A DNA stretch of 64,000 nt from Muribaculaceae bacterium (GTDB taxonomy: Bacteria; Bacteroidota; Bacteroidia; Bacteroidales; Muribaculaceae). Position 1 is the first letter of the stretch. Each line of letters opens with the position of its first letter. Of the stretch, positions 1-64,000 are shown piece after piece. The stretch spans positions 1 through 64,000 of the forward strand of contig JAFLTT010000009.1 of the NCBI GenBank assembly GCA_022509165.1, read 5' to 3'. A program made the position numbers and the translations under genes. The notes beneath the pieces are model-generated. The model made no database searches. It worked only from the letters and a program-made list of their open reading frames with translations, and was not told the DNA's origin.

Positions 1-510
1 CATCTAAAACCTAATTTTGGGAATGATTGGTTAAGAGATTCTGTTATACACAACGGTATATTTACTTTGCCAATTTTACAAAAGACACGAGATATAATAT
101 ATTATGCCTTTCGGAAATTGGATAGGGCCAATATTTATTCTCATAGTAAACTAATTGCAGAAATGGAATTTGGAATATGGAAATATATGTTTTCTCCTGT
201 TCAATACCGTCAAACAGGTCGTGATCTACTAAGAATTTTCCCTTTCAAGCCCCGATCATCTGCTCAATTTCAGTACAACCAGACCTTCATCTTTAATGAG
301 CTGGATAAGATAAATTCATTAAGGAACAGAATTGCACATCATGAACCTATATGCTTTCCTACCGGTTTCGCGGTTATAGATACCTCTTACATTAGAAATG
401 CCTATGCTGATATTTTATCTTTATTTTCATGGATGGGAATAGATGGGAAAAGCCTATTATATGGGTTAGACCATGTGATTGAAATATGTGATAAGATTGA
501 TAGATTATAA
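1..510 (+). CDS. Abi-like (Abi_2 / HEPN) protein, 5' end truncated by window edge
   Basis: Frame 1 is open from base 1 (HLKPNFGNDWLRDSVIHNG...); SLRNRIAHHEPI matches the HEPN Rx4-6H motif region of Abi_2 proteins; the listed ORF start at 67 is a TTG inside the frame. Confidence 0.75.
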   Translation, partial: HLKPNFGNDWLRDSVIHNGIFTLPILQKTRDIIYYAFRKLDRANIYSHSKLIAEMEFGIWKYMFSPVQYRQTGRDLLRIFPFKPRSSAQFQYNQTFIFNELDKINSLRNRIAHHEPICFPTGFAVIDTSYIRNAYADILSLFSWMGIDGKSLLYGLDHVIEICDKIDRL

Positions 511-569
511 AGATACCAACCATCATGAAATTTAAAATGCAATACAAATGAATTCCAAATAAAAACAAA

Positions 570-769
570 GGCATCGTAATCTTCCCTTTATAGAAAACAC
601 CTTGCTTTACTTCTTCTTCAGAAATTTCAAATGGAATTTTCCTTTCTCTTATAACTGCCTTCATAAATAATGTGAAAACGGTAGGAGTCAGTCCTAAGTC
701 TTTACAAAGAGAACAGAATTTTTCATTTAATTCCTTGACAACTCTTATAGAAATGTTTCACTCTTGCAT
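570..769 (-). pseudogene. RelB/DinJ-like antitoxin remnant with in-frame stop at codon 4
   Basis: Minus-strand translation MQE*NISIRVVKELNEKFCSLCKDLGLTPTVFTLFMKAVIRERKIPFEIS resembles RelB/DinJ antitoxins; TGA at 760-758. Confidence 0.6.
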
Positions 770-913
770 AGGTTATTTTTTGGAAGGGTCGCTAAATCCC
801 ATCAATTATCAATCTTAATTCTTATTCATCTTTTTATTATTTTTGCAGACCATAAATTACTTCAAAGCTTTGATTGTCAGTAGTCCGCTTTTTTAGCCAA
901 CTATAAATTCGGA

Positions 914-2197
914 ATGATTTATAAAAGAATTTGGGCTCTTAGTCCATTATTTGTATTTCTGGCTATCTATGTAGTGATCTCTTTAATAGTGGGAGATTTC
1001 TATAAAATACCACTTACAGTTGCATTGTTGGTGGCATCATTGTGGGCTATAATGGTATACCGGGAGGTACCTTTTCAGCAGCGCATTGAGGCCTTCGCCA
1101 AGGAAGCCGGCAATTCAAATGTGATTTACATGGTATGGATATTTATTCTTGCCGGATGTTTTGCCACAATCGCTGACCGTACCGGAGCAGTTGAGGCTAC
1201 AGTGGCACTTACCATAAATCAACTTCCCTCCACTTTTGTTATGCCGGGACTGTTTATGGCTGCATGTTTCATATCAATGGCTATAGGTACTTCGGTGGGA
1301 ACTGTAGTAGCCCTCGTACCTTTGGCTGTGAATTATGCCACCTCCATTGAAGCCGACATTCCGTTCTTTGTGGCTATTATTCTTGGTGGTTCTTTCTTTG
1401 GTGACAATCTATCCTTTATTTCTGACACAACCATAGCGGCTACCCGAACACAAGGGTGTAAAATGAACGATAAATTTAAAGCCAATTTTCTTCTTGTGCT
1501 GCCAGCTGCCATTATCACTTTCATAATCTATATTTTTGGAGATTTCCCATTGCAGGAGTCTTCTCATGAAATTCCCTCCAACCCGGTTTTGGTGATTCCC
1601 TATCTTGCAGTCATTATCCTTGCTATCGGTGGAGTGAATGTCACACTCACTCTCGTCACAGGTATAATCCTTGCTTTCATTCTCGCACTCTTTTCCGGAT
1701 ATGGCATTTTTGAAATTTTAGGGTTTATGGGCGAAGGGATTGACGGTATGGGCAATCTGATAATTATAACTTTGATGGCTGCCGGGATGCTGGGAATTAT
1801 AAAGGCAGCAGGAGGAATATCATCTCTCCTTTCTCTTCTCTCAAGGGGTATAAAGGGCATCCGTGGTGCTCAGGCAGTGATTGCAGTATTGGTAGGAGTA
1901 GTGAATCTTTGCACAGCAAATAATACTGTAGCCATACTTACTGTGGGGTCTATATCAAAAAATATTTCAGACCGTTACAGTATTTCTCCCCGACGCAGTG
2001 CATCTCTGCTCGACACTGCTTCCTGCATAGTGCAGTGTCTTATCCCTTACGGAGCACAGACCTTATTGGCCACATCATTAGCCGGTATTGCACCCACCGC
2101 TCCATGGCCATATCTTTTCTATCCATGGATACTGGCGGCCATAGTATCTCTCTCCATTCTTTTTTGGCCTCGATTTCTTTCCGTTAAAAAGATTTGA
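914..2197 (+). CDS. Na+/H+ antiporter NhaC family protein
   Basis: 427 aa multi-TM protein with NhaC-like sequence (GTSVGTVVALVPLAV, FFGDNLSFISDTTIAATRTQG). Confidence 0.85.
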   Translation: MIYKRIWALSPLFVFLAIYVVISLIVGDFYKIPLTVALLVASLWAIMVYREVPFQQRIEAFAKEAGNSNVIYMVWIFILAGCFATIADRTGAVEATVALTINQLPSTFVMPGLFMAACFISMAIGTSVGTVVALVPLAVNYATSIEADIPFFVAIILGGSFFGDNLSFISDTTIAATRTQGCKMNDKFKANFLLVLPAAIITFIIYIFGDFPLQESSHEIPSNPVLVIPYLAVIILAIGGVNVTLTLVTGIILAFILALFSGYGIFEILGFMGEGIDGMGNLIIITLMAAGMLGIIKAAGGISSLLSLLSRGIKGIRGAQAVIAVLVGVVNLCTANNTVAILTVGSISKNISDRYSISPRRSASLLDTASCIVQCLIPYGAQTLLATSLAGIAPTAPWPYLFYPWILAAIVSLSILFWPRFLSVKKI

Positions 2198-2473
2198 GTA
2201 TGTGGTTATTTAAGGATCAGTTTATAATAGAAAAGCGGACGATTCTCATCGGCCGCTTCTTCTTTTTCCATAATACTTTCAAACTAACCTAACATCATGA
2301 AACGATTTTCTGATATTATAACATCGGGCTCAGTAATTGGTTCATCAATTTTTCTTATTTTTTTCTTTCTCCTTCATTAATTTTTAAAACTGTAGATAAT
2401 TTTTTGAAAAAATTAAATTGCAGTTTAAAAAATTAAACGGGTTTTCACTAATTTTACAATCCCTAAACGCACA

Positions 2474-3397
2474 ATGGATACTACTGCTTCACAATCACTT
2501 CCTTACCATATCCCGGCTTTGCTGCCGGAAGCAATTAATTTGCTTGATATTCAGCCCGAAGGCACATATATCGATGCCACTTTTGGGGGTGGAGGCCATT
2601 CTCGTGCCATTCTGGAAAAACTTAATGAAAAGGGACGTCTTTTTTCATTCGACCGGGACATGGATTCATACCAAAACCGTATTCCGGATCCACGTTTTAC
2701 ATTTGTGCATGGAAATTTCCGCCATATCATAAACTTTATGAGGTATTACGGAGTGGAAAAAGTGGATGGTATCCTGGCTGATTTCGGAGTAAGTTTCCAT
2801 CATTTTGACACTCCGGAGCGAGGATTCTCTTTCCGAAGCGATTCACCGCTCGACATGAGAATGAACCAGGCAGCTTCTAAAACAGCTGCCGACTATCTGT
2901 CAGAAGCCGATGAAAAGTCACTCCTCTCCATCTTCAAGGCTTATGCTGATCTCAAAAAACCCGCGCTTGTGGTAAAGGCCATTCTCAACAGCCGTAACCA
3001 GACTCCCATAATCTCTACCTTGCAACTGGCACAGGCAGTAAGACCGGTATTAGATCCCCGACAAGAGAAAAAAGAACTGGCTCAGGTTTTTCAGGCTTTA
3101 AGGATTGCTGTGAATCATGAAGCCGACGACCTCCAGATTTTCCTGACCTCTACCCTACAAGTACTCAAACCCGGAGGTCGGCTTGTAACACTCACTTACC
3201 ATTCAATGGAAGACAGAATGGTGAAAAATTTCTTTAAGACAGGAAATGTGGAAGGAAGAGAGGAAAAAGATTTCTTCGGAAATTTAAATTCCAAATGGAA
3301 ACTTATCACCCGCAAGCCGATCGAAGCCACCGAAGAGGAAGTGGAGCGTAATCCCAGAGCCAGAAGCGCTCGCCTTAGAGCCGCTCAATTATTGTAA
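2474..3397 (+). CDS. rsmH: 16S rRNA (cytosine(1402)-N(4))-methyltransferase
   Basis: HIPALLPEAINLLDIQPEGTYIDATFGGGGHSRAIL; first gene of dcw cluster. Confidence 0.95.
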   Translation: MDTTASQSLPYHIPALLPEAINLLDIQPEGTYIDATFGGGGHSRAILEKLNEKGRLFSFDRDMDSYQNRIPDPRFTFVHGNFRHIINFMRYYGVEKVDGILADFGVSFHHFDTPERGFSFRSDSPLDMRMNQAASKTAADYLSEADEKSLLSIFKAYADLKKPALVVKAILNSRNQTPIISTLQLAQAVRPVLDPRQEKKELAQVFQALRIAVNHEADDLQIFLTSTLQVLKPGGRLVTLTYHSMEDRMVKNFFKTGNVEGREEKDFFGNLNSKWKLITRKPIEATEEEVERNPRARSARLRAAQLL

Positions 3398-3415
3398 TCC
3401 TGTATTCTAATCCTA

Positions 3416-3799
3416 ATGACTGTAAAAAAGAATAAAGAGACTAATAAACCCAAAGGCTCAAAAAGCCTTAAAGGGGTACCTCGCGACCTGGTGAATGATA
3501 TGCGCTACGGACGCAGCCTCTCGCTGGAATTCTTCCGGCATAATGCCTGGATTCTGATGGTTTTCGTTGTGGCCATCATTGCATTGATGGGTCTGAGATA
3601 CAAGACGAAGACCAAGATGGAAGAAATAAAGCAACTGAATGTGGAACTACAAAGGGCGGAAAGCAGCAAACTTCAGGAAAAGTCTGCTTATATGTCGCTC
3701 ATACGTGAAGCTGAAATGAAAAAACTGGTAGATGAAAAAGGTCTCGGTCTTCAGTTTCAGGAGTTCCCTCCTTATGAATTGATTTTAGACGACAAATAA
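3416..3799 (+). CDS. ftsL: FtsL-like cell division protein
   Basis: Small single-TM protein with coiled coil between rsmH and ftsI. Confidence 0.8.
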   Translation: MTVKKNKETNKPKGSKSLKGVPRDLVNDMRYGRSLSLEFFRHNAWILMVFVVAIIALMGLRYKTKTKMEEIKQLNVELQRAESSKLQEKSAYMSLIREAEMKKLVDEKGLGLQFQEFPPYELILDDK

Positions 3800-3859
3800 A
3801 TACCGTTAGCGTTAAATTCCTAAGTTAAAATTTAAAAGAGAGAATAAATTCGGAGAAGA

Positions 3860-5974
3860 ATGGCAACACGTCAGACTGTTAATCTCAGATATGCTATTGT
3901 GACACTTTTATTTGTGGCTTTTGGCATTGCTTTGGTAGTGAAGTTGTTTCATACCACAGTGTTAGAAGCCCCGGCATGGAACAAGAGAGCGCAAGACGAA
4001 CTCTCCCGCACCACCGTGATAGCACCTGAAAGAGGCAATCTTTTGGCATCAAACGGCAATATCCTGGCTTGCAATCTTAAGGTATATGATATAAAACTTG
4101 ATCTCCGACACAATAAGGTAGCAGCCCAGAACCCTATCCCCTGGGCTAAAATCGACAGCCTTGCTGACTCCCTCGACTATTATTTTCCACGGGTTCGTCA
4201 CCTTCGGCAACACCCCGACACCTTTGCCAAATATTCATGGCACACTCGCCTCAAGAAGGAATTCGAAAAGGATCCGGGAAAACGTCCGCGTGCTCTCAGG
4301 ATCGCCCGCAAGAAGACCCTCGAGGATTTCGCAATGATACGCAATTTCCCTTATCTAAAAGATTTTAAAGGGAGCGGTTTCAGAATTCCTGTGTATAAGG
4401 AGGAGAGAAATATGAGAATTTACCCCTACGGAAGAATGGCTTACCGTAGTATAGGACGTGTGAACGAGAATGCGGAGACAGGTGAATTCCATGGTTACTC
4501 AGGATTGGAAAAAGACCTTGACTCCCTCCTTTACGGCCAACCGGGAGAAGCAAAGAAAGTGGCTCTTACTTCCGGACTAACCAACTGGGTATCACAACCT
4601 GCTGTAAGGGGGTATGATATTCTCACTACAATCGACATTGACATGCAGGATATGCTTGAGGAAGAACTCCTCAATATATGTAGGGAATCTCGAGCCGAAT
4701 GGGGCACGGCCATACTGATGGAAGTAGAGACCGGGGAAATCAAGGCTATATCTAATATAGAACTTTTGGCAAACGGTACCTATGGCGAGGCACTCAACCG
4801 TGCCGTGCTGCCATTTGAACCCGGCTCGGTAATGAAGCCGATTTCCTTGATGATTGCTTTTGAAGATGGCCTGGTAAAAAGCGTCCACGACAGGATAGAC
4901 TGCAGTCCGTTCCAGAAAACTTCCGACCCTCACGCACCGGGAGTCAAGGATATGAAGCAGGTGATAGAGATGTCGAGCAACACCGGAATAGCCCGTGTTA
5001 TTTTCCGTGGTTATGCCGATAATCCTGCCGCTTTCCACGACAGGCTTTCATCTATAGGTTTCTTCGAGCAGATGCATAGCGGTATCGCCGGTGAATGTAT
5101 ACCCCGTATCCGTAAATTAAATCCCAAAGATTCAAAGGGGCGTAACATCACAATGACTGCAAGGCACCTTGACCTGGCTCGTCAGGCCTACGGATATAAT
5201 ACTGAAATACCACCGCTCTATACTCTTTCCATCTATAATGCCATAGCCAACGGAGGCCGGTATGTTCGTCCTCACCTGGTACGCTCGCTCATATCGGAAG
5301 ATGGACGGGATTCGGTGCTTCCACGCTCCTATATTCGTGAAAGAATCTGCTCCGAAGAGACTGCCGCTAAAGTGCGTGAATGTATCCATGAGGTGGTGTG
5401 GGGCTCCCATGGAACTGCCAGGGCTGTACAAGACAGCAGAGTGGAAGTGGTGGGTAAGACGGGAACTGCTTATCCTGTGGAGAGAGGGCAATATAACACT
5501 GCTAAACGTAGATACGCTTTCGCAGGTTTCTTTCCCTACTCCAGTCCTAAATACTCCTGCATGGCACTTGTGCTGGGTCCGTCTGGCACCAGCGCCAACC
5601 GTACTTCCGGACAGGTTGTGAAGAATGTGGCATTAAAGATGTTCTCAAGAGGTATGCTCAACAATAAGTCTACTTACACCGACAAGAAAAGTGGATCTGT
5701 ACCTGTGTATATGGCTTCTGAGAAGTATTCTCCCTCTGAGATTGATTCTCACCTCGGTATCTCCGGCCATAAAAAAGTGCGCACTCCTGAAAAACCGGTG
5801 GCAGGTACAGTCCCCGATGTCAGAGGCCTGGATGCTCCCACAGCCGTGAAGATGCTGGAACAAAGAGGTATCGACGTTTCACTCCGCGGCACAGGAAGAG
5901 TAATAGCACAGTCTTTACCGGAAGGAACTGAAATCAAACCCGGAACCACCATAACCTTAAGTCTGAAGATATGA
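3860..5974 (+). CDS. ftsI: Penicillin-binding protein / FtsI transpeptidase with C-terminal PASTA domain
   Basis: PBP motifs (PGSVMKPIS, SSNTG, GKTGTA), PASTA-like tail (VPDVRGLDAPTAVKMLEQRGI). Confidence 0.92.
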   Translation: MATRQTVNLRYAIVTLLFVAFGIALVVKLFHTTVLEAPAWNKRAQDELSRTTVIAPERGNLLASNGNILACNLKVYDIKLDLRHNKVAAQNPIPWAKIDSLADSLDYYFPRVRHLRQHPDTFAKYSWHTRLKKEFEKDPGKRPRALRIARKKTLEDFAMIRNFPYLKDFKGSGFRIPVYKEERNMRIYPYGRMAYRSIGRVNENAETGEFHGYSGLEKDLDSLLYGQPGEAKKVALTSGLTNWVSQPAVRGYDILTTIDIDMQDMLEEELLNICRESRAEWGTAILMEVETGEIKAISNIELLANGTYGEALNRAVLPFEPGSVMKPISLMIAFEDGLVKSVHDRIDCSPFQKTSDPHAPGVKDMKQVIEMSSNTGIARVIFRGYADNPAAFHDRLSSIGFFEQMHSGIAGECIPRIRKLNPKDSKGRNITMTARHLDLARQAYGYNTEIPPLYTLSIYNAIANGGRYVRPHLVRSLISEDGRDSVLPRSYIRERICSEETAAKVRECIHEVVWGSHGTARAVQDSRVEVVGKTGTAYPVERGQYNTAKRRYAFAGFFPYSSPKYSCMALVLGPSGTSANRTSGQVVKNVALKMFSRGMLNNKSTYTDKKSGSVPVYMASEKYSPSEIDSHLGISGHKKVRTPEKPVAGTVPDVRGLDAPTAVKMLEQRGIDVSLRGTGRVIAQSLPEGTEIKPGTTITLSLKI

Positions 5975-7437
5975 CCACTAAATTAAACCAACTGATCGCC
6001 GACCTGGATATTATAGAGGTGATAGGCGACACCGACAAAAACATTACATCTCTGGAAAGTGACTCTCGCAAGACTGAGAAAGATGGTATTTTCGTAGCTG
6101 TAAAAGGAGTCACAACCGATGGTCATAAGTATATTCCTGTTGTGACCAGCGCCAATGTGGCAGCAGTAGTGTGTGAAGAGATGCCCTCCACCCTGGATAA
6201 AGGGGTTACTTATATTCGTGTGGCTGATTCAGCAAAGGCACTGGGTCAACTTGCTTCAGCCTGGTATGGCCATCCTTCCCGGCATCTTACCCTTGTGGGT
6301 GTGACCGGTACCAACGGGAAAACCACCACTGCCACACTTCTGTATGAAATGGCAAAATTACAGGGTTTCAAGGCCGGCCTCCTGAGTACGGTGTGTAACT
6401 ACATCGGCAACCGCCAGGTACCATCCACACATACTACTCCCGATCCTCTCAACCTCAATCGGCTTTTGGCTGAAATGGTGGATGAAGGCTGCCAGTATGC
6501 TTTCATGGAAGTATCATCGCACTCCACTTCCCAACAACGTGTAGCAGGCCTTAGTTTTGCCGGAGGTATATTCTCAAATCTCACCCGTGATCATCTCGAC
6601 TACCACCTCACCGTAGACAATTATATGAGGGCCAAGAAAGCATTTTTCGATATGCTCGATTCAAATGCTTTCGCACTTATCAACGAAGATGATAAGTCAG
6701 GTCGCTTCATGGTGCAGAACACCCGTGCGAAGGTATATACCTATTCATTGCGTGCAGACGCAGATTTCCGGGGGAAAGTGCTCGAGACACGACTCGACGG
6801 TACACTCCTCAGTCTCAATGGAAATGAGGTGGAAGTAATGTTTACAGGCCGTTTTAACGCCTATAATCTCACAGCGGTGTATGGTGCATCCATCCTTTGC
6901 GGATTCAACAAGGATGAGGTAATCGTGAATATGAGTAAGCTTGTGCCTGTGGCAGGTCGTTTCCAGCCTTTCATGTCGCCTCAAGGAGTTGCAGCCATAG
7001 TAGATTACGCCCATACTCCCGATGCACTTATAAATGTGCTTGATACCATACGCGACATAGTGGGAGCAGACGGACGTGTAATCACTGTGGTAGGAGCCGG
7101 AGGAAACCGCGATGCCGGAAAGCGTCCCCTGATGGCTCAGGAAGCCGCGTGCCGAAGCGACATACTCATTCTTACCAGTGACAATCCAAGATTTGAAGAT
7201 CCTCAGGAAATAATATCCCAGATGGCTGCGGGCCTTTCTCCCGAGGAATTGAAACGTACAGAATGTATCACTGACCGCAGGGAGGCAATAAACAGAGCTA
7301 TCAAGCTTGCTTCTCCCGGCACCGTAGTGCTCGTGGCCGGGAAAGGCCATGAGACCTACCAGGAGACAAAAGGAGTAAGATCCCATTTCGATGATGCCGA
7401 AGAAGTGAAATCTGCCCTTTCCTCCTGCCAGGCATAA
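5971..7437 (+). CDS. murE: UDP-N-acetylmuramoyl-tripeptide synthetase (MurE)
   Basis: VGVTGTNGKTTTATLLYEM, DNPRFEDPQEII; 4-bp overlap with ftsI. Confidence 0.95.
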   Translation: MTTKLNQLIADLDIIEVIGDTDKNITSLESDSRKTEKDGIFVAVKGVTTDGHKYIPVVTSANVAAVVCEEMPSTLDKGVTYIRVADSAKALGQLASAWYGHPSRHLTLVGVTGTNGKTTTATLLYEMAKLQGFKAGLLSTVCNYIGNRQVPSTHTTPDPLNLNRLLAEMVDEGCQYAFMEVSSHSTSQQRVAGLSFAGGIFSNLTRDHLDYHLTVDNYMRAKKAFFDMLDSNAFALINEDDKSGRFMVQNTRAKVYTYSLRADADFRGKVLETRLDGTLLSLNGNEVEVMFTGRFNAYNLTAVYGASILCGFNKDEVIVNMSKLVPVAGRFQPFMSPQGVAAIVDYAHTPDALINVLDTIRDIVGADGRVITVVGAGGNRDAGKRPLMAQEAACRSDILILTSDNPRFEDPQEIISQMAAGLSPEELKRTECITDRREAINRAIKLASPGTVVLVAGKGHETYQETKGVRSHFDDAEEVKSALSSCQA

Positions 7438-7504
7438 ATAAAACTCTCCTTTGAATATAAAAGATTAATCAGTGTATATCGAATAACGAATCACCCACAA
7501 TCTC

Positions 7505-8776
7505 GTGTTCTATCATACCTTTCAATATTTACAGCAATACGATTTCCCGGGCGCGCGTCTGATGGACTACATCACTTTCCGTGCCGGATTCGCTTTCTCC
7601 CTCGCCATGCTGATAGGGCTGATATTCGGCCGTAGTATCATAATGCGCCTGCAGAAATTGCAGGTGGGTGAAGTGATAAGGAATCTTGGTCTGGAGGGCC
7701 AGATGAGTAAGAAGGGAACTCCTACTATGGGAGGTGTGATTATCATACTATCTATCCTGGTGCCCTGCTTTCTGTTAGGCAATCTCACAAATATCTACAT
7801 GATTCTGATGATTGTTGCCACTCTCTGGATGGGAGCTATCGGATTTCTCGACGATTACCGAAAGCTGAAATATCACAATAAAGATGGATTGCAGGGAAAA
7901 TATAAAGTGACAGGTCAGGTAGGACTTGGTCTGCTTGTGGGTATCACCATGTGGCTCTCACCCAATATTGTAATGAGCGAGAATATGGAGATGGAAAGCC
8001 ATAATGGCGACGAACTGATTGAAATAGTGCATACCGGCACTATGGAGAAGACCCCTCAGACTACCATTCCATTTTTTAAAAACAATAACTTCAACTATGA
8101 GTGGCTCACAAGTTGGGTGGAAGATGAAAATGCCGCGCAGACTTTAGGATGGATTGTGTTTGTATTTGTAGTGATTGTGGTGGTTACAGCAGTGAGCAAC
8201 GGAGCGAATCTTACCGACGGATTAGACGGGCTTTGTGCGGGCACGTCGGCCATAATAGGGGTTGCACTGCTCATAATGGCTTACTTAGGCGGTAATATAA
8301 TCTATGCAGGATACCTCAATATTATGTACATTCCCGGCAGTGAGGAACTCGTGGTGTATGCGGCTGCCTTCATAGGCGCACTGGTAGGGTTCTTATGGTA
8401 CAACGCCTTCCCGGCTCAAGTATTCATGGGTGACACAGGCAGTCTTACAATAGGTGGTATCCTGGCTGTTTTCGCCATATTGATACGTAAGGAACTCCTC
8501 ATTCCTCTCTTATGTCTTATCTTTTTCCTCGAAGATCTCTCTGTGATGATGCAGGTAGGATATTTCAAGTTTACTAAGAGAAGATACGGAGAAGGGCGCC
8601 GGATTTTCAAAATGACTCCCCTGCACCACCATTTCCAGAAAGCAGGCGATCCAAATATAAGAAGTGTAATAAATTTCCCGGCCTCTCCTATTCCGGAGTC
8701 TAAAATTGTGGTGAGATTCTGGATAGTGGGTATATTGCTTGCTACTATTACCTTCGTTACATTAAAAGTACGTTAA
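7505..8776 (+). CDS. mraY: Phospho-N-acetylmuramoyl-pentapeptide-transferase
   Basis: GTPTMGGVIII, GFLDDYRKL, NLTDGLDGL, MTPLHHHFQ; GTG start. Confidence 0.95.
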   Translation: MFYHTFQYLQQYDFPGARLMDYITFRAGFAFSLAMLIGLIFGRSIIMRLQKLQVGEVIRNLGLEGQMSKKGTPTMGGVIIILSILVPCFLLGNLTNIYMILMIVATLWMGAIGFLDDYRKLKYHNKDGLQGKYKVTGQVGLGLLVGITMWLSPNIVMSENMEMESHNGDELIEIVHTGTMEKTPQTTIPFFKNNNFNYEWLTSWVEDENAAQTLGWIVFVFVVIVVVTAVSNGANLTDGLDGLCAGTSAIIGVALLIMAYLGGNIIYAGYLNIMYIPGSEELVVYAAAFIGALVGFLWYNAFPAQVFMGDTGSLTIGGILAVFAILIRKELLIPLLCLIFFLEDLSVMMQVGYFKFTKRRYGEGRRIFKMTPLHHHFQKAGDPNIRSVINFPASPIPESKIVVRFWIVGILLATITFVTLKVR

Positions 8777-8835
8777 CTTTCCCAGTCCGCTAAAGCAAGG
8801 ACTTAACCATAAACAATAAACCTATCAAACAAAAC

Positions 8836-10188
8836 ATGAAACAACGACTTGTAGTGCTCGGCGGCGGTGAAAGCGGTGTAGGTGCCGCAATTCTCGGCAA
8901 AGATAAAGGACTGGAGGTATTCTTGTCGGATTCAGGAAGCCTTGCTCAGGACTATCGGGATACCCTCATAAAAGAAAATATAGAGTTTGAAGAAGGACAA
9001 CACACTTCCGAAAAAATCCTCAATGCTTCAGTGGTAGTGAAAAGCCCAGGCATCCCCCCAACGGCTCCTATAGTTACGGCTCTGGTGGAAAAAGGGATTC
9101 CGGTGCTTTCTGAAATAGAATTCGCAGCCGGATACACCGACGCCAAGATGGTATGTATCACAGGCTCCAATGGTAAGACTACCACTACCCTGCTCACATA
9201 TCATATATTAAAGAAAGCAGGGCTCGACGTGGGGCTTGCAGGAAACGTAGGAAAGAGCCTTGCTCTTCAAGTGAGCCGCAATCCTCATTCCGTATATGTG
9301 ATAGAACTGTCGAGTTTCCAACTGGAAAACATGTATAAATTCCAGGCTAATGTGGCTGTGATTCTTAATATCACCCCCGACCATCTTGACCGATATGACC
9401 ATAAGATGGAAAACTATGCTGCCGCTAAATTCAGGATTCTTCAAAATCAGACTAAAGATGATTTCTTCATCTATTGGCAAGACGACCCCATAATCCGTCG
9501 CCAGGTGGAAACCGTGCAGGGAGAGGCCCTCAGATTGCCTTTCGGCTTAGATAAGGAAGATGAAACCGCGGCATTTTTAGATAATGGGATAGTGAGATTT
9601 TCCACACCGATGGATGTATGGGAAATACCACGCGACAAGATTTCTCTGCCCGGTCTTCACAATCTCTATAATTCAATGGCCGCAGGACTCTCCGCTACAG
9701 CCCTGAATATAAAGAATGACAAAATACGCGAGGCTCTCCAGGATTTTGAAGCTGTAGAGCACCGTCTGGAATACGTAGACACCATCGACGGTGTAAGATA
9801 TGTAAATGATTCCAAGGCTACAAATGTAAATTCCACCTGGTACGCTCTCGAAAGTATGGATACTCCGGTAGTACTGATCCTCGGAGGCAAAGATAAAGGC
9901 AATGATTATTCTGAAATCGAAGAACTTGTGAAGAAGAAAGTGAGGGCAATCGTGTGCATGGGCCTCCACAACGAAAAACTGATAGATTTCTTTAAGGATA
10001 AAGTGCCTCAAATTCGCGACACTCATTCACTAAAGGATGCTGTCGATGCTTGCCATGCACTTGCTCAACCGGGCGACACCGTGCTTCTATCTCCCTGCTG
10101 TGCAAGTTTCGATCTCTTCAAAAGTTATGAAGACCGGGGAAAACAATTCAAAGCCGCAGTAAAAACTCTAACCAAAGAAAAAGATTAA
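8836..10188 (+). CDS. murD: UDP-N-acetylmuramoylalanine--D-glutamate ligase
   Basis: VCITGSNGKTTTT, LSSFQLE, LILGGKDKG. Confidence 0.95.
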   Translation: MKQRLVVLGGGESGVGAAILGKDKGLEVFLSDSGSLAQDYRDTLIKENIEFEEGQHTSEKILNASVVVKSPGIPPTAPIVTALVEKGIPVLSEIEFAAGYTDAKMVCITGSNGKTTTTLLTYHILKKAGLDVGLAGNVGKSLALQVSRNPHSVYVIELSSFQLENMYKFQANVAVILNITPDHLDRYDHKMENYAAAKFRILQNQTKDDFFIYWQDDPIIRRQVETVQGEALRLPFGLDKEDETAAFLDNGIVRFSTPMDVWEIPRDKISLPGLHNLYNSMAAGLSATALNIKNDKIREALQDFEAVEHRLEYVDTIDGVRYVNDSKATNVNSTWYALESMDTPVVLILGGKDKGNDYSEIEELVKKKVRAIVCMGLHNEKLIDFFKDKVPQIRDTHSLKDAVDACHALAQPGDTVLLSPCCASFDLFKSYEDRGKQFKAAVKTLTKEKD

Positions 10189-10201
10189 CCAACCACTCTC
10201 C

Positions 10202-11536
10202 ATGGCTGAAACTTTAATTATCCGTGAAACTGTAGACGGACAAGAAATAAAACCTCGTAAGGTAAAAGCTGCACCTGTGCAGCAGGTGCGACGTGCCGAC
10301 CCTTATATTTGGGGAATATACATTGCATTGCTTGTAATTTCAGTGATAGAACTTTTTTCTGCATCAAGTTCTGAAGTGTCGGCTTCAAATGTGTATATGC
10401 CACTGATACGTCATGGTATGTTCCTGGTGGGCGGACTGGGTCTTGTACTCCTGTTGCAGAATGTTCATTACAAGAACATAAGCAAACTGGCCACCCTAAT
10501 GGCGTTACTATCGCTCGCACTTTTGCTTTTTTCAAATTTCTTCGGAATAGAAATCAACGGTGCCCAAAGAGCCATAAAAATCGCAGGATTCACTATCCAG
10601 CCTGCTGAGATAGTGAAATATACCGTGGTAATACTCCTTGCGAGAATTATGGGGCGCGAACAGACCAAAGGTGGAATCACCACAAAGGGTGTGATTTCAG
10701 CTGCCATCGTGGCTGTAGTGTTCGCCGCATGCCTCTGGAAAAACGGCCTCACAAATACTATCCTTCTTTTCCTCGTAAGCGTGGCAATGTTTCTTATCGG
10801 GGGAATGAAATGGAAACAGTTTTTTATCGTTATCGCCATATATGGTGTGTGCGGAGGCGCTCTTTTCATGCTCAAATATCAGGATGAAAAAGAAGATGAG
10901 TTTGATAAAATCGGACAGACCGTGGAAGTCGCTACAGAAGGAAACCGGGTGGGAACACATAAAGGGCGTATCGCCCGCTTCATAGCAGGAGTGAATCCGG
11001 ATGATCCGATTGACGATTACAACCGTCAGGTTATTTTCTCTAAGATAGCACAGGCCAACGGAGGTGTCTTCGGCCAGGGTCCGGGTAATTCCCGTGAAAG
11101 TGCCAGGCTTCCCCTCGCCTTCTCTGATTATATCTATTCTATCATAGTGGAGGATACGGGACTTGTGGGAGGAGTAGTGCTTCTGGTGCTTTATATGATG
11201 TTGTTGGCCCGGGCAGGAAGAATCGCTTACCGGTGCTCAAGGGCAATTCCGAGTTTTATGATCATGGGCTGCGCAGTGCTTATTGTGCTGCAGGCTTTGG
11301 TGCACATGGCTATAGTCACGGGTCTGTTTCCTGTAAGTGGCCAGCCTCTGCCTCTTATCTCGAAGGGTGGCACTTCGGTGCTCGTGATGTCGGTGGCAAT
11401 TGGCACAATGCTCTCTGTGAGCCGATTTGCAGTGACCACAGGCGATAAGAAACAAATCAAGGCTGAGCAAAGCGAATTGCCCGAGGATATGCAAGCCTTG
11501 AACTTTTCAAACTATGAAAACTCTATACCAAGATGA
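10202..11536 (+). CDS. ftsW: FtsW/RodA/SpoVE family lipid II polymerase / flippase
   Basis: Multi-TM SEDS protein (FTIQPAEIVKYTVVILLA, PLPLISKGGTSV), dcw position. Confidence 0.92.
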   Translation: MAETLIIRETVDGQEIKPRKVKAAPVQQVRRADPYIWGIYIALLVISVIELFSASSSEVSASNVYMPLIRHGMFLVGGLGLVLLLQNVHYKNISKLATLMALLSLALLLFSNFFGIEINGAQRAIKIAGFTIQPAEIVKYTVVILLARIMGREQTKGGITTKGVISAAIVAVVFAACLWKNGLTNTILLFLVSVAMFLIGGMKWKQFFIVIAIYGVCGGALFMLKYQDEKEDEFDKIGQTVEVATEGNRVGTHKGRIARFIAGVNPDDPIDDYNRQVIFSKIAQANGGVFGQGPGNSRESARLPLAFSDYIYSIIVEDTGLVGGVVLLVLYMMLLARAGRIAYRCSRAIPSFMIMGCAVLIVLQALVHMAIVTGLFPVSGQPLPLISKGGTSVLVMSVAIGTMLSVSRFAVTTGDKKQIKAEQSELPEDMQALNFSNYENSIPR

Positions 11537-12666
11537 ACTCTGTCTCAGTGGCTCCCGGCGGTGCTGCCGGCAAGCATAAACCAAGAATCCTCGTGAGTGG
11601 AGGCGGAACCGGGGGACACATCTTCCCTGCCCTCTCCATCGCTGATGAACTCAGAAGCCGGCTTGATGCCGAAATACTCTTTGTGGGTGCTGAAAACCGT
11701 ATGGAGATGACCCGGGTGCCGGAAGCCGGTTACCGTATAATCGGACTGCCTGTGGCCGGATTCGACCGTAAAAGACCTTGGCGGAATTTCAAGGTGCTGA
11801 GTAAATTATTTGCCAGCATGGGTAAAGCTCGCAAAATCATTAAGGATTTCAAGCCGGAAGTGGTGGTGGGAGTTGGTGGATATGCTTCCGGACCGGTGCT
11901 CAAGGCTGCACAGCGTGCCGGAATTCCCACCTTAATTCAAGAGCAGAATTCTTATGCCGGAGTAACTAACAAACTTTTGGCAAAAAAAGCTAACGCTATT
12001 TGTGTGGCATACGATAATATGGACCGTTTCTTCCCTGCCGAAAGCATTGTGAAGACAGGAAATCCTATCCGTAAACGCCTCCTTTCTGATTCCCTTACAC
12101 GTAAAGAAGCCCTGGAATCTTTTGGCCTCTCGCCTGACCGCAAGACACTTTTGGTGATTGGAGGAAGTTTAGGAGCACTAACCATAAACGAAAGTCTGGA
12201 GAAAGGACTTCGCAATCTGGTGGCTAACGGAATCCAGGTTATCTGGCAGACAGGAAAGAATTTCGGCAATCGAGGCCCGGAAGCGGCAAAGGGTCTTAAA
12301 GGAGTCGTGGTGACTCCATTTATCTCGGATATGGGGGCAGCTTATAAAGGCGCAGATCTCGTTATCTCCAGGGCAGGTGCCGCGTCTATCAGCGAACTCC
12401 AGGCCCTCGGTAAGCCTGCCATCCTTGTACCCTCTCCTAATGTAGCCGAAGACCATCAGACTCATAATGCAATGGCTCTGGCTGAACGGGGTGCCGCAAT
12501 ACTGGTAAAGGATGCAGAGGCACGTGAAAAATTGGTGCCGGAGGCTCTGGCATTAATCTCTCAACCCGAAGCACTTACAGAAATGGCTAATAAGATTTCC
12601 AAGATGGCTCTCCCCGACAGTGCTCAACGTATCGGCGATGAAGTGTGCAGACTTTTAAAGCTGTAA
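11533..12666 (+). CDS. murG: UDP-N-acetylglucosamine--lipid I N-acetylglucosaminyltransferase
   Basis: VSGGGTGGHIFPALSIADEL, LVIGGSLGA, ISRAGAASISEL. Confidence 0.95.
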   Translation: MNSVSVAPGGAAGKHKPRILVSGGGTGGHIFPALSIADELRSRLDAEILFVGAENRMEMTRVPEAGYRIIGLPVAGFDRKRPWRNFKVLSKLFASMGKARKIIKDFKPEVVVGVGGYASGPVLKAAQRAGIPTLIQEQNSYAGVTNKLLAKKANAICVAYDNMDRFFPAESIVKTGNPIRKRLLSDSLTRKEALESFGLSPDRKTLLVIGGSLGALTINESLEKGLRNLVANGIQVIWQTGKNFGNRGPEAAKGLKGVVVTPFISDMGAAYKGADLVISRAGAASISELQALGKPAILVPSPNVAEDHQTHNAMALAERGAAILVKDAEAREKLVPEALALISQPEALTEMANKISKMALPDSAQRIGDEVCRLLKL

Positions 12667-12685
12667 GTGCAACAACTACACAACA

Positions 12686-14098
12686 ATGGAAAACCCCAAC
12701 AACGACCTTCACCGTTTTCACCGTGCTTACTTCATAGGTGCCGGAGGTATAGGCATGGCCAATCTGGAAAGATATCTCCTAAGCAAAGGATTTGAAATAG
12801 CCGGGTACGACCGGACCCAATCCCAACTGACCCAACAGCTGGAAGATGAGGGAGTATCAATGGTATTTGAAGATAACGTCAGTTTGATTCCGGCTCAGTT
12901 CCGTAGCAAGGAAGACACTTTAGTGGTTTATACTCCGGCAGTGCCTTCCGACAGTCCAATTCTTAATTGGTTTCAGAATCAGGGCTTCAATGTTGTGAAG
13001 CGCTCGGAACTTTTAGGAAAAATTACCCGTGCCGGGAAAAGTATCTGCGTGGCCGGTTCGCATGGTAAAACCACTACCACCAGCATGATTGCCAACATAT
13101 TACGCAATTCCGAAGTAGGATGCAATGCATTTCTGGGCGGTATCCTCAGAAATACCGGCAGCAATCTGGTGATGTGTCCCGGAGCAAATTGGGCGGTAAT
13201 AGAAGCTGATGAATACGACCGAAGTTTCCATCGCCTCTCTCCCACTATAGCTATAGTAACCTCAGTTGACCCAGACCATCTTGACATCTATGGAGATGAA
13301 GAGGGTTATCTGGAGGGCTTTGCTCATTTCACTTCTCTCATAAAAGAGGGGGGAGCCTTGCTGATGCATGCCGGAATGAAACTAAAACCCCGTCTTAAAC
13401 CGGGAGTTAAAACCTATACTTATAGTGGAGGAAAAGAAGGAGACTGGCATGCAGAAGACATCCGCTTTGGCAATGGTACCATAAGATTCACCTTAGTGGG
13501 CCCTGAAATTCGTATTGAAGGATTGGAACCGGGAGTTCCCGTGGAGATCAACATAGACAATGCTGTGGCAGCGGCGGCGGCATCGATTATGGCCGGAGCA
13601 TCGGCTGAAGATGTGAGAAAAGGCCTACGTGAATTCCGCGGAGCAAAACGCAGATTTGAGGTGCTCAGAGATCAAAAGGACGGTTCTACGGTGCTTATAG
13701 ATGACTATGCCCATAGCCCTAATGAAGTGAAAGCCTCTATCAATTCTGTAAAGAAACTTTATCCAGATAGGAAATTAACGGTGATTTTTCAGCCTCATCT
13801 CTATACGAGAACACGTGATTTTGCCTCAGGTTTCTCCGAAGCACTTTCCTTAGCCGATGAAGTGATAATGCCCGAAATTTATCCGGCTCGGGAACTTCCG
13901 ATTCCAGGAGTAAACTCACAGCTTATCCTTGATAAGGTGAATTGTGATTCAAAAATTTATTGCGAACGCAAGAATTTGCTGAATCTGATAAAAAATCGTA
14001 AATTTGACATACTTATGACTCTTGGAGCCGCTGATATCGATGTGTTGCTGCCTGATATCCTGGAAATTCTTGAGGGGAAAGAAATAGATACGAAATGA
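12686..14098 (+). CDS. murC: UDP-N-acetylmuramate--L-alanine ligase
   Basis: FIGAGGIGMANLERYLL, VAGSHGKTTTTSMI, FQPHLYTRT. Confidence 0.95.
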   Translation: MENPNNDLHRFHRAYFIGAGGIGMANLERYLLSKGFEIAGYDRTQSQLTQQLEDEGVSMVFEDNVSLIPAQFRSKEDTLVVYTPAVPSDSPILNWFQNQGFNVVKRSELLGKITRAGKSICVAGSHGKTTTTSMIANILRNSEVGCNAFLGGILRNTGSNLVMCPGANWAVIEADEYDRSFHRLSPTIAIVTSVDPDHLDIYGDEEGYLEGFAHFTSLIKEGGALLMHAGMKLKPRLKPGVKTYTYSGGKEGDWHAEDIRFGNGTIRFTLVGPEIRIEGLEPGVPVEINIDNAVAAAAASIMAGASAEDVRKGLREFRGAKRRFEVLRDQKDGSTVLIDDYAHSPNEVKASINSVKKLYPDRKLTVIFQPHLYTRTRDFASGFSEALSLADEVIMPEIYPARELPIPGVNSQLILDKVNCDSKIYCERKNLLNLIKNRKFDILMTLGAADIDVLLPDILEILEGKEIDTK

Positions 14099-14928
14099 TT
14101 AAAAAAATCCTTGGATGGGTGATTCTGACGCTACTGGTGGCTTATGTTGTATTTGCCGCCATTTGGGCGCATGCTGAAGCAGCTAAGAACACCTGCAAGG
14201 CTATTGATATCGAGATAGTGGAGGGTTATACCACTGATTCCGTATCGCGCAAAGGGGTAATGGCCGAGATAAGGAGATATCCGCACAAAATCATAGGACA
14301 GTTGATTCCAGCTGTAGATACCCGTGATCTTGAAAATTATCTGAAGACTTTCCCACAATTTGAAGATGTGGTATGTAATATCAATACTAACGGACATCTT
14401 CATGTGAAGGTAACCCCAATGGTGCCGGAGATCAGAATTTTTGAAGATTCGGCAAGTTATTACATCAACAAAGATGGGAAAAGAATGGATTCAAAGGCTT
14501 CTTTCTTCGTTGATGTGCCTGTGGTGAGCGGCAAGTTCACTCAAGGTTTCACACCCAAGGATGTGCTGCCTGTGACTCGTTTCATTTCAAATGACCCTCT
14601 TTTGAGCCGTCTTGTAGGCATGGTTCAGGTAATCGACCACGACAATATCATCCTTGTGCCCCGTATACATGGGCATGTGATAAATTTCGGCGACACTAAT
14701 CGTCTCGAAGAAAAAAGACAGGCTCTTGTGGCATTATATAAGAAGGTGATTCCTTATAAGGGATGGGAGGAATACGACACAATTTCCGTGAAGTTCCGCG
14801 GTCAGGTGGTGGCCACCAGGCGCCTGAAAAATGCCGCTTTGCCCCGCAACCTTGAGTTTGAGGAACCCGATATGGAAGAGGCTACCCTACCGGAAATAGA
14901 TTATATTGTAAATCAAGACAATGAATGA
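14095..14928 (+). CDS. ftsQ: FtsQ-like cell division protein
   Basis: Single N-terminal TM, periplasmic protein between murC and ftsA, 4-bp overlap with murC. Confidence 0.85.
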   Translation: MIKKILGWVILTLLVAYVVFAAIWAHAEAAKNTCKAIDIEIVEGYTTDSVSRKGVMAEIRRYPHKIIGQLIPAVDTRDLENYLKTFPQFEDVVCNINTNGHLHVKVTPMVPEIRIFEDSASYYINKDGKRMDSKASFFVDVPVVSGKFTQGFTPKDVLPVTRFISNDPLLSRLVGMVQVIDHDNIILVPRIHGHVINFGDTNRLEEKRQALVALYKKVIPYKGWEEYDTISVKFRGQVVATRRLKNAALPRNLEFEEPDMEEATLPEIDYIVNQDNE

Positions 14929-16246
14929 AAGATATATCGCTGCTGTAGAAATAAGCAGTTCGAAAATTGTAGCTGCAATAGGCAAGACGAGAGGCACGGG
15001 CACGCTTGATATTGTAGCAGTGGAACACGAGGCTTCCCCCGAAGGATGTATACGTTATGGCATCATACAGAATCTGGAGGAGACATCTACCTCTCTGGGT
15101 CGCCTCTTCTCTCGTCTGGAACAGAGGCCAAATATCCATCCCCGTAAAATCAAGAGCGTGATAGTAGGGCTGGGAGGTCGCTCCTTCAAAAATATCACAA
15201 AGGAAGTTGCCCTTAGTCTTCCGGAAGATACTGAAATCACTGACGAAATCCTTGTACGCCTGCGCGACCAGGCTCTACATTCAGCCATCGACAATACTCT
15301 GGAAGTGGTAGATGCCGTTCCAAGGGTATTCAAGGTAGGAAACTCTGTAACATCTTCCCCTAAAGGAATGGTGGGGAATCATATCAGCGGAGTTTTCGAT
15401 CTGATTGTATGCCGGCCGGAACTAAAACGGAATATACGTCGTAGTCTCGACAAACTACACCTGGATGTAGACGGGTTTGTGGTCACCGCAATGGCTACCG
15501 GCCATCTTATTCTCTCTCCTGAAGAAAAACGCCTTGGCTGCATGCTCGTGGATATGGGGGCCGAAACAATCACGGTAACAATCTATCAGAAAGGAGCCCT
15601 GCATTATTTTGCCACAATACCGATGGGCGGCCGAAACATTTCTCGCGATATTGCCTCTTTAGGAGTGGTGGATGCTAAAGCAGAAGAAATTAAAATCACC
15701 TCAGGCAATGCTTTAGTTGAGAATAATGTGCCCAATCTGAATATCAATGGCCTGAAACTTACGGATATATCCAACCTTGTGGTGGCGCGTAGTGAGGAAA
15801 TTGTGGCAAATATAATTGCACAGATTGAGTATGCGGGCCTTAAGGATGCCGACCTGCAGGGTGGCATAGTTTGTATAGGTGGTGGTTTCCGCCTAAAAGG
15901 ACTCCTGGAGCTCCTGGAAATGCAAAGTGGCATTACAGTGAGGAGAGGCACTCTACCGGAGTATGTAAGAATCGAAGACAACCGGGCCAATGGAGTGGAG
16001 ATAGCGGAGATAGCCAGTGTGCTGTATGCAGGTGCAACTCTTACGCAGAAAGAATCTTTGTTTATGCCGGAACGTGGAGCTATGCCGGTAAATGGCGTAC
16101 TTCCTCTGGATTCTGAGCCGGAACCTGAGAAAAAACCTGAGCCGGAGCCCAAAAAGAAAAAGAGTTTCTTTGAAAAAATGGGAAAGACAATCGGCAATAT
16201 TTTTAGCGGAGCCGATGAAGATGACACAGATCTTCTTGACGACTGA
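14921..16246 (+). CDS. ftsA: Cell division protein FtsA
   Basis: YIAAVEISSSKIVAAIG, GCMLVDMGAETITVTIY, GGIVCIGGGFRLKG. Confidence 0.94.
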   Translation: MNERYIAAVEISSSKIVAAIGKTRGTGTLDIVAVEHEASPEGCIRYGIIQNLEETSTSLGRLFSRLEQRPNIHPRKIKSVIVGLGGRSFKNITKEVALSLPEDTEITDEILVRLRDQALHSAIDNTLEVVDAVPRVFKVGNSVTSSPKGMVGNHISGVFDLIVCRPELKRNIRRSLDKLHLDVDGFVVTAMATGHLILSPEEKRLGCMLVDMGAETITVTIYQKGALHYFATIPMGGRNISRDIASLGVVDAKAEEIKITSGNALVENNVPNLNINGLKLTDISNLVVARSEEIVANIIAQIEYAGLKDADLQGGIVCIGGGFRLKGLLELLEMQSGITVRRGTLPEYVRIEDNRANGVEIAEIASVLYAGATLTQKESLFMPERGAMPVNGVLPLDSEPEPEKKPEPEPKKKKSFFEKMGKTIGNIFSGADEDDTDLLDD

Positions 16247-16333
16247 TATAAGACCCTATAAAACATTAACTTATACTCAGTATTTGACTTAAATAATAAA
16301 AAGTGTTAATTTCACCGAAAGAGCCAATATAAG

Positions 16334-17704
16334 ATGCAAGATAATTTCGACACCCTACAACCCCTTGAAGATGTCAAATTCAAAGGCGACTCATCCTCTT
16401 CCCTTATTAAGGTGATAGGAGTGGGGGGTGGTGGCAGCAATGCCGTAAACTACATGTATAAACAAGAGATTCCAAAGGTGAAATTTGTGGTCTGCAACAC
16501 CGACCGGCAACACCTCGAAGATTCTCCGGTGCCTAAGAGGGTGCTTTTAGGTGAAAACATCACACATGGACGCGGGGCCGGGAATAAGCCCGATGTGGGT
16601 CGTAAATGTGCCGAAGCAAGCAGCGATGCTATAAAGGAATTATTCACCGATGGAACCGAAATGGTGTTTATCACGGCCGGTATGGGTGGAGGCACCGGTA
16701 CCGGGGCTGCTCCGGTTGTGGCAAAACTGGCAAAAGAGGCCAATATGCTCACTATAGGAATCGTGACAGTACCTTTCATGTTTGAAGGCGAGCAGAAAAT
16801 TCTTAAGGCTCTTGATGGGGCTAATGCTATGAGGGAACATGTGGATGCACTGCTCCTGATTAACAATGAGAATCTTATAGAACTCTATCCCGACCTCAAT
16901 TTCTTCAACGCTTTCGAGAAAGCTGACGACACCCTTGCCAATGCTGCACGAAGTGTATCGGATATCATTTCTGAACGTTGCTACATAAATGTAGACTTTG
17001 AAGATGTGCGTACTACCTTGAAAGACAGTGGTACAGCCATAATCTCTACTGCCTATGGAGAGGGTGAGCACCGTATCTCGGATGCAATTCACAATGCATT
17101 GCATTCACCTTTGCTCAAAAGTCACGACATATATACATCCAAACGTCTTTTGTTTAAGTTTGCCTGCTCTCGGGAGTCGCCTAATGCTCCTAAGGCACAG
17201 GAACTCGGTGAAATCAATCATTTCACATCGAAATTGCCCGACAGTATAGACGTGAAATGGGGTGTGGCAGATGACCCCACACTCGGTGATAAGGTAAGGG
17301 TAACAGTTTTAGCCTCCGGTTTTGACGTCACTCTTAGAGCCGGCAAAAAGGAGGAAAAACCCACTATCGTATTCGATGGCAATAAGACTAAAGATGACAG
17401 GGATTCAAAAGCTAAATCTGATGATTCGGGCCGTATTGCTGAAATATATGGGTCAGACAAAGTAATAAAACAGAGGCGTGAAGCCGCTAAAATGAAATAT
17501 GCAGTGCTCACCCCCGATCAGTTTGACGACCATCAGGTAATTGCAATGATCGAGAATGCGCCCACTTTCACACGCGCTCCCCGTTTTAATGAAGAATTAA
17601 AAAAAGTGTCGGCAGGAATCCCTCGGGAGGTACCAGTGGAACGTGAAAAGCCCACTATCGAAACGCGTTCTACAAATACAATTTCCTTCGGCGATACAGA
17701 CTGA
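16334..17704 (+). CDS. ftsZ: Cell division protein FtsZ
   Basis: IKVIGVGGGGSNAVNYM, TAGMGGGTGTGAAPVVAKLAKE tubulin signature. Confidence 0.97.
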   Translation: MQDNFDTLQPLEDVKFKGDSSSSLIKVIGVGGGGSNAVNYMYKQEIPKVKFVVCNTDRQHLEDSPVPKRVLLGENITHGRGAGNKPDVGRKCAEASSDAIKELFTDGTEMVFITAGMGGGTGTGAAPVVAKLAKEANMLTIGIVTVPFMFEGEQKILKALDGANAMREHVDALLLINNENLIELYPDLNFFNAFEKADDTLANAARSVSDIISERCYINVDFEDVRTTLKDSGTAIISTAYGEGEHRISDAIHNALHSPLLKSHDIYTSKRLLFKFACSRESPNAPKAQELGEINHFTSKLPDSIDVKWGVADDPTLGDKVRVTVLASGFDVTLRAGKKEEKPTIVFDGNKTKDDRDSKAKSDDSGRIAEIYGSDKVIKQRREAAKMKYAVLTPDQFDDHQVIAMIENAPTFTRAPRFNEELKKVSAGIPREVPVEREKPTIETRSTNTISFGDTD

Positions 17705-17900
17705 AAAAATATTTATTAACAATTTAAATAAGCCCTGACTTCAATAAGGTTGAAATTACTTTTTCACGGTAGTATATCATGAAGTTTTGTCTTCTTATAA
17801 GTCTGCAAAGTACCCCAATACTTCCTTATGTACCCGGCAATGAGCAGGACATCCGGCTGCCGGAATTTTAACTTACGTTGGTGAACGGGCTCTAATATTG

Positions 17901-19463
17901 ATGAATCAAGAAAATTTCCGTATGGTGGCGAAGACCTTCGAGGGACTCGAAGATGTGCTTCGCGATGAACTTATAGACCTTGGCGCTGAAAATGTGGAAA
18001 TGGGCAACCGTATGGTGTCGTTTGAAGGCGACCTCGCGATGCTGTATAAGGCCAACCTTTGCTGCCGTACCGCCCTCAGAATCTTAAAACCGATTGTGAT
18101 GTTCACAGCAGATTCCACAGATGAGCTCTATGACTATCTTCGGGATCTTGACTGGGAGCAATTTATGGAACCCACATCTACTTTCTCAGTGGATTCCACC
18201 GTATTCGGCAACGATTTCACTCATTCCAAATTTGTGACTTACAGAGTGAAGGATGCTATTGTAGACCATTTCCGCGATAAAGATGGCGATCGCCCTTCTA
18301 TCAGATTAGAAGGGGCTGACCTTCAACTTAATGTTCATATAGCCGGCAATCGTGTCACCGTATCACTTGATTCAAGCGGGGAACCTCTCTTCAAACGAGG
18401 ATATAGAGTGGAGCAGACTGAAGCGCCTATCAATGAAGTGCTCGCCGCCGGAATCATTCTTAAGACCGGCTGGCGTGGCGATTCAGATTTCCTTGACCCG
18501 ATGTGTGGTTCCGGTACATTCCTCGTAGAGGCAGCGCTGATAGCCGCAAACATCAACCCAGGTATTTATCGTGAAAGTTTCGCTTTTGAGAAATGGCGCG
18601 ATTTCGATAAAGATCTGTTCGAGGAAATCTACAACGATGACTCGGAAGAGCGAGATTTCAATTATAAGATTTTTGGAGGTGACATCGACCCGGATGCTAT
18701 AGCCGTGGCACGAAAAAATGTGAAATCTGCGCGTGTGGAAGACATGGTGGAATTAAGCTGCCGTCCGCTCACCGAATGGGAAGCCGATACGGCCGAAGGC
18801 ATCATAGTCACAAATCCTCCCTATGGGGAGAGATTGCGCCCGGCAAATCTGAATACTCTTTATAAAGAGATTGGTTCTACACTCAAAAATAATTTTCAGG
18901 GATGGCATGCCTGGATTATCGGGTACCAGGATGAACAGATGAAGGAAATTGGCCTTAAGCCATCTGTAAAGATTCCTCTCAACAACGGAAAACTGGAATG
19001 TACTCTGAGGGAATATGTGATGTTTGACGGAGCTTATTCTCAGTTCAGAGCCGAAGGAGGTTCGGTGGCCAGTGAAGCCTCGGAGCGACGCAAGGCAGAG
19101 GGCCCAAGAAAGGTGAGACATATTTCTGACGACGATTGGAAAAAAGAGAGCCGCAAGTTCAACCGTGATAACGGCATGAAGGAAAAAGGACGCGGGCACC
19201 TGAAGGGTCGGGCCGACAATCGCCAGCGTGATGAAAGAGATAGAAGCCGTGAGGATTTCAGAGCTCGTAATGACGGGGCAAAAGATGGTTTCCGCAAAAA
19301 TTCTGATCGCAAGCCTTCAGGAGATTTCCGTAGAAATGACGACAGGAAGAAAAACAGTGGCCCTTCTTCCACTTATAATCCAAAGAATTCAAAGGGTCCG
19401 CGTCTACCTAAGGAATCGCAACAGGAAATCAATCCGGTGCATTTCCGTAAAAGAAAAGGATAA
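17901..19463 (+). CDS. THUMP domain class I SAM-dependent RNA methyltransferase with long basic C-terminal tail
   Basis: LDPMCGSGTFLVEAALIAANINPG, IIVTNPPYGERL; ATG at 17901 (listed ORF starts at an upstream TTG). Confidence 0.9.
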   Translation: MNQENFRMVAKTFEGLEDVLRDELIDLGAENVEMGNRMVSFEGDLAMLYKANLCCRTALRILKPIVMFTADSTDELYDYLRDLDWEQFMEPTSTFSVDSTVFGNDFTHSKFVTYRVKDAIVDHFRDKDGDRPSIRLEGADLQLNVHIAGNRVTVSLDSSGEPLFKRGYRVEQTEAPINEVLAAGIILKTGWRGDSDFLDPMCGSGTFLVEAALIAANINPGIYRESFAFEKWRDFDKDLFEEIYNDDSEERDFNYKIFGGDIDPDAIAVARKNVKSARVEDMVELSCRPLTEWEADTAEGIIVTNPPYGERLRPANLNTLYKEIGSTLKNNFQGWHAWIIGYQDEQMKEIGLKPSVKIPLNNGKLECTLREYVMFDGAYSQFRAEGGSVASEASERRKAEGPRKVRHISDDDWKKESRKFNRDNGMKEKGRGHLKGRADNRQRDERDRSREDFRARNDGAKDGFRKNSDRKPSGDFRRNDDRKKNSGPSSTYNPKNSKGPRLPKESQQEINPVHFRKRKG

Positions 19464-19468
19464 ATTTC

Positions 19469-20482
19469 ATGCCTTTAGGCATTACCCTGAGCCCGCTCAC
19501 TGCGCATCCAATGGATCTTAAGGTTGGAATAGGCAAAACAGGTTTGGCGATGGCGATACTTATCGCCTTCGCCATGTGTCTTTTAAACCTTTTGTTCAAT
19601 CCGGTCAGTATTCCTCATATTCAATATGGCTTCTGCCTTCCTTCTCCCGATTCTTGGGGCTTCGATCCTTTCTGGTCATGGTGTATTAATACCTTGCTCA
19701 TCGGTATAATTGCCTTGCTCCTGTTTCTGGTGAACAAAACATATAATTTCTTACGGACTACTGAGCCGGCTTATATTGCCATTTTCCTTATAATGGCCGC
19801 TTCAGGGCCATGGTTTACATCTGAACTTAATACTTCTGTGCTTTTATGTCTGGCAAATGTAGTTTGTCTGGGTATTATGTTTGATACTTATGCCTCGCAT
19901 AATGCCACTCAGGAAGTATTCATCATCGGTCTTGTGGCCGGGTTGGGTTCCATGGTTCAGTATGCTTTTCTTCCTATGGCGGTGGTTTATGCCATCTGGA
20001 TACTTTTCATGAAAGTGATGAGAATCAAAGAGGCTTTCGCTTATGCTGCAGGTCTTTTCTGTCCATATTGGATTGCATTGGGAACAGGATGGGTGAGACT
20101 GTCTGATTTTCATTTTCCCTCTATCATACCTCTGTTTTCTTTTTCCCAAGACCCCTCTGAATTTTTCATCTTACTCTCTTGTATCGCTGTAGCCGCTGTG
20201 GTAGGATGTCTGGTAACTTTCCTCAATTTCCTGAAACTTTATGCAGGAAATTCCAGAGTCAATGCAATGAACCTATGCGTATCCTTCCTTGGAGCTTTTT
20301 CATTGATTTGTATCCTGATAGATTTTGATAATATGCCGGCCTATGTGATCACTTTATATATGACATGCGCCATTCAGTTGGGAAATCTCTGCGCACTTTG
20401 GAATCCGAGCCGACCCTGGATGGTGACTCTTTGGCCATCCCTCTTATATATAGCTGCGTTCGTTTGCAGTTTGGTGCTTTAA
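19469..20482 (+). CDS. Hypothetical multi-TM integral membrane protein
   Basis: 337 aa, many hydrophobic segments, no recognised motif; an ATG at 19511 is an alternative start. Confidence 0.7.
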   Translation: MPLGITLSPLTAHPMDLKVGIGKTGLAMAILIAFAMCLLNLLFNPVSIPHIQYGFCLPSPDSWGFDPFWSWCINTLLIGIIALLLFLVNKTYNFLRTTEPAYIAIFLIMAASGPWFTSELNTSVLLCLANVVCLGIMFDTYASHNATQEVFIIGLVAGLGSMVQYAFLPMAVVYAIWILFMKVMRIKEAFAYAAGLFCPYWIALGTGWVRLSDFHFPSIIPLFSFSQDPSEFFILLSCIAVAAVVGCLVTFLNFLKLYAGNSRVNAMNLCVSFLGAFSLICILIDFDNMPAYVITLYMTCAIQLGNLCALWNPSRPWMVTLWPSLLYIAAFVCSLVL

Positions 20483-20494
20483 AAGCTCTGTGAA

Positions 20495-21505
20495 ATGAAG
20501 ATTATAGTAGATGATGCCATTCCTTTTATTCAAGGCCGCATTGATGAAAATGTGGAGGTAGTGTATCTGCCAGGAAAGGATATCACTCCACAACATTTAA
20601 CCGGTGCTGACGCGCTTGTGATACGCACACGCACTCGTTGCGATGCATCACTCCTGGAAGGATCATCTGTGAGACTGGTGGCCACGGCTACTATCGGGAC
20701 TGATCATATTGATATTCCCTGGTGCGAGTCGCATGGCATTACAGTAACTTCAGCTCCCGGATGCAACGCTCCGGGAGTGGCTCAATATCTTTTCGCCTCC
20801 CTTTTTAAGGCCGGATTCAACCCTGAGAAAGACACCCTCGGCATCATAGGATACGGCAATGTAGGGCAGACAGTGGCTGATTGGGCGAAGAAAATGGGGT
20901 GGAAGTACATGGTCTCAGATAATCCTCGTAAAAAGGGCGGATGGAAAGATATAGAATACTTGGATCCTGAAGAAGTGCTCTCGAAATGTGATGCTATAAC
21001 TCTGCATGTACCGCTGACCAAGGAGGGTGAGTTTCCCACCCGACATCTGATCGGCAAAAAAGAATTGCAAATGATGAAACATGGCGCCATTCTGGTGAAT
21101 TCATCACGAGGAGGGGTGGTAGATGAAAATGCTCTGAATGATGCTATTTCAAAGGGCCATGTAAGGGGAGTGGTAGATGTATGGGAAAATGAACCTGACA
21201 TCAATCAAAGTTTGCTGGAAAAGGTATTCATAGCAACTCCTCACATAGCCGGATATTCAGCTGAAGGAAAAATGCGTGCTACAAGAATGGTGCTTGATAG
21301 TCTTTCAAAGCATCTTGGTGTAAAAGTGGATACCCGGGGGCTTGAATGTATTCCAAAACCGGGACTTGAAATTTCTAAATCTCTCATAGAAGCTTCTTAT
21401 GATCCTATAGTCGATTCCAATAATCTTCGTAACAATCCTTCGGATTTCGAAAAATTAAGGAATTGTTACACTCATAGGCATGAGCCTCTTTATATCAATT
21501 CCTGA
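20495..21505 (+). CDS. pdxB: Erythronate-4-phosphate dehydrogenase
   Basis: D-2-hydroxyacid dehydrogenase fold (LGIIGYGNVGQTVADWAKKMGW, LVNSSRGGVVDENAL) with PdxB-like N-terminus. Confidence 0.9.
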   Translation: MKIIVDDAIPFIQGRIDENVEVVYLPGKDITPQHLTGADALVIRTRTRCDASLLEGSSVRLVATATIGTDHIDIPWCESHGITVTSAPGCNAPGVAQYLFASLFKAGFNPEKDTLGIIGYGNVGQTVADWAKKMGWKYMVSDNPRKKGGWKDIEYLDPEEVLSKCDAITLHVPLTKEGEFPTRHLIGKKELQMMKHGAILVNSSRGGVVDENALNDAISKGHVRGVVDVWENEPDINQSLLEKVFIATPHIAGYSAEGKMRATRMVLDSLSKHLGVKVDTRGLECIPKPGLEISKSLIEASYDPIVDSNNLRNNPSDFEKLRNCYTHRHEPLYINS

Positions 21506-21522
21506 CATAAAATTTACACAGC

Positions 21523-22173
21523 ATGAAATATTATGTAGTGTTCCGTGGCCATAATCCGGGAGTATACGACAACTGGGATGAAGTGAAAGAACAGACCGAT
21601 GGTTTTCCCAATGCTCTTTTCAAAGGATATGCATCTTCTGAAGAAGCATCCTTGGCTTACCGTAATTTCACCGGTACGGAAGACCGAGAAGAATTATTCC
21701 GATTGATATCCGGACCATCTAAATCTTCTTCTTTGGGAAATACCAAGCCTTATACAGAAAATCCAGAAATAGATACTGATGCATGGGCTGTGGATGCATC
21801 CTGTCTTGGCAATCCGGGAAAAATGGAATATCGAGGAGTGAATCTCAAGACCGGTGAGGAAATTTTCAGAATCGGACCTTTCGAAGATGCTACCAATAAT
21901 ATAGGAGAGTATCTTGCTCTTGTACATGCCATGGCCCTCATGACCAGAAATGGAGAATTCCACAACATATATTCTGATTCCAAAACTGCCATGAGCTGGT
22001 ATAGGAATAGAAGAGTAAAGACGCAATTGAAACCCACACAACGCAATGCCAAGGTATTCGAACTACTTGCGAGAGCCTCTGTATGGGTCAACACACATTC
22101 TTTCCCTTGCCGTGTGATGAAATGGGATACCGAACGCTGGGGCGAGATTCCGGCTGATTTTGGAAGGAAATGA
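21523..22173 (+). CDS. Ribonuclease H with N-terminal viroplasmin/RNH1 hybrid-binding domain
   Basis: N-term YYVVFRGHNPGVYDNWDEVKEQTDGFPNALFKGYAS; C-term RNase H-like (AVDASCLGNPG, NIGEYLALVHAM, YSDSKTAMSW). Confidence 0.88.
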   Translation: MKYYVVFRGHNPGVYDNWDEVKEQTDGFPNALFKGYASSEEASLAYRNFTGTEDREELFRLISGPSKSSSLGNTKPYTENPEIDTDAWAVDASCLGNPGKMEYRGVNLKTGEEIFRIGPFEDATNNIGEYLALVHAMALMTRNGEFHNIYSDSKTAMSWYRNRRVKTQLKPTQRNAKVFELLARASVWVNTHSFPCRVMKWDTERWGEIPADFGRK

Positions 22174-23153
22174 AGGAAGAAATCCGGAAAGTTCTTCTTG
22201 ATTCCGGGGCTGCGGCTGTGGGGTTCGCCCGGGCAGGTAAAATTCCTGATTCTGTACACCGTGAGTTTGCTGATTGGGTAGGAGAGGGGTGCAACGGGGA
22301 GATGGCTTATTTACAACGCCATATTCCTCTCCGTGAGAATACTGATAATGTGCTCCCGGGAGCTCGCACCGTTATCTCTTTGGCTTTCAAATACCAACCA
22401 AAGGAATGGAGAAATCAGCACCTTCCGTATCTGGCATCCTATGCCTATGGAGAAGATTATCATATTCGTCTCAGAGAAATTCTTTTCCCTTTAATCTCAT
22501 CTTTCAAACAAAAGTATGGAGGTAAGTGGCGTCTCTGTATTGACTCCGCACCCATTGCTGAAAGATTTTGGGCTGTAAGGAGCGGAATTGGAGTAAGGGG
22601 TCTCAATGGCGCTGTAATTGTCCCTGGATGTGGTTCTTTCACTTTCCTTGCTGAGATACTCACCACACTGGAAATTGTCCCTGATAAGCCCTCAGAGGGC
22701 TTCTGCAATAGGTGTGGCCGCTGCATTGATGTATGTCCCGCCGGGGCTCTAAAGGGAGATGGTAAATTAGATGCTCGTCGGTGTATAAATTATCTCACCA
22801 TCGAGAAAAACTCCGATTTTACTGATGAGGAGAAATCTCTGCTTTCAAAGGGTTCAGGATACCTCTACGGTTGCGACAGGTGCCTTAGAGTATGCCCCCT
22901 TAATATTCCGGAAGAATATCTGTCCCAAAAACATGCGTCTGAAGACCAACAAGATATGCCTCCGGAATCTTCCCTCCAATCTTTATTCCCTTCAGTACCT
23001 GAAGTATTGCGCCTTGATGTAACTACTCTTTTGGAAATGGATGAGAAAAAATTTCAGGAATTATTCTCTCAATCTCCCCTTAATTATGCCGGTTATCGCA
23101 AGCTCCTCCGCAACACCTTTAACTTAAATGATTCTTCCTCTATAAAGGAATAA
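22170..23153 (+). CDS. queG: Epoxyqueuosine reductase
   Basis: Two 4Fe-4S ferredoxin motifs (CNRCGRCIDVCP, CDRCLRVCP) and QueG-like N-terminus; 4-bp overlap with upstream gene. Confidence 0.92.
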   Translation: MKEEIRKVLLDSGAAAVGFARAGKIPDSVHREFADWVGEGCNGEMAYLQRHIPLRENTDNVLPGARTVISLAFKYQPKEWRNQHLPYLASYAYGEDYHIRLREILFPLISSFKQKYGGKWRLCIDSAPIAERFWAVRSGIGVRGLNGAVIVPGCGSFTFLAEILTTLEIVPDKPSEGFCNRCGRCIDVCPAGALKGDGKLDARRCINYLTIEKNSDFTDEEKSLLSKGSGYLYGCDRCLRVCPLNIPEEYLSQKHASEDQQDMPPESSLQSLFPSVPEVLRLDVTTLLEMDEKKFQELFSQSPLNYAGYRKLLRNTFNLNDSSSIKE

Positions 23154-23170
23154 CTGCCTCTTGCATTAAT

Positions 23171-23232
23171 ATTAACAACTGGTTGTGAATCGCGATTGTT
23201 TGGAATTAACAACTGGCAGTGAATCGCGATTT
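23171..23232. repeat. Two tandem copies of ATTAACAACTGG(N)GTGAATCGCGATT, 34-bp period, each ending in palindrome AATCGCGATT
   Basis: ATTAACAACTGGTTGTGAATCGCGATT at 23171 and ATTAACAACTGGCAGTGAATCGCGATT at 23205. Confidence 0.85.
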
Positions 23233-23265
23233 ATTACGGGTCATTTTTCAATCTATAAAATAAAT

Positions 23266-23300
23266 TAAGAGACTGAAAACTTTTGATTTTCAGTCTCTTA
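23266..23300 (-). terminator. Stem-loop downstream of tRNA-Pro
   Basis: TAAGAGACTGAAAA / TTTTCAGTCTCTTA, 14-bp perfect stem, T-rich on the minus-strand 3' side. Confidence 0.8.
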
Positions 23301-23307
23301 CACTCAG

Positions 23308-23383
23308 TCGGGGTGACAAGATTCGAACTTGCGACCACACGCCCCCCAGACGCGTACTCTAAACCGGGCTGAGCTACACCCCG
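23308..23383 (-). tRNA. tRNA-Pro(GGG)
   Basis: Minus strand CGGGGTGTAGCTCAGCCCGG...CGCGTCTGGGGGGCGTG...TTCGAATCTTGTCACCCCGA; cloverleaf foldable, anticodon GGG. Confidence 0.93.
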
Positions 23384-23464
23384 CTGCTTTTGCTCTGCAA
23401 AGTTATATATTTTTGAACCCAAACGCAAATTTTTAGAAAAAAAAGTGGGCAGCAAAGAGGGGGA

Positions 23465-23496
23465 TTTGGTTGTTTGAAACCGTTTGTGTAGTTTTG
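23465..23496 (+). promoter_or_regulatory. Bacteroidetes-type promoter TTTG-N20-TAnnTTTG
   Basis: TTTG at 23465 and TAGTTTTG at 23489-23496, 20-nt spacer. Confidence 0.6.
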
Positions 23497-23501
23497 TTGC
23501 A

Positions 23502-24128
23502 ATGATAGGAAAATGGGATAGATTTATTAAGGTAACTATTGTTTTTATGCTTGCATTAGTTAGCCTTGGTCCTACCCGGATTAATGCTCAGAGGCTCTCG
23601 AATTTTACTTCAGATAATGCTGGAGATGCCTTGAAATATGATTTAAGATTAAAGTCTAATATTCTCCCTTGGTTATTGACAATTCCTAATATTGGAGCCG
23701 AAGTCTCTTTCGGAGAAAAATGGTCTGCTGAGATGCAGGTATGGTTTTGTCCATGGAAAATTTCAGATAAATTTTCGGTTAAAACAGTTGCCATTCTACC
23801 CGAAGCCCGTTGGTGGTGGAAAACCAACCGGAAAGGATCTTTCATTAATCTTCATCTGTCCGCAGCCTGGTATAATGTAAGGGCAGGTGATTGCCGATAT
23901 CAGGACCGCAGCAGGCCTTTATTGGGAGCCGGTATTGGATATGGATACAGACTGGAATTAAACCGGCATTGGGGCTTGGAATTTGAAATAGGAGCAGGGT
24001 TTGCCAATACAAAGTATGAACGGTATTACAATGTGCCCAACGGTGCATTAAAAGATACACGCGTATCTACCTATTGGGGCATTGACCGGGCTTCCATAGC
24101 TGTCTCTTATTATCTTTGCGAGATATGA
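23502..24128 (+). CDS. DUF3575-like outer-membrane-associated protein
   Basis: NILPWLLTIPNIGAEVSFGEKWSAEMQVWFCPW; signal-like N-terminus; ATG at 23502. Confidence 0.75.
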   Translation: MIGKWDRFIKVTIVFMLALVSLGPTRINAQRLSNFTSDNAGDALKYDLRLKSNILPWLLTIPNIGAEVSFGEKWSAEMQVWFCPWKISDKFSVKTVAILPEARWWWKTNRKGSFINLHLSAAWYNVRAGDCRYQDRSRPLLGAGIGYGYRLELNRHWGLEFEIGAGFANTKYERYYNVPNGALKDTRVSTYWGIDRASIAVSYYLCEI

Positions 24129-25120
24129 GAAAGGGGTATTTTTTTCTCACTTTAGGATGTATGATTCTGATTTTCCTGTCAGGATGCATACACGAATACC
24201 CGGTACCTTCGGCTAAAGGAAAAGAAAAGGGGGAAAATCCTACATTGGTAGACGCCTATATAACCGTTAATCTCAACTTGGATTGGAGTAATCTTATCCA
24301 TCAGGTAGAATTTTTATCTCGTGCCACAACCAATCAAGATCATCGTATTGTCATGGAATTGAGAAAGGATGGGGTAGTGGTGTATCGTAATTCTGAATAT
24401 ATTTCTGACAATGAATTTTCAAAAGGAACTTGGAATCATCGCATTGTGAATAAATTAACTGCTGCTAAATATGAAGTAGCCGTATGGTATGATAAACCGG
24501 GCGATAAAGAACCCTCTTTTCTAACGGATGAACTCGGAGCTGTGAGGCTTAACAACTTCTCCACTGCAAATTCAGAATATGTAAGGGGTGCCCACGTAAG
24601 TGACATATTAGACCTTTCTCCCTATTCGGGTATCGGCAACGAATCAGGGGTGACAAAAGAATTGAAGATGGAGCACTCCGGCGCACGTTTTGAAATTGTA
24701 GCTACCGATATTAACGAATTCATCTCTCAGCAAAAGGAAGCCTTAATCAACGATGATTCCTTTACGGTTAATATTTCTCTTGACCAAGGTGCATGCGATA
24801 CTTACAATGTATATGAAGGGAGAGCCCTTAATTTCAATTGGCCACTACTTTTATCGGGTCATATGCGGTTGCCTTTTGCAGAATATGATGAACTGAAAAT
24901 TGCTGAAGGATTCTTCTTCTGCGAGGAAGAGACTGAGGCGAGAGCCACTCTCTTCATCACCAACAGCAGTGGCGAAAAAGTAACAGAGACCGGTAGTTTC
25001 ACTTTCCCCATAAAGAGAGGTCAGATCACAACAGTTTGCGGAGATTTCCTTACAAAGCCCGTAGACGGTATCTTCAGCATCAATCATACCTGGAACGGAG
25101 AAATCTATTTTCCCATCTAA
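24125..25120 (+). CDS. DUF5119-like lipoprotein (fimbria-locus type)
   Basis: Lipobox LSGCIHEYP, overlaps upstream DUF3575-like gene; ATG at 24125. Confidence 0.7.
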   Translation: MRKGYFFLTLGCMILIFLSGCIHEYPVPSAKGKEKGENPTLVDAYITVNLNLDWSNLIHQVEFLSRATTNQDHRIVMELRKDGVVVYRNSEYISDNEFSKGTWNHRIVNKLTAAKYEVAVWYDKPGDKEPSFLTDELGAVRLNNFSTANSEYVRGAHVSDILDLSPYSGIGNESGVTKELKMEHSGARFEIVATDINEFISQQKEALINDDSFTVNISLDQGACDTYNVYEGRALNFNWPLLLSGHMRLPFAEYDELKIAEGFFFCEEETEARATLFITNSSGEKVTETGSFTFPIKRGQITTVCGDFLTKPVDGIFSINHTWNGEIYFPI

Positions 25121-25234
25121 TCTTTTTATTTCCCATCTCCTCGTACAAACTCAAAATCTTCATGATTTTGCCTTCAAATGCCTACAACTGATTTTCACCT
25201 ATATCTACCTCTTGATTTACAAAAGTTTCCTTTT

Positions 25235-25504
25235 TTATATTTCAGAAACTGATATGATGGGTTCTCCGAAGAAAACACCGAGCATAGAAAGTGTAGATAT
25301 TGTAAAATTATGCTCCCCGCTTAACCAACGGGTTATTTCACTCGGCCTCTTTCCAATTGCATCCGCCAATTGTTTCTTTGTCATACTTTTCTTCTGCATG
25401 AGTTCATCCAAACGGTTGGAAATTTGAAAAGAAAGTCGTGCTTCGGCCCTCTCTTCCGGAGTTATGTTGAGAAGTTCCCTCAATGATGTCTTAGCTCTTT
25501 TCAT
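25235..25504 (-). CDS. XRE/HTH_3 antitoxin-like transcriptional regulator
   Basis: KKSMTKKQLADAIGKRPSEITRWLSGEHNFTISTLSMLGVFFGEPI. Confidence 0.85.
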   Translation of the reverse strand: MKRAKTSLRELLNITPEERAEARLSFQISNRLDELMQKKSMTKKQLADAIGKRPSEITRWLSGEHNFTISTLSMLGVFFGEPIISVSEI

Positions 25505-25604
25505 AAATTCACCTTGTATGTCAGTTCCTCAATCTGTTTTGTTTCCGGTGAAAACGGTTATTAATCCTATTCTACATCTCAAGAAATCGTTGATTGACTC
25601 TATA

Positions 25605-25714
25605 TTACTTCAACATGTGTTCTTCAAGCACTTTGTTGGCCCAGGACCTAAATAAAACGCCGCGTGAACTTTTTACGCGGGTTGATAAACTATGATTTCA
25701 TACTCCGGTACCAT
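25605..25714 (-). pseudogene. Remnant of a RhuM-like gene (N- and C-terminal scraps)
   Basis: MVPEYEIIVYQPA* then (other frame) FRSWANKVLEEHMLK*, which align to MEQNNEIILYQP and FRQWANKVLKEYLLKG of the gene at 28890. Confidence 0.5.
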
Positions 25715-26238
25715 ATTTTTTACAAAATTACAACAAATATCAGATTAAGGATTATTAATCATGTTTTTATTCCTGGATATTACATGTATTACCAATTTCG
25801 TAATCCTTTTGTTTCTCACTTCGTGAGATGAGTTGCTGTTCCTCCGTTTTCTCTCCGGAACACCAACATCATATTTCAAGACATCATCACTGATTCACAT
25901 CAGTTCTTCTTCACACGTCTTTTATTAAGTTCAATATATTTATGTGAGATATATCCACTATTATTCGCTCAACCGGTTAGGATACTTTTGAAATTTAAAA
26001 TAACAGCATTTTTGAAATTTTTTTGTGAGAAGGAATTACACTTGATGTATTGGAGACGGTTACAAAATAAAGAGTTGTCCGCGTTATTCTTGAAAATTAT
26101 ATTAATTTTGTAACCGGAAACAAAATTTATGTAAATTGAAATAATTAGTCGAGATTTTTATAGACTGTCTAACTACTGTTTATCAATAGTATATCAAAAA
26201 ATGATTGTAATTAGAAAACAATTAAATTAAATATTAAG

Positions 26239-26853
26239 ATGAAAAAATTTATTATTCCATCTATTCTTCTTTTGTTTGTAATAAGCGGATGTTCAAATGA
26301 CAATGAACCAGACAACAGTAACAAAATCAATGGTCATGAGTACGTAGATTTGGGTCTTTCCGTGAAATGGGCTACATATAATGTAGGAGCTACAACTCCC
26401 ACTGGTTATGGTGAATACTACAAATGGGGTGATATTATTCCCAAAGGTTCAGATGATAGTGACCCGGACATTGCTAAAACATCAATAACTGAAATTGCCG
26501 GCACTCAATATGATGTTGCACATGTAGATTGGGGTAGTAGTTGGAGAATGGCAACTGAAACCGAATGGAAAGAATTGGAGGAGAAATGTGAATGGGTTTG
26601 GATTGAAAATGGAGAACAGAGTGGTTATAGAGTAACCGGTCCAAATGGGAATTCTATCTTCCTCCCCGCTTGTGGAATTATTAATGGGGATTCTTTGGTT
26701 GAAACAGGTACACAAGCATATTACTGGACATCCACACGTTGCCCTGGAGAGTCTTCCTACAACGCTTGGGGTTTACATATGGGAGAGACTTATTATGGTA
26801 TTGGCGGATGGCATATTTCTAATGGAATGGCTATACGCCCGGTTTCAAATTGA
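26239..26853 (+). CDS. Lipoprotein with FISUMP-like domain
   Basis: Lipobox ISGCSND; HEYVDLGLSVKWATYNVGATTPTGYGEYYKWGD, typical of FISUMP-like Bacteroidales proteins. Confidence 0.75.
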   Translation: MKKFIIPSILLLFVISGCSNDNEPDNSNKINGHEYVDLGLSVKWATYNVGATTPTGYGEYYKWGDIIPKGSDDSDPDIAKTSITEIAGTQYDVAHVDWGSSWRMATETEWKELEEKCEWVWIENGEQSGYRVTGPNGNSIFLPACGIINGDSLVETGTQAYYWTSTRCPGESSYNAWGLHMGETYYGIGGWHISNGMAIRPVSN

Positions 26854-27085
26854 GATTTTCTAATTACAAAAAACTAATTTCAGAAGAGTGTGTGTCATCT
26901 CTTATTTTGACACACCCTCTATTGGTTTATTGTATGGTGGATTATACTACTATATGTCTATTTGAAAATAATAGAAGATATCACCTGCTGTTAATACTAT
27001 CTGAAATATTTCTGTGTTATATTCTTCGATATTGAAAAATTCACAATGAAGGGTATTTCCTTCAATTTTCATCTCACAACACTAG

Positions 27086-28388
27086 TGTCCCATAAAAATG
27101 GGAGTTGGTTAAAAATTAAATAAATTTGGCCCATTAGGGTCTGAGAGAACATTGAAATTTTGAGACTTGGTTCTGTCGAAAAGATCAACGAGATGGGTAG
27201 TATCTGTTAAAGATACTCCAAGGATTTGCAAAACTTCATAGGTTGAACGATCAAGATGCATGTCGTGCTGAACAATGGCCACAAGGCAATATGCACAGAT
27301 TGCACAATAGATTTGAATCCGGACTGCATTTTCAGAAGTGCCCCAAAGCTTCTTTATCTTAAGATGCTGCTTGAGCCATTTGAAAAACAGTTCAACCTTC
27401 CACCGGTTCCTATAAAGTTCGGCTATCTGCAGAGATGAAAGATGAGTGATGTTTGTCAGGAAAGTGAACTCTCTAGACTGCTCATCATCCCGGTATCTGA
27501 CCATCCGTAAAGTGCCTGAATAATGTTGATTGGAATAAAATCCGGTCAGTTCAACAGTAGAATCCGACAACACATTTTTAGGCATTCTCCGTTTCCATTT
27601 CAAGGTCTTATACTTAAGATTCTTCTTTGCTCTCACTACAAAGAAAGCCTCTACGGTATGAATCTTGAAAAGCCGTCTGAAGTCATTATAACCACGGTCA
27701 AAGATATAATAGGATCCTTGTTCATAAGGGATTAGATCCATTGCTTTCATATCATGAACAGATGCTGTGGTTATATGAAAGAAGGCAGGAATTTGGGTTT
27801 CCACGTCATACAGAGTGTGAACCTTTATACCTCCTTTCTTCTTGCGGAACTTGGCCCACCAGAAGACTGCAAGACATAGGTCAATTGTAGTGGAGTCGAA
27901 CACATATACATTCCCTCCGATATCAAAAATCTTAGTCTTGCACTTCTCCCTGGCTTCAGAAATCATGAAATATGCAAACTCTTCAAAAATTTTGCAGTTT
28001 CGATTTTGATTAGCATACGCAAGATTGGTTTTGAAAACATTTTTACCCATACCCATGTGGAAGCATTTATTGCTATGAGCTTCCAAAATCGTGATAAGAT
28101 CACGAAGGCTTGAACGGTTGCAAAGCTGTCCGAACATCATCACAAGAAGTTGATTCCAGCATGTGAAATGTTTCACATACCGGTCTCCGTCATACTTGGC
28201 GACTATACGGTTGAACTTGTTCCTATTCATAAATTTTATGAGTTGGGCAAAAACATACTTGACGTTGTACATGACTTCTCGTTTTGGGGAAGTCTAATAT
28301 ACCAAATCAAGTCCGTTCGCACCATTTTTCATTGTAATCAACTAAGTCTCAACAATTTTAAACGTTATTCTCAAATTTTAATGGGACA
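27086..28388 (-). mobile_element. IS4-family insertion sequence (~1.3 kb)
   Basis: Transposase flanked by imperfect terminal inverted repeats TGTCCCATAAAAAT (27086) and TGTCCCATTAAAAT (reverse complement ending 28388). Confidence 0.85.
27109..28272 (-). CDS. IS4-family transposase (N-terminal DUF4372-like)
   Basis: DSTTIDLCLAVFWWAKFRKKKGGIKVHTLYD, YRNRWKVELFFKWLKQHLKIKKLWG. Confidence 0.92.
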   Translation of the reverse strand: MYNVKYVFAQLIKFMNRNKFNRIVAKYDGDRYVKHFTCWNQLLVMMFGQLCNRSSLRDLITILEAHSNKCFHMGMGKNVFKTNLAYANQNRNCKIFEEFAYFMISEAREKCKTKIFDIGGNVYVFDSTTIDLCLAVFWWAKFRKKKGGIKVHTLYDVETQIPAFFHITTASVHDMKAMDLIPYEQGSYYIFDRGYNDFRRLFKIHTVEAFFVVRAKKNLKYKTLKWKRRMPKNVLSDSTVELTGFYSNQHYSGTLRMVRYRDDEQSREFTFLTNITHLSSLQIAELYRNRWKVELFFKWLKQHLKIKKLWGTSENAVRIQIYCAICAYCLVAIVQHDMHLDRSTYEVLQILGVSLTDTTHLVDLFDRTKSQNFNVLSDPNGPNLFNF

Positions 28389-28520
28389 GCAATGAGTAGG
28401 GGAAATAAAAAAGAGGATAACGCATATTTAAATTCAGGACTGCTTGTCCCAAGGTTAATTTGAGACACACAGAAAAAATAAACCCAAATAATTGTTTTCA
28501 ATTACTTGGGTTTTAATTTC

Positions 28521-28543
28521 TGTGGTGTCATTAGGAATCGAAC
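28521..28543. repeat. Candidate att-site copy: duplicate of tRNA-Phe 3' end
   Basis: TGTGGTGTCATTAGGAATCGAAC matches tRNA-Phe 3' end TGTGGTGTCACCAGGAATCGAAC (30746-30768) at 21/23 positions. Confidence 0.65.
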
Positions 28544-28713
28544 TCTCACTTTCTTTAAATATCAAAGATTTCTAAATCACTATGATTATCAAAAGTTTTG
28601 TTTTACTGATTAAAATTCCAATCTCAAATAATATTTTTTGCATATCTCAAAATATGGGTGTGATTTTTGGTGTGAATTAATAATCTCTGAGATATTAGTC
28701 TGAAACGGAATAA

Positions 28714-28869
28714 CCCTTTCAATTAGAAAAAACGGAGAAAGAAGGAGTTATTATCCCTCCTAATGTCGTGATGAAATGGACCGGCCACAGCGATCATAAG
28801 GCCATGAAACCTTATATCAACATTACCGATTCCATTAAACAAGATTCAATGGCACTCTTTGATTTATAA
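28714..28869 (+). pseudogene. C-terminal remnant of a tyrosine recombinase/integrase
   Basis: PFQLEKTEKEGVIIPPNVVMKWTGHSDHKAMKPYINITDSIKQDSMALFDL*, bounded upstream by in-frame TAA; GHSD..M.PY resembles the integrase C-terminus. Confidence 0.8.
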
Positions 28870-28889
28870 TCATTAAATTTGCAATTACT

Positions 28890-29663
28890 ATGGAACAAAA
28901 TAATGAAATTATTTTATATCAACCTGATTCTTCTGTAACACTTGAAGTTAGAGTAGAAGATGAAACCGTGTGGCTTACGCAAGCACAGATTGCAGATTTG
29001 TTCGGTGTAAAACAGCCAGCGATATCAAAGCATCTATCTAATATCTACAAAAGTGGAGAACTTGAGGAAAATAGCACATATTCCATTTTGGAATATCTGG
29101 GTAACGATGGGAAACAGGTTTACAAAACTAAATATTATAATCTTGATGTTATCTTATCTATAGGTTATAGAGTTAATAGTAAAAATGCCACTTTGTTTCG
29201 TCAATGGGCAAATAAAGTCCTAAAGGAATATCTATTAAAAGGATATAGTATAAATCAAAGGTTATTAGATCTTGAAAATCGAATAGATGATAAATTAATG
29301 CGTCATGAAAGAAAAATTGATGATCTCTCTAATAGGGTTGATTTTGTTATAAGTTCTTCTATCAAACCTAAGGAAGTGGTAATATTTGAAGGTCAAACTT
29401 ACGACGCTTACGTTTTGATCTCAGATCTCATCCAAACTGCAAAGAAGAGAATTGCCGTAATTGATAATTTTGCAGATCATATTATTTTAACTCAACTTAT
29501 AAAACGAAATCCCGAAGACAAAAGAGATCTATGGCTGAAAGATATCCTGAAATTAATTGGAATTGACTATTCTTTTTACCGTGCCAAGTACCGCGAGGGT
29601 GTTGGTGACCTGTCGAGTGAAGCCAATCAAGAGTTTGCAGAAGAGCTCAAAGAAATATTTTAA
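28890..29663 (+). CDS. RhuM-family (virulence protein/KilA-N-like) protein, probably chimeric C-terminus
   Basis: EIILYQPDSSVTLEVRVEDETVWLTQAQIADLFGVKQPAISKHLSNIYKSGEL...YYNLDVILSIGYRVNSKNATLFRQWANKVLKEYLLKGY. Confidence 0.85.
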   Translation: MEQNNEIILYQPDSSVTLEVRVEDETVWLTQAQIADLFGVKQPAISKHLSNIYKSGELEENSTYSILEYLGNDGKQVYKTKYYNLDVILSIGYRVNSKNATLFRQWANKVLKEYLLKGYSINQRLLDLENRIDDKLMRHERKIDDLSNRVDFVISSSIKPKEVVIFEGQTYDAYVLISDLIQTAKKRIAVIDNFADHIILTQLIKRNPEDKRDLWLKDILKLIGIDYSFYRAKYREGVGDLSSEANQEFAEELKEIF

Positions 29664-30079
29664 TAGAAGAACTGTCTTTTTTCTTTAGGAGTAAACAAAT
29701 CACTATTACGGCATGCTTCAAGTACATGCTTTAAATCTTTTTCATGAAGCTGACCGACAATTTGTGTTTGGCCATTTTTCATTGATTGGGTCAAAACGGA
29801 GATTTCCCTTACAAGAATTTCGTTGGCTCCTAAGAAAGAATCATACCTTAGAAAATCATAATCTTCCTTCTTTAATAAGAATTGCATCTCCAATTGAGCC
29901 GGTTTGGAAAATATTAAAGGATGAATTCTGGAATTAATAAAAAAGAACCCTGCTATTTTATCTTCAAAAATTCCTATTATTACAAAGAATTTTGCGTGAT
30001 CAATATCTGCAAAACTATCTGAAAGGAGAATGGTACCTCTTTCGATCGTCTGACTTAAAAGTGACAATGGTATGTCCAT
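29660..30079 (-). CDS. Small protein, candidate PemK/MazF-like toxin partner of the Panacea protein
   Basis: 139 aa; ERGTILLSDSFADIDHAKFFVIIGIFEDKIAGFFFINS; starts 1 nt after the upstream stop codon. Confidence 0.6.
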   Translation of the reverse strand: MDIPLSLLSQTIERGTILLSDSFADIDHAKFFVIIGIFEDKIAGFFFINSRIHPLIFSKPAQLEMQFLLKKEDYDFLRYDSFLGANEILVREISVLTQSMKNGQTQIVGQLHEKDLKHVLEACRNSDLFTPKEKRQFFY

Positions 30080-30080
30080 C

Positions 30081-30629
30081 TTATAGGAAAGCGGATTGCA
30101 CTTTTAAATTATCGGCAACGTATTCTGCATAACCCTCTTCATCTCCAGCTTCTCTTAAAATATCTTTCACTGACATTGCCCGATCTTTTTGACTGTTAGA
30201 CCATGCCAATCCATGAGACATAGATGTCAGTTCACCGAAATTCTTATCTTTACATATATTGATAGCTCCATCCAGACATCTTATATCCGTGCCGGACAAT
30301 TCATCAAAATCAGGGTTGGAATTACTCTTAAGTATATATTTGTTCTCAAACTTTATAAAATTTCTTAAGGGTTCAATTTCAGGTGAGTGGGAAAAGAAAC
30401 TGTCTCCCCTTAAAGCTTTTAATATGTCATCTACAGAAGAAGGGACAGGTCCATATTGCATGGCAATATAAGTATCTCCAGTTATACTTCTTCCATATTC
30501 TGATAAATGCTTCTGATCGGCAAAATATAAAATCTTACAAAGTTTATGCATATCTGTTTTACCACCAAGTTTCTGGAGAATGTATAAAATAGAATTGATG
30601 GCTTTATCAAACTTAAACAATTTTGCCAT
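30081..30629 (-). CDS. Panacea/DUF4065 (SocA-like) domain antitoxin
   Basis: AINSILYILQKLGGKTDMHKLCKILYFADQKHLSEYGRSITGDTYIAMQYGPVPSSVDDILKAL; likely ATG at 30629 (MAKLFKFDK). Confidence 0.85.
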   Translation of the reverse strand: MAKLFKFDKAINSILYILQKLGGKTDMHKLCKILYFADQKHLSEYGRSITGDTYIAMQYGPVPSSVDDILKALRGDSFFSHSPEIEPLRNFIKFENKYILKSNSNPDFDELSGTDIRCLDGAINICKDKNFGELTSMSHGLAWSNSQKDRAMSVKDILREAGDEEGYAEYVADNLKVQSAFL

Positions 30630-30666
30630 GAGGTAAAAAACGCAACGAAGAATTTTATTAAATATC

Positions 30667-30714
30667 TTAACACCCAACTTTAACCCGACCAGAGGGTGTA
30701 AAATTGGGTGTTAA
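30667..30714. terminator. Stem-loop between the Panacea operon and tRNA-Phe
   Basis: TTAACACCCAA (30667-30677) pairs with TTGGGTGTTAA (30704-30714). Confidence 0.6.
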
Positions 30715-30747
30715 TTTTGTAGGTTGTTGACTTTTTAGTCTTTTGTG

Positions 30748-30820
30748 TGGTGTCACCAGGAATCGAACCGGGGACACAAGGATTTTCAGTCCTTTGCTCT
30801 ACCAACTGAGCTATGACACC
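30748..30820 (-). tRNA. tRNA-Phe(GAA)
   Basis: Minus strand GGTGTCATAGCTCAGTTGGTAGAGCAAAGGACTGAAAATCCTTGTGTCCCCGGTTCGATTCCTGGTGACACCA; anticodon GAA. Confidence 0.96.
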
Positions 30821-31009
30821 AGAATATTTATTCACAAAGCCGTTGGCTTGCTTTGCGAGTGCAAAGTTAGGGAATTTTATTTATTCTGCAAAATGTTTTA
30901 GGTAATAATGGCTCAAAATTTTTGACAGATTTGGACTATTCATTGGTTGTCAATTATTTGCGAAAGAGAAAGAGAGGGATAGAGGATGGATTGATAACAT
31001 GGGTGTATG

Positions 31010-31195
31010 GTGGGGTATGGGAATATGGGAATATGGGAATATAGGAGTATGGGGGTAGGAAATATGGAATAATGCGAGTAAAGTAGATAGGTAACTAACC
31101 AGGTAGGTAGGTGGGTAGGTTGTGAGGTAGTGTAATAGATACGGATAAATAGATAGTCAGTTAGTTAGTTAGTTAGTTAGTTAATCCGTCAGTTA
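31010..31195. repeat. Cluster of simple repeats: (GGGAATAT)n, (GGTA)n, (GTTA)n
   Basis: GGGAATATGGGAATATGGGAATATA; AGGTAGGTAGGTGGGTAGG; CAGTTAGTTAGTTAGTTAGTTAGTTAA. Confidence 0.85.
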
Positions 31196-31205
31196 GTTTT
31201 ATTAC

Positions 31206-31859
31206 TTAGGGATTTTTTCCTATACAGAATTTAGCTTCCAGGGATAGAAGGCTTTCTTTTTTTGATCGACCGCCTGTATAACCTCCCAGAGAACCGTCGG
31301 CACCTACAATGCGATGGCAAGGTATGATAATGGCTAAGGGATTTTTACCACAGGCCTGTGCCAAAGCCCGGTATCCATTAGGCTTGCCACATATTCGGGC
31401 CAAAGATTTGTAGGAACAGTTCTCCCCATATTTTACTTGTAGTAACTTTTCCCAAACCATCTTTTGGAAATTTGTACCATATAAAACCAGGGGTAAATCG
31501 AATTCTTTTCTCCTACCGGCAAAATATTCATCGAGTTGATTAATGGTTTCTTCCATTACCTGCAAGTCTTCAGAGTCCACTACTTTCAAGTCCTCCTTAC
31601 TTTCGACTTCATTAGGTAGTTGCAATTTTATGGTGTTATCCTTTTTCCCTTCAAAATGTCCGGCTTTAGCATAGTCAGTTTGAGATGAAGGCAAAACAAA
31701 GGATATCTCATCACAGTCTTTATCTTGAGATATCAAACTGAGCATACGATCCATCTTCTTTCGGCACTCTTCCTCATTCCAATTGCAATAACATAATGCA
31801 CCCTTGTGGACGATTACAGCCACATCTCCAAGCGGTGAACAATATATAGTTTTTATCAT
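31206..31859 (-). CDS. ogt: Methylated-DNA--protein-cysteine S-methyltransferase
   Basis: IPCHRIVGADGSLGGYTGGRSKKESLLSLE active-site region. Confidence 0.93.
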   Translation of the reverse strand: MIKTIYCSPLGDVAVIVHKGALCYCNWNEEECRKKMDRMLSLISQDKDCDEISFVLPSSQTDYAKAGHFEGKKDNTIKLQLPNEVESKEDLKVVDSEDLQVMEETINQLDEYFAGRRKEFDLPLVLYGTNFQKMVWEKLLQVKYGENCSYKSLARICGKPNGYRALAQACGKNPLAIIIPCHRIVGADGSLGGYTGGRSKKESLLSLEAKFCIGKNP

Positions 31860-32084
31860 ATTCTATAAACTGTGAAGGAAATTAATAAAATTTTCACAAA
31901 GGATAATAGGCAACCATAAAGTATAAGGAATTTTAGATTAAACAGTTATGTTAAAATATAGTCGAAACTAAGTGTGAAATTTAGTTAATTATGTGTAAAG
32001 GTGTTGAAAACAAAGAATTTACTTTTTAAAATTAGGTAATTTAGAGCCAGAAAAAGATACCTGTTGAGAAACACAAATTCTAAG

Positions 32085-32705
32085 ATGAAACTTACAATCG
32101 CTATAATTTTTTCCCTCTTTATGATGAGCTTTTTCCCGGCTCAAGCCCAGATGCCATCTGCACGGGATATTCATCAGGAAATGCATACCCAGCTCCTTGC
32201 TAATGCCAAAAACAGCATTGACAAGAGCGTGATCCAAGATTATATAAAGTCAGAATTAGATAACCGTGAGATTGACCCAATGTTTGAAGGCCTGTCGCAA
32301 GAAAGCGTAGAAATGATTGCCGACTTGCTGTCGGAAGCACGCACCCATACAGGCAAGAAATACAGATATGGGTCTAAGGGACCACAAACTTTCGACTGCT
32401 CCGGTTTCACAGGATACGTATTCAATCAATTCGGCTATAAACTGAATGCATCTTCACGCGGTCAATACTCGGAAGGGGTACCTGTAGAGAAGGGAAACCT
32501 TCGGCCCGGTGACCTTGTATTCTTCACCAGCCCCAGAAGTAAGGGTGGTGTAGGACATGTAGGCATAGTTGTAAGTGCTGATAATGAGGCCGACACCTTC
32601 AGTTTCATTCATGCAGCAATAGGTGGAGGAATTGAAGTGCAAAAAAGTACTGCTCCTTACTATAAGAAGAGATATGTAGGTGCAAGAAGGATAATAACAG
32701 AATAA
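32085..32705 (+). CDS. C40 (NlpC/P60) family peptidase, secreted
   Basis: TFDCSGFTGYVFNQFG, RPGDLVFF, GHVGIVV; signal peptide from ATG 32085. Confidence 0.92.
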   Translation: MKLTIAIIFSLFMMSFFPAQAQMPSARDIHQEMHTQLLANAKNSIDKSVIQDYIKSELDNREIDPMFEGLSQESVEMIADLLSEARTHTGKKYRYGSKGPQTFDCSGFTGYVFNQFGYKLNASSRGQYSEGVPVEKGNLRPGDLVFFTSPRSKGGVGHVGIVVSADNEADTFSFIHAAIGGGIEVQKSTAPYYKKRYVGARRIITE

Positions 32706-32729
32706 TAGAGAGATTTTTTCTAATTTTGG

Positions 32730-32757
32730 GGTGATTTTCATAAATCACCTTTTTTTT
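32730..32757 (+). terminator. Hairpin plus T8 tract abutting the next start codon
   Basis: GGTGATTT-TCAT-AAATCACC-TTTTTTTT-ATG. Confidence 0.75.
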
Positions 32758-33429
32758 ATGTCGACAATATTAAGAAACCTAACCCTCATCCTGATAACAG
32801 TAGTGGCCACAACCACCTCTCTGAAAGCCCAGAAAGTCTTTATGACCGGAGACTCGCATGTATATGCAAAGATATATCCTGAAAAGGTAGAACAGATTCT
32901 GCGCACTGCCTATCCGGATATAGAGTTTTCCAATTGGGCCAAAAATGGTATCTGTTTTTATAGTTTCAATTCCAACCCGGAATACTACGACTCAATCTTT
33001 TCATTCAGGCCCGACATCCTCATAGTACACCTCGGTACCAACGGAGCCTACGACAATAGTTTCACGCGAACTGCCTTCAGGCAGGAAATGGAAACTTTCT
33101 ATTCCACACTTACCGATTCGCTTCCCGAAGTGAAAGTAACGTTCATAACTCCATTCACCAACAAAAAAAGAAAAAACCGCAAGAAGGGCAGATGGCATGT
33201 AAACAATAAGAACCGAGATGTGGCCGATGAGATAATTGAATTTGTAAAAGACCATCCCGGCACGTATGTAATTGACAACAATGCAGAAGTGGGAATGAGA
33301 TTTCTCAAAGACCCTACATTGATCCGGCCTGACAATGTACACCTGACGGAAGCGGGATACAATGTACTCGGCGAGCAAGTGGGCACGGCTCTTCTTGAAA
33401 TAGACAATCTCTGGGTCAAAACTCAATAA
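32758..33429 (+). CDS. SGNH/GDSL hydrolase family protein, secreted
   Basis: VFMTGDSHVYAKIYPEKVEQ, IVHLGTNGAYDN, PDNVHLTEAGY; ATG at 32758, GTG alternative at 32731. Confidence 0.85.
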   Translation: MSTILRNLTLILITVVATTTSLKAQKVFMTGDSHVYAKIYPEKVEQILRTAYPDIEFSNWAKNGICFYSFNSNPEYYDSIFSFRPDILIVHLGTNGAYDNSFTRTAFRQEMETFYSTLTDSLPEVKVTFITPFTNKKRKNRKKGRWHVNNKNRDVADEIIEFVKDHPGTYVIDNNAEVGMRFLKDPTLIRPDNVHLTEAGYNVLGEQVGTALLEIDNLWVKTQ

Positions 33430-33463
33430 CTCCTTTCTTTCCCTTTCTTAGGCCTCTATTGCA

Positions 33464-34951
33464 ATGGATTTGAGTGGCATCGACCCACACCATGTGATAC
33501 GCAACATAGGCAACCTTTTCGTATACGACGGAAAGACGCCTATGCTTTTCTCTTCAGGGCTGTTCTGGTTTCTGTTCATCCTTTTCTTGCCCGTATACAT
33601 AGCTTTGAAGAAAAGCAAGGCTAAGATGGTGCTCTTTGTAGTGGCCTTTTCCCTGTTTTTTTATTATAAATCTTCAGGTTTATTCTTTCTGATGCTTATC
33701 GGCACTTCACTTGCCGACTGGCTATTGTCATGGTCGATATTTCGCAGCAAAACAAAGGGCCGTAGACTTGCCCTCATGTGGGTTTCCATCTGTATCTCCC
33801 TCTCCATACTGGGTTATTTCAAATATGCCAACTTCTTTCTATGGAACTGGAATGCCATGGTTGAAGGCAATTTCCAGCCACTGGATATAATCCTGCCGGT
33901 AGGAATATCGTTCTATACCTTCCAATCTATCAGTTATGTGGTGGATGTATATAAAAGAAAGATTACGCCTACGCGTTCCTGGTTTGATTATCTTTTCTTC
34001 CTGTCGTTTTTTCCGGCCCTGGTAGCCGGTCCTATTGTAAGGGCAGATTATTTTCTACCTCAATTAAAAAAGAATCAAGAGGCCACCTCCTCAATGATCT
34101 GGGGAGGCTTATGGCTTGTGATTGTAGGCATCTTGAAGAAAGCCGTGATAGCCGACTATATAGCACAATACAATGATTTAATTTACAACGATCCGGAACT
34201 TTATACCGGCGTTCAGGCCCTGATGGGTGTGGTGGGTTATACCATGCAGATATATTGTGATTTTTCGGGCTATTCGGATATGGCTATCGGCCTGGCGCTG
34301 ATAATGGGGTTCCACTTAGGCACAAATTTCGATTCTCCCTACCAGAGCCGTAACCTCACAGAATTCTGGCGCCGCTGGCATATATCTCTATCATCATGGC
34401 TTCGAGACTATGTGTATATCCCCCTCGGCGGAAACAGAAAAGGCACTTTACGCACCTATGTCAACAATTTTCTTACCATGCTGATCGGAGGCCTATGGCA
34501 CGGGGCAGCCTGGAAATTTGTATTCTGGGGTGCGATGCATGGGGCAGGATTAGCTATTCATAAGGCCTCAAAGCCTGTTTTGAGTAAAATTCCCGACAAT
34601 GCCTTCACCATTTTTTTCTCATGGCTCATCACCTTTGTATATGTATCTTTTTTATGGATATTTTTCCGTGCAAAAGATTTCTCTGATTCCATCTTAATAA
34701 TCAGAAACGTTTTCACCGACTTCCAATGGTGGCAATTTCCACAGTTCTTTGCAGCCCGTACTATGTGGTGTGTCATGATGCTGGCTCTTATATTCATGCA
34801 TTTTGTGCCACAAAGGTGGGCCGATACTCTTCAGATTAAATATGCAGCATCGCCTTGGATTGTAAAACTGCTGGTATTCATGATAGCCGTACAACTGGTG
34901 GTGGAATTCATGTTGGCAGAAGTTCAACCCTTCATCTATTTTCAATTCTAA
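33464..34951 (+). CDS. MBOAT family O-acyltransferase
   Basis: PVGISFYTFQSISYVVDVY, IYCDFSGYSDMAIG, NLTEFWRRWHISLSSWLRDYVYIPLGG, GLWHGAAWKFVFWG. Confidence 0.93.
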   Translation: MDLSGIDPHHVIRNIGNLFVYDGKTPMLFSSGLFWFLFILFLPVYIALKKSKAKMVLFVVAFSLFFYYKSSGLFFLMLIGTSLADWLLSWSIFRSKTKGRRLALMWVSICISLSILGYFKYANFFLWNWNAMVEGNFQPLDIILPVGISFYTFQSISYVVDVYKRKITPTRSWFDYLFFLSFFPALVAGPIVRADYFLPQLKKNQEATSSMIWGGLWLVIVGILKKAVIADYIAQYNDLIYNDPELYTGVQALMGVVGYTMQIYCDFSGYSDMAIGLALIMGFHLGTNFDSPYQSRNLTEFWRRWHISLSSWLRDYVYIPLGGNRKGTLRTYVNNFLTMLIGGLWHGAAWKFVFWGAMHGAGLAIHKASKPVLSKIPDNAFTIFFSWLITFVYVSFLWIFFRAKDFSDSILIIRNVFTDFQWWQFPQFFAARTMWCVMMLALIFMHFVPQRWADTLQIKYAASPWIVKLLVFMIAVQLVVEFMLAEVQPFIYFQF

Positions 34952-34960
34952 GAATCGGAT

Positions 34961-35764
34961 ATGAAATTAAAGATGCCTCCATCCATGGCCCTCTGGGTAC
35001 TGATCACTGTAGCGATGGTGATATTTATCGGCCTTTCGCTCTCCGATGATCTTAAGGTAGGTTCCTATACTCTGTCAAAGGCAAGATTCCCGGAAACATT
35101 GCTCGTTCAATCTGAATTGAAAGACACCTTAGATATGAAGGATAATTTAGAAACATTTCCTGATTCACTTCTCATATCTCAGCCAGAAATAATAGAACCG
35201 GATACCACTGTGCATAAATTACTCGTATTTGGCGACTCCATGACCCATCACCTTGCCATGAGCATATCAAAATACGGCACAAAGAATCAGTATAAAGTAT
35301 TAGGTGTGACTTGGGAATCTTCTTCCATACCGGGCTGGAGCAATTCGGGCAAAGTGAAGCAATATATTGAAATGTGGAATCCGGATTTTATCATAGTATC
35401 TTTGGGCTCGAACGAAATGGAGCTTAAGCATTTCGACCGCCGTATACCCGACGTAAAGAAGATAGTGGAGGAGATGGGGAAAGTGCCTTTCGTATGGGCC
35501 GGCCCTCCGCTCTGGAAAAAAGACAAAGGAGTATATGCCATGCTTGAGGAAGCTTTGCCCCCGGGAGTATTGTTTCGTGCAGAAGGTATAGAAATACCCA
35601 GAGGACCCGATAAGGTGCATCCCACAAAGCATGGAGCAGATATCTGGGCCGATACGCTCATGAGGTGGATAAGCCACAGCCGGCATCCTATTCTGGCCGA
35701 AAAACCTGACTCGGGCACCACCACCCGCGGACATAAATTCATCTATCTTCATCCCAATGACTGA
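34961..35764 (+). CDS. SGNH/GDSL hydrolase family protein (acyltransferase partner)
   Basis: LLVFGDSMTHHLAMSI, IVSLGSNEMELK, DKVHPTKHGADIWA. Confidence 0.85.
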   Translation: MKLKMPPSMALWVLITVAMVIFIGLSLSDDLKVGSYTLSKARFPETLLVQSELKDTLDMKDNLETFPDSLLISQPEIIEPDTTVHKLLVFGDSMTHHLAMSISKYGTKNQYKVLGVTWESSSIPGWSNSGKVKQYIEMWNPDFIIVSLGSNEMELKHFDRRIPDVKKIVEEMGKVPFVWAGPPLWKKDKGVYAMLEEALPPGVLFRAEGIEIPRGPDKVHPTKHGADIWADTLMRWISHSRHPILAEKPDSGTTTRGHKFIYLHPND

Positions 35765-35828
35765 AAAAATTGCGTATATTTGCAAAATATAATCAATCGT
35801 AAAACCGATGATAAAATTCCATTGAAGA

Positions 35829-37844
35829 ATGAATAACAATAAAACAATGGGCTTAGCTGCCGATAATATCAGGATACTAACGGCGGCAATGGTGGAAAAA
35901 GCAAAATCAGGCCACCCCGGAGGTGCCATGGGTGGAGCAGACTTTATAAATGTACTTTACAGCGAGTTTCTGGTGTATGATCCTTCCGATCCTTACTGGA
36001 AATGCCGCGACCGTTTCTTCCTCGACCCGGGCCATATGTCTCCCATGCTGTATTCTGTACTGGCTCTTGCCGGCAAATACAATCTTGAAGACCTTCAAAA
36101 TTTCCGTCAGTGGGGTAGTATCACTCCGGGTCACCCGGAATTAGACCCCGCACATGGCATTGAAAACACTTCCGGTCCCTTAGGCCAAGGTCATGCTTAT
36201 GCCGTGGGTGCGGCTATTGGAGCCAAATTCCTTCATGCCCGCACAGGTAATCCCGGCTTCGGTGAAGAAAAAATATATGCCTATATTTCTGACGGCGGCA
36301 TTCAGGAAGAAATCTCTCAGGGAGCCGGACAGATGGCCGGTCACCTCGGTCTCAACAATCTTATAATGTTTTTTGACTCTAATAAGATTCAACTCTCCAC
36401 AGAGACAAAAGAGGTATCTTCAGAAGACACAGCCTTGAAATACCGGGCTTGGGGTTGGAATGTATCGGAAATTGACGGCAACGATGTAGACCAGATACGT
36501 CTGGCACTACAAAATGCCTTACAGGAAAAAGAGAAACCTACCCTCATTATCGGCCACACGGTAATGGGTAAAGGAGCTCGTAAGGCCGACAATACTTCAT
36601 ATGAAAACACCACTAAGACTCATGGCGCTCCCTTAGGAGGGGATGCTTACCGCAACACGGTATTGAATTTAGGTGGAAATCCGGATGCACCCTTCGTAAT
36701 ACTTGATGAAGTGAAGGAAATGTATCAGGCCCGTGAAGAGGCTCTTAAAGGAATAGTGGCCGAAAGAAGAGCGCAAGAAAAGAAATGGGCAGACGAAAAT
36801 CCGGAAAAAGCTGAAGCCTTAGACATATGGTTTGAACACAAAGCACCGGTTATAGACTGGAATAAAATCTCTGTAAAACGCGATGAACCTACACGCAACG
36901 CCTCCGGTGCAGTATTATCGGAACTTGCCCTTCAGGTTCCTAACATGATATGCAGTTCAGCCGACCTTGCCGATTCTGATAAGACCGGTTCATTCCTTAA
37001 AAATACCAAGCCTATAAGAAGGGATGATTTCAGCGGGGCCTTCCTGCATGCCGGAGTATCTGAACTTACCATGGCATGCCTTTGCATCGGTATGTCGCTG
37101 CATGGAGGCATAATAACAGCCTGTGCCACTTTCTTTGTATTTTCCGATTATATGAAACCGGCCATCCGAATGGCTGCTCTGATGCAGCAGCCGGTAAAAT
37201 TCGTTTGGACACACGATTCATTCCGGGTAGGAGAAGACGGACCCACTCATGAACCCGTAGAACATGAGGCACAGATCCGTCTTATGGAAAAGATGAAAAA
37301 TCATAGCGGTCTCCCCTCAGTATTAGTGCTCCGTCCGGCTGACGTGTCGGAAACCGTAGAAGCCTGGAAACTTGCCATGGCCAATATAGAAACTCCCACA
37401 GCCATCATCCTTTCACGCCAGAATGTGCAGAGCCTTCCTGAGGGCAATGACTACTCAGGAGTAGACAGAGGCGGATATATTGTGGCCGGTTCTGACCCGG
37501 ATCCTGATGTGGTGGTGATAGGTACCGGTTCAGAGGTATCCACACTTTCGGAAGCAGCCGACATGCTACGTAAAGATGGAGTGAAGGTACAGGTAGTGTC
37601 TGTGCCCTCGGAAGCACTTTTCAGATTACAGCCCAAAGATTATCAGGACAAAGTATTGCCTAAAGGAGTAAAAAGATTCGGACTCACATCCGGTCTTCCG
37701 GTCAATCTACTGGGTCTGGTAGGAGAAGATGGTACAATATGGGGTCTGGAGAGTTTTGGATTTTCCGCTCCTTATAAAGTGCTGGAGGAGAAACTCGGTT
37801 TTACCCCTTCACAGGTATACGGACACATCAAAGAAATACTATAA
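35829..37844 (+). CDS. tkt: Transketolase
   Basis: KSGHPGGAMGGADFINVLYSEFL, GPLGQGHAYAVGAAIG, WTHDSFRVGEDGPTHEPVEHEAQIR. Confidence 0.95.
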   Translation: MNNNKTMGLAADNIRILTAAMVEKAKSGHPGGAMGGADFINVLYSEFLVYDPSDPYWKCRDRFFLDPGHMSPMLYSVLALAGKYNLEDLQNFRQWGSITPGHPELDPAHGIENTSGPLGQGHAYAVGAAIGAKFLHARTGNPGFGEEKIYAYISDGGIQEEISQGAGQMAGHLGLNNLIMFFDSNKIQLSTETKEVSSEDTALKYRAWGWNVSEIDGNDVDQIRLALQNALQEKEKPTLIIGHTVMGKGARKADNTSYENTTKTHGAPLGGDAYRNTVLNLGGNPDAPFVILDEVKEMYQAREEALKGIVAERRAQEKKWADENPEKAEALDIWFEHKAPVIDWNKISVKRDEPTRNASGAVLSELALQVPNMICSSADLADSDKTGSFLKNTKPIRRDDFSGAFLHAGVSELTMACLCIGMSLHGGIITACATFFVFSDYMKPAIRMAALMQQPVKFVWTHDSFRVGEDGPTHEPVEHEAQIRLMEKMKNHSGLPSVLVLRPADVSETVEAWKLAMANIETPTAIILSRQNVQSLPEGNDYSGVDRGGYIVAGSDPDPDVVVIGTGSEVSTLSEAADMLRKDGVKVQVVSVPSEALFRLQPKDYQDKVLPKGVKRFGLTSGLPVNLLGLVGEDGTIWGLESFGFSAPYKVLEEKLGFTPSQVYGHIKEIL

Positions 37845-37873
37845 AGAGAAAAATTTCTTAGAAAAAATTTATC

Positions 37874-37907
37874 CTACCCGATGATTCCCGGTCGTCGGGT
37901 AGTTTTT
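37874..37907 (+). terminator. Rho-independent terminator after tkt
   Basis: CTACCCGA...TCGGGTAG followed by TTTTTATA. Confidence 0.8.
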
Positions 37908-37918
37908 ATATACCCTCT

Positions 37919-39574
37919 TTATCCTGCAGTCGCTTGTTTCCCGGAAACATCCGAACTGAGTTCATGAGCTCGGAACCATTCAAGATGCCTAACGAGTTTA
38001 TTGTCATATCCTCTGATACGCGACATCACTCTCACCATAATATAGGAAGCATAGGCTGAAATAGTGATCGCCAGAAGGAATGCCAGATCCGTACCCATGT
38101 TCATCACAATGAAGACCGACATCATCGGAGCCTCGATACAACCGGCCATTACGGCGGCCATTCCTAAAAGTACAAAGGCTGGTATCGGGAGATGAGTATG
38201 GATTATATTATTGCAAAAATAAGCAAAAAGGAAACCTGCCACTGCTCCGGCATACAGAGTGGGAGCAAAGTCGCTTGAAACTCCTCCACTGGCATTACAA
38301 GCACCACAGGCCCAGCATTTTATGCCGAGAATAAGCACAGATACAAGAATCACTCCCCATACACCGATATTTAGTCCGGGGAAAACATCACCCCTGGATA
38401 AAGCATCAAATTGAGAATGAATAATATCAGACATCACAGGATATCCCACGCCGTAGAGAGCCGGAAAGAGCATTACACATAGTCCTACTCCCAGACCTCC
38501 GGTAAGGTTCCTGAGCCAAGGATTCTTAATTGAAATAAAGATGTGGTCCGTTTCATTTATTACGTTTGAATAATAGAAGGAATACACCCCACAAAGCACT
38601 CCCATCAGTACCACCGCCCAGTATTGGTCAGGATGCAAAGAATCAGCAGGATAAAACTGTGTGGGCACATGGCAACCATTACATAGAAAAACCATTCCGT
38701 AAGAAACCAGACATGAAAGAGTGACTGCCAGAATGGATAAAGTACCGATTTCCATTTTAAGGAACTCAAGGGTAAAAAGCAGACCTCCCACAGGCGATTG
38801 GAAGATTCCTGAGATACCGGCAGCAGCTCCACAACCTACCAGCACCTTTACCATCGGCATCTTAAGTTGGAGCCATCTCCCAAGGTTGCTTCCAATAGCA
38901 GCCCCCGAAATGGCTATAGGACCCTCCGAACCGGCCGAGCCCCCAAGTCCAAGAGTGATGGTGGCTCCGATTATGGGTGAATAAATGAGATTCCGCCGTA
39001 AGATGAACCGTCCGGTATATATTGAATGCATAAGGCGTGTCACCCCATGAGTAAGGTTTGTGCGTACAATATATCTTGTGTAAATACCGGCCAATAATAT
39101 TCCTCCCAGAGGACAAAAAATCAGCCACCAGTTTATCCGGTCAGCCTTAATATGAGAGAGGAAGATATCTGCCGAGATGGAAATCATCCGGTTGAAGATA
39201 TAAGACGCAAATCCTGCGAATAATCCTACCACTACTGCAAGCCATAGCATGAAGACAAAATCCGACATGGTACGCCTGTGCCATTCATTGAATTTCTGAA
39301 GCCATTTGGGCAATGGCTTTACATTTTCGGCCTGAGATAAGGTGGGATCACCGGATGGTGTCTGAGTGTGCCCTTGCGATTTGGATGAAGTGGCCCCTGG
39401 AGTAGGCTCAATCTCAGAATCGAGCAGATGGGCCGTTCGCTGGTCTTGCTGGGCCACACCTTTGTCAATAAGCTGATTTATTTTTTCTTTTATCTCAGCT
39501 TCTTCCTGCTGAGCCTTATCAGGTTCAGTCTGGGGGGATATATTTTCATCACCTTGGGTGAGTGGGTCCATCAA
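37919..39574 (-). CDS. ClC-type voltage-gated chloride channel/antiporter family protein
   Basis: GGSAGSEGPIAISGAAIGSNLGRW, GCGAAAGISGIFQSPVGGLLFTLE. Confidence 0.93.
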   Translation of the reverse strand: MMDPLTQGDENISPQTEPDKAQQEEAEIKEKINQLIDKGVAQQDQRTAHLLDSEIEPTPGATSSKSQGHTQTPSGDPTLSQAENVKPLPKWLQKFNEWHRRTMSDFVFMLWLAVVVGLFAGFASYIFNRMISISADIFLSHIKADRINWWLIFCPLGGILLAGIYTRYIVRTNLTHGVTRLMHSIYTGRFILRRNLIYSPIIGATITLGLGGSAGSEGPIAISGAAIGSNLGRWLQLKMPMVKVLVGCGAAAGISGIFQSPVGGLLFTLEFLKMEIGTLSILAVTLSCLVSYGMVFLCNGCHVPTQFYPADSLHPDQYWAVVLMGVLCGVYSFYYSNVINETDHIFISIKNPWLRNLTGGLGVGLCVMLFPALYGVGYPVMSDIIHSQFDALSRGDVFPGLNIGVWGVILVSVLILGIKCWACGACNASGGVSSDFAPTLYAGAVAGFLFAYFCNNIIHTHLPIPAFVLLGMAAVMAGCIEAPMMSVFIVMNMGTDLAFLLAITISAYASYIMVRVMSRIRGYDNKLVRHLEWFRAHELSSDVSGKQATAG

Positions 39575-39698
39575 AACTTATTTTTTCAGTGGAAGAAATA
39601 CCATCCGTGTAGGAAGTGTCGCAAATTTAGGCAGAATTTTTATTAATTTTGCCATAATGTGCCAAATCCCTTGCCGGCAATTGTAAATTTGCAAGGAA

Positions 39699-40940
39699 AT
39701 GTCTGAAGAAAGTTTAGAAAACAAGAAATATTCTCTCAATAAGCTGAGCAATGGGCTCAGAGTAGTCTGCCACCGCCGTTCCGGTCTTGTCAGTTATATC
39801 GGAATTGTGGTAAATGCTGGAAGCCGGGATGAAAGTCCCGACCACGAAGGTCTGGCCCATTTTGTGGAGCATACCATCTTCAAAGGGACTGACAAGAGAC
39901 GCGACTGGCAGATTTCATCCCGAATGGAAATTGTAGGGGGTGAACTGAATGCTTATACTTCGAAGGAGGAGACAATGATATACACCAATGCTCCGGCCGG
40001 AAATGAAGACCGCGCTCTGGAACTCCTCAGCGACCTGGTGAGCAACAGCCGATTTCCTTCTCCTGAGATAGATAAGGAGCGTGAGGTGATTGTGGAAGAG
40101 ATATACAGCTACCTTGACTCCCCTTCCGAAAGAGTGTATGATGAATACGAGGAGTTGGCTTATAAAGGTTCCGGGTTATCTCATAATATCCTGGGAACGC
40201 CTGAAAGCGTGAGAAAAATTACCGGGGCTGATTGCCGTGGATTCCTCGACCGATTCTATGTGCCTGAGAATATGGTGATATATGCTGTGACACCTCTGGC
40301 AGAAGATGTGATAATGAAAAAGGTGGAAAAATATTTCGGTTTCCTTACCTCCGTCCCGGCTATACACTCCCGTGTCACTCCCGTGTCTTCTCCTATTTTC
40401 AACATAAAGAGAGATAATGGTACTCATCAGGCTCATACAATCATGGGAGTGAGGACATTCGGCAGAACCGATCCACGGCGTTATGCCCTGTTCCTCCTTA
40501 ATAACTACCTTGGCGGACCATGCCTCAACTCTCGGCTCAACCGTGAATTGCGTGAGAAACGTGGTTATGTTTATGCTGTAGACAGCAATGTGGGGCTTTT
40601 GAGCGACACGGGTCTGATGATAATATATTATGGCTGCGATCCCTCCAATGTAGACAAATGCCGTAAAGTAATAGAAAAAGAAGTGGAAACACTGTGCAGC
40701 ACCACTATGAAGGAGGCTGCCATGGAAAGAATGAAAAGACAGTATTGCGGTCAATTGATTTCCTCTACCGATCATATTGAAAATCGTGCCATGTCACTGG
40801 GCAAAAGTGTGCTTTATTACAACTGTGTGAACGATATCACAACCACGGCTTCAAAAATAATGGAAGTGACACCGGCAGAGATGAGAGAAGTAGCAGAATA
40901 TGTATTTACCCCAGGTCTCTCCATGCTTACCCTCACCTGA
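39699..40940 (+). CDS. M16 family zinc metalloprotease
   Basis: DHEGLAHFVEHTIFKGTDKR (HxxEH) and LNAYTSKEETMIYTNA. Confidence 0.93.
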   Translation: MSEESLENKKYSLNKLSNGLRVVCHRRSGLVSYIGIVVNAGSRDESPDHEGLAHFVEHTIFKGTDKRRDWQISSRMEIVGGELNAYTSKEETMIYTNAPAGNEDRALELLSDLVSNSRFPSPEIDKEREVIVEEIYSYLDSPSERVYDEYEELAYKGSGLSHNILGTPESVRKITGADCRGFLDRFYVPENMVIYAVTPLAEDVIMKKVEKYFGFLTSVPAIHSRVTPVSSPIFNIKRDNGTHQAHTIMGVRTFGRTDPRRYALFLLNNYLGGPCLNSRLNRELREKRGYVYAVDSNVGLLSDTGLMIIYYGCDPSNVDKCRKVIEKEVETLCSTTMKEAAMERMKRQYCGQLISSTDHIENRAMSLGKSVLYYNCVNDITTTASKIMEVTPAEMREVAEYVFTPGLSMLTLT

Positions 40941-40949
40941 TAAGGAATT

Positions 40950-41933
40950 ATGAAGATAGGAAACATAGATCTTGGGTACCGACCGGTGATGCTGGCTCCT
41001 ATGGAAGACGTCACCGACCCCTCTTTCCGGCTCATATGTAAGGAACAGGGTGCATCAGTGGTATATACGGAATTTGTTTCCTCAGAGGCTCTTGTAAGAG
41101 ATATCCCCTCAACGGTACGCAAACTTCAAATAAAGGAGGAAGAACGTCCTGTAGCTATTCAGATATACGGACGCGAACCGGAAGCAATGGTTGAGGCGGC
41201 AAAAATTGTAGAAGGGGCACAGCCTGACTTCATCGATATAAATTTCGGATGTCCGGTAAAGAAAGTAGCCGGGAAAGGTGCCGGAGCAGGGATGCTCAGA
41301 GATATACCCAAACTCCTTGAAATCACAAAAAGGGTAGTAGAGGCTGTATCTTTGCCTGTGACGGTGAAGACAAGGCTGGGATGGGACTGCCAGAATAAAA
41401 TCATAGGTGATCTGGCGCCACGGCTTCAAGATTGTGGCATAGCGGCGCTCACAGTACATGGGCGCACCCGTTCACAGATGTATATGGGCGAAGCTGATTG
41501 GGAACCGATTGGAGCTCTTAAGGCTGATTCAAGACTTGAGATCCCGATAATAGGTAATGGCGATATCACCTCTCCCGGAGAGGCTATGGCCGCATTCGAA
41601 AAATATGGAATTGACGGCATAATGGTAGGCCGCGGATCTATCGGGGCTCCCTGGGTATTTCGAGAGATACGCCAGATGCTCGACCTTGGAAAGGAATATG
41701 AAACCCCGGTGTCGTGCAAATTCCAGTTGCTATTGCGTCAGATACGTGAAAGCATTGAAAGCAAAGACGAACGAAGAGGCATACTTCATATCAGGCGCCA
41801 TCTGGCCGCTACTCCTCTGCTGAAGGGTATTCCTGATTTCCGCCCGACACGCATCCGGATGCTCCGTGCAGAAACCCTCGACGATCTCGAAATGATTTTA
41901 GATGAGATACAATCAAAATATTTCCCTATATGA
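40950..41933 (+). CDS. dusB: tRNA-dihydrouridine synthase family protein (DusB-like)
   Basis: VMLAPMEDVTDPSFRLICKEQGA, DINFGCPVKKVAGKGAGAGML, VHGRTRSQMYMGEADW. Confidence 0.92.
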   Translation: MKIGNIDLGYRPVMLAPMEDVTDPSFRLICKEQGASVVYTEFVSSEALVRDIPSTVRKLQIKEEERPVAIQIYGREPEAMVEAAKIVEGAQPDFIDINFGCPVKKVAGKGAGAGMLRDIPKLLEITKRVVEAVSLPVTVKTRLGWDCQNKIIGDLAPRLQDCGIAALTVHGRTRSQMYMGEADWEPIGALKADSRLEIPIIGNGDITSPGEAMAAFEKYGIDGIMVGRGSIGAPWVFREIRQMLDLGKEYETPVSCKFQLLLRQIRESIESKDERRGILHIRRHLAATPLLKGIPDFRPTRIRMLRAETLDDLEMILDEIQSKYFPI

Positions 41934-42760
41934 AAGAAGTTAGACAATTGCTTTTATCTTTCCTTGCTGTGATACCGCTCCTGATGTATGGTGAAACATA
42001 TATTGTGGATGTAGGGCAGTTTGAGAAACTGAAAGTAAATGGAAATATAAGCGTTGTTTACCGCAATCTTCCGGATTCCACAGGTTACGCCCGATACGAG
42101 GCTCCTACCGGTAATGCCGGTATTTTCCTTCTCACGGTTAAAGACGATGGCTCGTTGAAAGTAGAGCCCAGCGACGACAAATGGGGTAATAACGAATTGC
42201 CGGTGATACACGTGTATTCAGATTTTCTTTCTTCTATAGAAAGTTATTCCAATCTTACCGTCGACATAAAGGCCATAGCCCCTTCAGCCTCTCTTCATGT
42301 AAAGCAGGTGGGTAATGGCACCATAAATGTGAATAATATAAAAAGCACCAATGTGTCGGCTTCAATTACTACCGGCAACGGTTCTATTTATCTTACCGGG
42401 AAGTGTGTTAACGCCAATTTCAGTATGGTAGGCACGGGCCTTATTTCAGCCGACCGTCTGCAAGCAGATAATGTGAAATGCAGGATTCTGGGCACCGGAA
42501 GCATAGGTTGCTGGCCTATCGATAATCTTAATGTCTCTGGCCTGGGTTCCACAAAAATTTACTATAAGGGAAAACCTAATATAAAGAAATCGGGAGGTGG
42601 CAAACTTTTTGAATTGCCTGAAAACCCCACTGTATCCCAAGGCGCCGAATTGAAATCCCTTAACCCTGTGATAGAGGAAACACCCTCGGATGAAGAAGGG
42701 GAAGATGCCATATATTGGGAAGAAGAGGACTATAAGACCGTGGTGACCGATGATGACTGA
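41930..42760 (+). CDS. Head GIN domain (DUF2807) protein
   Basis: IVDVGQFEKLKVNGNISVVYR; repeated beta-rich SLHVKQVGNGTINVNNI, ASITTGNGSIYLTGKCVNANFSMVGTG. Confidence 0.75.
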   Translation: MKEVRQLLLSFLAVIPLLMYGETYIVDVGQFEKLKVNGNISVVYRNLPDSTGYARYEAPTGNAGIFLLTVKDDGSLKVEPSDDKWGNNELPVIHVYSDFLSSIESYSNLTVDIKAIAPSASLHVKQVGNGTINVNNIKSTNVSASITTGNGSIYLTGKCVNANFSMVGTGLISADRLQADNVKCRILGTGSIGCWPIDNLNVSGLGSTKIYYKGKPNIKKSGGGKLFELPENPTVSQGAELKSLNPVIEETPSDEEGEDAIYWEEEDYKTVVTDDD

Positions 42761-42762
42761 CT

Positions 42763-44244
42763 ATGACTGATCCTTCAGCCCCTGTCCAACCCTCTTTAAA
42801 GCAAAAAACTGCCGGCACACTTAAATGGAACACGGTAGACCGAATCGCTTCGCAGGTGCTCTACGGGGTAGTAGGCATCGTGCTGGCCAACGAAGTGAGC
42901 CAGGAGGATTTCGGTCTGGTAGGAGCCTTGCTGGTGTTCCAGGCCTTCGCCATTATTTTTGCTGACAGTGGCTTCGGGGCCGCACTGCTTCGCCAGAAAC
43001 ATACTACAGAACAAGACTACTCCACAGTATTTTGGTTCAATCTGCTTGTGAGTGTGGCTATCTATTTTATTTTATGGTTTTGCGCCCCGTTAATAGCTGA
43101 TATTTTCCAGAAAGATACTCGCCTTATCCCTCTTTCGAAAGTGATGTTTATCACTTTTGTGCTGAATGCATTGGCCATAGTGCAGACCAACAGGCTGATG
43201 AAAAAGATGGATGTAAAGATGATAGCAGTTTCTAATGTGATAGCCCAGATGGTGGGGGGAGGATTAGGAATAGGACTGGCATTAGGAGGATGGGGCGCTT
43301 GGGCACTTGTATGGCAGTCCGTATGTCTGGCCGGTGTAAAAACAGGAATATTATGGGCTACTTCCCGATGGTATCCAAGATATTGGATTCATAGAGATTC
43401 TTTCGCTAAAATCTGGAGGATAGGTCTGAGTGTATTTTCATCCTCTATGCTCAATACACTGTTTCTCACAGTCTATTCCTTTGTGATAGGAGCTTTCTAC
43501 TCATTGAAGTCGTTGGGTGTGTATACTCAGGCAGATAAATGGAGCAAAATGGGGAGCGCCTCTCTTTCGCAGATTTTCACCGCCAGTTTTGTGCCCTTGT
43601 TGGCCAAAGTGCAAGACAATCCGGCAGATTTTAAAAGATACATGCAGAGAATAAACCGATTCTCGGCCTTTATCGTATTTCCTATGCTTGCCGGTCTGGC
43701 TATTGTGGGGGAACCATTGTTTCACACTTTTTTTGGTAATAAGTGGGATTCTGCCATACCTCTGTTCCAGATTCTTTGTGTGAGAGGCATCCTGGTGGTA
43801 CTCATATCTTTGTTTGGCAATTATATGTTGGCTTTAGGATATGGGAAGAGACTTTTTTATATCGAAGTGATAAAGGATGTAGCCATTGCCATTGCCATTC
43901 TATCCACAGTATGGTTTGAGTCGGTGGAACTCTTGGTATGGGGTCAGTTATGGGCCTCTATTCTCACGTTTGTAATTGTAATTTATATGGTGGCAAAGGC
44001 TACCGGGTATTCGTTATCATCATTTGCAAATGATTTTTTGCTCTTTGCAGGCATCACCATTCTGATGTGTGTGGCTTGCTGGCTTCTATCTAAGATATAT
44101 CTATCTCCGGTGGTATCACTACTATTGCAGATCACAGGAGGTGCCGTTGTATTTATCGGGGCAGCAAAAATTAGAAAGGCCCCGGAACTTTCCGAAGCCA
44201 TTTCATTTATTTTCAAGAAAACGGTGGCACTCCGCCAGCCATAA
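42763..44244 (+). CDS. Lipopolysaccharide/oligosaccharide flippase (Wzx/MATE-like)
   Basis: KQKTAGTLKWNTVDRIASQVLYGVVGIVLANEVSQEDFGLVGALLVFQAFAIIFADSGFGAALL. Confidence 0.88.
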   Translation: MTDPSAPVQPSLKQKTAGTLKWNTVDRIASQVLYGVVGIVLANEVSQEDFGLVGALLVFQAFAIIFADSGFGAALLRQKHTTEQDYSTVFWFNLLVSVAIYFILWFCAPLIADIFQKDTRLIPLSKVMFITFVLNALAIVQTNRLMKKMDVKMIAVSNVIAQMVGGGLGIGLALGGWGAWALVWQSVCLAGVKTGILWATSRWYPRYWIHRDSFAKIWRIGLSVFSSSMLNTLFLTVYSFVIGAFYSLKSLGVYTQADKWSKMGSASLSQIFTASFVPLLAKVQDNPADFKRYMQRINRFSAFIVFPMLAGLAIVGEPLFHTFFGNKWDSAIPLFQILCVRGILVVLISLFGNYMLALGYGKRLFYIEVIKDVAIAIAILSTVWFESVELLVWGQLWASILTFVIVIYMVAKATGYSLSSFANDFLLFAGITILMCVACWLLSKIYLSPVVSLLLQITGGAVVFIGAAKIRKAPELSEAISFIFKKTVALRQP

Positions 44245-44250
44245 ATCTTT

Positions 44251-45210
44251 TTAAAAATCTTTTTTGAGTGAAATAAGACAAGCCTCCACATTGGTTTTTA
44301 TTCTGTCGGCGAGGTCGGTTTCATCTGCCTTATGGAATTTCTTACCGGTGATATGCTCATAAAGTTCGATATATCTCTCTGAAACACTGTGTATGAATTC
44401 AGGGGTCATTTCGGGCATTTTCTGTCCCTCCTGTCCCATAAATCCATGTTGGATAAGCCACTGGCGTACGAATTCTTTGCTAAGCTGACGCTGAGGCTCT
44501 CCCTTTTCAAATCTTTCCTCATATCCCTCTGAGTAGAAATATCGTGACGAGTCGGGGGTATGGATCTCATCTATCAGAATCACTTTACCGTCACGTATGC
44601 CGAATTCATATTTTGTGTCCACAAGGAGAAGACCTTTCTCTTTGGCCATCTTGGTGCCTAATTCGAAGAGTTTATAAGTATATTCTTCCATCACTTTATA
44701 ATGCTCCTCACTCACGAGGCCCTGGCGGATTATTTCTTCGCGTGATATGTTTTCATCATGTCCCTCAGCTGCCTTTGTGGTTGGAGTAATGATGGGATGC
44801 GGGAATTTTTCATTCTCACGCATACCGTCGGGTAATTTCACACCACAGATTTCTCTTGCACCATTTTTGTACTCTCGCCATGCACTACCCGTAAGATACC
44901 CACGGATAATCATCTCTACGGGTACTCCTTTTGCTTTAAGCCCTACGGTGGCCATTGGATCGGGCACAGCCATCTTCCAGTTTGGGACGATATCGGCCGA
45001 AGCATCAAGAAAGTAAGCCGCTATCTGATTAAGCACCTGTCCTTTATAAGGGATACCTTCAGGCAGGATTACATCGAAGGCTGATATTCTATCTGTTGCC
45101 ACCATCACCATAAGATCGTTGTCGATGGTATATACATCCCTTACTTTGCCATGATACACTGCTGTCTGGCCCGGGAATTTGAAATCTGTTTTAGTTAGCG
45201 TATTAGACAT
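44251..45210 (-). CDS. purC: Phosphoribosylaminoimidazolesuccinocarboxamide synthase
   Basis: [63 protein letters not shown]. Confidence 0.94.
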
Positions 45211-45338
45211 GTTTATTTCGTTTTTCGTTAATCGTTTTTCGTTTACCGCAGGATAATGGTAACTTACTTAGTGTTTATTGTTCAGTGTTTATTGTTTAAG
45301 TCTCTGACTTATTGTTTATTGTTTAAAACTTAATGTTT

Positions 45339-45371
45339 CCAATGATTAAATCCAGGGGATTTAATCATTGG
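45339..45371. repeat. 15-bp perfect inverted repeat with 3-nt loop spanning the stop codon of the 45361-45630 gene
   Basis: CCAATGATTAAATCC-AGG-GGATTTAATCATTGG. Confidence 0.9.
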
Positions 45372-45630
45372 TGAACACATATTCAGCCGCAATGCTTTCG
45401 ATAGCCTCTTCATCGGGCATCCATTTCCCCGGCTCATCAACACTCATTTTCACCAGATCCATTATGGGATAATAGTCACAATTTGGAAGATCATTTTCCG
45501 GATCTGCAATATCCATACTCCAGTCAGTAGTGTTGATTTCCAGCTGAACATCATCGCTATAACCCTCTTCTCCTGCGATATAATCCTCTACAGTCTCTCT
45601 CACTCTTTTCAGAAATTCCTTTTGATTCAT
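45361..45630 (-). CDS. Conserved-looking acidic hypothetical protein (89 aa)
   Basis: Intact ORF between purC and an outer-membrane gene; no motif recognised. Confidence 0.65.
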   Translation of the reverse strand: MNQKEFLKRVRETVEDYIAGEEGYSDDVQLEINTTDWSMDIADPENDLPNCDYYPIMDLVKMSVDEPGKWMPDEEAIESIAAEYVFTND

Positions 45631-45773
45631 TTTTTCTCCGAATTTTGCACAAAATTAATCAATTCCTCCGATATCCCTTCTTTCCTAAATCCATAAAAGT
45701 CTTAACGAATCTGCAGTAAATATGCGTAAATTAGGAGTTCAGGATACAATTTTTAAGAAAAAAGTAACAAAAA

Positions 45774-45805
45774 TTTGCACAATTTAGATAGTTGATGTAA
45801 TTTTG
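45774..45805 (+). promoter_or_regulatory. Bacteroidetes-type promoter TTTG-N20-TAnnTTTG
   Basis: TTTG at 45774 and TAATTTTG at 45798-45805. Confidence 0.65.
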
Positions 45806-45886
45806 CGGCGCATTTGAGAAAAATGCGTGTGTTTTAATTATTCAAACTAACAAAGGTAAAAGTTTAAGGTTCAAATTTAGAAAATT

Positions 45887-46621
45887 ATGAAAAAACTTTT
45901 AGTAGCTGCCCTTATTCTTGGAGGCGCAGCATGTGCAAATGCACAGGAAGATTATGCTCCTAAAGCAGGCAATTTTTCAACTGAACTTCAGTTCAATCCT
46001 TTCGGCAACAGTGGCTCAGTATTTCAGAATGGTAGCAGCATCTCCGACGGCGCTGTATTCTCAGGTACTTATTTCTGCACCGACAATTTCGCTGTAACAT
46101 TCGATTTCGGTTTAGGTGGTACTAATAAGAAAACTGTGCAATATGTAGACCCGACTGCTGATAACCCACAGGAACAGTCCAACACAAAGACCTATAATGG
46201 TACTTTCACTCTTGCTCTCGGTGCTAAATACTATTTCTACAACTACAAGAGAGTAAACCTCTACTGCGGTGCTAAAGTGGCTTACTATCATGATTTCGCA
46301 GGTACTAAGACTGTAGATGTTTACGACCCTGTAACTCAGAAAGATTTAGATTCTTGGACTTGGTCTAACACTGCTAACGGCAAAAATACCGGCAATGGCT
46401 TCGGTATCTACGCTAACACCGGTATCGACTTCTCTATCTACAAAGGTCTTTATGTAGGTGCTGAAATCAATGTTGGTTTCAAAGATACTATCTACAGAGG
46501 TGCTACAGCAAAATCTTTTGCTAATGGTCAGACCACAACTACAAAGACCAAAGTTGGCGGCCACAATCTCGAAGGTGGCTTCGGCGTAACTCCGCTCTTC
46601 CGCGTTGGTTGGACTTTCTAA
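45887..46621 (+). CDS. Outer membrane beta-barrel protein
   Basis: Signal peptide, alternating beta-strand pattern, terminal aromatic (RVGWTF). Confidence 0.8.
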   Translation: MKKLLVAALILGGAACANAQEDYAPKAGNFSTELQFNPFGNSGSVFQNGSSISDGAVFSGTYFCTDNFAVTFDFGLGGTNKKTVQYVDPTADNPQEQSNTKTYNGTFTLALGAKYYFYNYKRVNLYCGAKVAYYHDFAGTKTVDVYDPVTQKDLDSWTWSNTANGKNTGNGFGIYANTGIDFSIYKGLYVGAEINVGFKDTIYRGATAKSFANGQTTTTKTKVGGHNLEGGFGVTPLFRVGWTF

Positions 46622-46641
46622 AAGATTTTACAATATTCTCT

Positions 46642-46678
46642 AAGAGGGTGAGTCAAAAAATTTTGGCTCACCCTTTTA
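46642..46678 (+). terminator. Terminator hairpin after the OMP gene
   Basis: AAGAGGGTGAGTCAAAAAATTTTGGCTCACCCTTTT. Confidence 0.75.
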
Positions 46679-46709
46679 AGATATATATAAATGTACAAGA
46701 GGAAAGGCT

Positions 46710-47894
46710 TTGATGAAGGAATCTGAAAAAGGAAAGTTAAGCCGGATGGAAATTAAGGTGGGTATCAAGACAGCGGGTAGCCCTGTATTGGAAAAAGGAG
46801 AGGGTTACACTCTGGTGAAAAATATGCTCATAGGCGATAGTTTTCATTGGCAGACCATAATTGAAGCTCGGTTGCCGGGGAAGGTAGAGAAGATCGAAAG
46901 CACTCACAACATCAGCCTTATCAACACTCTTCCCATTGAAACTTACCTGGAATGTGTGGTAGGAAGTGAAATGAATCCTAAGGCTCCATTGGAATTCCTC
47001 AAGGCTCATGCCGTAATTTCCAGAAGTTGGGCTCTTGGAAAAATCTTAGAACAACGGAATGAAGTTCCTGTTCTCTCTTACCGTTCAGATGTCAAAGCAG
47101 AGGAATCAATCGTCAGTTTAGATGGAAAACCGGAATCATTGATAGGATGGGAGGATACAGCCTCTCATCATGGCTTTCATGTATGTTCCGACGACCATTG
47201 TCAAAGATATCAAGGCTTGCAGGATATACCGGAAGTTAATCTTCAGTCTATCAGAAGCACAGCAGGAGAGGTGCTCATAAAACCTGATGGCAACATTGTG
47301 GATGCAAGATTCTCAAAATGTTGTGGAGGTGTCACTGAAATTTTCTCCACTTGTTGGCAGACCAAGGAGGAAGAATGTCTGAAGACTTTTGAAGATCCCT
47401 GGTGCAATCTTTCTTCTCTTTCTGTCAACCATCGACGTTTGATCCTTACATCGATCCTGAAAGATTATGACATAGCCACAGAGAATTATGGCTACCGATG
47501 GACTTTCGAAATCAGCAAACAGGAAATTGAGAACAATCTCAAAAGTAGTTTTAGACGGAATGTAGGCAGAATAGAGACTATAGAAGCCATTCATAGAGGC
47601 CCTTCAGGCAGGATAGACCTATTGAGAATCCATGGCTCTCAGGGATGCCTGGATTTAGGCAAAGAACTCTGGATACGACGTTTGTTAAGTCCAACCCATC
47701 TTTACTCCTCAGCCTTTGAGATAGAGGATAAAGGGGATAAGGTAAGACTTACAGGGAGAGGATGGGGCCACGGCGTGGGACTATGCCAGATAGGTGCAGC
47801 CCATATGGCTCTGCAAGGAGTTGATTACCGGGAAATCCTTTCATTTTATTATCCCGGGTCAAGATTGTCCTCCGATCCTTACTGCATCGGATAG
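46710..47894 (+). CDS. SpoIID/LytB domain-containing protein
   Basis: IETYLECVVGSEMNPKAPLEFLKAHAVISRSWAL, GRGWGHGVGLCQIGAAHMALQG. Confidence 0.9.
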   Translation: MMKESEKGKLSRMEIKVGIKTAGSPVLEKGEGYTLVKNMLIGDSFHWQTIIEARLPGKVEKIESTHNISLINTLPIETYLECVVGSEMNPKAPLEFLKAHAVISRSWALGKILEQRNEVPVLSYRSDVKAEESIVSLDGKPESLIGWEDTASHHGFHVCSDDHCQRYQGLQDIPEVNLQSIRSTAGEVLIKPDGNIVDARFSKCCGGVTEIFSTCWQTKEEECLKTFEDPWCNLSSLSVNHRRLILTSILKDYDIATENYGYRWTFEISKQEIENNLKSSFRRNVGRIETIEAIHRGPSGRIDLLRIHGSQGCLDLGKELWIRRLLSPTHLYSSAFEIEDKGDKVRLTGRGWGHGVGLCQIGAAHMALQGVDYREILSFYYPGSRLSSDPYCIG

Positions 47895-48628
47895 ATACGC
47901 ACGTCGATGCCGGAGTTATCCTTATCCAACTTTTCCTTCAGCTGATCTATCGGAGTGTCACTGTAATGATAAGGAATCAGGATTTTAGGCTTAATGGTGA
48001 GGGCAGCCTTTTCAGCCTGGTCTATAGTCATGGTATAGGGCTGGTTAACAGGCAGGAAAGCGAGATCTATATTTTTGATGTCTGCCATTTCAGGGATATC
48101 TTCAGTATCACCGGCTATATAGATTCTTTCACCATCGATATTCAGTATATATCCGTTGCCATTCCCCTTGGGATGGAACTTTTCACGTCCCGGTGTGGTA
48201 TTATATGCCGGTACACTTTCCAGCACAATTCCATCGGCCAGATCAAGAGTCTGATTATTTGCCATTATGGTTCCTTTACCCAATTCTTTTTCAGATGTTG
48301 CATTAAGGATAATCTTGGTGGAAGGTTTTGACAATTCATTGATTGCTACCGGGTCGAGATGATCCCAATGTTCATGGGTCACCAGGATATAGTCGGCCTT
48401 AGGCATATTCTCATAATCTATCTGAGTATCTGCCACCTTGGTCACTGGGTCTACATATATTTCGAGTCCCTTGTATTCCACCGCAAGGGAGGCATGTTTG
48501 AAGAGGGTAATATTGATTTTTTCACCATCTTTTCCGGTGAGAGTCACTACGGGGTATTTGGTCTGAGCGTTCATAGCCATAAAATTTGATATTACAACAA
48601 ACAGTAATGCAAAGGATATCTTCTTCAT
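47879..48628 (-). CDS. MBL fold metallo-hydrolase (L-ascorbate lactonase-like), exported
   Basis: ILVTHEHWDHLDPVAINEL; signal peptide from MKKISFALLF (ATG at 48628). Confidence 0.88.
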   Translation of the reverse strand: MKKISFALLFVVISNFMAMNAQTKYPVVTLTGKDGEKINITLFKHASLAVEYKGLEIYVDPVTKVADTQIDYENMPKADYILVTHEHWDHLDPVAINELSKPSTKIILNATSEKELGKGTIMANNQTLDLADGIVLESVPAYNTTPGREKFHPKGNGNGYILNIDGERIYIAGDTEDIPEMADIKNIDLAFLPVNQPYTMTIDQAEKAALTIKPKILIPYHYSDTPIDQLKEKLDKDNSGIDVRIYPMQ

Positions 48629-48726
48629 GAGGTTAATTAGTTTGAAATACAAATTTAAGGGAAATCCCGATTTATGCCAACCGGGATTACCCATAATTTT
48701 ATCTGACAATCAAATGGTTGCTCTGT

Positions 48727-49401
48727 CTAAAGGTTTTCGAGTGCTTTGAAAAGAGCTTTTCCAAGACTTAAAGCCGACATAGGGTTCTGTCCGGTGATAA
48801 GACGTCCGTCCACAACCACATGATCTGTAAATGGAGCAGTACAATCAAATGTTGCTCCCTTGTCAACTAATGCAGTCTGAAGCATAAAGGGCATATACTT
48901 GGAAGTGCCGTTGGCATCCTCTTCTGCGTTTGTAAAACTGTCTACAGTCTTTCCCTTAATCAGATTGTCGCCATCTTTTAGAATAATATTGAGGATACCG
49001 GCCGGTCCATGACAGACTGCAGATACTATACCCCCGTTTTCATATATGTAAGCTGCAATTTCAGCTAACTTTTTATTCTGAGGGAAATCAAACATAGCGC
49101 CATGTCCTCCTGCATAGAAAATCGCCTTATAGTCTTCCGGTTTCACTTCATCGGGAGTCATCGTAGCCGACATCTGATCCTGCCATTCCGGACTGTCCCA
49201 GAATTTTCTGTTGATTGGATCGTTAAGGTCAAATCCATCTACAGGAGGACGTCCTCCTTGGGGACTTACTACATCAATATCATATTTTTCTCCTAAAACC
49301 GACCAAGGATGAGTCACTTCAGAAAGAAAATATCCGGTCTTTCTTCCACTGTCACCTAATTCTCCATGGCTGGTGACTACAAATAAAATCTTATCTTTCA
49401 T
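48727..49401 (-). CDS. DJ-1/PfpI family type 1 glutamine amidotransferase domain protein
   Basis: VVSPQGGRPPVDG, IFYAGGHGAMFDFP, IVSAVCHGPAGIL. Confidence 0.9.
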   Translation of the reverse strand: MKDKILFVVTSHGELGDSGRKTGYFLSEVTHPWSVLGEKYDIDVVSPQGGRPPVDGFDLNDPINRKFWDSPEWQDQMSATMTPDEVKPEDYKAIFYAGGHGAMFDFPQNKKLAEIAAYIYENGGIVSAVCHGPAGILNIILKDGDNLIKGKTVDSFTNAEEDANGTSKYMPFMLQTALVDKGATFDCTAPFTDHVVVDGRLITGQNPMSALSLGKALFKALENL

Positions 49402-49525
49402 AATCCTTAATTATTTGAGTTTTAAATTATAACCTCTTTTAGAATCCTAAGGTTCAAAAAGATGGCTTTCTTCATGTGTGATTTTGAAAGAGACCCACTC
49501 CATATTAATTTTGCATTATAAAATC

Positions 49526-51445
49526 ATGAAAGAAACTCTTGCTGTCACGGCTCTTAAAGAACAGATGCGTCTTCTTCAGATGGAATATGAAGAGGAAAAG
49601 GAGTTATTTACAAAAATCTCAGAGCAATTCGGTATAGAGAAACTTAAGGCCCGTGGAAATGCATGGTGTGGAATAAAAGTTGGACGTATATATTATAATT
49701 CACTGAATCAGAGAGTAGTGGAAATATTCCGCAATTCTGATGAGGTAGATGATGACCATAATTTTGAACATGGACGTCCTATCTTATTCTTTACCTTGAG
49801 TACAGGTTTTAATTCCGGTTTTATACCTCAATTTCAGGGTGAAGTGAGTTTTGTAGATGAAGACAGAATGGTGGTCGTTATTCCTGAAGATGTGGATTTA
49901 TCAGAGATTTCCATATCACGAAATGCCGGAGTAATGCTTTCATTTGATGAAACAAGTTATCGGGCCATGTTTGAGGCACTTAAGAGCACCATAGAGGCAA
50001 AAGGAAGATTAGGCGAACTTCGAGATATCATATATTCTCCTGATAAGTTTCATGAGTGGTCGCTTCCCTTCATGCGGTTTCCCTATCTCAACAAAGATCA
50101 GGAGAAAGCGGTGAATAAGGTGCTGGCAGCAAAAGACGTGGCAATAGTACACGGTCCTCCGGGCACCGGTAAGACCACAACCTTAGTGGAGGCGATATAC
50201 GAAACTTTAAGGCGGGAACCTCAGGTATTAGTATGTGCACAAAGCAACATGGCGGTAGACTGGATTTCTGAGAAACTGGTAGACCGTGGAGTGAATGTGG
50301 TGAGAATCGGTAACCCCTCTCGGGTGAATGACAAGATGTTGTCTTTCACATACGAACGCCGTTTTGAGAGTCATCCGGATTATCCTGATCTTTGGGGACT
50401 CAGGAAGAGTATCAGGCAATTACATAAAGATAGGGTCCGCACCGATTCCTGGCACCAGAAAATGGATCGGCTTAAAAGCAAAGCCACGGAACTTGAGATA
50501 AGAATCAAGAATAATATTTTCAGCAGTGCCAATGTGATAGCATCTACCTTGGTAGGGAGTGCATCTATGGTGCTGGAAGGAATGAAATTTCCGTCACTTT
50601 TTATCGACGAAACTGCACAGGCTCTTCAAGCAGCCACATGGATACCAATCCGGAAGGCCGGACGTGTGATTTTAGCCGGCGATCATTGTCAATTGCCACC
50701 TGTCGTGAAGTCGTATGCTGCACTTAAAGAAGGTCTGGGAAAGTCGCTTATGGAAACCATTGTAGCTAAACATCCGGAAGCCGTGAAACTTCTAACAACA
50801 CAATACCGGATGCATGCCGAGATCATGAATTTCTCAAGTAAATGGTTCTATAATGATTCCATGAAAGCCGCAAGTGAGGTGAGCCACCGGTCAATTCTGG
50901 ATTTTGATACTCCCATTGAATGGATAGACACTGCCATCCCTAATGATAACACTGACTTGACATTGGAATCGGATAATGCCTTTCAAGAAATTTTCACCGG
51001 CAATTTTGGTAAAGTTAATAAGGATGAGGCATTACTCACACTCTCTGTCCTTCAGAATTATGTGGAAAGTATCGGCATTCACCGCATTTTAGATGAAAGA
51101 ATAGATTTTGGAATTATTTCCCCATATAGGGCTCAGGTGCAATACCTTAGGCAACTGATAAGAACCACACCTTTCTTCAAGCAAATAAGAAAGTTGATAT
51201 CTGTGAATACTGTGGATGGATTTCAGGGTCAGGAAAGAGATGTGATCCTTATTTCCATGGTAAGGAGCAACCGGGAGGGGCAGATAGGCTTTCTCAGAGA
51301 ACTAAGACGCATGAATGTGGCCATGACTCGGGCCAGGATGAAACTTATCATTATAGGTAATGCGTCCACACTCTCTGCTCATCCCTTTTATCGCAACCTG
51401 CATCGATACGTCCGTTCTTTACATAATGATACCGCTGAGGATTGA
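49526..51445 (+). CDS. SF1 AAA helicase, IGHMBP2/DNA2-like
   Basis: VHGPPGTGKTTTLVEAI, SLFIDETAQALQAATWIP, LAGDHCQLPP, VDGFQGQERDVILISMVRSN; likely ATG at 49526 (MKETLAV). Confidence 0.92.
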   Translation: MKETLAVTALKEQMRLLQMEYEEEKELFTKISEQFGIEKLKARGNAWCGIKVGRIYYNSLNQRVVEIFRNSDEVDDDHNFEHGRPILFFTLSTGFNSGFIPQFQGEVSFVDEDRMVVVIPEDVDLSEISISRNAGVMLSFDETSYRAMFEALKSTIEAKGRLGELRDIIYSPDKFHEWSLPFMRFPYLNKDQEKAVNKVLAAKDVAIVHGPPGTGKTTTLVEAIYETLRREPQVLVCAQSNMAVDWISEKLVDRGVNVVRIGNPSRVNDKMLSFTYERRFESHPDYPDLWGLRKSIRQLHKDRVRTDSWHQKMDRLKSKATELEIRIKNNIFSSANVIASTLVGSASMVLEGMKFPSLFIDETAQALQAATWIPIRKAGRVILAGDHCQLPPVVKSYAALKEGLGKSLMETIVAKHPEAVKLLTTQYRMHAEIMNFSSKWFYNDSMKAASEVSHRSILDFDTPIEWIDTAIPNDNTDLTLESDNAFQEIFTGNFGKVNKDEALLTLSVLQNYVESIGIHRILDERIDFGIISPYRAQVQYLRQLIRTTPFFKQIRKLISVNTVDGFQGQERDVILISMVRSNREGQIGFLRELRRMNVAMTRARMKLIIIGNASTLSAHPFYRNLHRYVRSLHNDTAED

Positions 51446-51522
51446 GTTTGTAGTTATTCAGGCATCTTTCTAACGGGGTTTTTGTTATAAATATATAGTT
51501 ATATAACTAAGTTGTTATTGTT

Positions 51523-51951
51523 ATGAAAAAACTTCCCCCTATAGAAAAAATATACGAAGCCTGGACTGCTTTAGCCGACAATCGTGTGAAGATGAACGAC
51601 GGCTATGCTGATGTGAGTTCATCAGATGGTGAGAAATCCTACATAGTAAAATTCCAGGGAGATACCTATTCCTCCGATGATAATGCTACCTATTGGCAGG
51701 GTTATCCCGGATATCCGGTGATAGCGGTACTGATGCTTCAGGGTAAACTTCCTTATGATGCCGAAGAGGCAGCTTTGTGGAAAAACATAAATTGGACGGC
51801 CCTTAATAAGAAATACCGCAATAATTATGCAAAAGCTGTAGAAGAAGTAGGTGAAGAACGAGGCATCGACCTGACCAAATCTTCAGAAGCAGCCAACCGG
51901 GTAATGGACACTCTATCCGGTTTACCTATTCAAATCAAAAGAAAAATTTAG
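51523..51951 (+). CDS. Hypothetical protein (142 aa)
   Basis: Intact ORF downstream of helicase; no motif recognised. Confidence 0.65.
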   Translation: MKKLPPIEKIYEAWTALADNRVKMNDGYADVSSSDGEKSYIVKFQGDTYSSDDNATYWQGYPGYPVIAVLMLQGKLPYDAEEAALWKNINWTALNKKYRNNYAKAVEEVGEERGIDLTKSSEAANRVMDTLSGLPIQIKRKI

Positions 51952-51983
51952 TCCGTCTCCTCTCTTGACAATAGATGATAAAT

Positions 51984-52026
51984 TAGGTTTGCAAATTTAC
52001 GATTAAATCGTAAATTTGCAAACCTA
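51984..52026. repeat. 43-nt near-perfect palindrome (21-bp arms, 1-nt centre)
   Basis: TAGGTTTGCAAATTTACGATT-A-AATCGTAAATTTGCAAACCTA; TAAATTTG boxes on both strands. Confidence 0.92.
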
Positions 52027-52124
52027 TCTTTATTCCACTGATTCACTGAATCTTACAACCCTCTCAAAACTGTAAATCTCTTTCAGAGTAGTCAGTTTTA
52101 TTTATACAATAAAACCTTATTATA

Positions 52125-52273
52125 TCATTCAAGTATTACAACATTCAAGTCACATTTATCCTTCTGGAAATATTCTTTCCAACGTGCGTTACGAGGACTA
52201 AAAAATTCGGGCACTCATCAGAATGTTCCCGATTTTGTGCTATAAGCAGAGCTTTTTTGATATTCAATGAATT
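52125..52273 (-). pseudogene. Frameshifted C-terminal gene remnant, function uncertain
   Basis: Minus-strand NSLNIKKALLIAQNREHSDECPNF / FFSPRNARWKEYFQKDKCDLNVVILE* across one frame change; no start codon. Confidence 0.4.
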
Positions 52274-52446
52274 GTATTATATTGCATTCAATTGTAATTA
52301 AATCATATATTTCTAATTTTGGCATCCGACCATTCATGGAAGATAACAACAGTTTCAGAGAAGAAATATCGTAAGCAGTTTTTCTTTACAATTTTTATTC
52401 AGATGGAAAACTTAATTAATTTTGGAAATGTATATTTACATAGTAT

Positions 52447-53388
52447 ATGGTAAAGAAATTTGAGATAAGAAATAGCACTGCGGAATTCCTGATCTTTCAG
52501 ATTGAGGGGAAAGAAAACGGTGTGCAGGTAATATATAAGGATGAAACCATTTGGTGTACACAAAAAGCCATGGCTGAACTTTTTGATGTTGGTATCCCTG
52601 CCATTAGCAAACATTTGAAGAATATTTTTGATAGCAGAGAGTTGAAAGACACTTCAGTTGTTTCCAAAATGGAAATAACTGCCAGTGATGGGAAAATATA
52701 CAATACATCTTTTTACAATCTTGATGCTATTATCAGTGTGGGATATAGAGTAAATAGCGTGAAAGCTACTCAATTCCGGCAATGGTGCACTTATGTGATT
52801 CGTCAATTTGCCATAAGAGGATATGTCATTGATAAAAAAAGAATGGAAAATGGCTCTTTCATAGGTGAGGATTATTTCGAACATCTTTTGGCAGAGATCC
52901 GTGAAATACGGTTAAGTGAAAGGCGTTTTTATCAGAAACTAACGGATATTTATGCCACTTCCATAGATTATAATAATGATGCACCCACCACGCGACTTTT
53001 TTTCAAGAAAATGCAGAATAAGATGCATTATGCCGTTCATGGTCACACAGCTGCTGAATTAATAGTTGAAAGGGCTGACTCTGAAAAAGAACACATGGGA
53101 TTAACAACATGGGAAAATGCACCTAACGGAAAAATCCTAAAGCCAGATGTAAGTATTGCGAAAAATTACTTGAAAGAAAACGAATTGCAAGATATGGGGC
53201 GCCTTGTCAACGGTGTCTTGGATATTGCCGAAAGAATGGCTCAGCGGCATATCCCTATGACTATGGAAGACTGGGCCAAACGTATTGATATAATACTTGA
53301 GGCAGGAGGGGATAAAGTGCTTGATGATGCCGGGAAAATTACGGCTGAATATGCTTCCTTCATAACCCAGCCGATAAAGATACAATGA
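52447..53388 (+). CDS. RhuM-family (virulence protein/KilA-N-like) protein
   Basis: VIYKDETIWCTQKAMAELFDVGIPAISKHLKNIFDSRELKDTSVVSKMEITASDGKIYNTSFYNLDAIISVGYRVNS. Confidence 0.9.
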   Translation: MVKKFEIRNSTAEFLIFQIEGKENGVQVIYKDETIWCTQKAMAELFDVGIPAISKHLKNIFDSRELKDTSVVSKMEITASDGKIYNTSFYNLDAIISVGYRVNSVKATQFRQWCTYVIRQFAIRGYVIDKKRMENGSFIGEDYFEHLLAEIREIRLSERRFYQKLTDIYATSIDYNNDAPTTRLFFKKMQNKMHYAVHGHTAAELIVERADSEKEHMGLTTWENAPNGKILKPDVSIAKNYLKENELQDMGRLVNGVLDIAERMAQRHIPMTMEDWAKRIDIILEAGGDKVLDDAGKITAEYASFITQPIKIQ

Positions 53389-53672
53389 AAGCAGAACTTC
53401 GGCAAAGGATGTATGAAGATGTGTCGGCCAAGAATGTTCTTATCAATAAATATTTGAAGAAGATTGCAGAGAAAGCGGAAATCAGTAAAACTTTGTCTAT
53501 GCACATCAGCCGACATTCATTTGCATATATTGCTCAGAAATCTGGGGCACAATCTTCAGCCATAAAGAACATATTAGGCCATAGCAATCTTTCCACGACG
53601 GGAAGATACATGGGCAGTTTCGACACCTCTAAGACTGACGAAACATTGCAAATGTCTCTTTTCAAAACCTGA
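53385..53672 (+). pseudogene. C-terminal fragment of tyrosine recombinase
   Basis: MHISRHSFAYIAQKSGAQSSAIKNILGHSNLSTTGRYMGSF: HxxR, GHS and Tyr motifs present; N-terminal domain and first catalytic Arg absent. Confidence 0.82.
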
Positions 53673-53855
53673 AGACAAGACTCCTATTTCAAAGGAGGCA
53701 CAAATTATAGAAATGCTGAAGGAACTATCCCCGGAATAAATAGCCTCCATAATGAATTCCATCAATAAATAACCTTTAAAGGCAAAAGAAAGACTATGAT
53801 AATTAAAAAATTGAAACAATGTTTAACAAGACTTTTTCTAATTTAACTCTAAAAT

Positions 53856-53887
53856 TTTGTTAAAAGCAATAAATAAATTTAATTTTG
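53856..53887 (+). promoter_or_regulatory. Bacteroidetes-type promoter upstream of the TIGR04255-like gene
   Basis: TTTG ending at 53859, 20-nt spacer, TAATTTTG at 53880-53887. Confidence 0.65.
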
Positions 53888-53913
53888 TGCAGTAATTACT
53901 AATAAAGTCGACT

Positions 53914-54645
53914 ATGACCATAAAACGGATAACACCATGTCCAATATTGGAAGCTACTATTCAAATTAATTGTACTTTCAATGTTGAACAAGATGTCCTT
54001 GTCGGGGTAATCTACTCATTGCTAGGGGGAAATATTCCCCCAAATAACAATAATATAAGTGTAGAGCCGTTACCTATTCTTAACCTCCCTGATGAAATAC
54101 GACGTAATGACCCAAATCTAAGGGACAAACCCTGGTTTAAAATCAATTATAATGGTTTTTTTATTTTAATAGGTATATACGGAGTTTCACTAGGACTGAA
54201 TCCTCCATATAATGGATGGGAAAGTTTTAAGGATTTCTCAGTAATGGTTTTTCATAAACTTCAAGAAAACGTAATTAAGGAGATTTCTGCCATTACTCTT
54301 AGATATTTAGATTTTTTTAAAGAAATCAATATTTTTGAGCATATTAATTGTTCTCTAATATTAAACGAGAAACCAATTAACGGGATTCCAACTGTTATTC
54401 GAACAGAATTGCCTTATGGTAATTTTGTCAATGCTCTTCAAATAACTAACGGAGTTCATGTAAAAAATCTGGCTTTGGGACTTGATAAGGATGGTTCCCT
54501 GATTGAAATGAGTTTATTTACAAAAAAAGTCTCTATTGATAATTTTGAAAATATTATAGAAGAAGCACATACTCTACAGAAGGACTCTTTCTTTAAGCTA
54601 TTAACTAAAGACTTCTTAAATACATTTTCTGTTGATTATGAATAA
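53914..54645 (+). CDS. TIGR04255-family protein
   Basis: PCPILEATIQINCTFN...ITLRYLDFFKEINIFEHIN...LGLDKDGSLIEMSLFTKKV resembles TIGR04255 layout. Confidence 0.7.
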   Translation: MTIKRITPCPILEATIQINCTFNVEQDVLVGVIYSLLGGNIPPNNNNISVEPLPILNLPDEIRRNDPNLRDKPWFKINYNGFFILIGIYGVSLGLNPPYNGWESFKDFSVMVFHKLQENVIKEISAITLRYLDFFKEINIFEHINCSLILNEKPINGIPTVIRTELPYGNFVNALQITNGVHVKNLALGLDKDGSLIEMSLFTKKVSIDNFENIIEEAHTLQKDSFFKLLTKDFLNTFSVDYE

Positions 54646-54979
54646 AAACTATATTTCTTTAAATCTCTTTTTAACGGCATCATTAGTGTTGGATGGTTGC
54701 ACTCTTTCAACATTTAAAAATTATGCGGAAACGGGTGAAGATAAGAAGGAATATTCGTTAAATAAAATGTCGAGAATAAGTCAAAATCAAATCGAAGGAC
54801 AAATTGCATATTCTCAACTTACAGCTATTCAGGATAATTTGCAAATTACCACCAATGTCCCAAGAGATAGCGATTTAGAAGTTTTAAGATCAGTCATTGA
54901 AAAAATACAGATGAGTAAACCCCTATCTCCGGAGTTTGCAGAAGTTATAGAAGAAAATTTTTGGGATTTACTTAGCTAA
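54638..54979 (+). CDS. Hypothetical small protein in TIGR04255 cluster
   Basis: ATG at 54638 overlaps upstream stop by 8 nt; hydrophobic N-terminus with LVLDGC. Confidence 0.65.
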   Translation: MNKNYISLNLFLTASLVLDGCTLSTFKNYAETGEDKKEYSLNKMSRISQNQIEGQIAYSQLTAIQDNLQITTNVPRDSDLEVLRSVIEKIQMSKPLSPEFAEVIEENFWDLLS

Positions 54980-54981
54980 TA

Positions 54982-55587
54982 ATGGATTTATTAGAAGATA
55001 TTAATCTGTATTTGCCCAAATATCTTTCAGCAGATAATTTGGAAGAATTAAAAAAACAACTTCGAGCATGGGGTGAAGGACATGATCCAGGTGAATTTTT
55101 TACAACAAAGTTAAAAAAAGAACCATTTTTATTTCAAGGGGATAGTACCAATGCTTTAATTGGATATTTCCCAGATCCTAAAATACAAGAAGGCAAAGTT
55201 CTACTCTTGTCCAATACTTGTGATATGGATCCGACCAATAAACGTTTGAACCCAAGTAGGGTAATGTATGCACCTATCTTGAACCTGGATAAATATATTG
55301 AATCATTAAAGAAAAATGATGTATCAGAGGAAAAGATAAATAACCATATTCAAGATTTAAAATCTCAAACTATATCTCAAATTTTCTATTTACCTACATA
55401 TCATATATGGGGATATGATAGTATGGTACTTTTCGATAGAGCCATAAGTATCCATTTGAATAGTGACAATGTAAGGACTATGGTTGATACAAGACACTTT
55501 ACCTTAAGTAACTTTGGCTTTTACCTTTTAGTTTTAAAATTGTCTTATCATTTCTCAAGAATCCAAGAGAGAGTAGATAGAGATTAG
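54982..55587 (+). CDS. Hypothetical protein in TIGR04255 cluster
   Basis: Starts 2 nt after upstream stop; NALIGYFPDPKIQEGKVLLLSNTCDMDPTNKR...SQIFYLP. Confidence 0.7.
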   Translation: MDLLEDINLYLPKYLSADNLEELKKQLRAWGEGHDPGEFFTTKLKKEPFLFQGDSTNALIGYFPDPKIQEGKVLLLSNTCDMDPTNKRLNPSRVMYAPILNLDKYIESLKKNDVSEEKINNHIQDLKSQTISQIFYLPTYHIWGYDSMVLFDRAISIHLNSDNVRTMVDTRHFTLSNFGFYLLVLKLSYHFSRIQERVDRD

Positions 55588-55603
55588 TTAACACAATTAG
55601 ATT

Positions 55604-55972
55604 ATGAACGATAAAGAAACTCCTGAAAATTAGTTTAGATTTAGGAGAAGATCTGAGTGTTTTTATTGATCCGGAAGAAATAGAGGAATTAAGAAACCCT
55701 AAGATTGATAAGATTAAACTTTGGTATCCGGGAATGAACGATATCTATATTTCCCGATGGAAACAGTTGAATGACCTGTTCAGAGATTATTATCCGGGAG
55801 AAAAGGACAGAATGATTTCCAGTGAAAAATCTAAGTTTGCTACCAAAGATCTTCGAGCTAAAATAAAGAATTAGCTGATACGGTAAAATGGTCCAATCCT
55901 AACCAAGCAATATTGAAGGAATTGGAAAATCAAAGGAAGTTAATAAGTGAAATTGAAAATCAGCTCCAATAG
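55604..55972 (+). pseudogene. Frameshifted hypothetical gene (two frame changes)
   Basis: MNDKET / LKISLDLGEDLSVFIDPEEIEELRNPKIDKIKLWYPGMNDIYISRWKQLNDLFRDYYPGEKDRMISSEKSKFATKDLRAKIKN / ELADTVKWSNPNQAILKELENQRKLISEIENQLQ* continue across +1 shifts. Confidence 0.65.
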
Positions 55973-55988
55973 GATATGTGGGATTTTT

Positions 55989-56384
55989 ATGGAAACAGAT
56001 TTTATTTCTCCATCCATAGAAAAACTATCGGAAAAATTTCCGGATTTCTTTACAAAATTTCCAATTGGTTATTGGACGGATGAATTTGCTTTGAGCGAAC
56101 GGCATTTGTCATTACTTGATTTTGCATATAAACTAAAGGAATATATTGATTATCCTACTAAAAAACACAAGGAGTTATTCAATACTGATGTAAATGTCAA
56201 GACTCCCTTCCTTAAATTAAAAATAGGAGATGATTACCTATCAATAGAAAAATTTTGGGCTCCTCAAATCTTGAATTCTATTTTGGAAGACATTGAAAAG
56301 TTATTTGAGGAACTTTCTCCATCATACGGGATAGATATCGACATCTGGAAATATCCCCAATCCGAAATTCAAAAAAACAGATAA
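55989..56384 (+). CDS. Hypothetical protein
   Basis: ORF; ATG at 55989 more likely than the listed GTG at 55947, which overlaps the upstream pseudogene. Confidence 0.5.
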   Translation: METDFISPSIEKLSEKFPDFFTKFPIGYWTDEFALSERHLSLLDFAYKLKEYIDYPTKKHKELFNTDVNVKTPFLKLKIGDDYLSIEKFWAPQILNSILEDIEKLFEELSPSYGIDIDIWKYPQSEIQKNR

Positions 56385-56392
56385 AGCTATAT

Positions 56393-56701
56393 ATGCGAGA
56401 CAATATTAAAGTCAAGGGTGAGAAATCACAGGCATATATTGTCGGTAATCTTGTGGAAATTCTAAAGTGGCCCGGTGCCAAAGAAGATAATGTAACTACT
56501 GATTCCGCTGAATTCATATTTAGATTCTTGAAGATATTCGATCTGTATGAAGAGAGGATTGACGAAATAGACGAAAGTTTTGCAACAGCAGAAAAAGATA
56601 AGACTGGTAAACCTATAGATGGTTCCTCTTATAATAGAAGAAGAAATGAAGTTTTCCAACGGTGCCGTGTCCTAAAAAATTCTTATGATAAACTTATTTG
56701 A
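56393..56701 (+). CDS. Hypothetical protein (102 aa)
   Basis: Intact ORF 8 nt after the previous one; no motif recognised. Confidence 0.55.
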   Translation: MRDNIKVKGEKSQAYIVGNLVEILKWPGAKEDNVTTDSAEFIFRFLKIFDLYEERIDEIDESFATAEKDKTGKPIDGSSYNRRRNEVFQRCRVLKNSYDKLI

Positions 56702-56828
56702 AAAATTTGTATTTTCTTTGGCTCCTTATATTTAACTGCAACTTACTTTCTTAACGTGTGTTTTTGTAGGTGTGAAAATCGTTCCAAAAACACATACTAT
56801 ACTCTTAAAGCAGATTTTTGCCTCATAA

Positions 56829-56877
56829 TACCTTTGCATCGCAGCTTTGGAAAGAACCAAAACCCAAGGTTGCGATG
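56829..56877 (+). promoter_or_regulatory. TACCTTTG -7 box followed by leader hairpin
   Basis: TACCTTTG (56829-56836); CATCGCAGCTTTGG / CCAAGGTTGCGATG dyad ending 4 nt before ATG 56882. Confidence 0.65.
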
Positions 56878-56881
56878 TATT

Positions 56882-57202
56882 ATGTTTAAAAGTCACAATT
56901 TAAATTCAAATCAGCCGGGAGTCACCACAATGGTGATGATCCCACAAGAGGAGTGGCTCAACCTCCATGAAAAGCTCGACAATATTGTCGAGTTAGTGAC
57001 TAACCGTAATGCCTCCGATAAAGATTCGGAATGGATTGAATCCGACAAGGCTCGTAAAATGCTGGGAATCTCTCCCAAGACATGGCAGAACTATCGAGAC
57101 AGACGGGATATCCCATTCGCCCAAATCGGCAGGAAAATTTATGTCAAACGTGGTGACTTGGAAACTTTCATGGAATCTCATTATATTGATAAACATAAGT
57201 GA
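56882..57202 (+). CDS. Helix-turn-helix (excisionase/MerR-like) DNA-binding protein
   Basis: WIESDKARKMLGISPKTWQNYRDRRDIPFAQIGRKIYVKRGDLETFMESH. Confidence 0.85.
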   Translation: MFKSHNLNSNQPGVTTMVMIPQEEWLNLHEKLDNIVELVTNRNASDKDSEWIESDKARKMLGISPKTWQNYRDRRDIPFAQIGRKIYVKRGDLETFMESHYIDKHK

Positions 57203-58449
57203 TGGAGAGGATTGAAAGTATAAGTCCGATTGAGGAAAATAATAAGGCCTCAATAATAATGGATGAAATCCCTTTCATCAGAATAGGCACCACTTATTAT
57301 AAAGTGGCTTCTCAACCTCAGCCTGATGGCACTACTGTCATTAAACGGCTGAAATGGGATCTCCAAGCTATCAAGTTTGATTATGGGAAACAGTATCCTC
57401 GGAAAATTCCTTGCTTTAATGGATTTTGTACCGTACCCCTTCATAAGGGCTACAAGAGGGAGATAAAAGGCTTCTACAATCTTTACGAACCTATATCCCA
57501 TAAACCCCAAGAGGGTGATTGGGATAAGGTTTCAATATTGATTTCCCATATTTTCGGTGATCAATATGAACTTGGACTTGATTATCTTCATATACTTTAT
57601 CTTTATCCAATTCAAAAATTACCTATTCTTCTATTGGTATCAGAAGAAAGGAACACCGGTAAGACCACATTCCTTAATTTCTTGAAACTTTTATTTGAGG
57701 ATAATGCCACTTTCAATACTAATGATGATTTCAGGAGCAAGTTCAATTCCGACTGGACTGCTAAGCTCCTTATTCTGATAGATGAAGTACTGCTAAATCG
57801 AAGGGAAGATTCAGAAAGGTTAAAGAACTTAAGTACAGCCAAAAGCTATAAGGCGGAGGCTAAAGGTAAGGACAGGGATGAAATCGGATTTTTCGCAAAA
57901 TTCGTTATGTGTTCCAATAATGAAAGGACACCTGTATTGATTGATCCGGGCGAGATAAGATATTGGGTAAGGAAGATTGAACCACTTGAAAACGATGAAA
58001 CTGATTTTCTCAATCAGTTGAAAAATCAGATACCGGCTTTCTTATACCATCTGGATCACCGTAAACTTTCCACTTGCAAAGAGAGCCGAATGTGGTTTCA
58101 TCCCAAGAAAATTTACACTCCATCCTTGACACGGATTATCCGTTCCAATAAAAATAAGGTGGAAGTTGAACTTATAGAACTACTCCGGGATATAATGATT
58201 TCAACGGATTCCGAAAGTATAAGCTATTGTCTAAACGACATCACACAGATGTTTTATTACTCGGATTTCAAGACTGACAAATCAGATGTCCGGAGAGTGG
58301 TTCAGGATATATGGAAATTGTCACCGGCACCCAATGCTCTTTCTTATAAGTGCTGGGAAAGGAATATAACCGACCCTCGAGGATATTCCTATACTAACAA
58401 GACCGGAAGATACTACACTTTCACAAAAACCTTCCTTGATACCCTCTAA
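57202..58449 (+). CDS. Primase-helicase family protein (P-loop, DUF5906-like) of mobilizable element
   Basis: ILLLVSEERNTGKTTFLNFLKLLF, TAKLLILIDEVLLNR, FVMCSNNERTPVLI. Confidence 0.82.
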   Translation: MERIESISPIEENNKASIIMDEIPFIRIGTTYYKVASQPQPDGTTVIKRLKWDLQAIKFDYGKQYPRKIPCFNGFCTVPLHKGYKREIKGFYNLYEPISHKPQEGDWDKVSILISHIFGDQYELGLDYLHILYLYPIQKLPILLLVSEERNTGKTTFLNFLKLLFEDNATFNTNDDFRSKFNSDWTAKLLILIDEVLLNRREDSERLKNLSTAKSYKAEAKGKDRDEIGFFAKFVMCSNNERTPVLIDPGEIRYWVRKIEPLENDETDFLNQLKNQIPAFLYHLDHRKLSTCKESRMWFHPKKIYTPSLTRIIRSNKNKVEVELIELLRDIMISTDSESISYCLNDITQMFYYSDFKTDKSDVRRVVQDIWKLSPAPNALSYKCWERNITDPRGYSYTNKTGRYYTFTKTFLDTL

Positions 58450-58671
58450 ATTTGTTGAATTGTTGAGAAAGAGGCTTAATCCACTCATCTATAATATATT
58501 AATACTTCAACAAAAATTCAACAAAATTCAACAAATGAGGAGAAGAAATCTTGAATTTTTCTTTCCCTAAAGTTCTAATTCAACAAATGAAAATGATTTG
58601 TTGAGCATTTGTTGAGCCATCAACGAGCTATTATACAATTACTTACAAGGATTTCTCAACAAATCAACAAA
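58450..58671. repeat. Iteron-like cluster of TCAACAA/TTGTTGA motifs (about 10 copies)
   Basis: TTTGTTGAATTGTTGAG; TTCAACAAAAATTCAACAAAATTCAACAAATG; ATTCAACAAATG...TTTGTTGAGCATTTGTTGAG; CTCAACAAATCAACAAAA. Confidence 0.85.
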
Positions 58672-58703
58672 ATTTCATCACAAAATCTTATAATTTTTTT
58701 CTT

Positions 58704-59786
58704 ATGTCACAGAATCCTAAATTTAAACAGCTCTCAGCAGTTGAATTCGATGCCACAGTATCAGCCAATGATCTCTGCATGGCCTTCGGGTTAATATTAA
58801 CTTACCAAAAGAAATCTCTCAAACATTTTATAATGCCAAACGGGGCTGAAATGGTGGTTAACCTATCTCGAAATGAAGCCTGTGTTCCTACATCCAATAT
58901 TATATGGCAACCCTCCCAATTGGCAAGGGAAATGAAACTCATAAACGGAGAGGAGAATTTTTCTTCAGCCTTGGAAATGATTGAGAGCTTTTATAACTCT
59001 ATAGAATCCAATCCAGTTTCTTTTCCCTATAGTGTGGTAAGTTCTCCAGTACATCATCTAACTGACAACACACGCATTCAAGATCGAGACCTGACACTAT
59101 TGATGAATCGAATGGGAATATCCAAAAACATTGGCGATTTCTATGGTATTGAAGGCTCGTTGCCGAATATCCCCAGCGAAGGACATAAAAGAGTGTTGGC
59201 TTTCCCTGTATATAATGAGAGCGAAAGCTACATTGCTTTCGATGGAAAATCTTGGCGACAGATTGGGGAAGCCGGGATGAGTACCTTCCATGAAAGGAGA
59301 AAGGATCAGGTCTGCATGGTGTATGAGAATATTCTTGATTTCCTTGCCATGATGGAGATGGTGACAAAAAATGGCGTAGCTCCAATTTTGAGAAGCCGTT
59401 TTCACTTGGTGACAAATGGTGAACGGGGTTTGGAGGCTACATGTCAATATCTCAAATCCAATCCTGATTTTCTTGAAGTGAAATGTCTTTTGTCTGACAG
59501 ACCCGAGGGCAGAAAAATCTTCAGGGCCATCCATGAGGCTACTAAAGGAACTGCCATAGACCGTAAAGACCTTTTGGGCAACTATCCTTCAATCGTTGCT
59601 AAATGTCAGCCAAAAAGACCTCAATATTGGCAGACAATATTGATACCCGAGGAGCCAATCATCAAAAATGAAATTTCCAATGATGTCAGCCAGCAACAGG
59701 CTGAAAAGAAACTTCAGGAAATGGTGAACCAGAGGGAAACGAAAACCGTAGTTTACAATTCCAAGTCAGGAGGTTTAAAGATGTAA
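58704..59786 (+). CDS. Toprim/primase-like protein of Bacteroidales mobilizable element
   Basis: Position between primase-helicase and oriT/relaxase; RVLAFPVYNESESYIAFDGKSWRQIGEAGMSTF, toprim-like DFLAMMEM. Confidence 0.6.
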   Translation: MSQNPKFKQLSAVEFDATVSANDLCMAFGLILTYQKKSLKHFIMPNGAEMVVNLSRNEACVPTSNIIWQPSQLAREMKLINGEENFSSALEMIESFYNSIESNPVSFPYSVVSSPVHHLTDNTRIQDRDLTLLMNRMGISKNIGDFYGIEGSLPNIPSEGHKRVLAFPVYNESESYIAFDGKSWRQIGEAGMSTFHERRKDQVCMVYENILDFLAMMEMVTKNGVAPILRSRFHLVTNGERGLEATCQYLKSNPDFLEVKCLLSDRPEGRKIFRAIHEATKGTAIDRKDLLGNYPSIVAKCQPKRPQYWQTILIPEEPIIKNEISNDVSQQQAEKKLQEMVNQRETKTVVYNSKSGGLKM

Positions 59787-59819
59787 CCATCATAAAAATG
59801 TCTGAAAATTCGGATTGCT

Positions 59820-59930
59820 CTGCAAGATGTGGTTTTGTCAGACACTCCGCTTCGCTCCGTGTCCAAAACCACCCTTGCAAGGGGAAACCCCTCGACCCGA
59901 TTTGTCAGACAAATCATTTGATTAATCAAA
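59820..59930. other. Candidate origin of transfer (oriT): chain of four dyads upstream of relaxase
   Basis: TGCAAG..GTGGTTTT..GACAC[loop]GTGTC.AAAACCAC.CTTGCA; AGGGG-AAA-CCCCT; GATTTGTC-A-GACAAATC; TTTGATTAATCAAA. Confidence 0.8.
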
Positions 59931-59960
59931 GTATAAACCGCTATTAAATTTCTATCAACA

Positions 59961-61016
59961 ATGATGGCGACCGTCAGTAAATCGTCAGACATTTCGCATA
60001 GTCTGACCTATGTACAGAATAAAGAGAAAGATGGTGGAATCCTCTTTGCGAATCTCACCGATTTGTCTGCCACACCTGAAGAACAGGCAAGAGACTGGGA
60101 GGCTCTGTCGAATGACTATAAAACTAAATGTTACAATATTGTAATTTCCTTCACTCCCAACGAAACGCATGCATTAAGGTCTATGTCGGACAATGGTCGT
60201 AACAAAGTCAGCACTCTCATTAAAGAGTTTCTTCAGGATCTTTCAGGCAGAGGCAATGATGTTTCAGAGTGTCCCTTTGTGGTGGCACGTCATGACAATA
60301 CAGATAACGAGCATTATCATATCTGCATATTGGCAACCGATATAAATGGCAATCGCTTTAGTGATTCTTTCATCAATAAGAATGCCACACGTGCAGCTGC
60401 AAAAGTAGCTATGGATAATAATCTTGAAGGAGCAAAGAAAGCGATGGAAAGAGAAAAGGCACATCAGGAAGCAACCGGCAAGAGTAAGAAGGAGAAAAAG
60501 ACTCGTTACCATGCTCCTTCGGATTCACAAGAAAAGATTAATGATAGACTTAGTAGAAAGAGGGCTGTTGAAGAAGCCAAGAAACGCAAGGCCTCACTGG
60601 CGTTCATCATTAATCACGTGGCTCAACAATCTAACAAATATAGTTTCATGGATAATCTTTCTAAAGAAGGTATTACACTCCGGTACGATGAAAAGAAAGG
60701 CTTGGTGGCAGAAATAGTCTACAAGGATAGTAAACCACGTACCTATTCCCTGGTGAAAGACTTGGGTATTGACCCTTCAATACTCCCGGATTTGCCTTCT
60801 CAACCTGTCAAACAAGATACTATTTCCACTAAAGTTAAGACATCTACCCATACCCCCGTATCAACAAAGATAAATTATACTCCGAAATCTTTTATTTCCA
60901 CCGGATTGAATTCAGTTGGTGGCACCGGGGTCAACCGGGAATGGGAGGTCGGAACTAAGAAACGGAGTCCTGATGATCCCGATGAAGAAGTAAAACGTAA
61001 AGGAATGTCATATTAA
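59961..61016 (+). CDS. Relaxase/mobilization nuclease domain protein
   Basis: KCYNIVISFTPNET, FVVARHDNTDNEHYHICI (HxH metal-binding motif), Lys/Glu-rich C-terminus. Confidence 0.88.
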   Translation: MMATVSKSSDISHSLTYVQNKEKDGGILFANLTDLSATPEEQARDWEALSNDYKTKCYNIVISFTPNETHALRSMSDNGRNKVSTLIKEFLQDLSGRGNDVSECPFVVARHDNTDNEHYHICILATDINGNRFSDSFINKNATRAAAKVAMDNNLEGAKKAMEREKAHQEATGKSKKEKKTRYHAPSDSQEKINDRLSRKRAVEEAKKRKASLAFIINHVAQQSNKYSFMDNLSKEGITLRYDEKKGLVAEIVYKDSKPRTYSLVKDLGIDPSILPDLPSQPVKQDTISTKVKTSTHTPVSTKINYTPKSFISTGLNSVGGTGVNREWEVGTKKRSPDDPDEEVKRKGMSY

Positions 61017-61028
61017 AATTACATAACT

Positions 61029-61415
61029 ATGCAAAAGAAAAATAATCCGTCGGCACTATCGAAAAGCCGGCAAAAGAAAAAACCTGAGGAAAATCTCTCC
61101 AACCGTATAACAATACGGTTCACAACTGAAGAAGCATCTTTGATTACTCAAAGAGCAGAAGCACGAGGTTTGAAAATAAGTGAATACTCACGTTCAGCGA
61201 TTCTACGAAGAAAGATAACTGACCATTCCCCTGAAACCAAGGACTTCATCCGTAAATTCACCGGTATGGCAAACAATCTGAATCAGATTACCCGATATAT
61301 GTATTCCAAGGACAGTACCCCTGAGAAAATGCTTATCCTACTCGAATATTTCAAGGAAGAATTTCAGAAAATAAAAACGATTATCTATAACACTAACACC
61401 AACGATTATGAGTAA
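61029..61415 (+). CDS. MobC-like relaxosome protein
   Basis: RITIRFTTEEASLITQRAEARGLKISEYSRSAIL, FTGMANNLNQITRYMY. Confidence 0.85.
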   Translation: MQKKNNPSALSKSRQKKKPEENLSNRITIRFTTEEASLITQRAEARGLKISEYSRSAILRRKITDHSPETKDFIRKFTGMANNLNQITRYMYSKDSTPEKMLILLEYFKEEFQKIKTIIYNTNTNDYE

Positions 61416-62034
61416 TATGTTTGAAAATGTAAAATCAGATTCCCACACCCAAGATTATAATCCTTCGTCAGTGCCTCACAATAATCTTATTGAATATGAA
61501 AAAGTGGCAGAAAGAATTGAGGTTGCCACTCGAAATATGTCTGAGTCCGCAGCAGCCTTTCTTGACCTTCTACTCGAAGATAATGGCACCCTCAAAGACT
61601 TTCCCCACATAAAAGAAACGAATAAAATCCTTCTTAAAAACTATAGAATGATGGAGAATATAGGAGAGCAGATAGATATTTTAAGTTATGACATTAAGAA
61701 CTTCAACAAAACAATACCATCCCACATAGAAATGAAGCTCTGCGAAGATGACTGGAATCTAATCCAATCCTTTATTCCTAAATGGAAATCAATGCTGAAA
61801 ATCTTACACCCTTCCCTCTTGGCAGTTGGTATAGTAATAGGTCTCTTCATAGGTGCCAATTTGATTGTTTACAACGCTTATACCTCCTCTTTTAAAGAAT
61901 TCCTAGAGAAGAATGAACTCCTTGACCAATCCTTAAAGGAAAATTCAGACGCCATAGCACTTTCAGAATACATCAAGTCCCATTATCCAAAGATTTATGG
62001 TAAGTGGGAGAAAGAAAATCACTCCGCAAATTAA
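61408..62034 (+). CDS. Hypothetical membrane protein, mobilization accessory
   Basis: Overlaps mobC by 8 nt; one TM segment (LLAVGIVIGLFIGANLIVYNAY). Confidence 0.65.
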   Translation: MSNMFENVKSDSHTQDYNPSSVPHNNLIEYEKVAERIEVATRNMSESAAAFLDLLLEDNGTLKDFPHIKETNKILLKNYRMMENIGEQIDILSYDIKNFNKTIPSHIEMKLCEDDWNLIQSFIPKWKSMLKILHPSLLAVGIVIGLFIGANLIVYNAYTSSFKEFLEKNELLDQSLKENSDAIALSEYIKSHYPKIYGKWEKENHSAN

Positions 62035-62102
62035 TCATCATCTTTTGCATCTCCCATAGAATCCTTACAATCAACTCCGATTGCAAGGATTTTTCGCTTA
62101 AA

Positions 62103-63608
62103 TTACAAGTTTATATCACCTGAATACTGGTTTTCACGTGTTCTATTTAAAGCCATAATTCTGGATTCCTCTTTAGTCCAGCGTTTGTGGCATATTTGTT
62201 CCATTAAATTTTGTGTCTTCATCAATAGTTGAACATCTCCTATTAAAATAAAGTCTATGATAGACTTTATAATTTCCATACAAGAAGGTAAATTCTTCAA
62301 TATATTCCTTTCGGAGAATCTGACAACGAACCAATTGTTTTCTATAAAGAAGGAATTTCGCTTATTATCTTCACCTCCTAAATAATGAATTTCTTTCCTT
62401 GTTTTGTAATCATAGGGTTCATCTATTTCTATATCTATCCAAATATTATTAATTTTTAGAATTATATCCGGATAATAATTCCCGATATTTCCACCTAAAA
62501 AAACAGATTCTGGAAATTTTAATTTTAATTCTGCAGAAAGTAAATCTTCCCAATATCCTTTTTGAGCAGATGCATTTACTAATCGGATTTGATTAGTCAA
62601 GTAATTTAATTTGCCTAAATTCAATGAATTATTTATAATAGGAATAAAATATTCTTTAAATAAAGAATGTCTTTCTTTGTAGGATTTTATTTGCAAATCT
62701 GAGAAAATATAACCTTTCCTTTCAAAAATATTGGAAGAGATTATACCCTGTTTATAAAAATAAAGTTTTCTTTCTTCTTCTCTTAATTCATTTAACTGTT
62801 TATCCGTGTGCTTTAAAGTAGCTAAATAAGATTCAGAAGAAAATAATTCTTCTAAACCAGTCATCAGGAAATTTTTATCCTTAATACTTTTGGTGGCGAT
62901 TTTAAATCTTCTATTCTTCTCTTCTTTATAAATTTTTTCTTCTCTTTCTTTTATTTGATTTTTAATTTTTTCTATTTCATCTTTCAGTTTAATTTGCTTA
63001 TTTAGATCCTCATAATAGGAATGAATATAATAGATAAAATTTTTACGCTCCTTGTTATAATTTTCATTTAATAAATTTTCATGTTTCTTAATTTCTTCAT
63101 CGGATAAAATTTTTTCTCTTATATATTTTTTTTCAAACCATCCCATGTCTAAAAAGAAACCACCAATAAGAAATATCAAGACAAAGATTAATAAACCTCC
63201 CAAAAAAGAATCTACAACATTGTAAACATAAATGCAAATTGATAACAAAAAAATAAATATTGTTATTGTAATCCAATTAAAATCCTCTCGTTCTTCTAAT
63301 ACATTTTTAACAATGGTTCCTCTTTCAGGGAATTTTATGTATCCAGGCAAATAACAAAAATGTTCTAAAATTTTTCGTTGAGAATCTGAGTCTTTAAATA
63401 TATCAGCTTTTAAGGAATTTGATTTTGATTTTAAGATATTATTACAAATCTCTATGATATTAAAATTTATTGAGTTGGGGAAAAGTATGTAGGGATATTT
63501 GTTGTCGGTTTGTATTTGAGAAAGAGCCATAAGAACATTGGGGGAATTTAAATCCATTAATACTCCAATATCTTCCAATTCATTAATGTTACTATTAGGT
63601 TGATTCAT
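62103..63608 (-). CDS. Membrane-anchored coiled-coil protein with C-terminal PD-(D/E)XK-like nuclease domain
   Basis: Two TM segments, long charged coiled coil, GNYYPDIILKINNIWIDIEIDEPYDYKTRKEIHY...NSFFIENNWFVVRFSERNI; ATG at 63608. Confidence 0.7.
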   Translation of the reverse strand: MNQPNSNINELEDIGVLMDLNSPNVLMALSQIQTDNKYPYILFPNSINFNIIEICNNILKSKSNSLKADIFKDSDSQRKILEHFCYLPGYIKFPERGTIVKNVLEEREDFNWITITIFIFLLSICIYVYNVVDSFLGGLLIFVLIFLIGGFFLDMGWFEKKYIREKILSDEEIKKHENLLNENYNKERKNFIYYIHSYYEDLNKQIKLKDEIEKIKNQIKEREEKIYKEEKNRRFKIATKSIKDKNFLMTGLEELFSSESYLATLKHTDKQLNELREEERKLYFYKQGIISSNIFERKGYIFSDLQIKSYKERHSLFKEYFIPIINNSLNLGKLNYLTNQIRLVNASAQKGYWEDLLSAELKLKFPESVFLGGNIGNYYPDIILKINNIWIDIEIDEPYDYKTRKEIHYLGGEDNKRNSFFIENNWFVVRFSERNILKNLPSCMEIIKSIIDFILIGDVQLLMKTQNLMEQICHKRWTKEESRIMALNRTRENQYSGDINL

Positions 63609-63744
63609 TTTGATCAATTATTTGTAACCATATAACTACTAAATTATCAGTAACTTATTTTTACTATAATTAGTATATTTAATTTGTTAAGATGCTTGAG
63701 AATCGCCACCTTCAAAAATTCATGTCCAACATCCGAATTTAAAC

Positions 63745-64000
63745 TTACTCATAAGGAATGGTTAAAAGGTATATGAATAAAGGTAAAGAACACAGGGTTA
63801 CTAAAATGGCTAAAATCCATTCAATATAAAACTTCCCCCTTTCATAATCGTAATTTAATTTATCTTGGAAAAGTATCGTAAGCAAACCATTGAGAAGAAA
63901 AGCAATACCTAAAGAAATACCAATTAGAGTTAATAAAAAAGGAAGGTATCCAATACATAAAAATATGAATAATGGTATTAAAAATATAATGGCGACAATA
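63745..64000 (-). CDS. C-terminal part of a multi-TM protein, 5' end beyond window
   Basis: Minus-strand open frame IVAIIFLIPLFIFLCIGYLPFLLTLIGISLGIAFLLNGLLTILFQDKLNYDYERGKFYIEWILAILVTLCSLPLFIYLLTIPYE*. Confidence 0.6.
   Translation of the reverse strand, partial: IVAIIFLIPLFIFLCIGYLPFLLTLIGISLGIAFLLNGLLTILFQDKLNYDYERGKFYIEWILAILVTLCSLPLFIYLLTIPYE

Follow-up and report, generated by a model that had tools for sequence, protein, structure and literature searches.

A likely tripartite toxin-antitoxin module, with a TIGR04255 protein and a divergent MazF-fold toxin candidate, carried as mobile cargo in a Muribaculaceae bacterium

We propose that a compact three-gene cluster on contig JAFLTT010000009.1 of a Muribaculaceae bacterium (assembly GCA_022509165.1) is a tripartite toxin-antitoxin (TA) module, in which the first protein (A, of the family TIGR04255) would stabilise or control an antitoxin (B) and the third protein (C) would be a divergent MazF-fold toxin. 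We regard this reading as likely, with a probability of about 0.72. The operon order, its conservation, the fold of C, the antitoxin or toxin nature of the partners in sister operons, the exchange of partners and the mobile location were all obtained by computation. The toxicity of C, its neutralisation by B, the role of A as chaperone or sensor, triggering by phage and phage defence are inferences, and no wet-laboratory data support them. Throughout, the window is the whole stretch of 64,000 nucleotides that was analysed.

The three genes lie on the forward strand. Gene A (53914..54645; 243 aa), the proposed antitoxin-stabilising or sensor component, overlaps gene B (54638..54979; 113 aa from its own ATG), the proposed antitoxin, by 8 nt, and a 2-nt gap separates gene B from gene C (54982..55587; 201 aa), the toxin candidate, as read from the open reading frame list and the sequence. 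A Bacteroidota-type promoter of the pattern TTTG-N20-TAATTTTG (53856..53887, same strand), with TTTG at 53856-53859, the 20-nt spacer and TAATTTTG at 53880-53887, ends 26 nt before the ATG of gene A. The window contains 10 copies of the pattern TTTG-N19-21-TANNTTTG where shuffles predict 1.05, an approximately ten-fold enrichment, and a scan for sigma-70 promoters gave no more matches than chance. None of the three proteins had a trusted match in Pfam; among the PADLOC models, A and C matched none and B gave only a chance-level match to Cas6d (14.8 bits). We take A, B and C as real genes because the sequence and order of each are conserved in unrelated genomes, far beyond chance. The earlier note, made from the sequence alone, had described three genes with the same overlap and gap behind a good promoter, the first resembling TIGR04255, the second a 113-aa protein with a hydrophobic start and the third a 201-aa protein with a distinctive core. 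Each of these points held; the quoted core is present in C, and A scored 81.1 bits against the TIGR04255 cut-off of 30.

Using a profile of gene C built from five sequences, we scanned genomes and viral contigs and recovered 64 genome loci and 25 viral-contig loci, which by record titles came from Bacteroidota, Proteobacteria, Desulfobacteraceae, Verrucomicrobiota, Campylobacteraceae, Spirochaetia and others. A TIGR04255 gene was present upstream of gene C in 74 of the 78 loci with enough upstream DNA, in the order A-B-C and with B in between in nearly all. The remaining four loci kept B-C and carried a different gene of ~210-250 aa in the slot of A, one common to loci L026 (2341-3063) and L028 (6904-7641) and another common to L045 (7073-7699) and L091. 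A comparison of profiles, which were shallow, detected no similarity of these substitutes to TIGR04255; they could be very divergent members of the family or functional analogues. The pairwise distances of the three proteins were correlated (n = 59; r = 0.83 for A-C, 0.74 for A-B and 0.77 for B-C), with permutation maxima of no more than 0.20. Because this correlation includes the shared ancestry of the hosts, it is not proof of contact; it shows inheritance as a unit. The type II TA criterion that adjacent, coupled genes be inherited together was met by the 2-nt gap, the presence of B with C across loci and the B-C correlation. The earlier note had named co-occurrence with TIGR04255 as a check, and its absence elsewhere as a refutation; given the 74 loci and the correlated divergence, that refutation did not materialise. 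At a separate locus, L019 (1024-1821), we observed a C-like 184-aa protein (SHSCDID) without TIGR04255, downstream of a 78-aa open reading frame and a gene that by eye resembles a ClpP/serine-dehydrogenase-like protease.

The cassette lies between the remnant of a tyrosine recombinase and a replication and mobilisation block. The adjoining remnant is a 95-aa C-terminal piece (53385..53672, forward strand; Phage_integrase PF00589, E 2e-11, with only the end of the model covered), and the block on the other side includes an HTH_17 gene (56756-57202), a DUF5906 primase/helicase-like gene (57199..58449, forward strand; PF19263, E 9e-22) and a MobA/VirD2-type relaxase gene (59961..61016, forward strand; PF03432, E 4e-15), the last two belonging to the host mobile element. 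The same place, between an integrase and a DUF5906 gene, is occupied by a separate A-B-C set in a Phocaeicola massiliensis plasmid (OY726032; L023) and in a Candidatus Avimuribaculum contig (L053), and a DUF5906 homologue also lies beside the L034 cassette. The phage copies occupy accessory positions, with a repressor, CII or portal gene as neighbour. Pseudomonas phage Dobby (Peduoviridae) has A-B-C in an accessory stretch adjoining the portal gene, and the A-B-C of Pseudomonas phage VW-6S is flanked by the CI repressor and the integrase. Because the cassette is on a mobilisable element here and has copies in temperate phages, we read it as mobile cargo, placed at sites where such phages keep accessory genes. 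The neighbourhoods in cellular genomes were mixed and not consistently defence islands. Many of the neighbours were ordinary genes and only a few were restriction, ShosA/SoFic or PDC-S01 genes, with no control set for comparison, and a defence-island location in cellular genomes was dropped for this reason. Two other genes of the window were observed in passing. A RhuM-family gene (52447-53388; PF13310, E 1e-99; PADLOC candidate PDC-S05, E 6e-140) lies directly upstream of the recombinase remnant, and positions 49526-51445 encode a lone SF1 helicase of ~639 aa (AAA_11/AAA_12) with a partial match to PADLOC MkoA, probably an ordinary helicase.

Gene C encodes a member of phrog_4575 (E 7e-33), a phage protein family without an assigned function, and carries the motifs QGD, SN(T/S)CD and KLSxHfxR. 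An AlphaFold2 model built from 72 sequences (pLDDT 90) was compared with the PDB by Foldseek, and ranks 1-39 were all of the MazF/PemK/Kid type (MazF, MoxT, YdcE, Kid and relatives), with a best E of 2.3e-4, a probability of 1.00 for the top matches and a target TM of up to 0.72. A profile alignment of C with MazF (hhalign) gave E 2.5e-5 over the core with a probability of 50%, against E 0.6-1.0 for unrelated controls. At the level of sequence, Pfam PemK_toxin (PF02452) was not matched by C at E up to 1, and a search of A and C against PDB chains returned nothing significant. C shares with MazF/PemK/Kid (PF02452) the core fold and the core order of motifs (GD, a hydrophobic strand, an apolar-P strand), and it meets the core-structure criterion of the MazF/PemK superfamily as well as that of a type II toxin fold. 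It differs in having about 80 extra residues, in lacking conservation of the MazF catalytic Arg and Thr, and in its own invariant set. The catalytic positions vary in the 72 sequences (P, K, R or N at position 72; I, F or V at position 100, with T in 1/72), whereas Q52, D54, N78, C80, N86, Q129, P138, K186, S188, H190, R193 and R200 are invariant. This comparison of residues rests on the profile alignment, and no coordinates were used. RNase activity of C is not assured, given that its family does not keep the catalytic Arg and Thr of MazF. We consider C a likely divergent MazF-fold toxin candidate, its fold being predicted by a model and its toxicity inferred.

Across the 72 non-redundant B proteins the median length is 107 aa. 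In 96% of them the most hydrophobic 15-residue stretch lies near the N-terminus, within the first 45 residues, with a median peak of 1.78 against 1.37 in shuffles; the segment is short and only moderately hydrophobic, and a variable linker follows it. The conserved part of B is its C-terminal tail. This tail is acidic, with a median charge of -4.5 over the final 30 residues, and usually finishes in a (F/L)W(D/E)L(L/Y)-like ending, which in the gene B described here reads FWDLLS. By analogy with MazE, this tail is probably the part that would bind the toxin. Pfam recognised no DNA-binding domain in B, the family has no conserved lipobox, and the match of B to the N-terminus of LolB was weak (E 0.001; 18.6 bits against a cut-off of 59.6).

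Protein A matches TIGR04255 (NCBIfam) with E 1e-22, residues 5-238 aligning to positions 1-251 of the 252-position model. Its AlphaFold2 model was confident (pLDDT 95), and Foldseek found no significant match among solved structures in the PDB. The weak best matches were mostly TATA-binding proteins (E 6e-3 at best; query TM 0.25); the topology is suggestive, yet at these values we do not claim a TBP-like fold. SecB was also considered as the fold of A and rejected at the level of sequence, with a profile comparison (hhalign) of E 0.88, no SecB among the 50 best PDB matches and no Pfam match. No DNA-binding family in Pfam matched A. The family is acidic (median pI 5.5; net charge -5.5), which does not favour a DNA-binding repressor and makes such a role for A unlikely. 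The earlier note had called TIGR04255 functionally uncharacterised, and no paper in the open-access literature searched names TIGR04255 or DUF7689. Supplements were outside that search and most subscription journals and preprints were absent from it; because so many journals were missing, the silence may count as evidence of novelty only weakly.

To avoid bias from gene C, we searched TIGR04255 itself in the whole genomes of four groups and found it in 16/299, 30/321, 20/319 and 22/247 genomes, or roughly 5-9%. Among 92 independent TIGR04255 loci, 90% have a gene 2 that starts within 20 nt of the end of A, and in 88% the start of gene 3 lies equally close to gene 2; these figures lean upwards, since the open reading frames were picked by a simple script that allowed starts only from -45 to +160 nt. 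Pfam recognised PIN (4), PemK (3), HEPN (3), HicA (2), YhaV (1) and DUF7689 (3) among 74 third genes, and ~58 matched nothing. The strongest toxin matches were to YhaV (E 7e-46) and PemK (E 2e-13); a single YscO-like match was marginal (E 0.008) and most probably belongs to the HEPN-like protein of L002, which had given the same match earlier. The recognised families of third genes are, with the exception of DUF7689, all known families of TA toxins. HTH domains and an Xre-like antitoxin domain were recognised in some second genes, and PrlF, the antitoxin of YhaV, in one; at L135 the YhaV toxin follows a second gene whose C-terminus resembles PrlF. Sulfurimonas phage SNW-1 encodes TIGR04255 together with a protein of 111 aa and another in which a HEPN-like motif was identified by eye. 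Partner types were clustered on the TIGR04255 tree, with 28 changes for 12 labels against a minimum of 11 and 75 in shuffles, some labels having been assigned by motif or by eye; since the changes recur within this clustering, partners are inherited and occasionally swapped. These operons suggest, as a possibility, that a wide class of such units, in bacteria as well as phages, has TIGR04255 as its common first component. A hydrophobic N-terminus was considered as a general signal of a TIGR04255 client and rejected, as it holds for B of the A-B-C cassettes and not for the second genes of most other TIGR04255 operons (median peak 1.22 against 1.39 when shuffled). Because most other second genes lack one, the segment cannot be the general contact with A.

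Several groups of third genes are recorded here as observations. The commonest appears to be an unclassified family of ~150 aa, with (D)D..(I/V)R(R/H)(I/V)...AF recognised by eye (L133, L144, L145, L157, L161 and similar loci), conceivably a new toxin family. Third genes of 240-270 aa with a WRQG start were seen at L122, L124, L126, L127, L138, L153 and L170; some have an (S/T)H(S/D)CD(I/L)-type motif, and in several cases the preceding second gene contains an HTH. Their profile similarity to C is weak (E 6e-5; probability 36%), and they might form a second MazF-like branch. A third gene of ~220 aa at L123, L125, L151 and L152 resembles C40/NlpC peptidases by eye (GIAIT..HIGILY, GLTC). The third genes of L178, L180 and L181 are, by motif, probably the three DUF7689 matches (best E 1e-40), which points to DUF7689 as a candidate toxin family.

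In the mechanism that we propose, the acidic C-terminal tail of B (FWDLL) would plug C, as MazE tails plug MazF, and the hydrophobic, poorly folding N-terminus of B would make it dependent on A. The TIGR04255 protein would act as an accessory dedicated to B, which it would bind and stabilise like the SecB-like chaperones of TAC systems. Something made or changed during phage infection would occupy or remove A; B would then be lost and C released, halting growth or infection. The proposed stabilisation of B by A is the weakest step: the hydrophobic segment of B fits it, but most other second genes lack such a segment. The proposal of the earlier note that the cluster is a TA system is well supported, by inference, because C is MazF-like and the recognised third genes of sister operons are almost all TA toxins, and its suggestion of mobile cargo is supported by the mobilisable element and the temperate-phage copies. 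A defence function is still inferred only from location and analogy. The suggested toxin/sensor pair was reassigned, with the third gene likely the toxin, the middle gene likely the antitoxin and TIGR04255 a shared accessory component.

The closest comparison is with TAC systems, including CmdTAC. The TAC antitoxin has an aggregation-prone extension that is bound by a SecB-like chaperone and imposes chaperone dependence (PMC5105189). When the chaperone of CmdTAC is drawn off by a phage capsid protein, the antitoxin is degraded and the toxin acts in phage defence (PMC11618068). Both arrangements are three-gene operons with swappable unrelated toxins and a conserved component that is neither toxin nor antitoxin. 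The likeness may extend to antitoxins with extra segments that look prone to aggregation, as in B, although most second genes of other TIGR04255 operons have no hydrophobic N-terminal segment. They differ in that TIGR04255 shows no detectable homology to SecB (PF02556) and comes first in the operon, and in that the hydrophobic segment of B is N-terminal whereas the ChAD is C-terminal (PMC5105189). Among the hyperpromiscuous Panacea (PanA) antitoxins, one conserved family is paired with many unrelated toxin domains (PMC8832971), as TIGR04255 is found with many toxins; Panacea is itself the antitoxin, however, whereas TIGR04255 is a separate third gene. The omega-epsilon-zeta and PaaR-PaaA-ParE systems share the order of accessory gene, antitoxin and toxin. 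The first gene of those systems encodes a small DNA-binding repressor, unlike the acidic TIGR04255 protein of ~245 aa, which has no recognised DNA-binding domain.

This last likeness gives rise to the main rival explanation, in which the cluster is a regulator-antitoxin-toxin operon of the omega-epsilon-zeta or PaaR-PaaA-ParE kind; A would be the DNA-binding autorepressor that B lacks, and B would neutralise C without any involvement of A in its folding. The identical gene order, as generally known for those systems, the absence of a recognisable DNA-binding domain in B and the TATA-binding proteins among the weak matches of A speak for it. Those matches are not significant, however, A is acidic, and several sister operons with an HTH in gene 2 still keep TIGR04255, so that we consider this rival unlikely. 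Less likely still is a membrane or envelope system, such as one of superinfection exclusion, with B as a lipoprotein or inner-membrane effector and C and A as cytosolic partners. The N-terminal hydrophobic segment of B, its weak LolB match and the presence of cassettes in accessory or immunity regions of temperate phages could be read in this way. Against it, the segment is short and moderately hydrophobic, there is no family-wide lipobox, the acidic tail is what is conserved in B, C matches cytosolic MazF toxins, and operons with recognised cytosolic toxins (PIN, YhaV) carry similar second genes.

A further alternative differs from our main reading in role only. The tripartite TA anatomy would be the same, and the module would be an ordinary addiction or plasmid-stability unit that does not act against phage, its mobile location reflecting selfish maintenance. 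We regard this as possible: the architecture is TA-like and occurs on a mobilisable element, on a small plasmid and in prophages, and there are no clear defence islands around the cellular copies. Against it stand the accessory positions of the phage copies, next to repressor, CII or portal genes, and the defence against phage by CmdTAC, a TAC system (PMC11618068).

Returning to the tripartite reading, what is likely new, by inference, is a TA module whose third component has no sequence relationship to SecB and whose MazF-fold toxin conserves an unusual set of residues. A bolder version, which we judge a little more apt to fail than to hold, is that TIGR04255 is a new accessory family, chaperone or phage-sensing and unrelated to SecB, that makes many unrelated TA pairs dependent on it, and that C has a new active site formed from SN(T/S)CD and KLSxHfxR; together these would constitute an independent second lineage of tripartite TA systems that are controlled by a chaperone and triggered by phage. 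If TIGR04255 is a shared part of tripartite TA operons, many of its 'hypothetical' neighbours would gain a testable function and the unclassified third genes would become candidate new toxins. The family would then represent a second solution, unrelated to SecB by sequence, for the control of an antitoxin by a third protein, and would make it possible to test whether toxins came under such control more than once in evolution and whether phages act as its trigger.

Follow-up and report, generated by a model that had tools for sequence, protein, structure and literature searches.

The window, a stretch of 64,000 nucleotides of Muribaculaceae DNA, carries near its right end a mobilizable element whose mob operon is followed by a nuclease gene on the opposite strand. 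The open reading frame of this gene has exact limits (reverse strand, start ATG at 63608, stop at 62103, 501 aa) and is a real gene, present as a single copy in the 2.59-Mb genome. The features of the element and of the nuclease are the following.

56756-57202, forward strand: HTH_17 (excisionase-like) protein (PF12728, 4.9e-12)
57199-58449, forward strand: DUF5906/P4-type primase-helicase-like protein (PF19263, 8.6e-22)
58704-59786, forward strand: 360-aa element protein, homologous to the gene at the same position of related elements
59961-61016, forward strand: MobA/VirD2-type relaxase (PF03432, 3.8e-15)
61029-61415, forward strand: NikA/MobC-like relaxosome protein (PF21983, 6.3e-17)
61408-62034, forward strand: transmembrane (TM) protein, last of the mob operon and start of the cargo slot; related genes in 14 other family genomes
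62060-62091, in the gap where the mob operon and the nuclease gene converge: hairpin, probable terminator (13-nt arms, then T-rich)
62103-63608, reverse strand: membrane-hairpin nuclease gene ('DEPY' family; open reading frame of 501 aa)
62106-62588, reverse strand: predicted DUF559/Vsr-like PD-(D/E)XK nuclease domain, residues 341-501 (AlphaFold, Foldseek, DUF559 matches)
62418-62549, reverse strand: putative active-site residues E354, D381, E394, D396 and E397, invariant (H408 at 62385-62387)
62883-63104, reverse strand: predicted long Lys/Glu-rich helix, residues 169-242 (structure model, composition)
63153-63272, reverse strand: predicted two-helix membrane hairpin, residues ~113-152 (hydropathy and Lys/Arg counts over 52 relatives; model helices)
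63477-63497, reverse strand: YPYILFP, the YPxhxxP strand, residues 38-44 (P39 nearly invariant)

The nuclease gene faces the relaxase, NikA and TM genes with the hairpin between them, as the sequence-only reading had stated in calling it convergent to the mob genes. Its AT-richness is likewise borne out: the GC content is 26.0% in the nuclease gene, 36-42% in the mob genes and 41.6% in the window as a whole. The 360-aa protein and the mob TM protein match no Pfam family above cut-off; the label 'toprim', given to the former by eye, was dropped since Pfam gives it no family. A tRNA-Leu(caa) lies outside the window at 64204-64288, 0.6 kb past the 5' end of the nuclease gene. A same-genus genome has a degraded mob TM gene that is also near a tRNA-Leu(caa), and this points to an attachment site. 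The left of the element was searched for a direct repeat of the 3' end of tRNA-Leu; none was found, and thus the element ends are not fixed. The interval between the nuclease gene and the tRNA-Leu holds a 121-aa membrane protein (63745-64110, reverse strand), which was considered as a partner of the nuclease and rejected as an orphan, with relatives in none of 197 other genomes of the family. At 52447-53672 on the forward strand a RhuM-like reading frame abuts a 95-aa fragment resembling the C-terminus of an integrase; this fragment has longer integrase-like counterparts in related elements, and the element integrase seems to be broken. The window also contains an apparently intact IS4-like transposase gene (27109-28272, reverse strand; named by eye).

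The 501-aa protein matches no model above its own cut-off in Pfam, NCBIfam, PADLOC and PHROGs. In PADLOC-DB 2.0.0 the query is unmatched and a single marginal match (9.9e-4) is seen among 50 relatives. A single-sequence back-translation search of GTDB with the 501-aa query found no relatives, while whole-genome searches located them in 7 of 395 other genomes of the phylum and in 7 of 296 of the family, the matches falling mostly in the C-terminal ~120 aa of reading frames of very different lengths. The alignment of these C-terminal domains served as query for a second search of GTDB (84,980 species genomes), which returned 304 relatives among 335 D[IV]E[IV]DEPY stretches. The domain is thus carried by about 300 GTDB species, for the most part Bacteroidota and Cyanobacteriota. 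The family is named DEPY after the IDIEIDEPY motif of the 501-aa nuclease. The best 80 of the 304 relatives belong to Bacteroidota and Cyanobacteriota, with one in Calditrichota; the domain also occurs in eight viral contigs and on 20 cyanobacterial plasmids. The distribution is patchy and accessory, and literature searches returned no paper describing the family.

The C-terminal domain is confidently modelled as a PD-(D/E)XK fold that is closest to the DUF559/Vsr-like endonucleases. Modelled in isolation (AlphaFold, residues 330-501, 68-row alignment; the alignment for the full-length model left out the plasmid-collection rows), the domain reaches a pLDDT of 90.5 and a pTM of 0.85, so that the structure prediction proposed with the sequence-only reading returned a nuclease fold. 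The domain model displays a helix at positions 23-35, strands at 53-57 and 60-67, a helix at 85-94, a strand at 97-103 and then a long helix, with an additional short strand pair at 41-46, and it contains the alpha-beta-beta-beta-alpha-beta order of the PD-(D/E)XK core. The best PDB match in Foldseek is the DUF559 endonuclease-like protein 3hrl (probability 0.98, TMt 0.69), followed by I-Bth0305I (3r3p), a homing endonuclease of the Vsr-like type, and by archaeal Hjc, none of the PDB matches reaching E<0.001. A comparison with the viral library places endonuclease-like and DNA-mismatch-endonuclease proteins first, at probability 1.00. The full-length model gave weak matches only, and those of the isolated domain are clearer. 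At the sequence level, DUF559 (PF04480) matches 45 of the 68 relatives at E<=0.05 (best 2.5e-9) and REase_MTES_1575 (PF18741) matches 14, the query itself scoring 15.5 bits against DUF559, below the gathering cut-off of 20.6. Vsr-like endonucleases, a part of the PD-(D/E)XK superfamily, are described as often containing DUF559 domains (PMC12907096).

Conservation is dominated by residues E354, D381, E394, D396, E397, P398, H408 and E433, which are invariant in 50-55 full-length relatives, and is reinforced by the nearly invariant G351, D392, D414, R417, W426, R430, W477 and R491; E354 is kept in at least 90% of the 68-row domain alignment. The motif order of the DUF559/Vsr-like enzymes is present, with E354 in helix 1, D381, E394xD396, H408 and a C-terminal R430-F431. 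The Lys of the (D/E)XK motif is found in none of the relatives aligned, ExD replacing ExK in all of them; in the Vsr/DUF559 branch the classical PD-(D/E)XK Lys is expected to be absent. The D-(E)xD/E spacing first noticed in the sequence alone proves to be a D...(E)xD motif invariant in all relatives aligned, far above chance. The two doubts attached to the original proposal, a C-terminal fold unlike that of nucleases and an active site not conserved in homologues, both fall away because the fold is nuclease-like and the active site is conserved. The domain is probably catalytically active.

Upstream of the nuclease the protein displays two adjacent TM helices, as had been read from the sequence, which cover residues ~113-131 and 134-152 and are joined by a loop of two residues; the corresponding helices of the structure model span 112-132 and 135-166. 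The hairpin loop carries neither Lys nor Arg and its flanks are positive. A membrane segment before the nuclease is the commonest architecture among the 98 relatives in the tree (54); a second, RecB-like nuclease domain is present in eight, and the other 36 lack both. Two TM helices are found in 49 of 52 membrane-type relatives, with a loop that averages about 6 residues, and the mean number of Lys plus Arg in membrane-type relatives is 0.47 in the loop versus 3.4 and 5.1 in the 25-residue flanks. This positive-inside charge pattern indicates that the nuclease would face the cytoplasm. A membrane anchor with a cytoplasmic nuclease is thus supported, as a prediction, across the family, and the earlier description of the protein as membrane-anchored agrees with a hairpin and charge pattern seen over 49 relatives. 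The hairpin is kept over long distances in the family, and the query clade, composed of the query, Odoribacter, Butyricimonas, Phocaeicola and two others, is entirely membrane-type (support 99/83).

The N-terminal domain announced by the sequence-only reading is not confidently globular in the model, where a large part of residues 1-110 has a low pLDDT. The exception is the stretch around the short YPxhxxP strand (Y38-P44), which is conserved across the family, the motif occurring in 83 of 96 relatives. Membrane types have it ahead of the hairpin, and in hairpin-less proteins it is near the nuclease core; because of this difference in position the membrane module seems to be an insertion between the YPxhxxP strand and the nuclease core. 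Beyond the hairpin, the central region (residues 161-340) has a net charge of +7 and includes a predicted helix of 74 residues (169-242) with 38% Lys plus Glu. This helix had been described as a long Lys/Glu coiled coil; its length and composition stand, and since its heptad score at a period of 3.5 is equalled by 910 of 5000 shuffled sequences it is better named a long charged helix.

The position of the nuclease gene was compared with the DNA that follows the mob operon in related elements, using the 14 other family genomes that carry a relative of the mob TM gene; in 11 of them the downstream DNA is assembled and readable. Restriction systems occupy this slot in eight of the 11: an HsdM protein (L170), HsdM with HsdR (L171), a type III Mod-like methylase with an SNF2 helicase (L172), an LlaGI/LlaBIII-like enzyme (L173), N6-methylase restriction loci (L178, L180 and L181, the last with weak PDB support) and two GmrSD_N proteins (L179). 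The other three hold a HerA-like cluster (L175:7273-14000), an operon of 2284-aa and 767-aa proteins (L176:869-12066) and a 1258-aa protein with several co-directional genes (L177:4034-13690; no PDB match for the slot protein), and are candidates for new defence systems. The slot-bearing genomes hold only 2-11 N6-methylase matches each, and the placement of restriction loci in the slot is thus far from random. The DEPY nuclease gene was not found in the 11 slots read. As the slot is mostly filled with restriction systems, the nuclease gene of the query is very probably defence cargo.

Defence genes also lie near DEPY relatives elsewhere. AbiH overlaps the nuclease gene by 11 bp at the locus of a close relative (L055), and at another locus (L053) a relaxase precedes and GmrSD_N follows the nuclease; AbiEii, type I restriction genes (named by eye) and a reverse transcriptase are further neighbours. 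In a PADLOC control, 122 neighbour proteins match 345 families versus 11 for 120 other proteins from the same bacterial groups, a crude ratio that is inflated by multi-model matches and by the helicase that accompanies the RecB-type branch. Three membrane-type relatives (L126, L130 and L066) stand alone beside housekeeping genes, and a cyanobacterial branch that has no membrane segment sits in a conserved plasmid backbone. The designation of the gene as candidate defence cargo is strengthened by both the slot comparison and the defence genes near other family members, and that the 501-aa protein is a nuclease serving as defence cargo can be held with good confidence.

Two further forms of the domain were observed among the relatives. 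A hairpin-less version of ~205 aa recurs on Nostocales plasmids (L017, L039, L041-L043, L045, L050 and GTDB Nostocales loci) near a Gp157-like gene and often near a relaxase/MobC/ParM block. At L025, L027, L074 and L135, and also at L032, L034, L115 and L134, the nuclease domain is fused to a RecB/PDDEXK_1-like second nuclease. The first four of these are directly followed by a gene of similar length, which encodes an SF1 (AAA_11/AAA_12) helicase where scanned (L025, L074), and their N-terminal domains include vWA (L025) and HU-like (L074) types; the RecB-type fusion with its helicase looks like a separate two-gene defence system. Another RhuM-like gene (L107:6142-6657) lies ~0.8 kb upstream of a family member.

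The best overall explanation is that an integrative mobilizable element carries, as cargo, a single-gene, membrane-held defence nuclease that cuts incoming DNA, to which we assign a probability of about 0.5. The two-helix hairpin would anchor the protein in the inner membrane so that its N- and C-terminus are both cytoplasmic, and the positively charged helical stalk would distance the C-terminal nuclease from the membrane. Tethering would thus keep the nuclease off the nucleoid and at the entry site of phage or plasmid DNA, and the proposal that it cuts incoming DNA follows from this location. The same logic is known from SNIPE (PD-lambda-1), a membrane-bound GIY-YIG nuclease, reported in 2026, that cuts phage DNA during injection (PMC13190303). 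The DEPY protein would reach the same order of functions from unrelated parts, which favours the cutting of incoming DNA; this step, taken on its own and by analogy, has a little under an even chance. Tethering may also provide the discrimination between self and non-self.

Abortive infection and a role in the service of the element are the main rivals to cutting at entry, and each is unlikely. In abortive infection the membrane module would sense phage damage or a phage protein and free the nuclease against host DNA or RNA, leading to cell death, a scheme that requires the protein alone to be kept inactive. A layout of putative membrane sensor plus nuclease agrees with it, as do the overlap with AbiH in a close relative and the AbiEii genes near others. 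However, the gene is single and without a partner, its 121-aa neighbour being an orphan; a loop of about 6 residues on average leaves almost no periplasmic sensor, and the slot of related elements holds mostly DNA-restriction systems. The protein might instead serve the element by processing DNA at the membrane, by excluding related elements from entry or by a part in maintenance. This role has real support in cyanobacteria, where relatives, some of them lacking a membrane segment, belong to the conserved backbone of conjugative or mobilizable plasmids, close to the relaxase and MobC; relatives also directly follow a relaxase in Phocaeicola and in the integrative mobilizable element of L134. 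The query is less well explained in this way, since related elements that share its mob operon do without the nuclease gene and carry restriction systems instead; moreover, many relatives are not near mob genes, and the nuclease gene runs opposite to the mob operon and has a far higher AT content (26% GC vs 36-42%).

A toxin-like or housekeeping nuclease, for instance in Vsr-like mismatch repair, with an incidental membrane location, is improbable. The closest solved folds are of the DUF559/Vsr-like type, and Caulobacter VsrA, a DUF559 protein, has been proposed to act in mismatch repair (PMC12907096), but DEPY genes are patchy, accessory and found on mobile elements, a cytosine methyltransferase partner was not seen beside the gene, and the hairpin is conserved over long distances. 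A polymorphic secreted toxin was also considered and rejected; an immunity partner was not seen and the hairpin would keep the domain cytoplasmic.

The reading as a membrane-held nuclease that cuts incoming DNA, if true, would mean that location, not sequence, separates self from non-self in a second nuclease family, and this second family, with another nuclease fold, anchor and host range, would make the principle probably general. Bacteroidota and Cyanobacteriota would gain a single-gene, easily tested system. The slot after the mob operon is refilled repeatedly with restriction systems, and its unassigned occupants are leads to new systems.

Among known systems, SNIPE is the closest functional analogue that comparison of layouts suggests for the DEPY protein. 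In SNIPE an anchor in the membrane is followed by a middle domain that binds DNA and, at the C-terminus, by a cytoplasmic nuclease; the anchor prevents cutting of host DNA, and foreign DNA is recognised by place rather than by sequence (PMC13190303). Both are single proteins with an anchor near the N-terminus, a helical or charged middle and a C-terminal cytoplasmic nuclease, and both families are patchy in distribution and have diversified N-terminal regions. In contrast, SNIPE has one TM segment, DUF4041 and GIY-YIG, where the DEPY protein has a two-TM hairpin, a charged helical stalk and a PD-(D/E)XK nuclease, and a Pfam scan of the 501-aa protein gave no DUF4041 or GIY-YIG match. The layout is therefore shared but the domains are not, and the DEPY protein is not a SNIPE. 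More tentatively, the family may represent a second and evolutionarily independent solution on the SNIPE principle, in which a single-gene, membrane-hairpin nuclease of the Vsr/DUF559 type, widespread in Bacteroidota and Cyanobacteriota and with its membrane module placed between strand and nuclease, cuts entering DNA. The DUF559, REase_MTES_1575 and Vsr-like nucleases share the fold and the motif order E...D...ExD...H...R(F/Y) with the DEPY domain, which, unlike the DUF559 families, has its own DEPY motif, a shifted His, a conserved W..EA..MA...R C-terminal extension and the membrane insertion. Type I, type III and ISP restriction systems and GmrSD lie, like the DEPY nuclease, directly after the mob operon, but these are known systems whereas the DEPY nuclease has no methyltransferase or helicase partner. 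Zorya and Kiwa couple membrane defence to DNA (PMC12904381), yet they are multi-gene systems built from other protein families, while the DEPY protein has neither a motor nor a lattice protein. The DEPY protein is thus probably an undescribed kind of defence protein, and its nuclease is a candidate to join the known membrane-tethered defence nucleases as a hairpin-held PD-(D/E)XK type.
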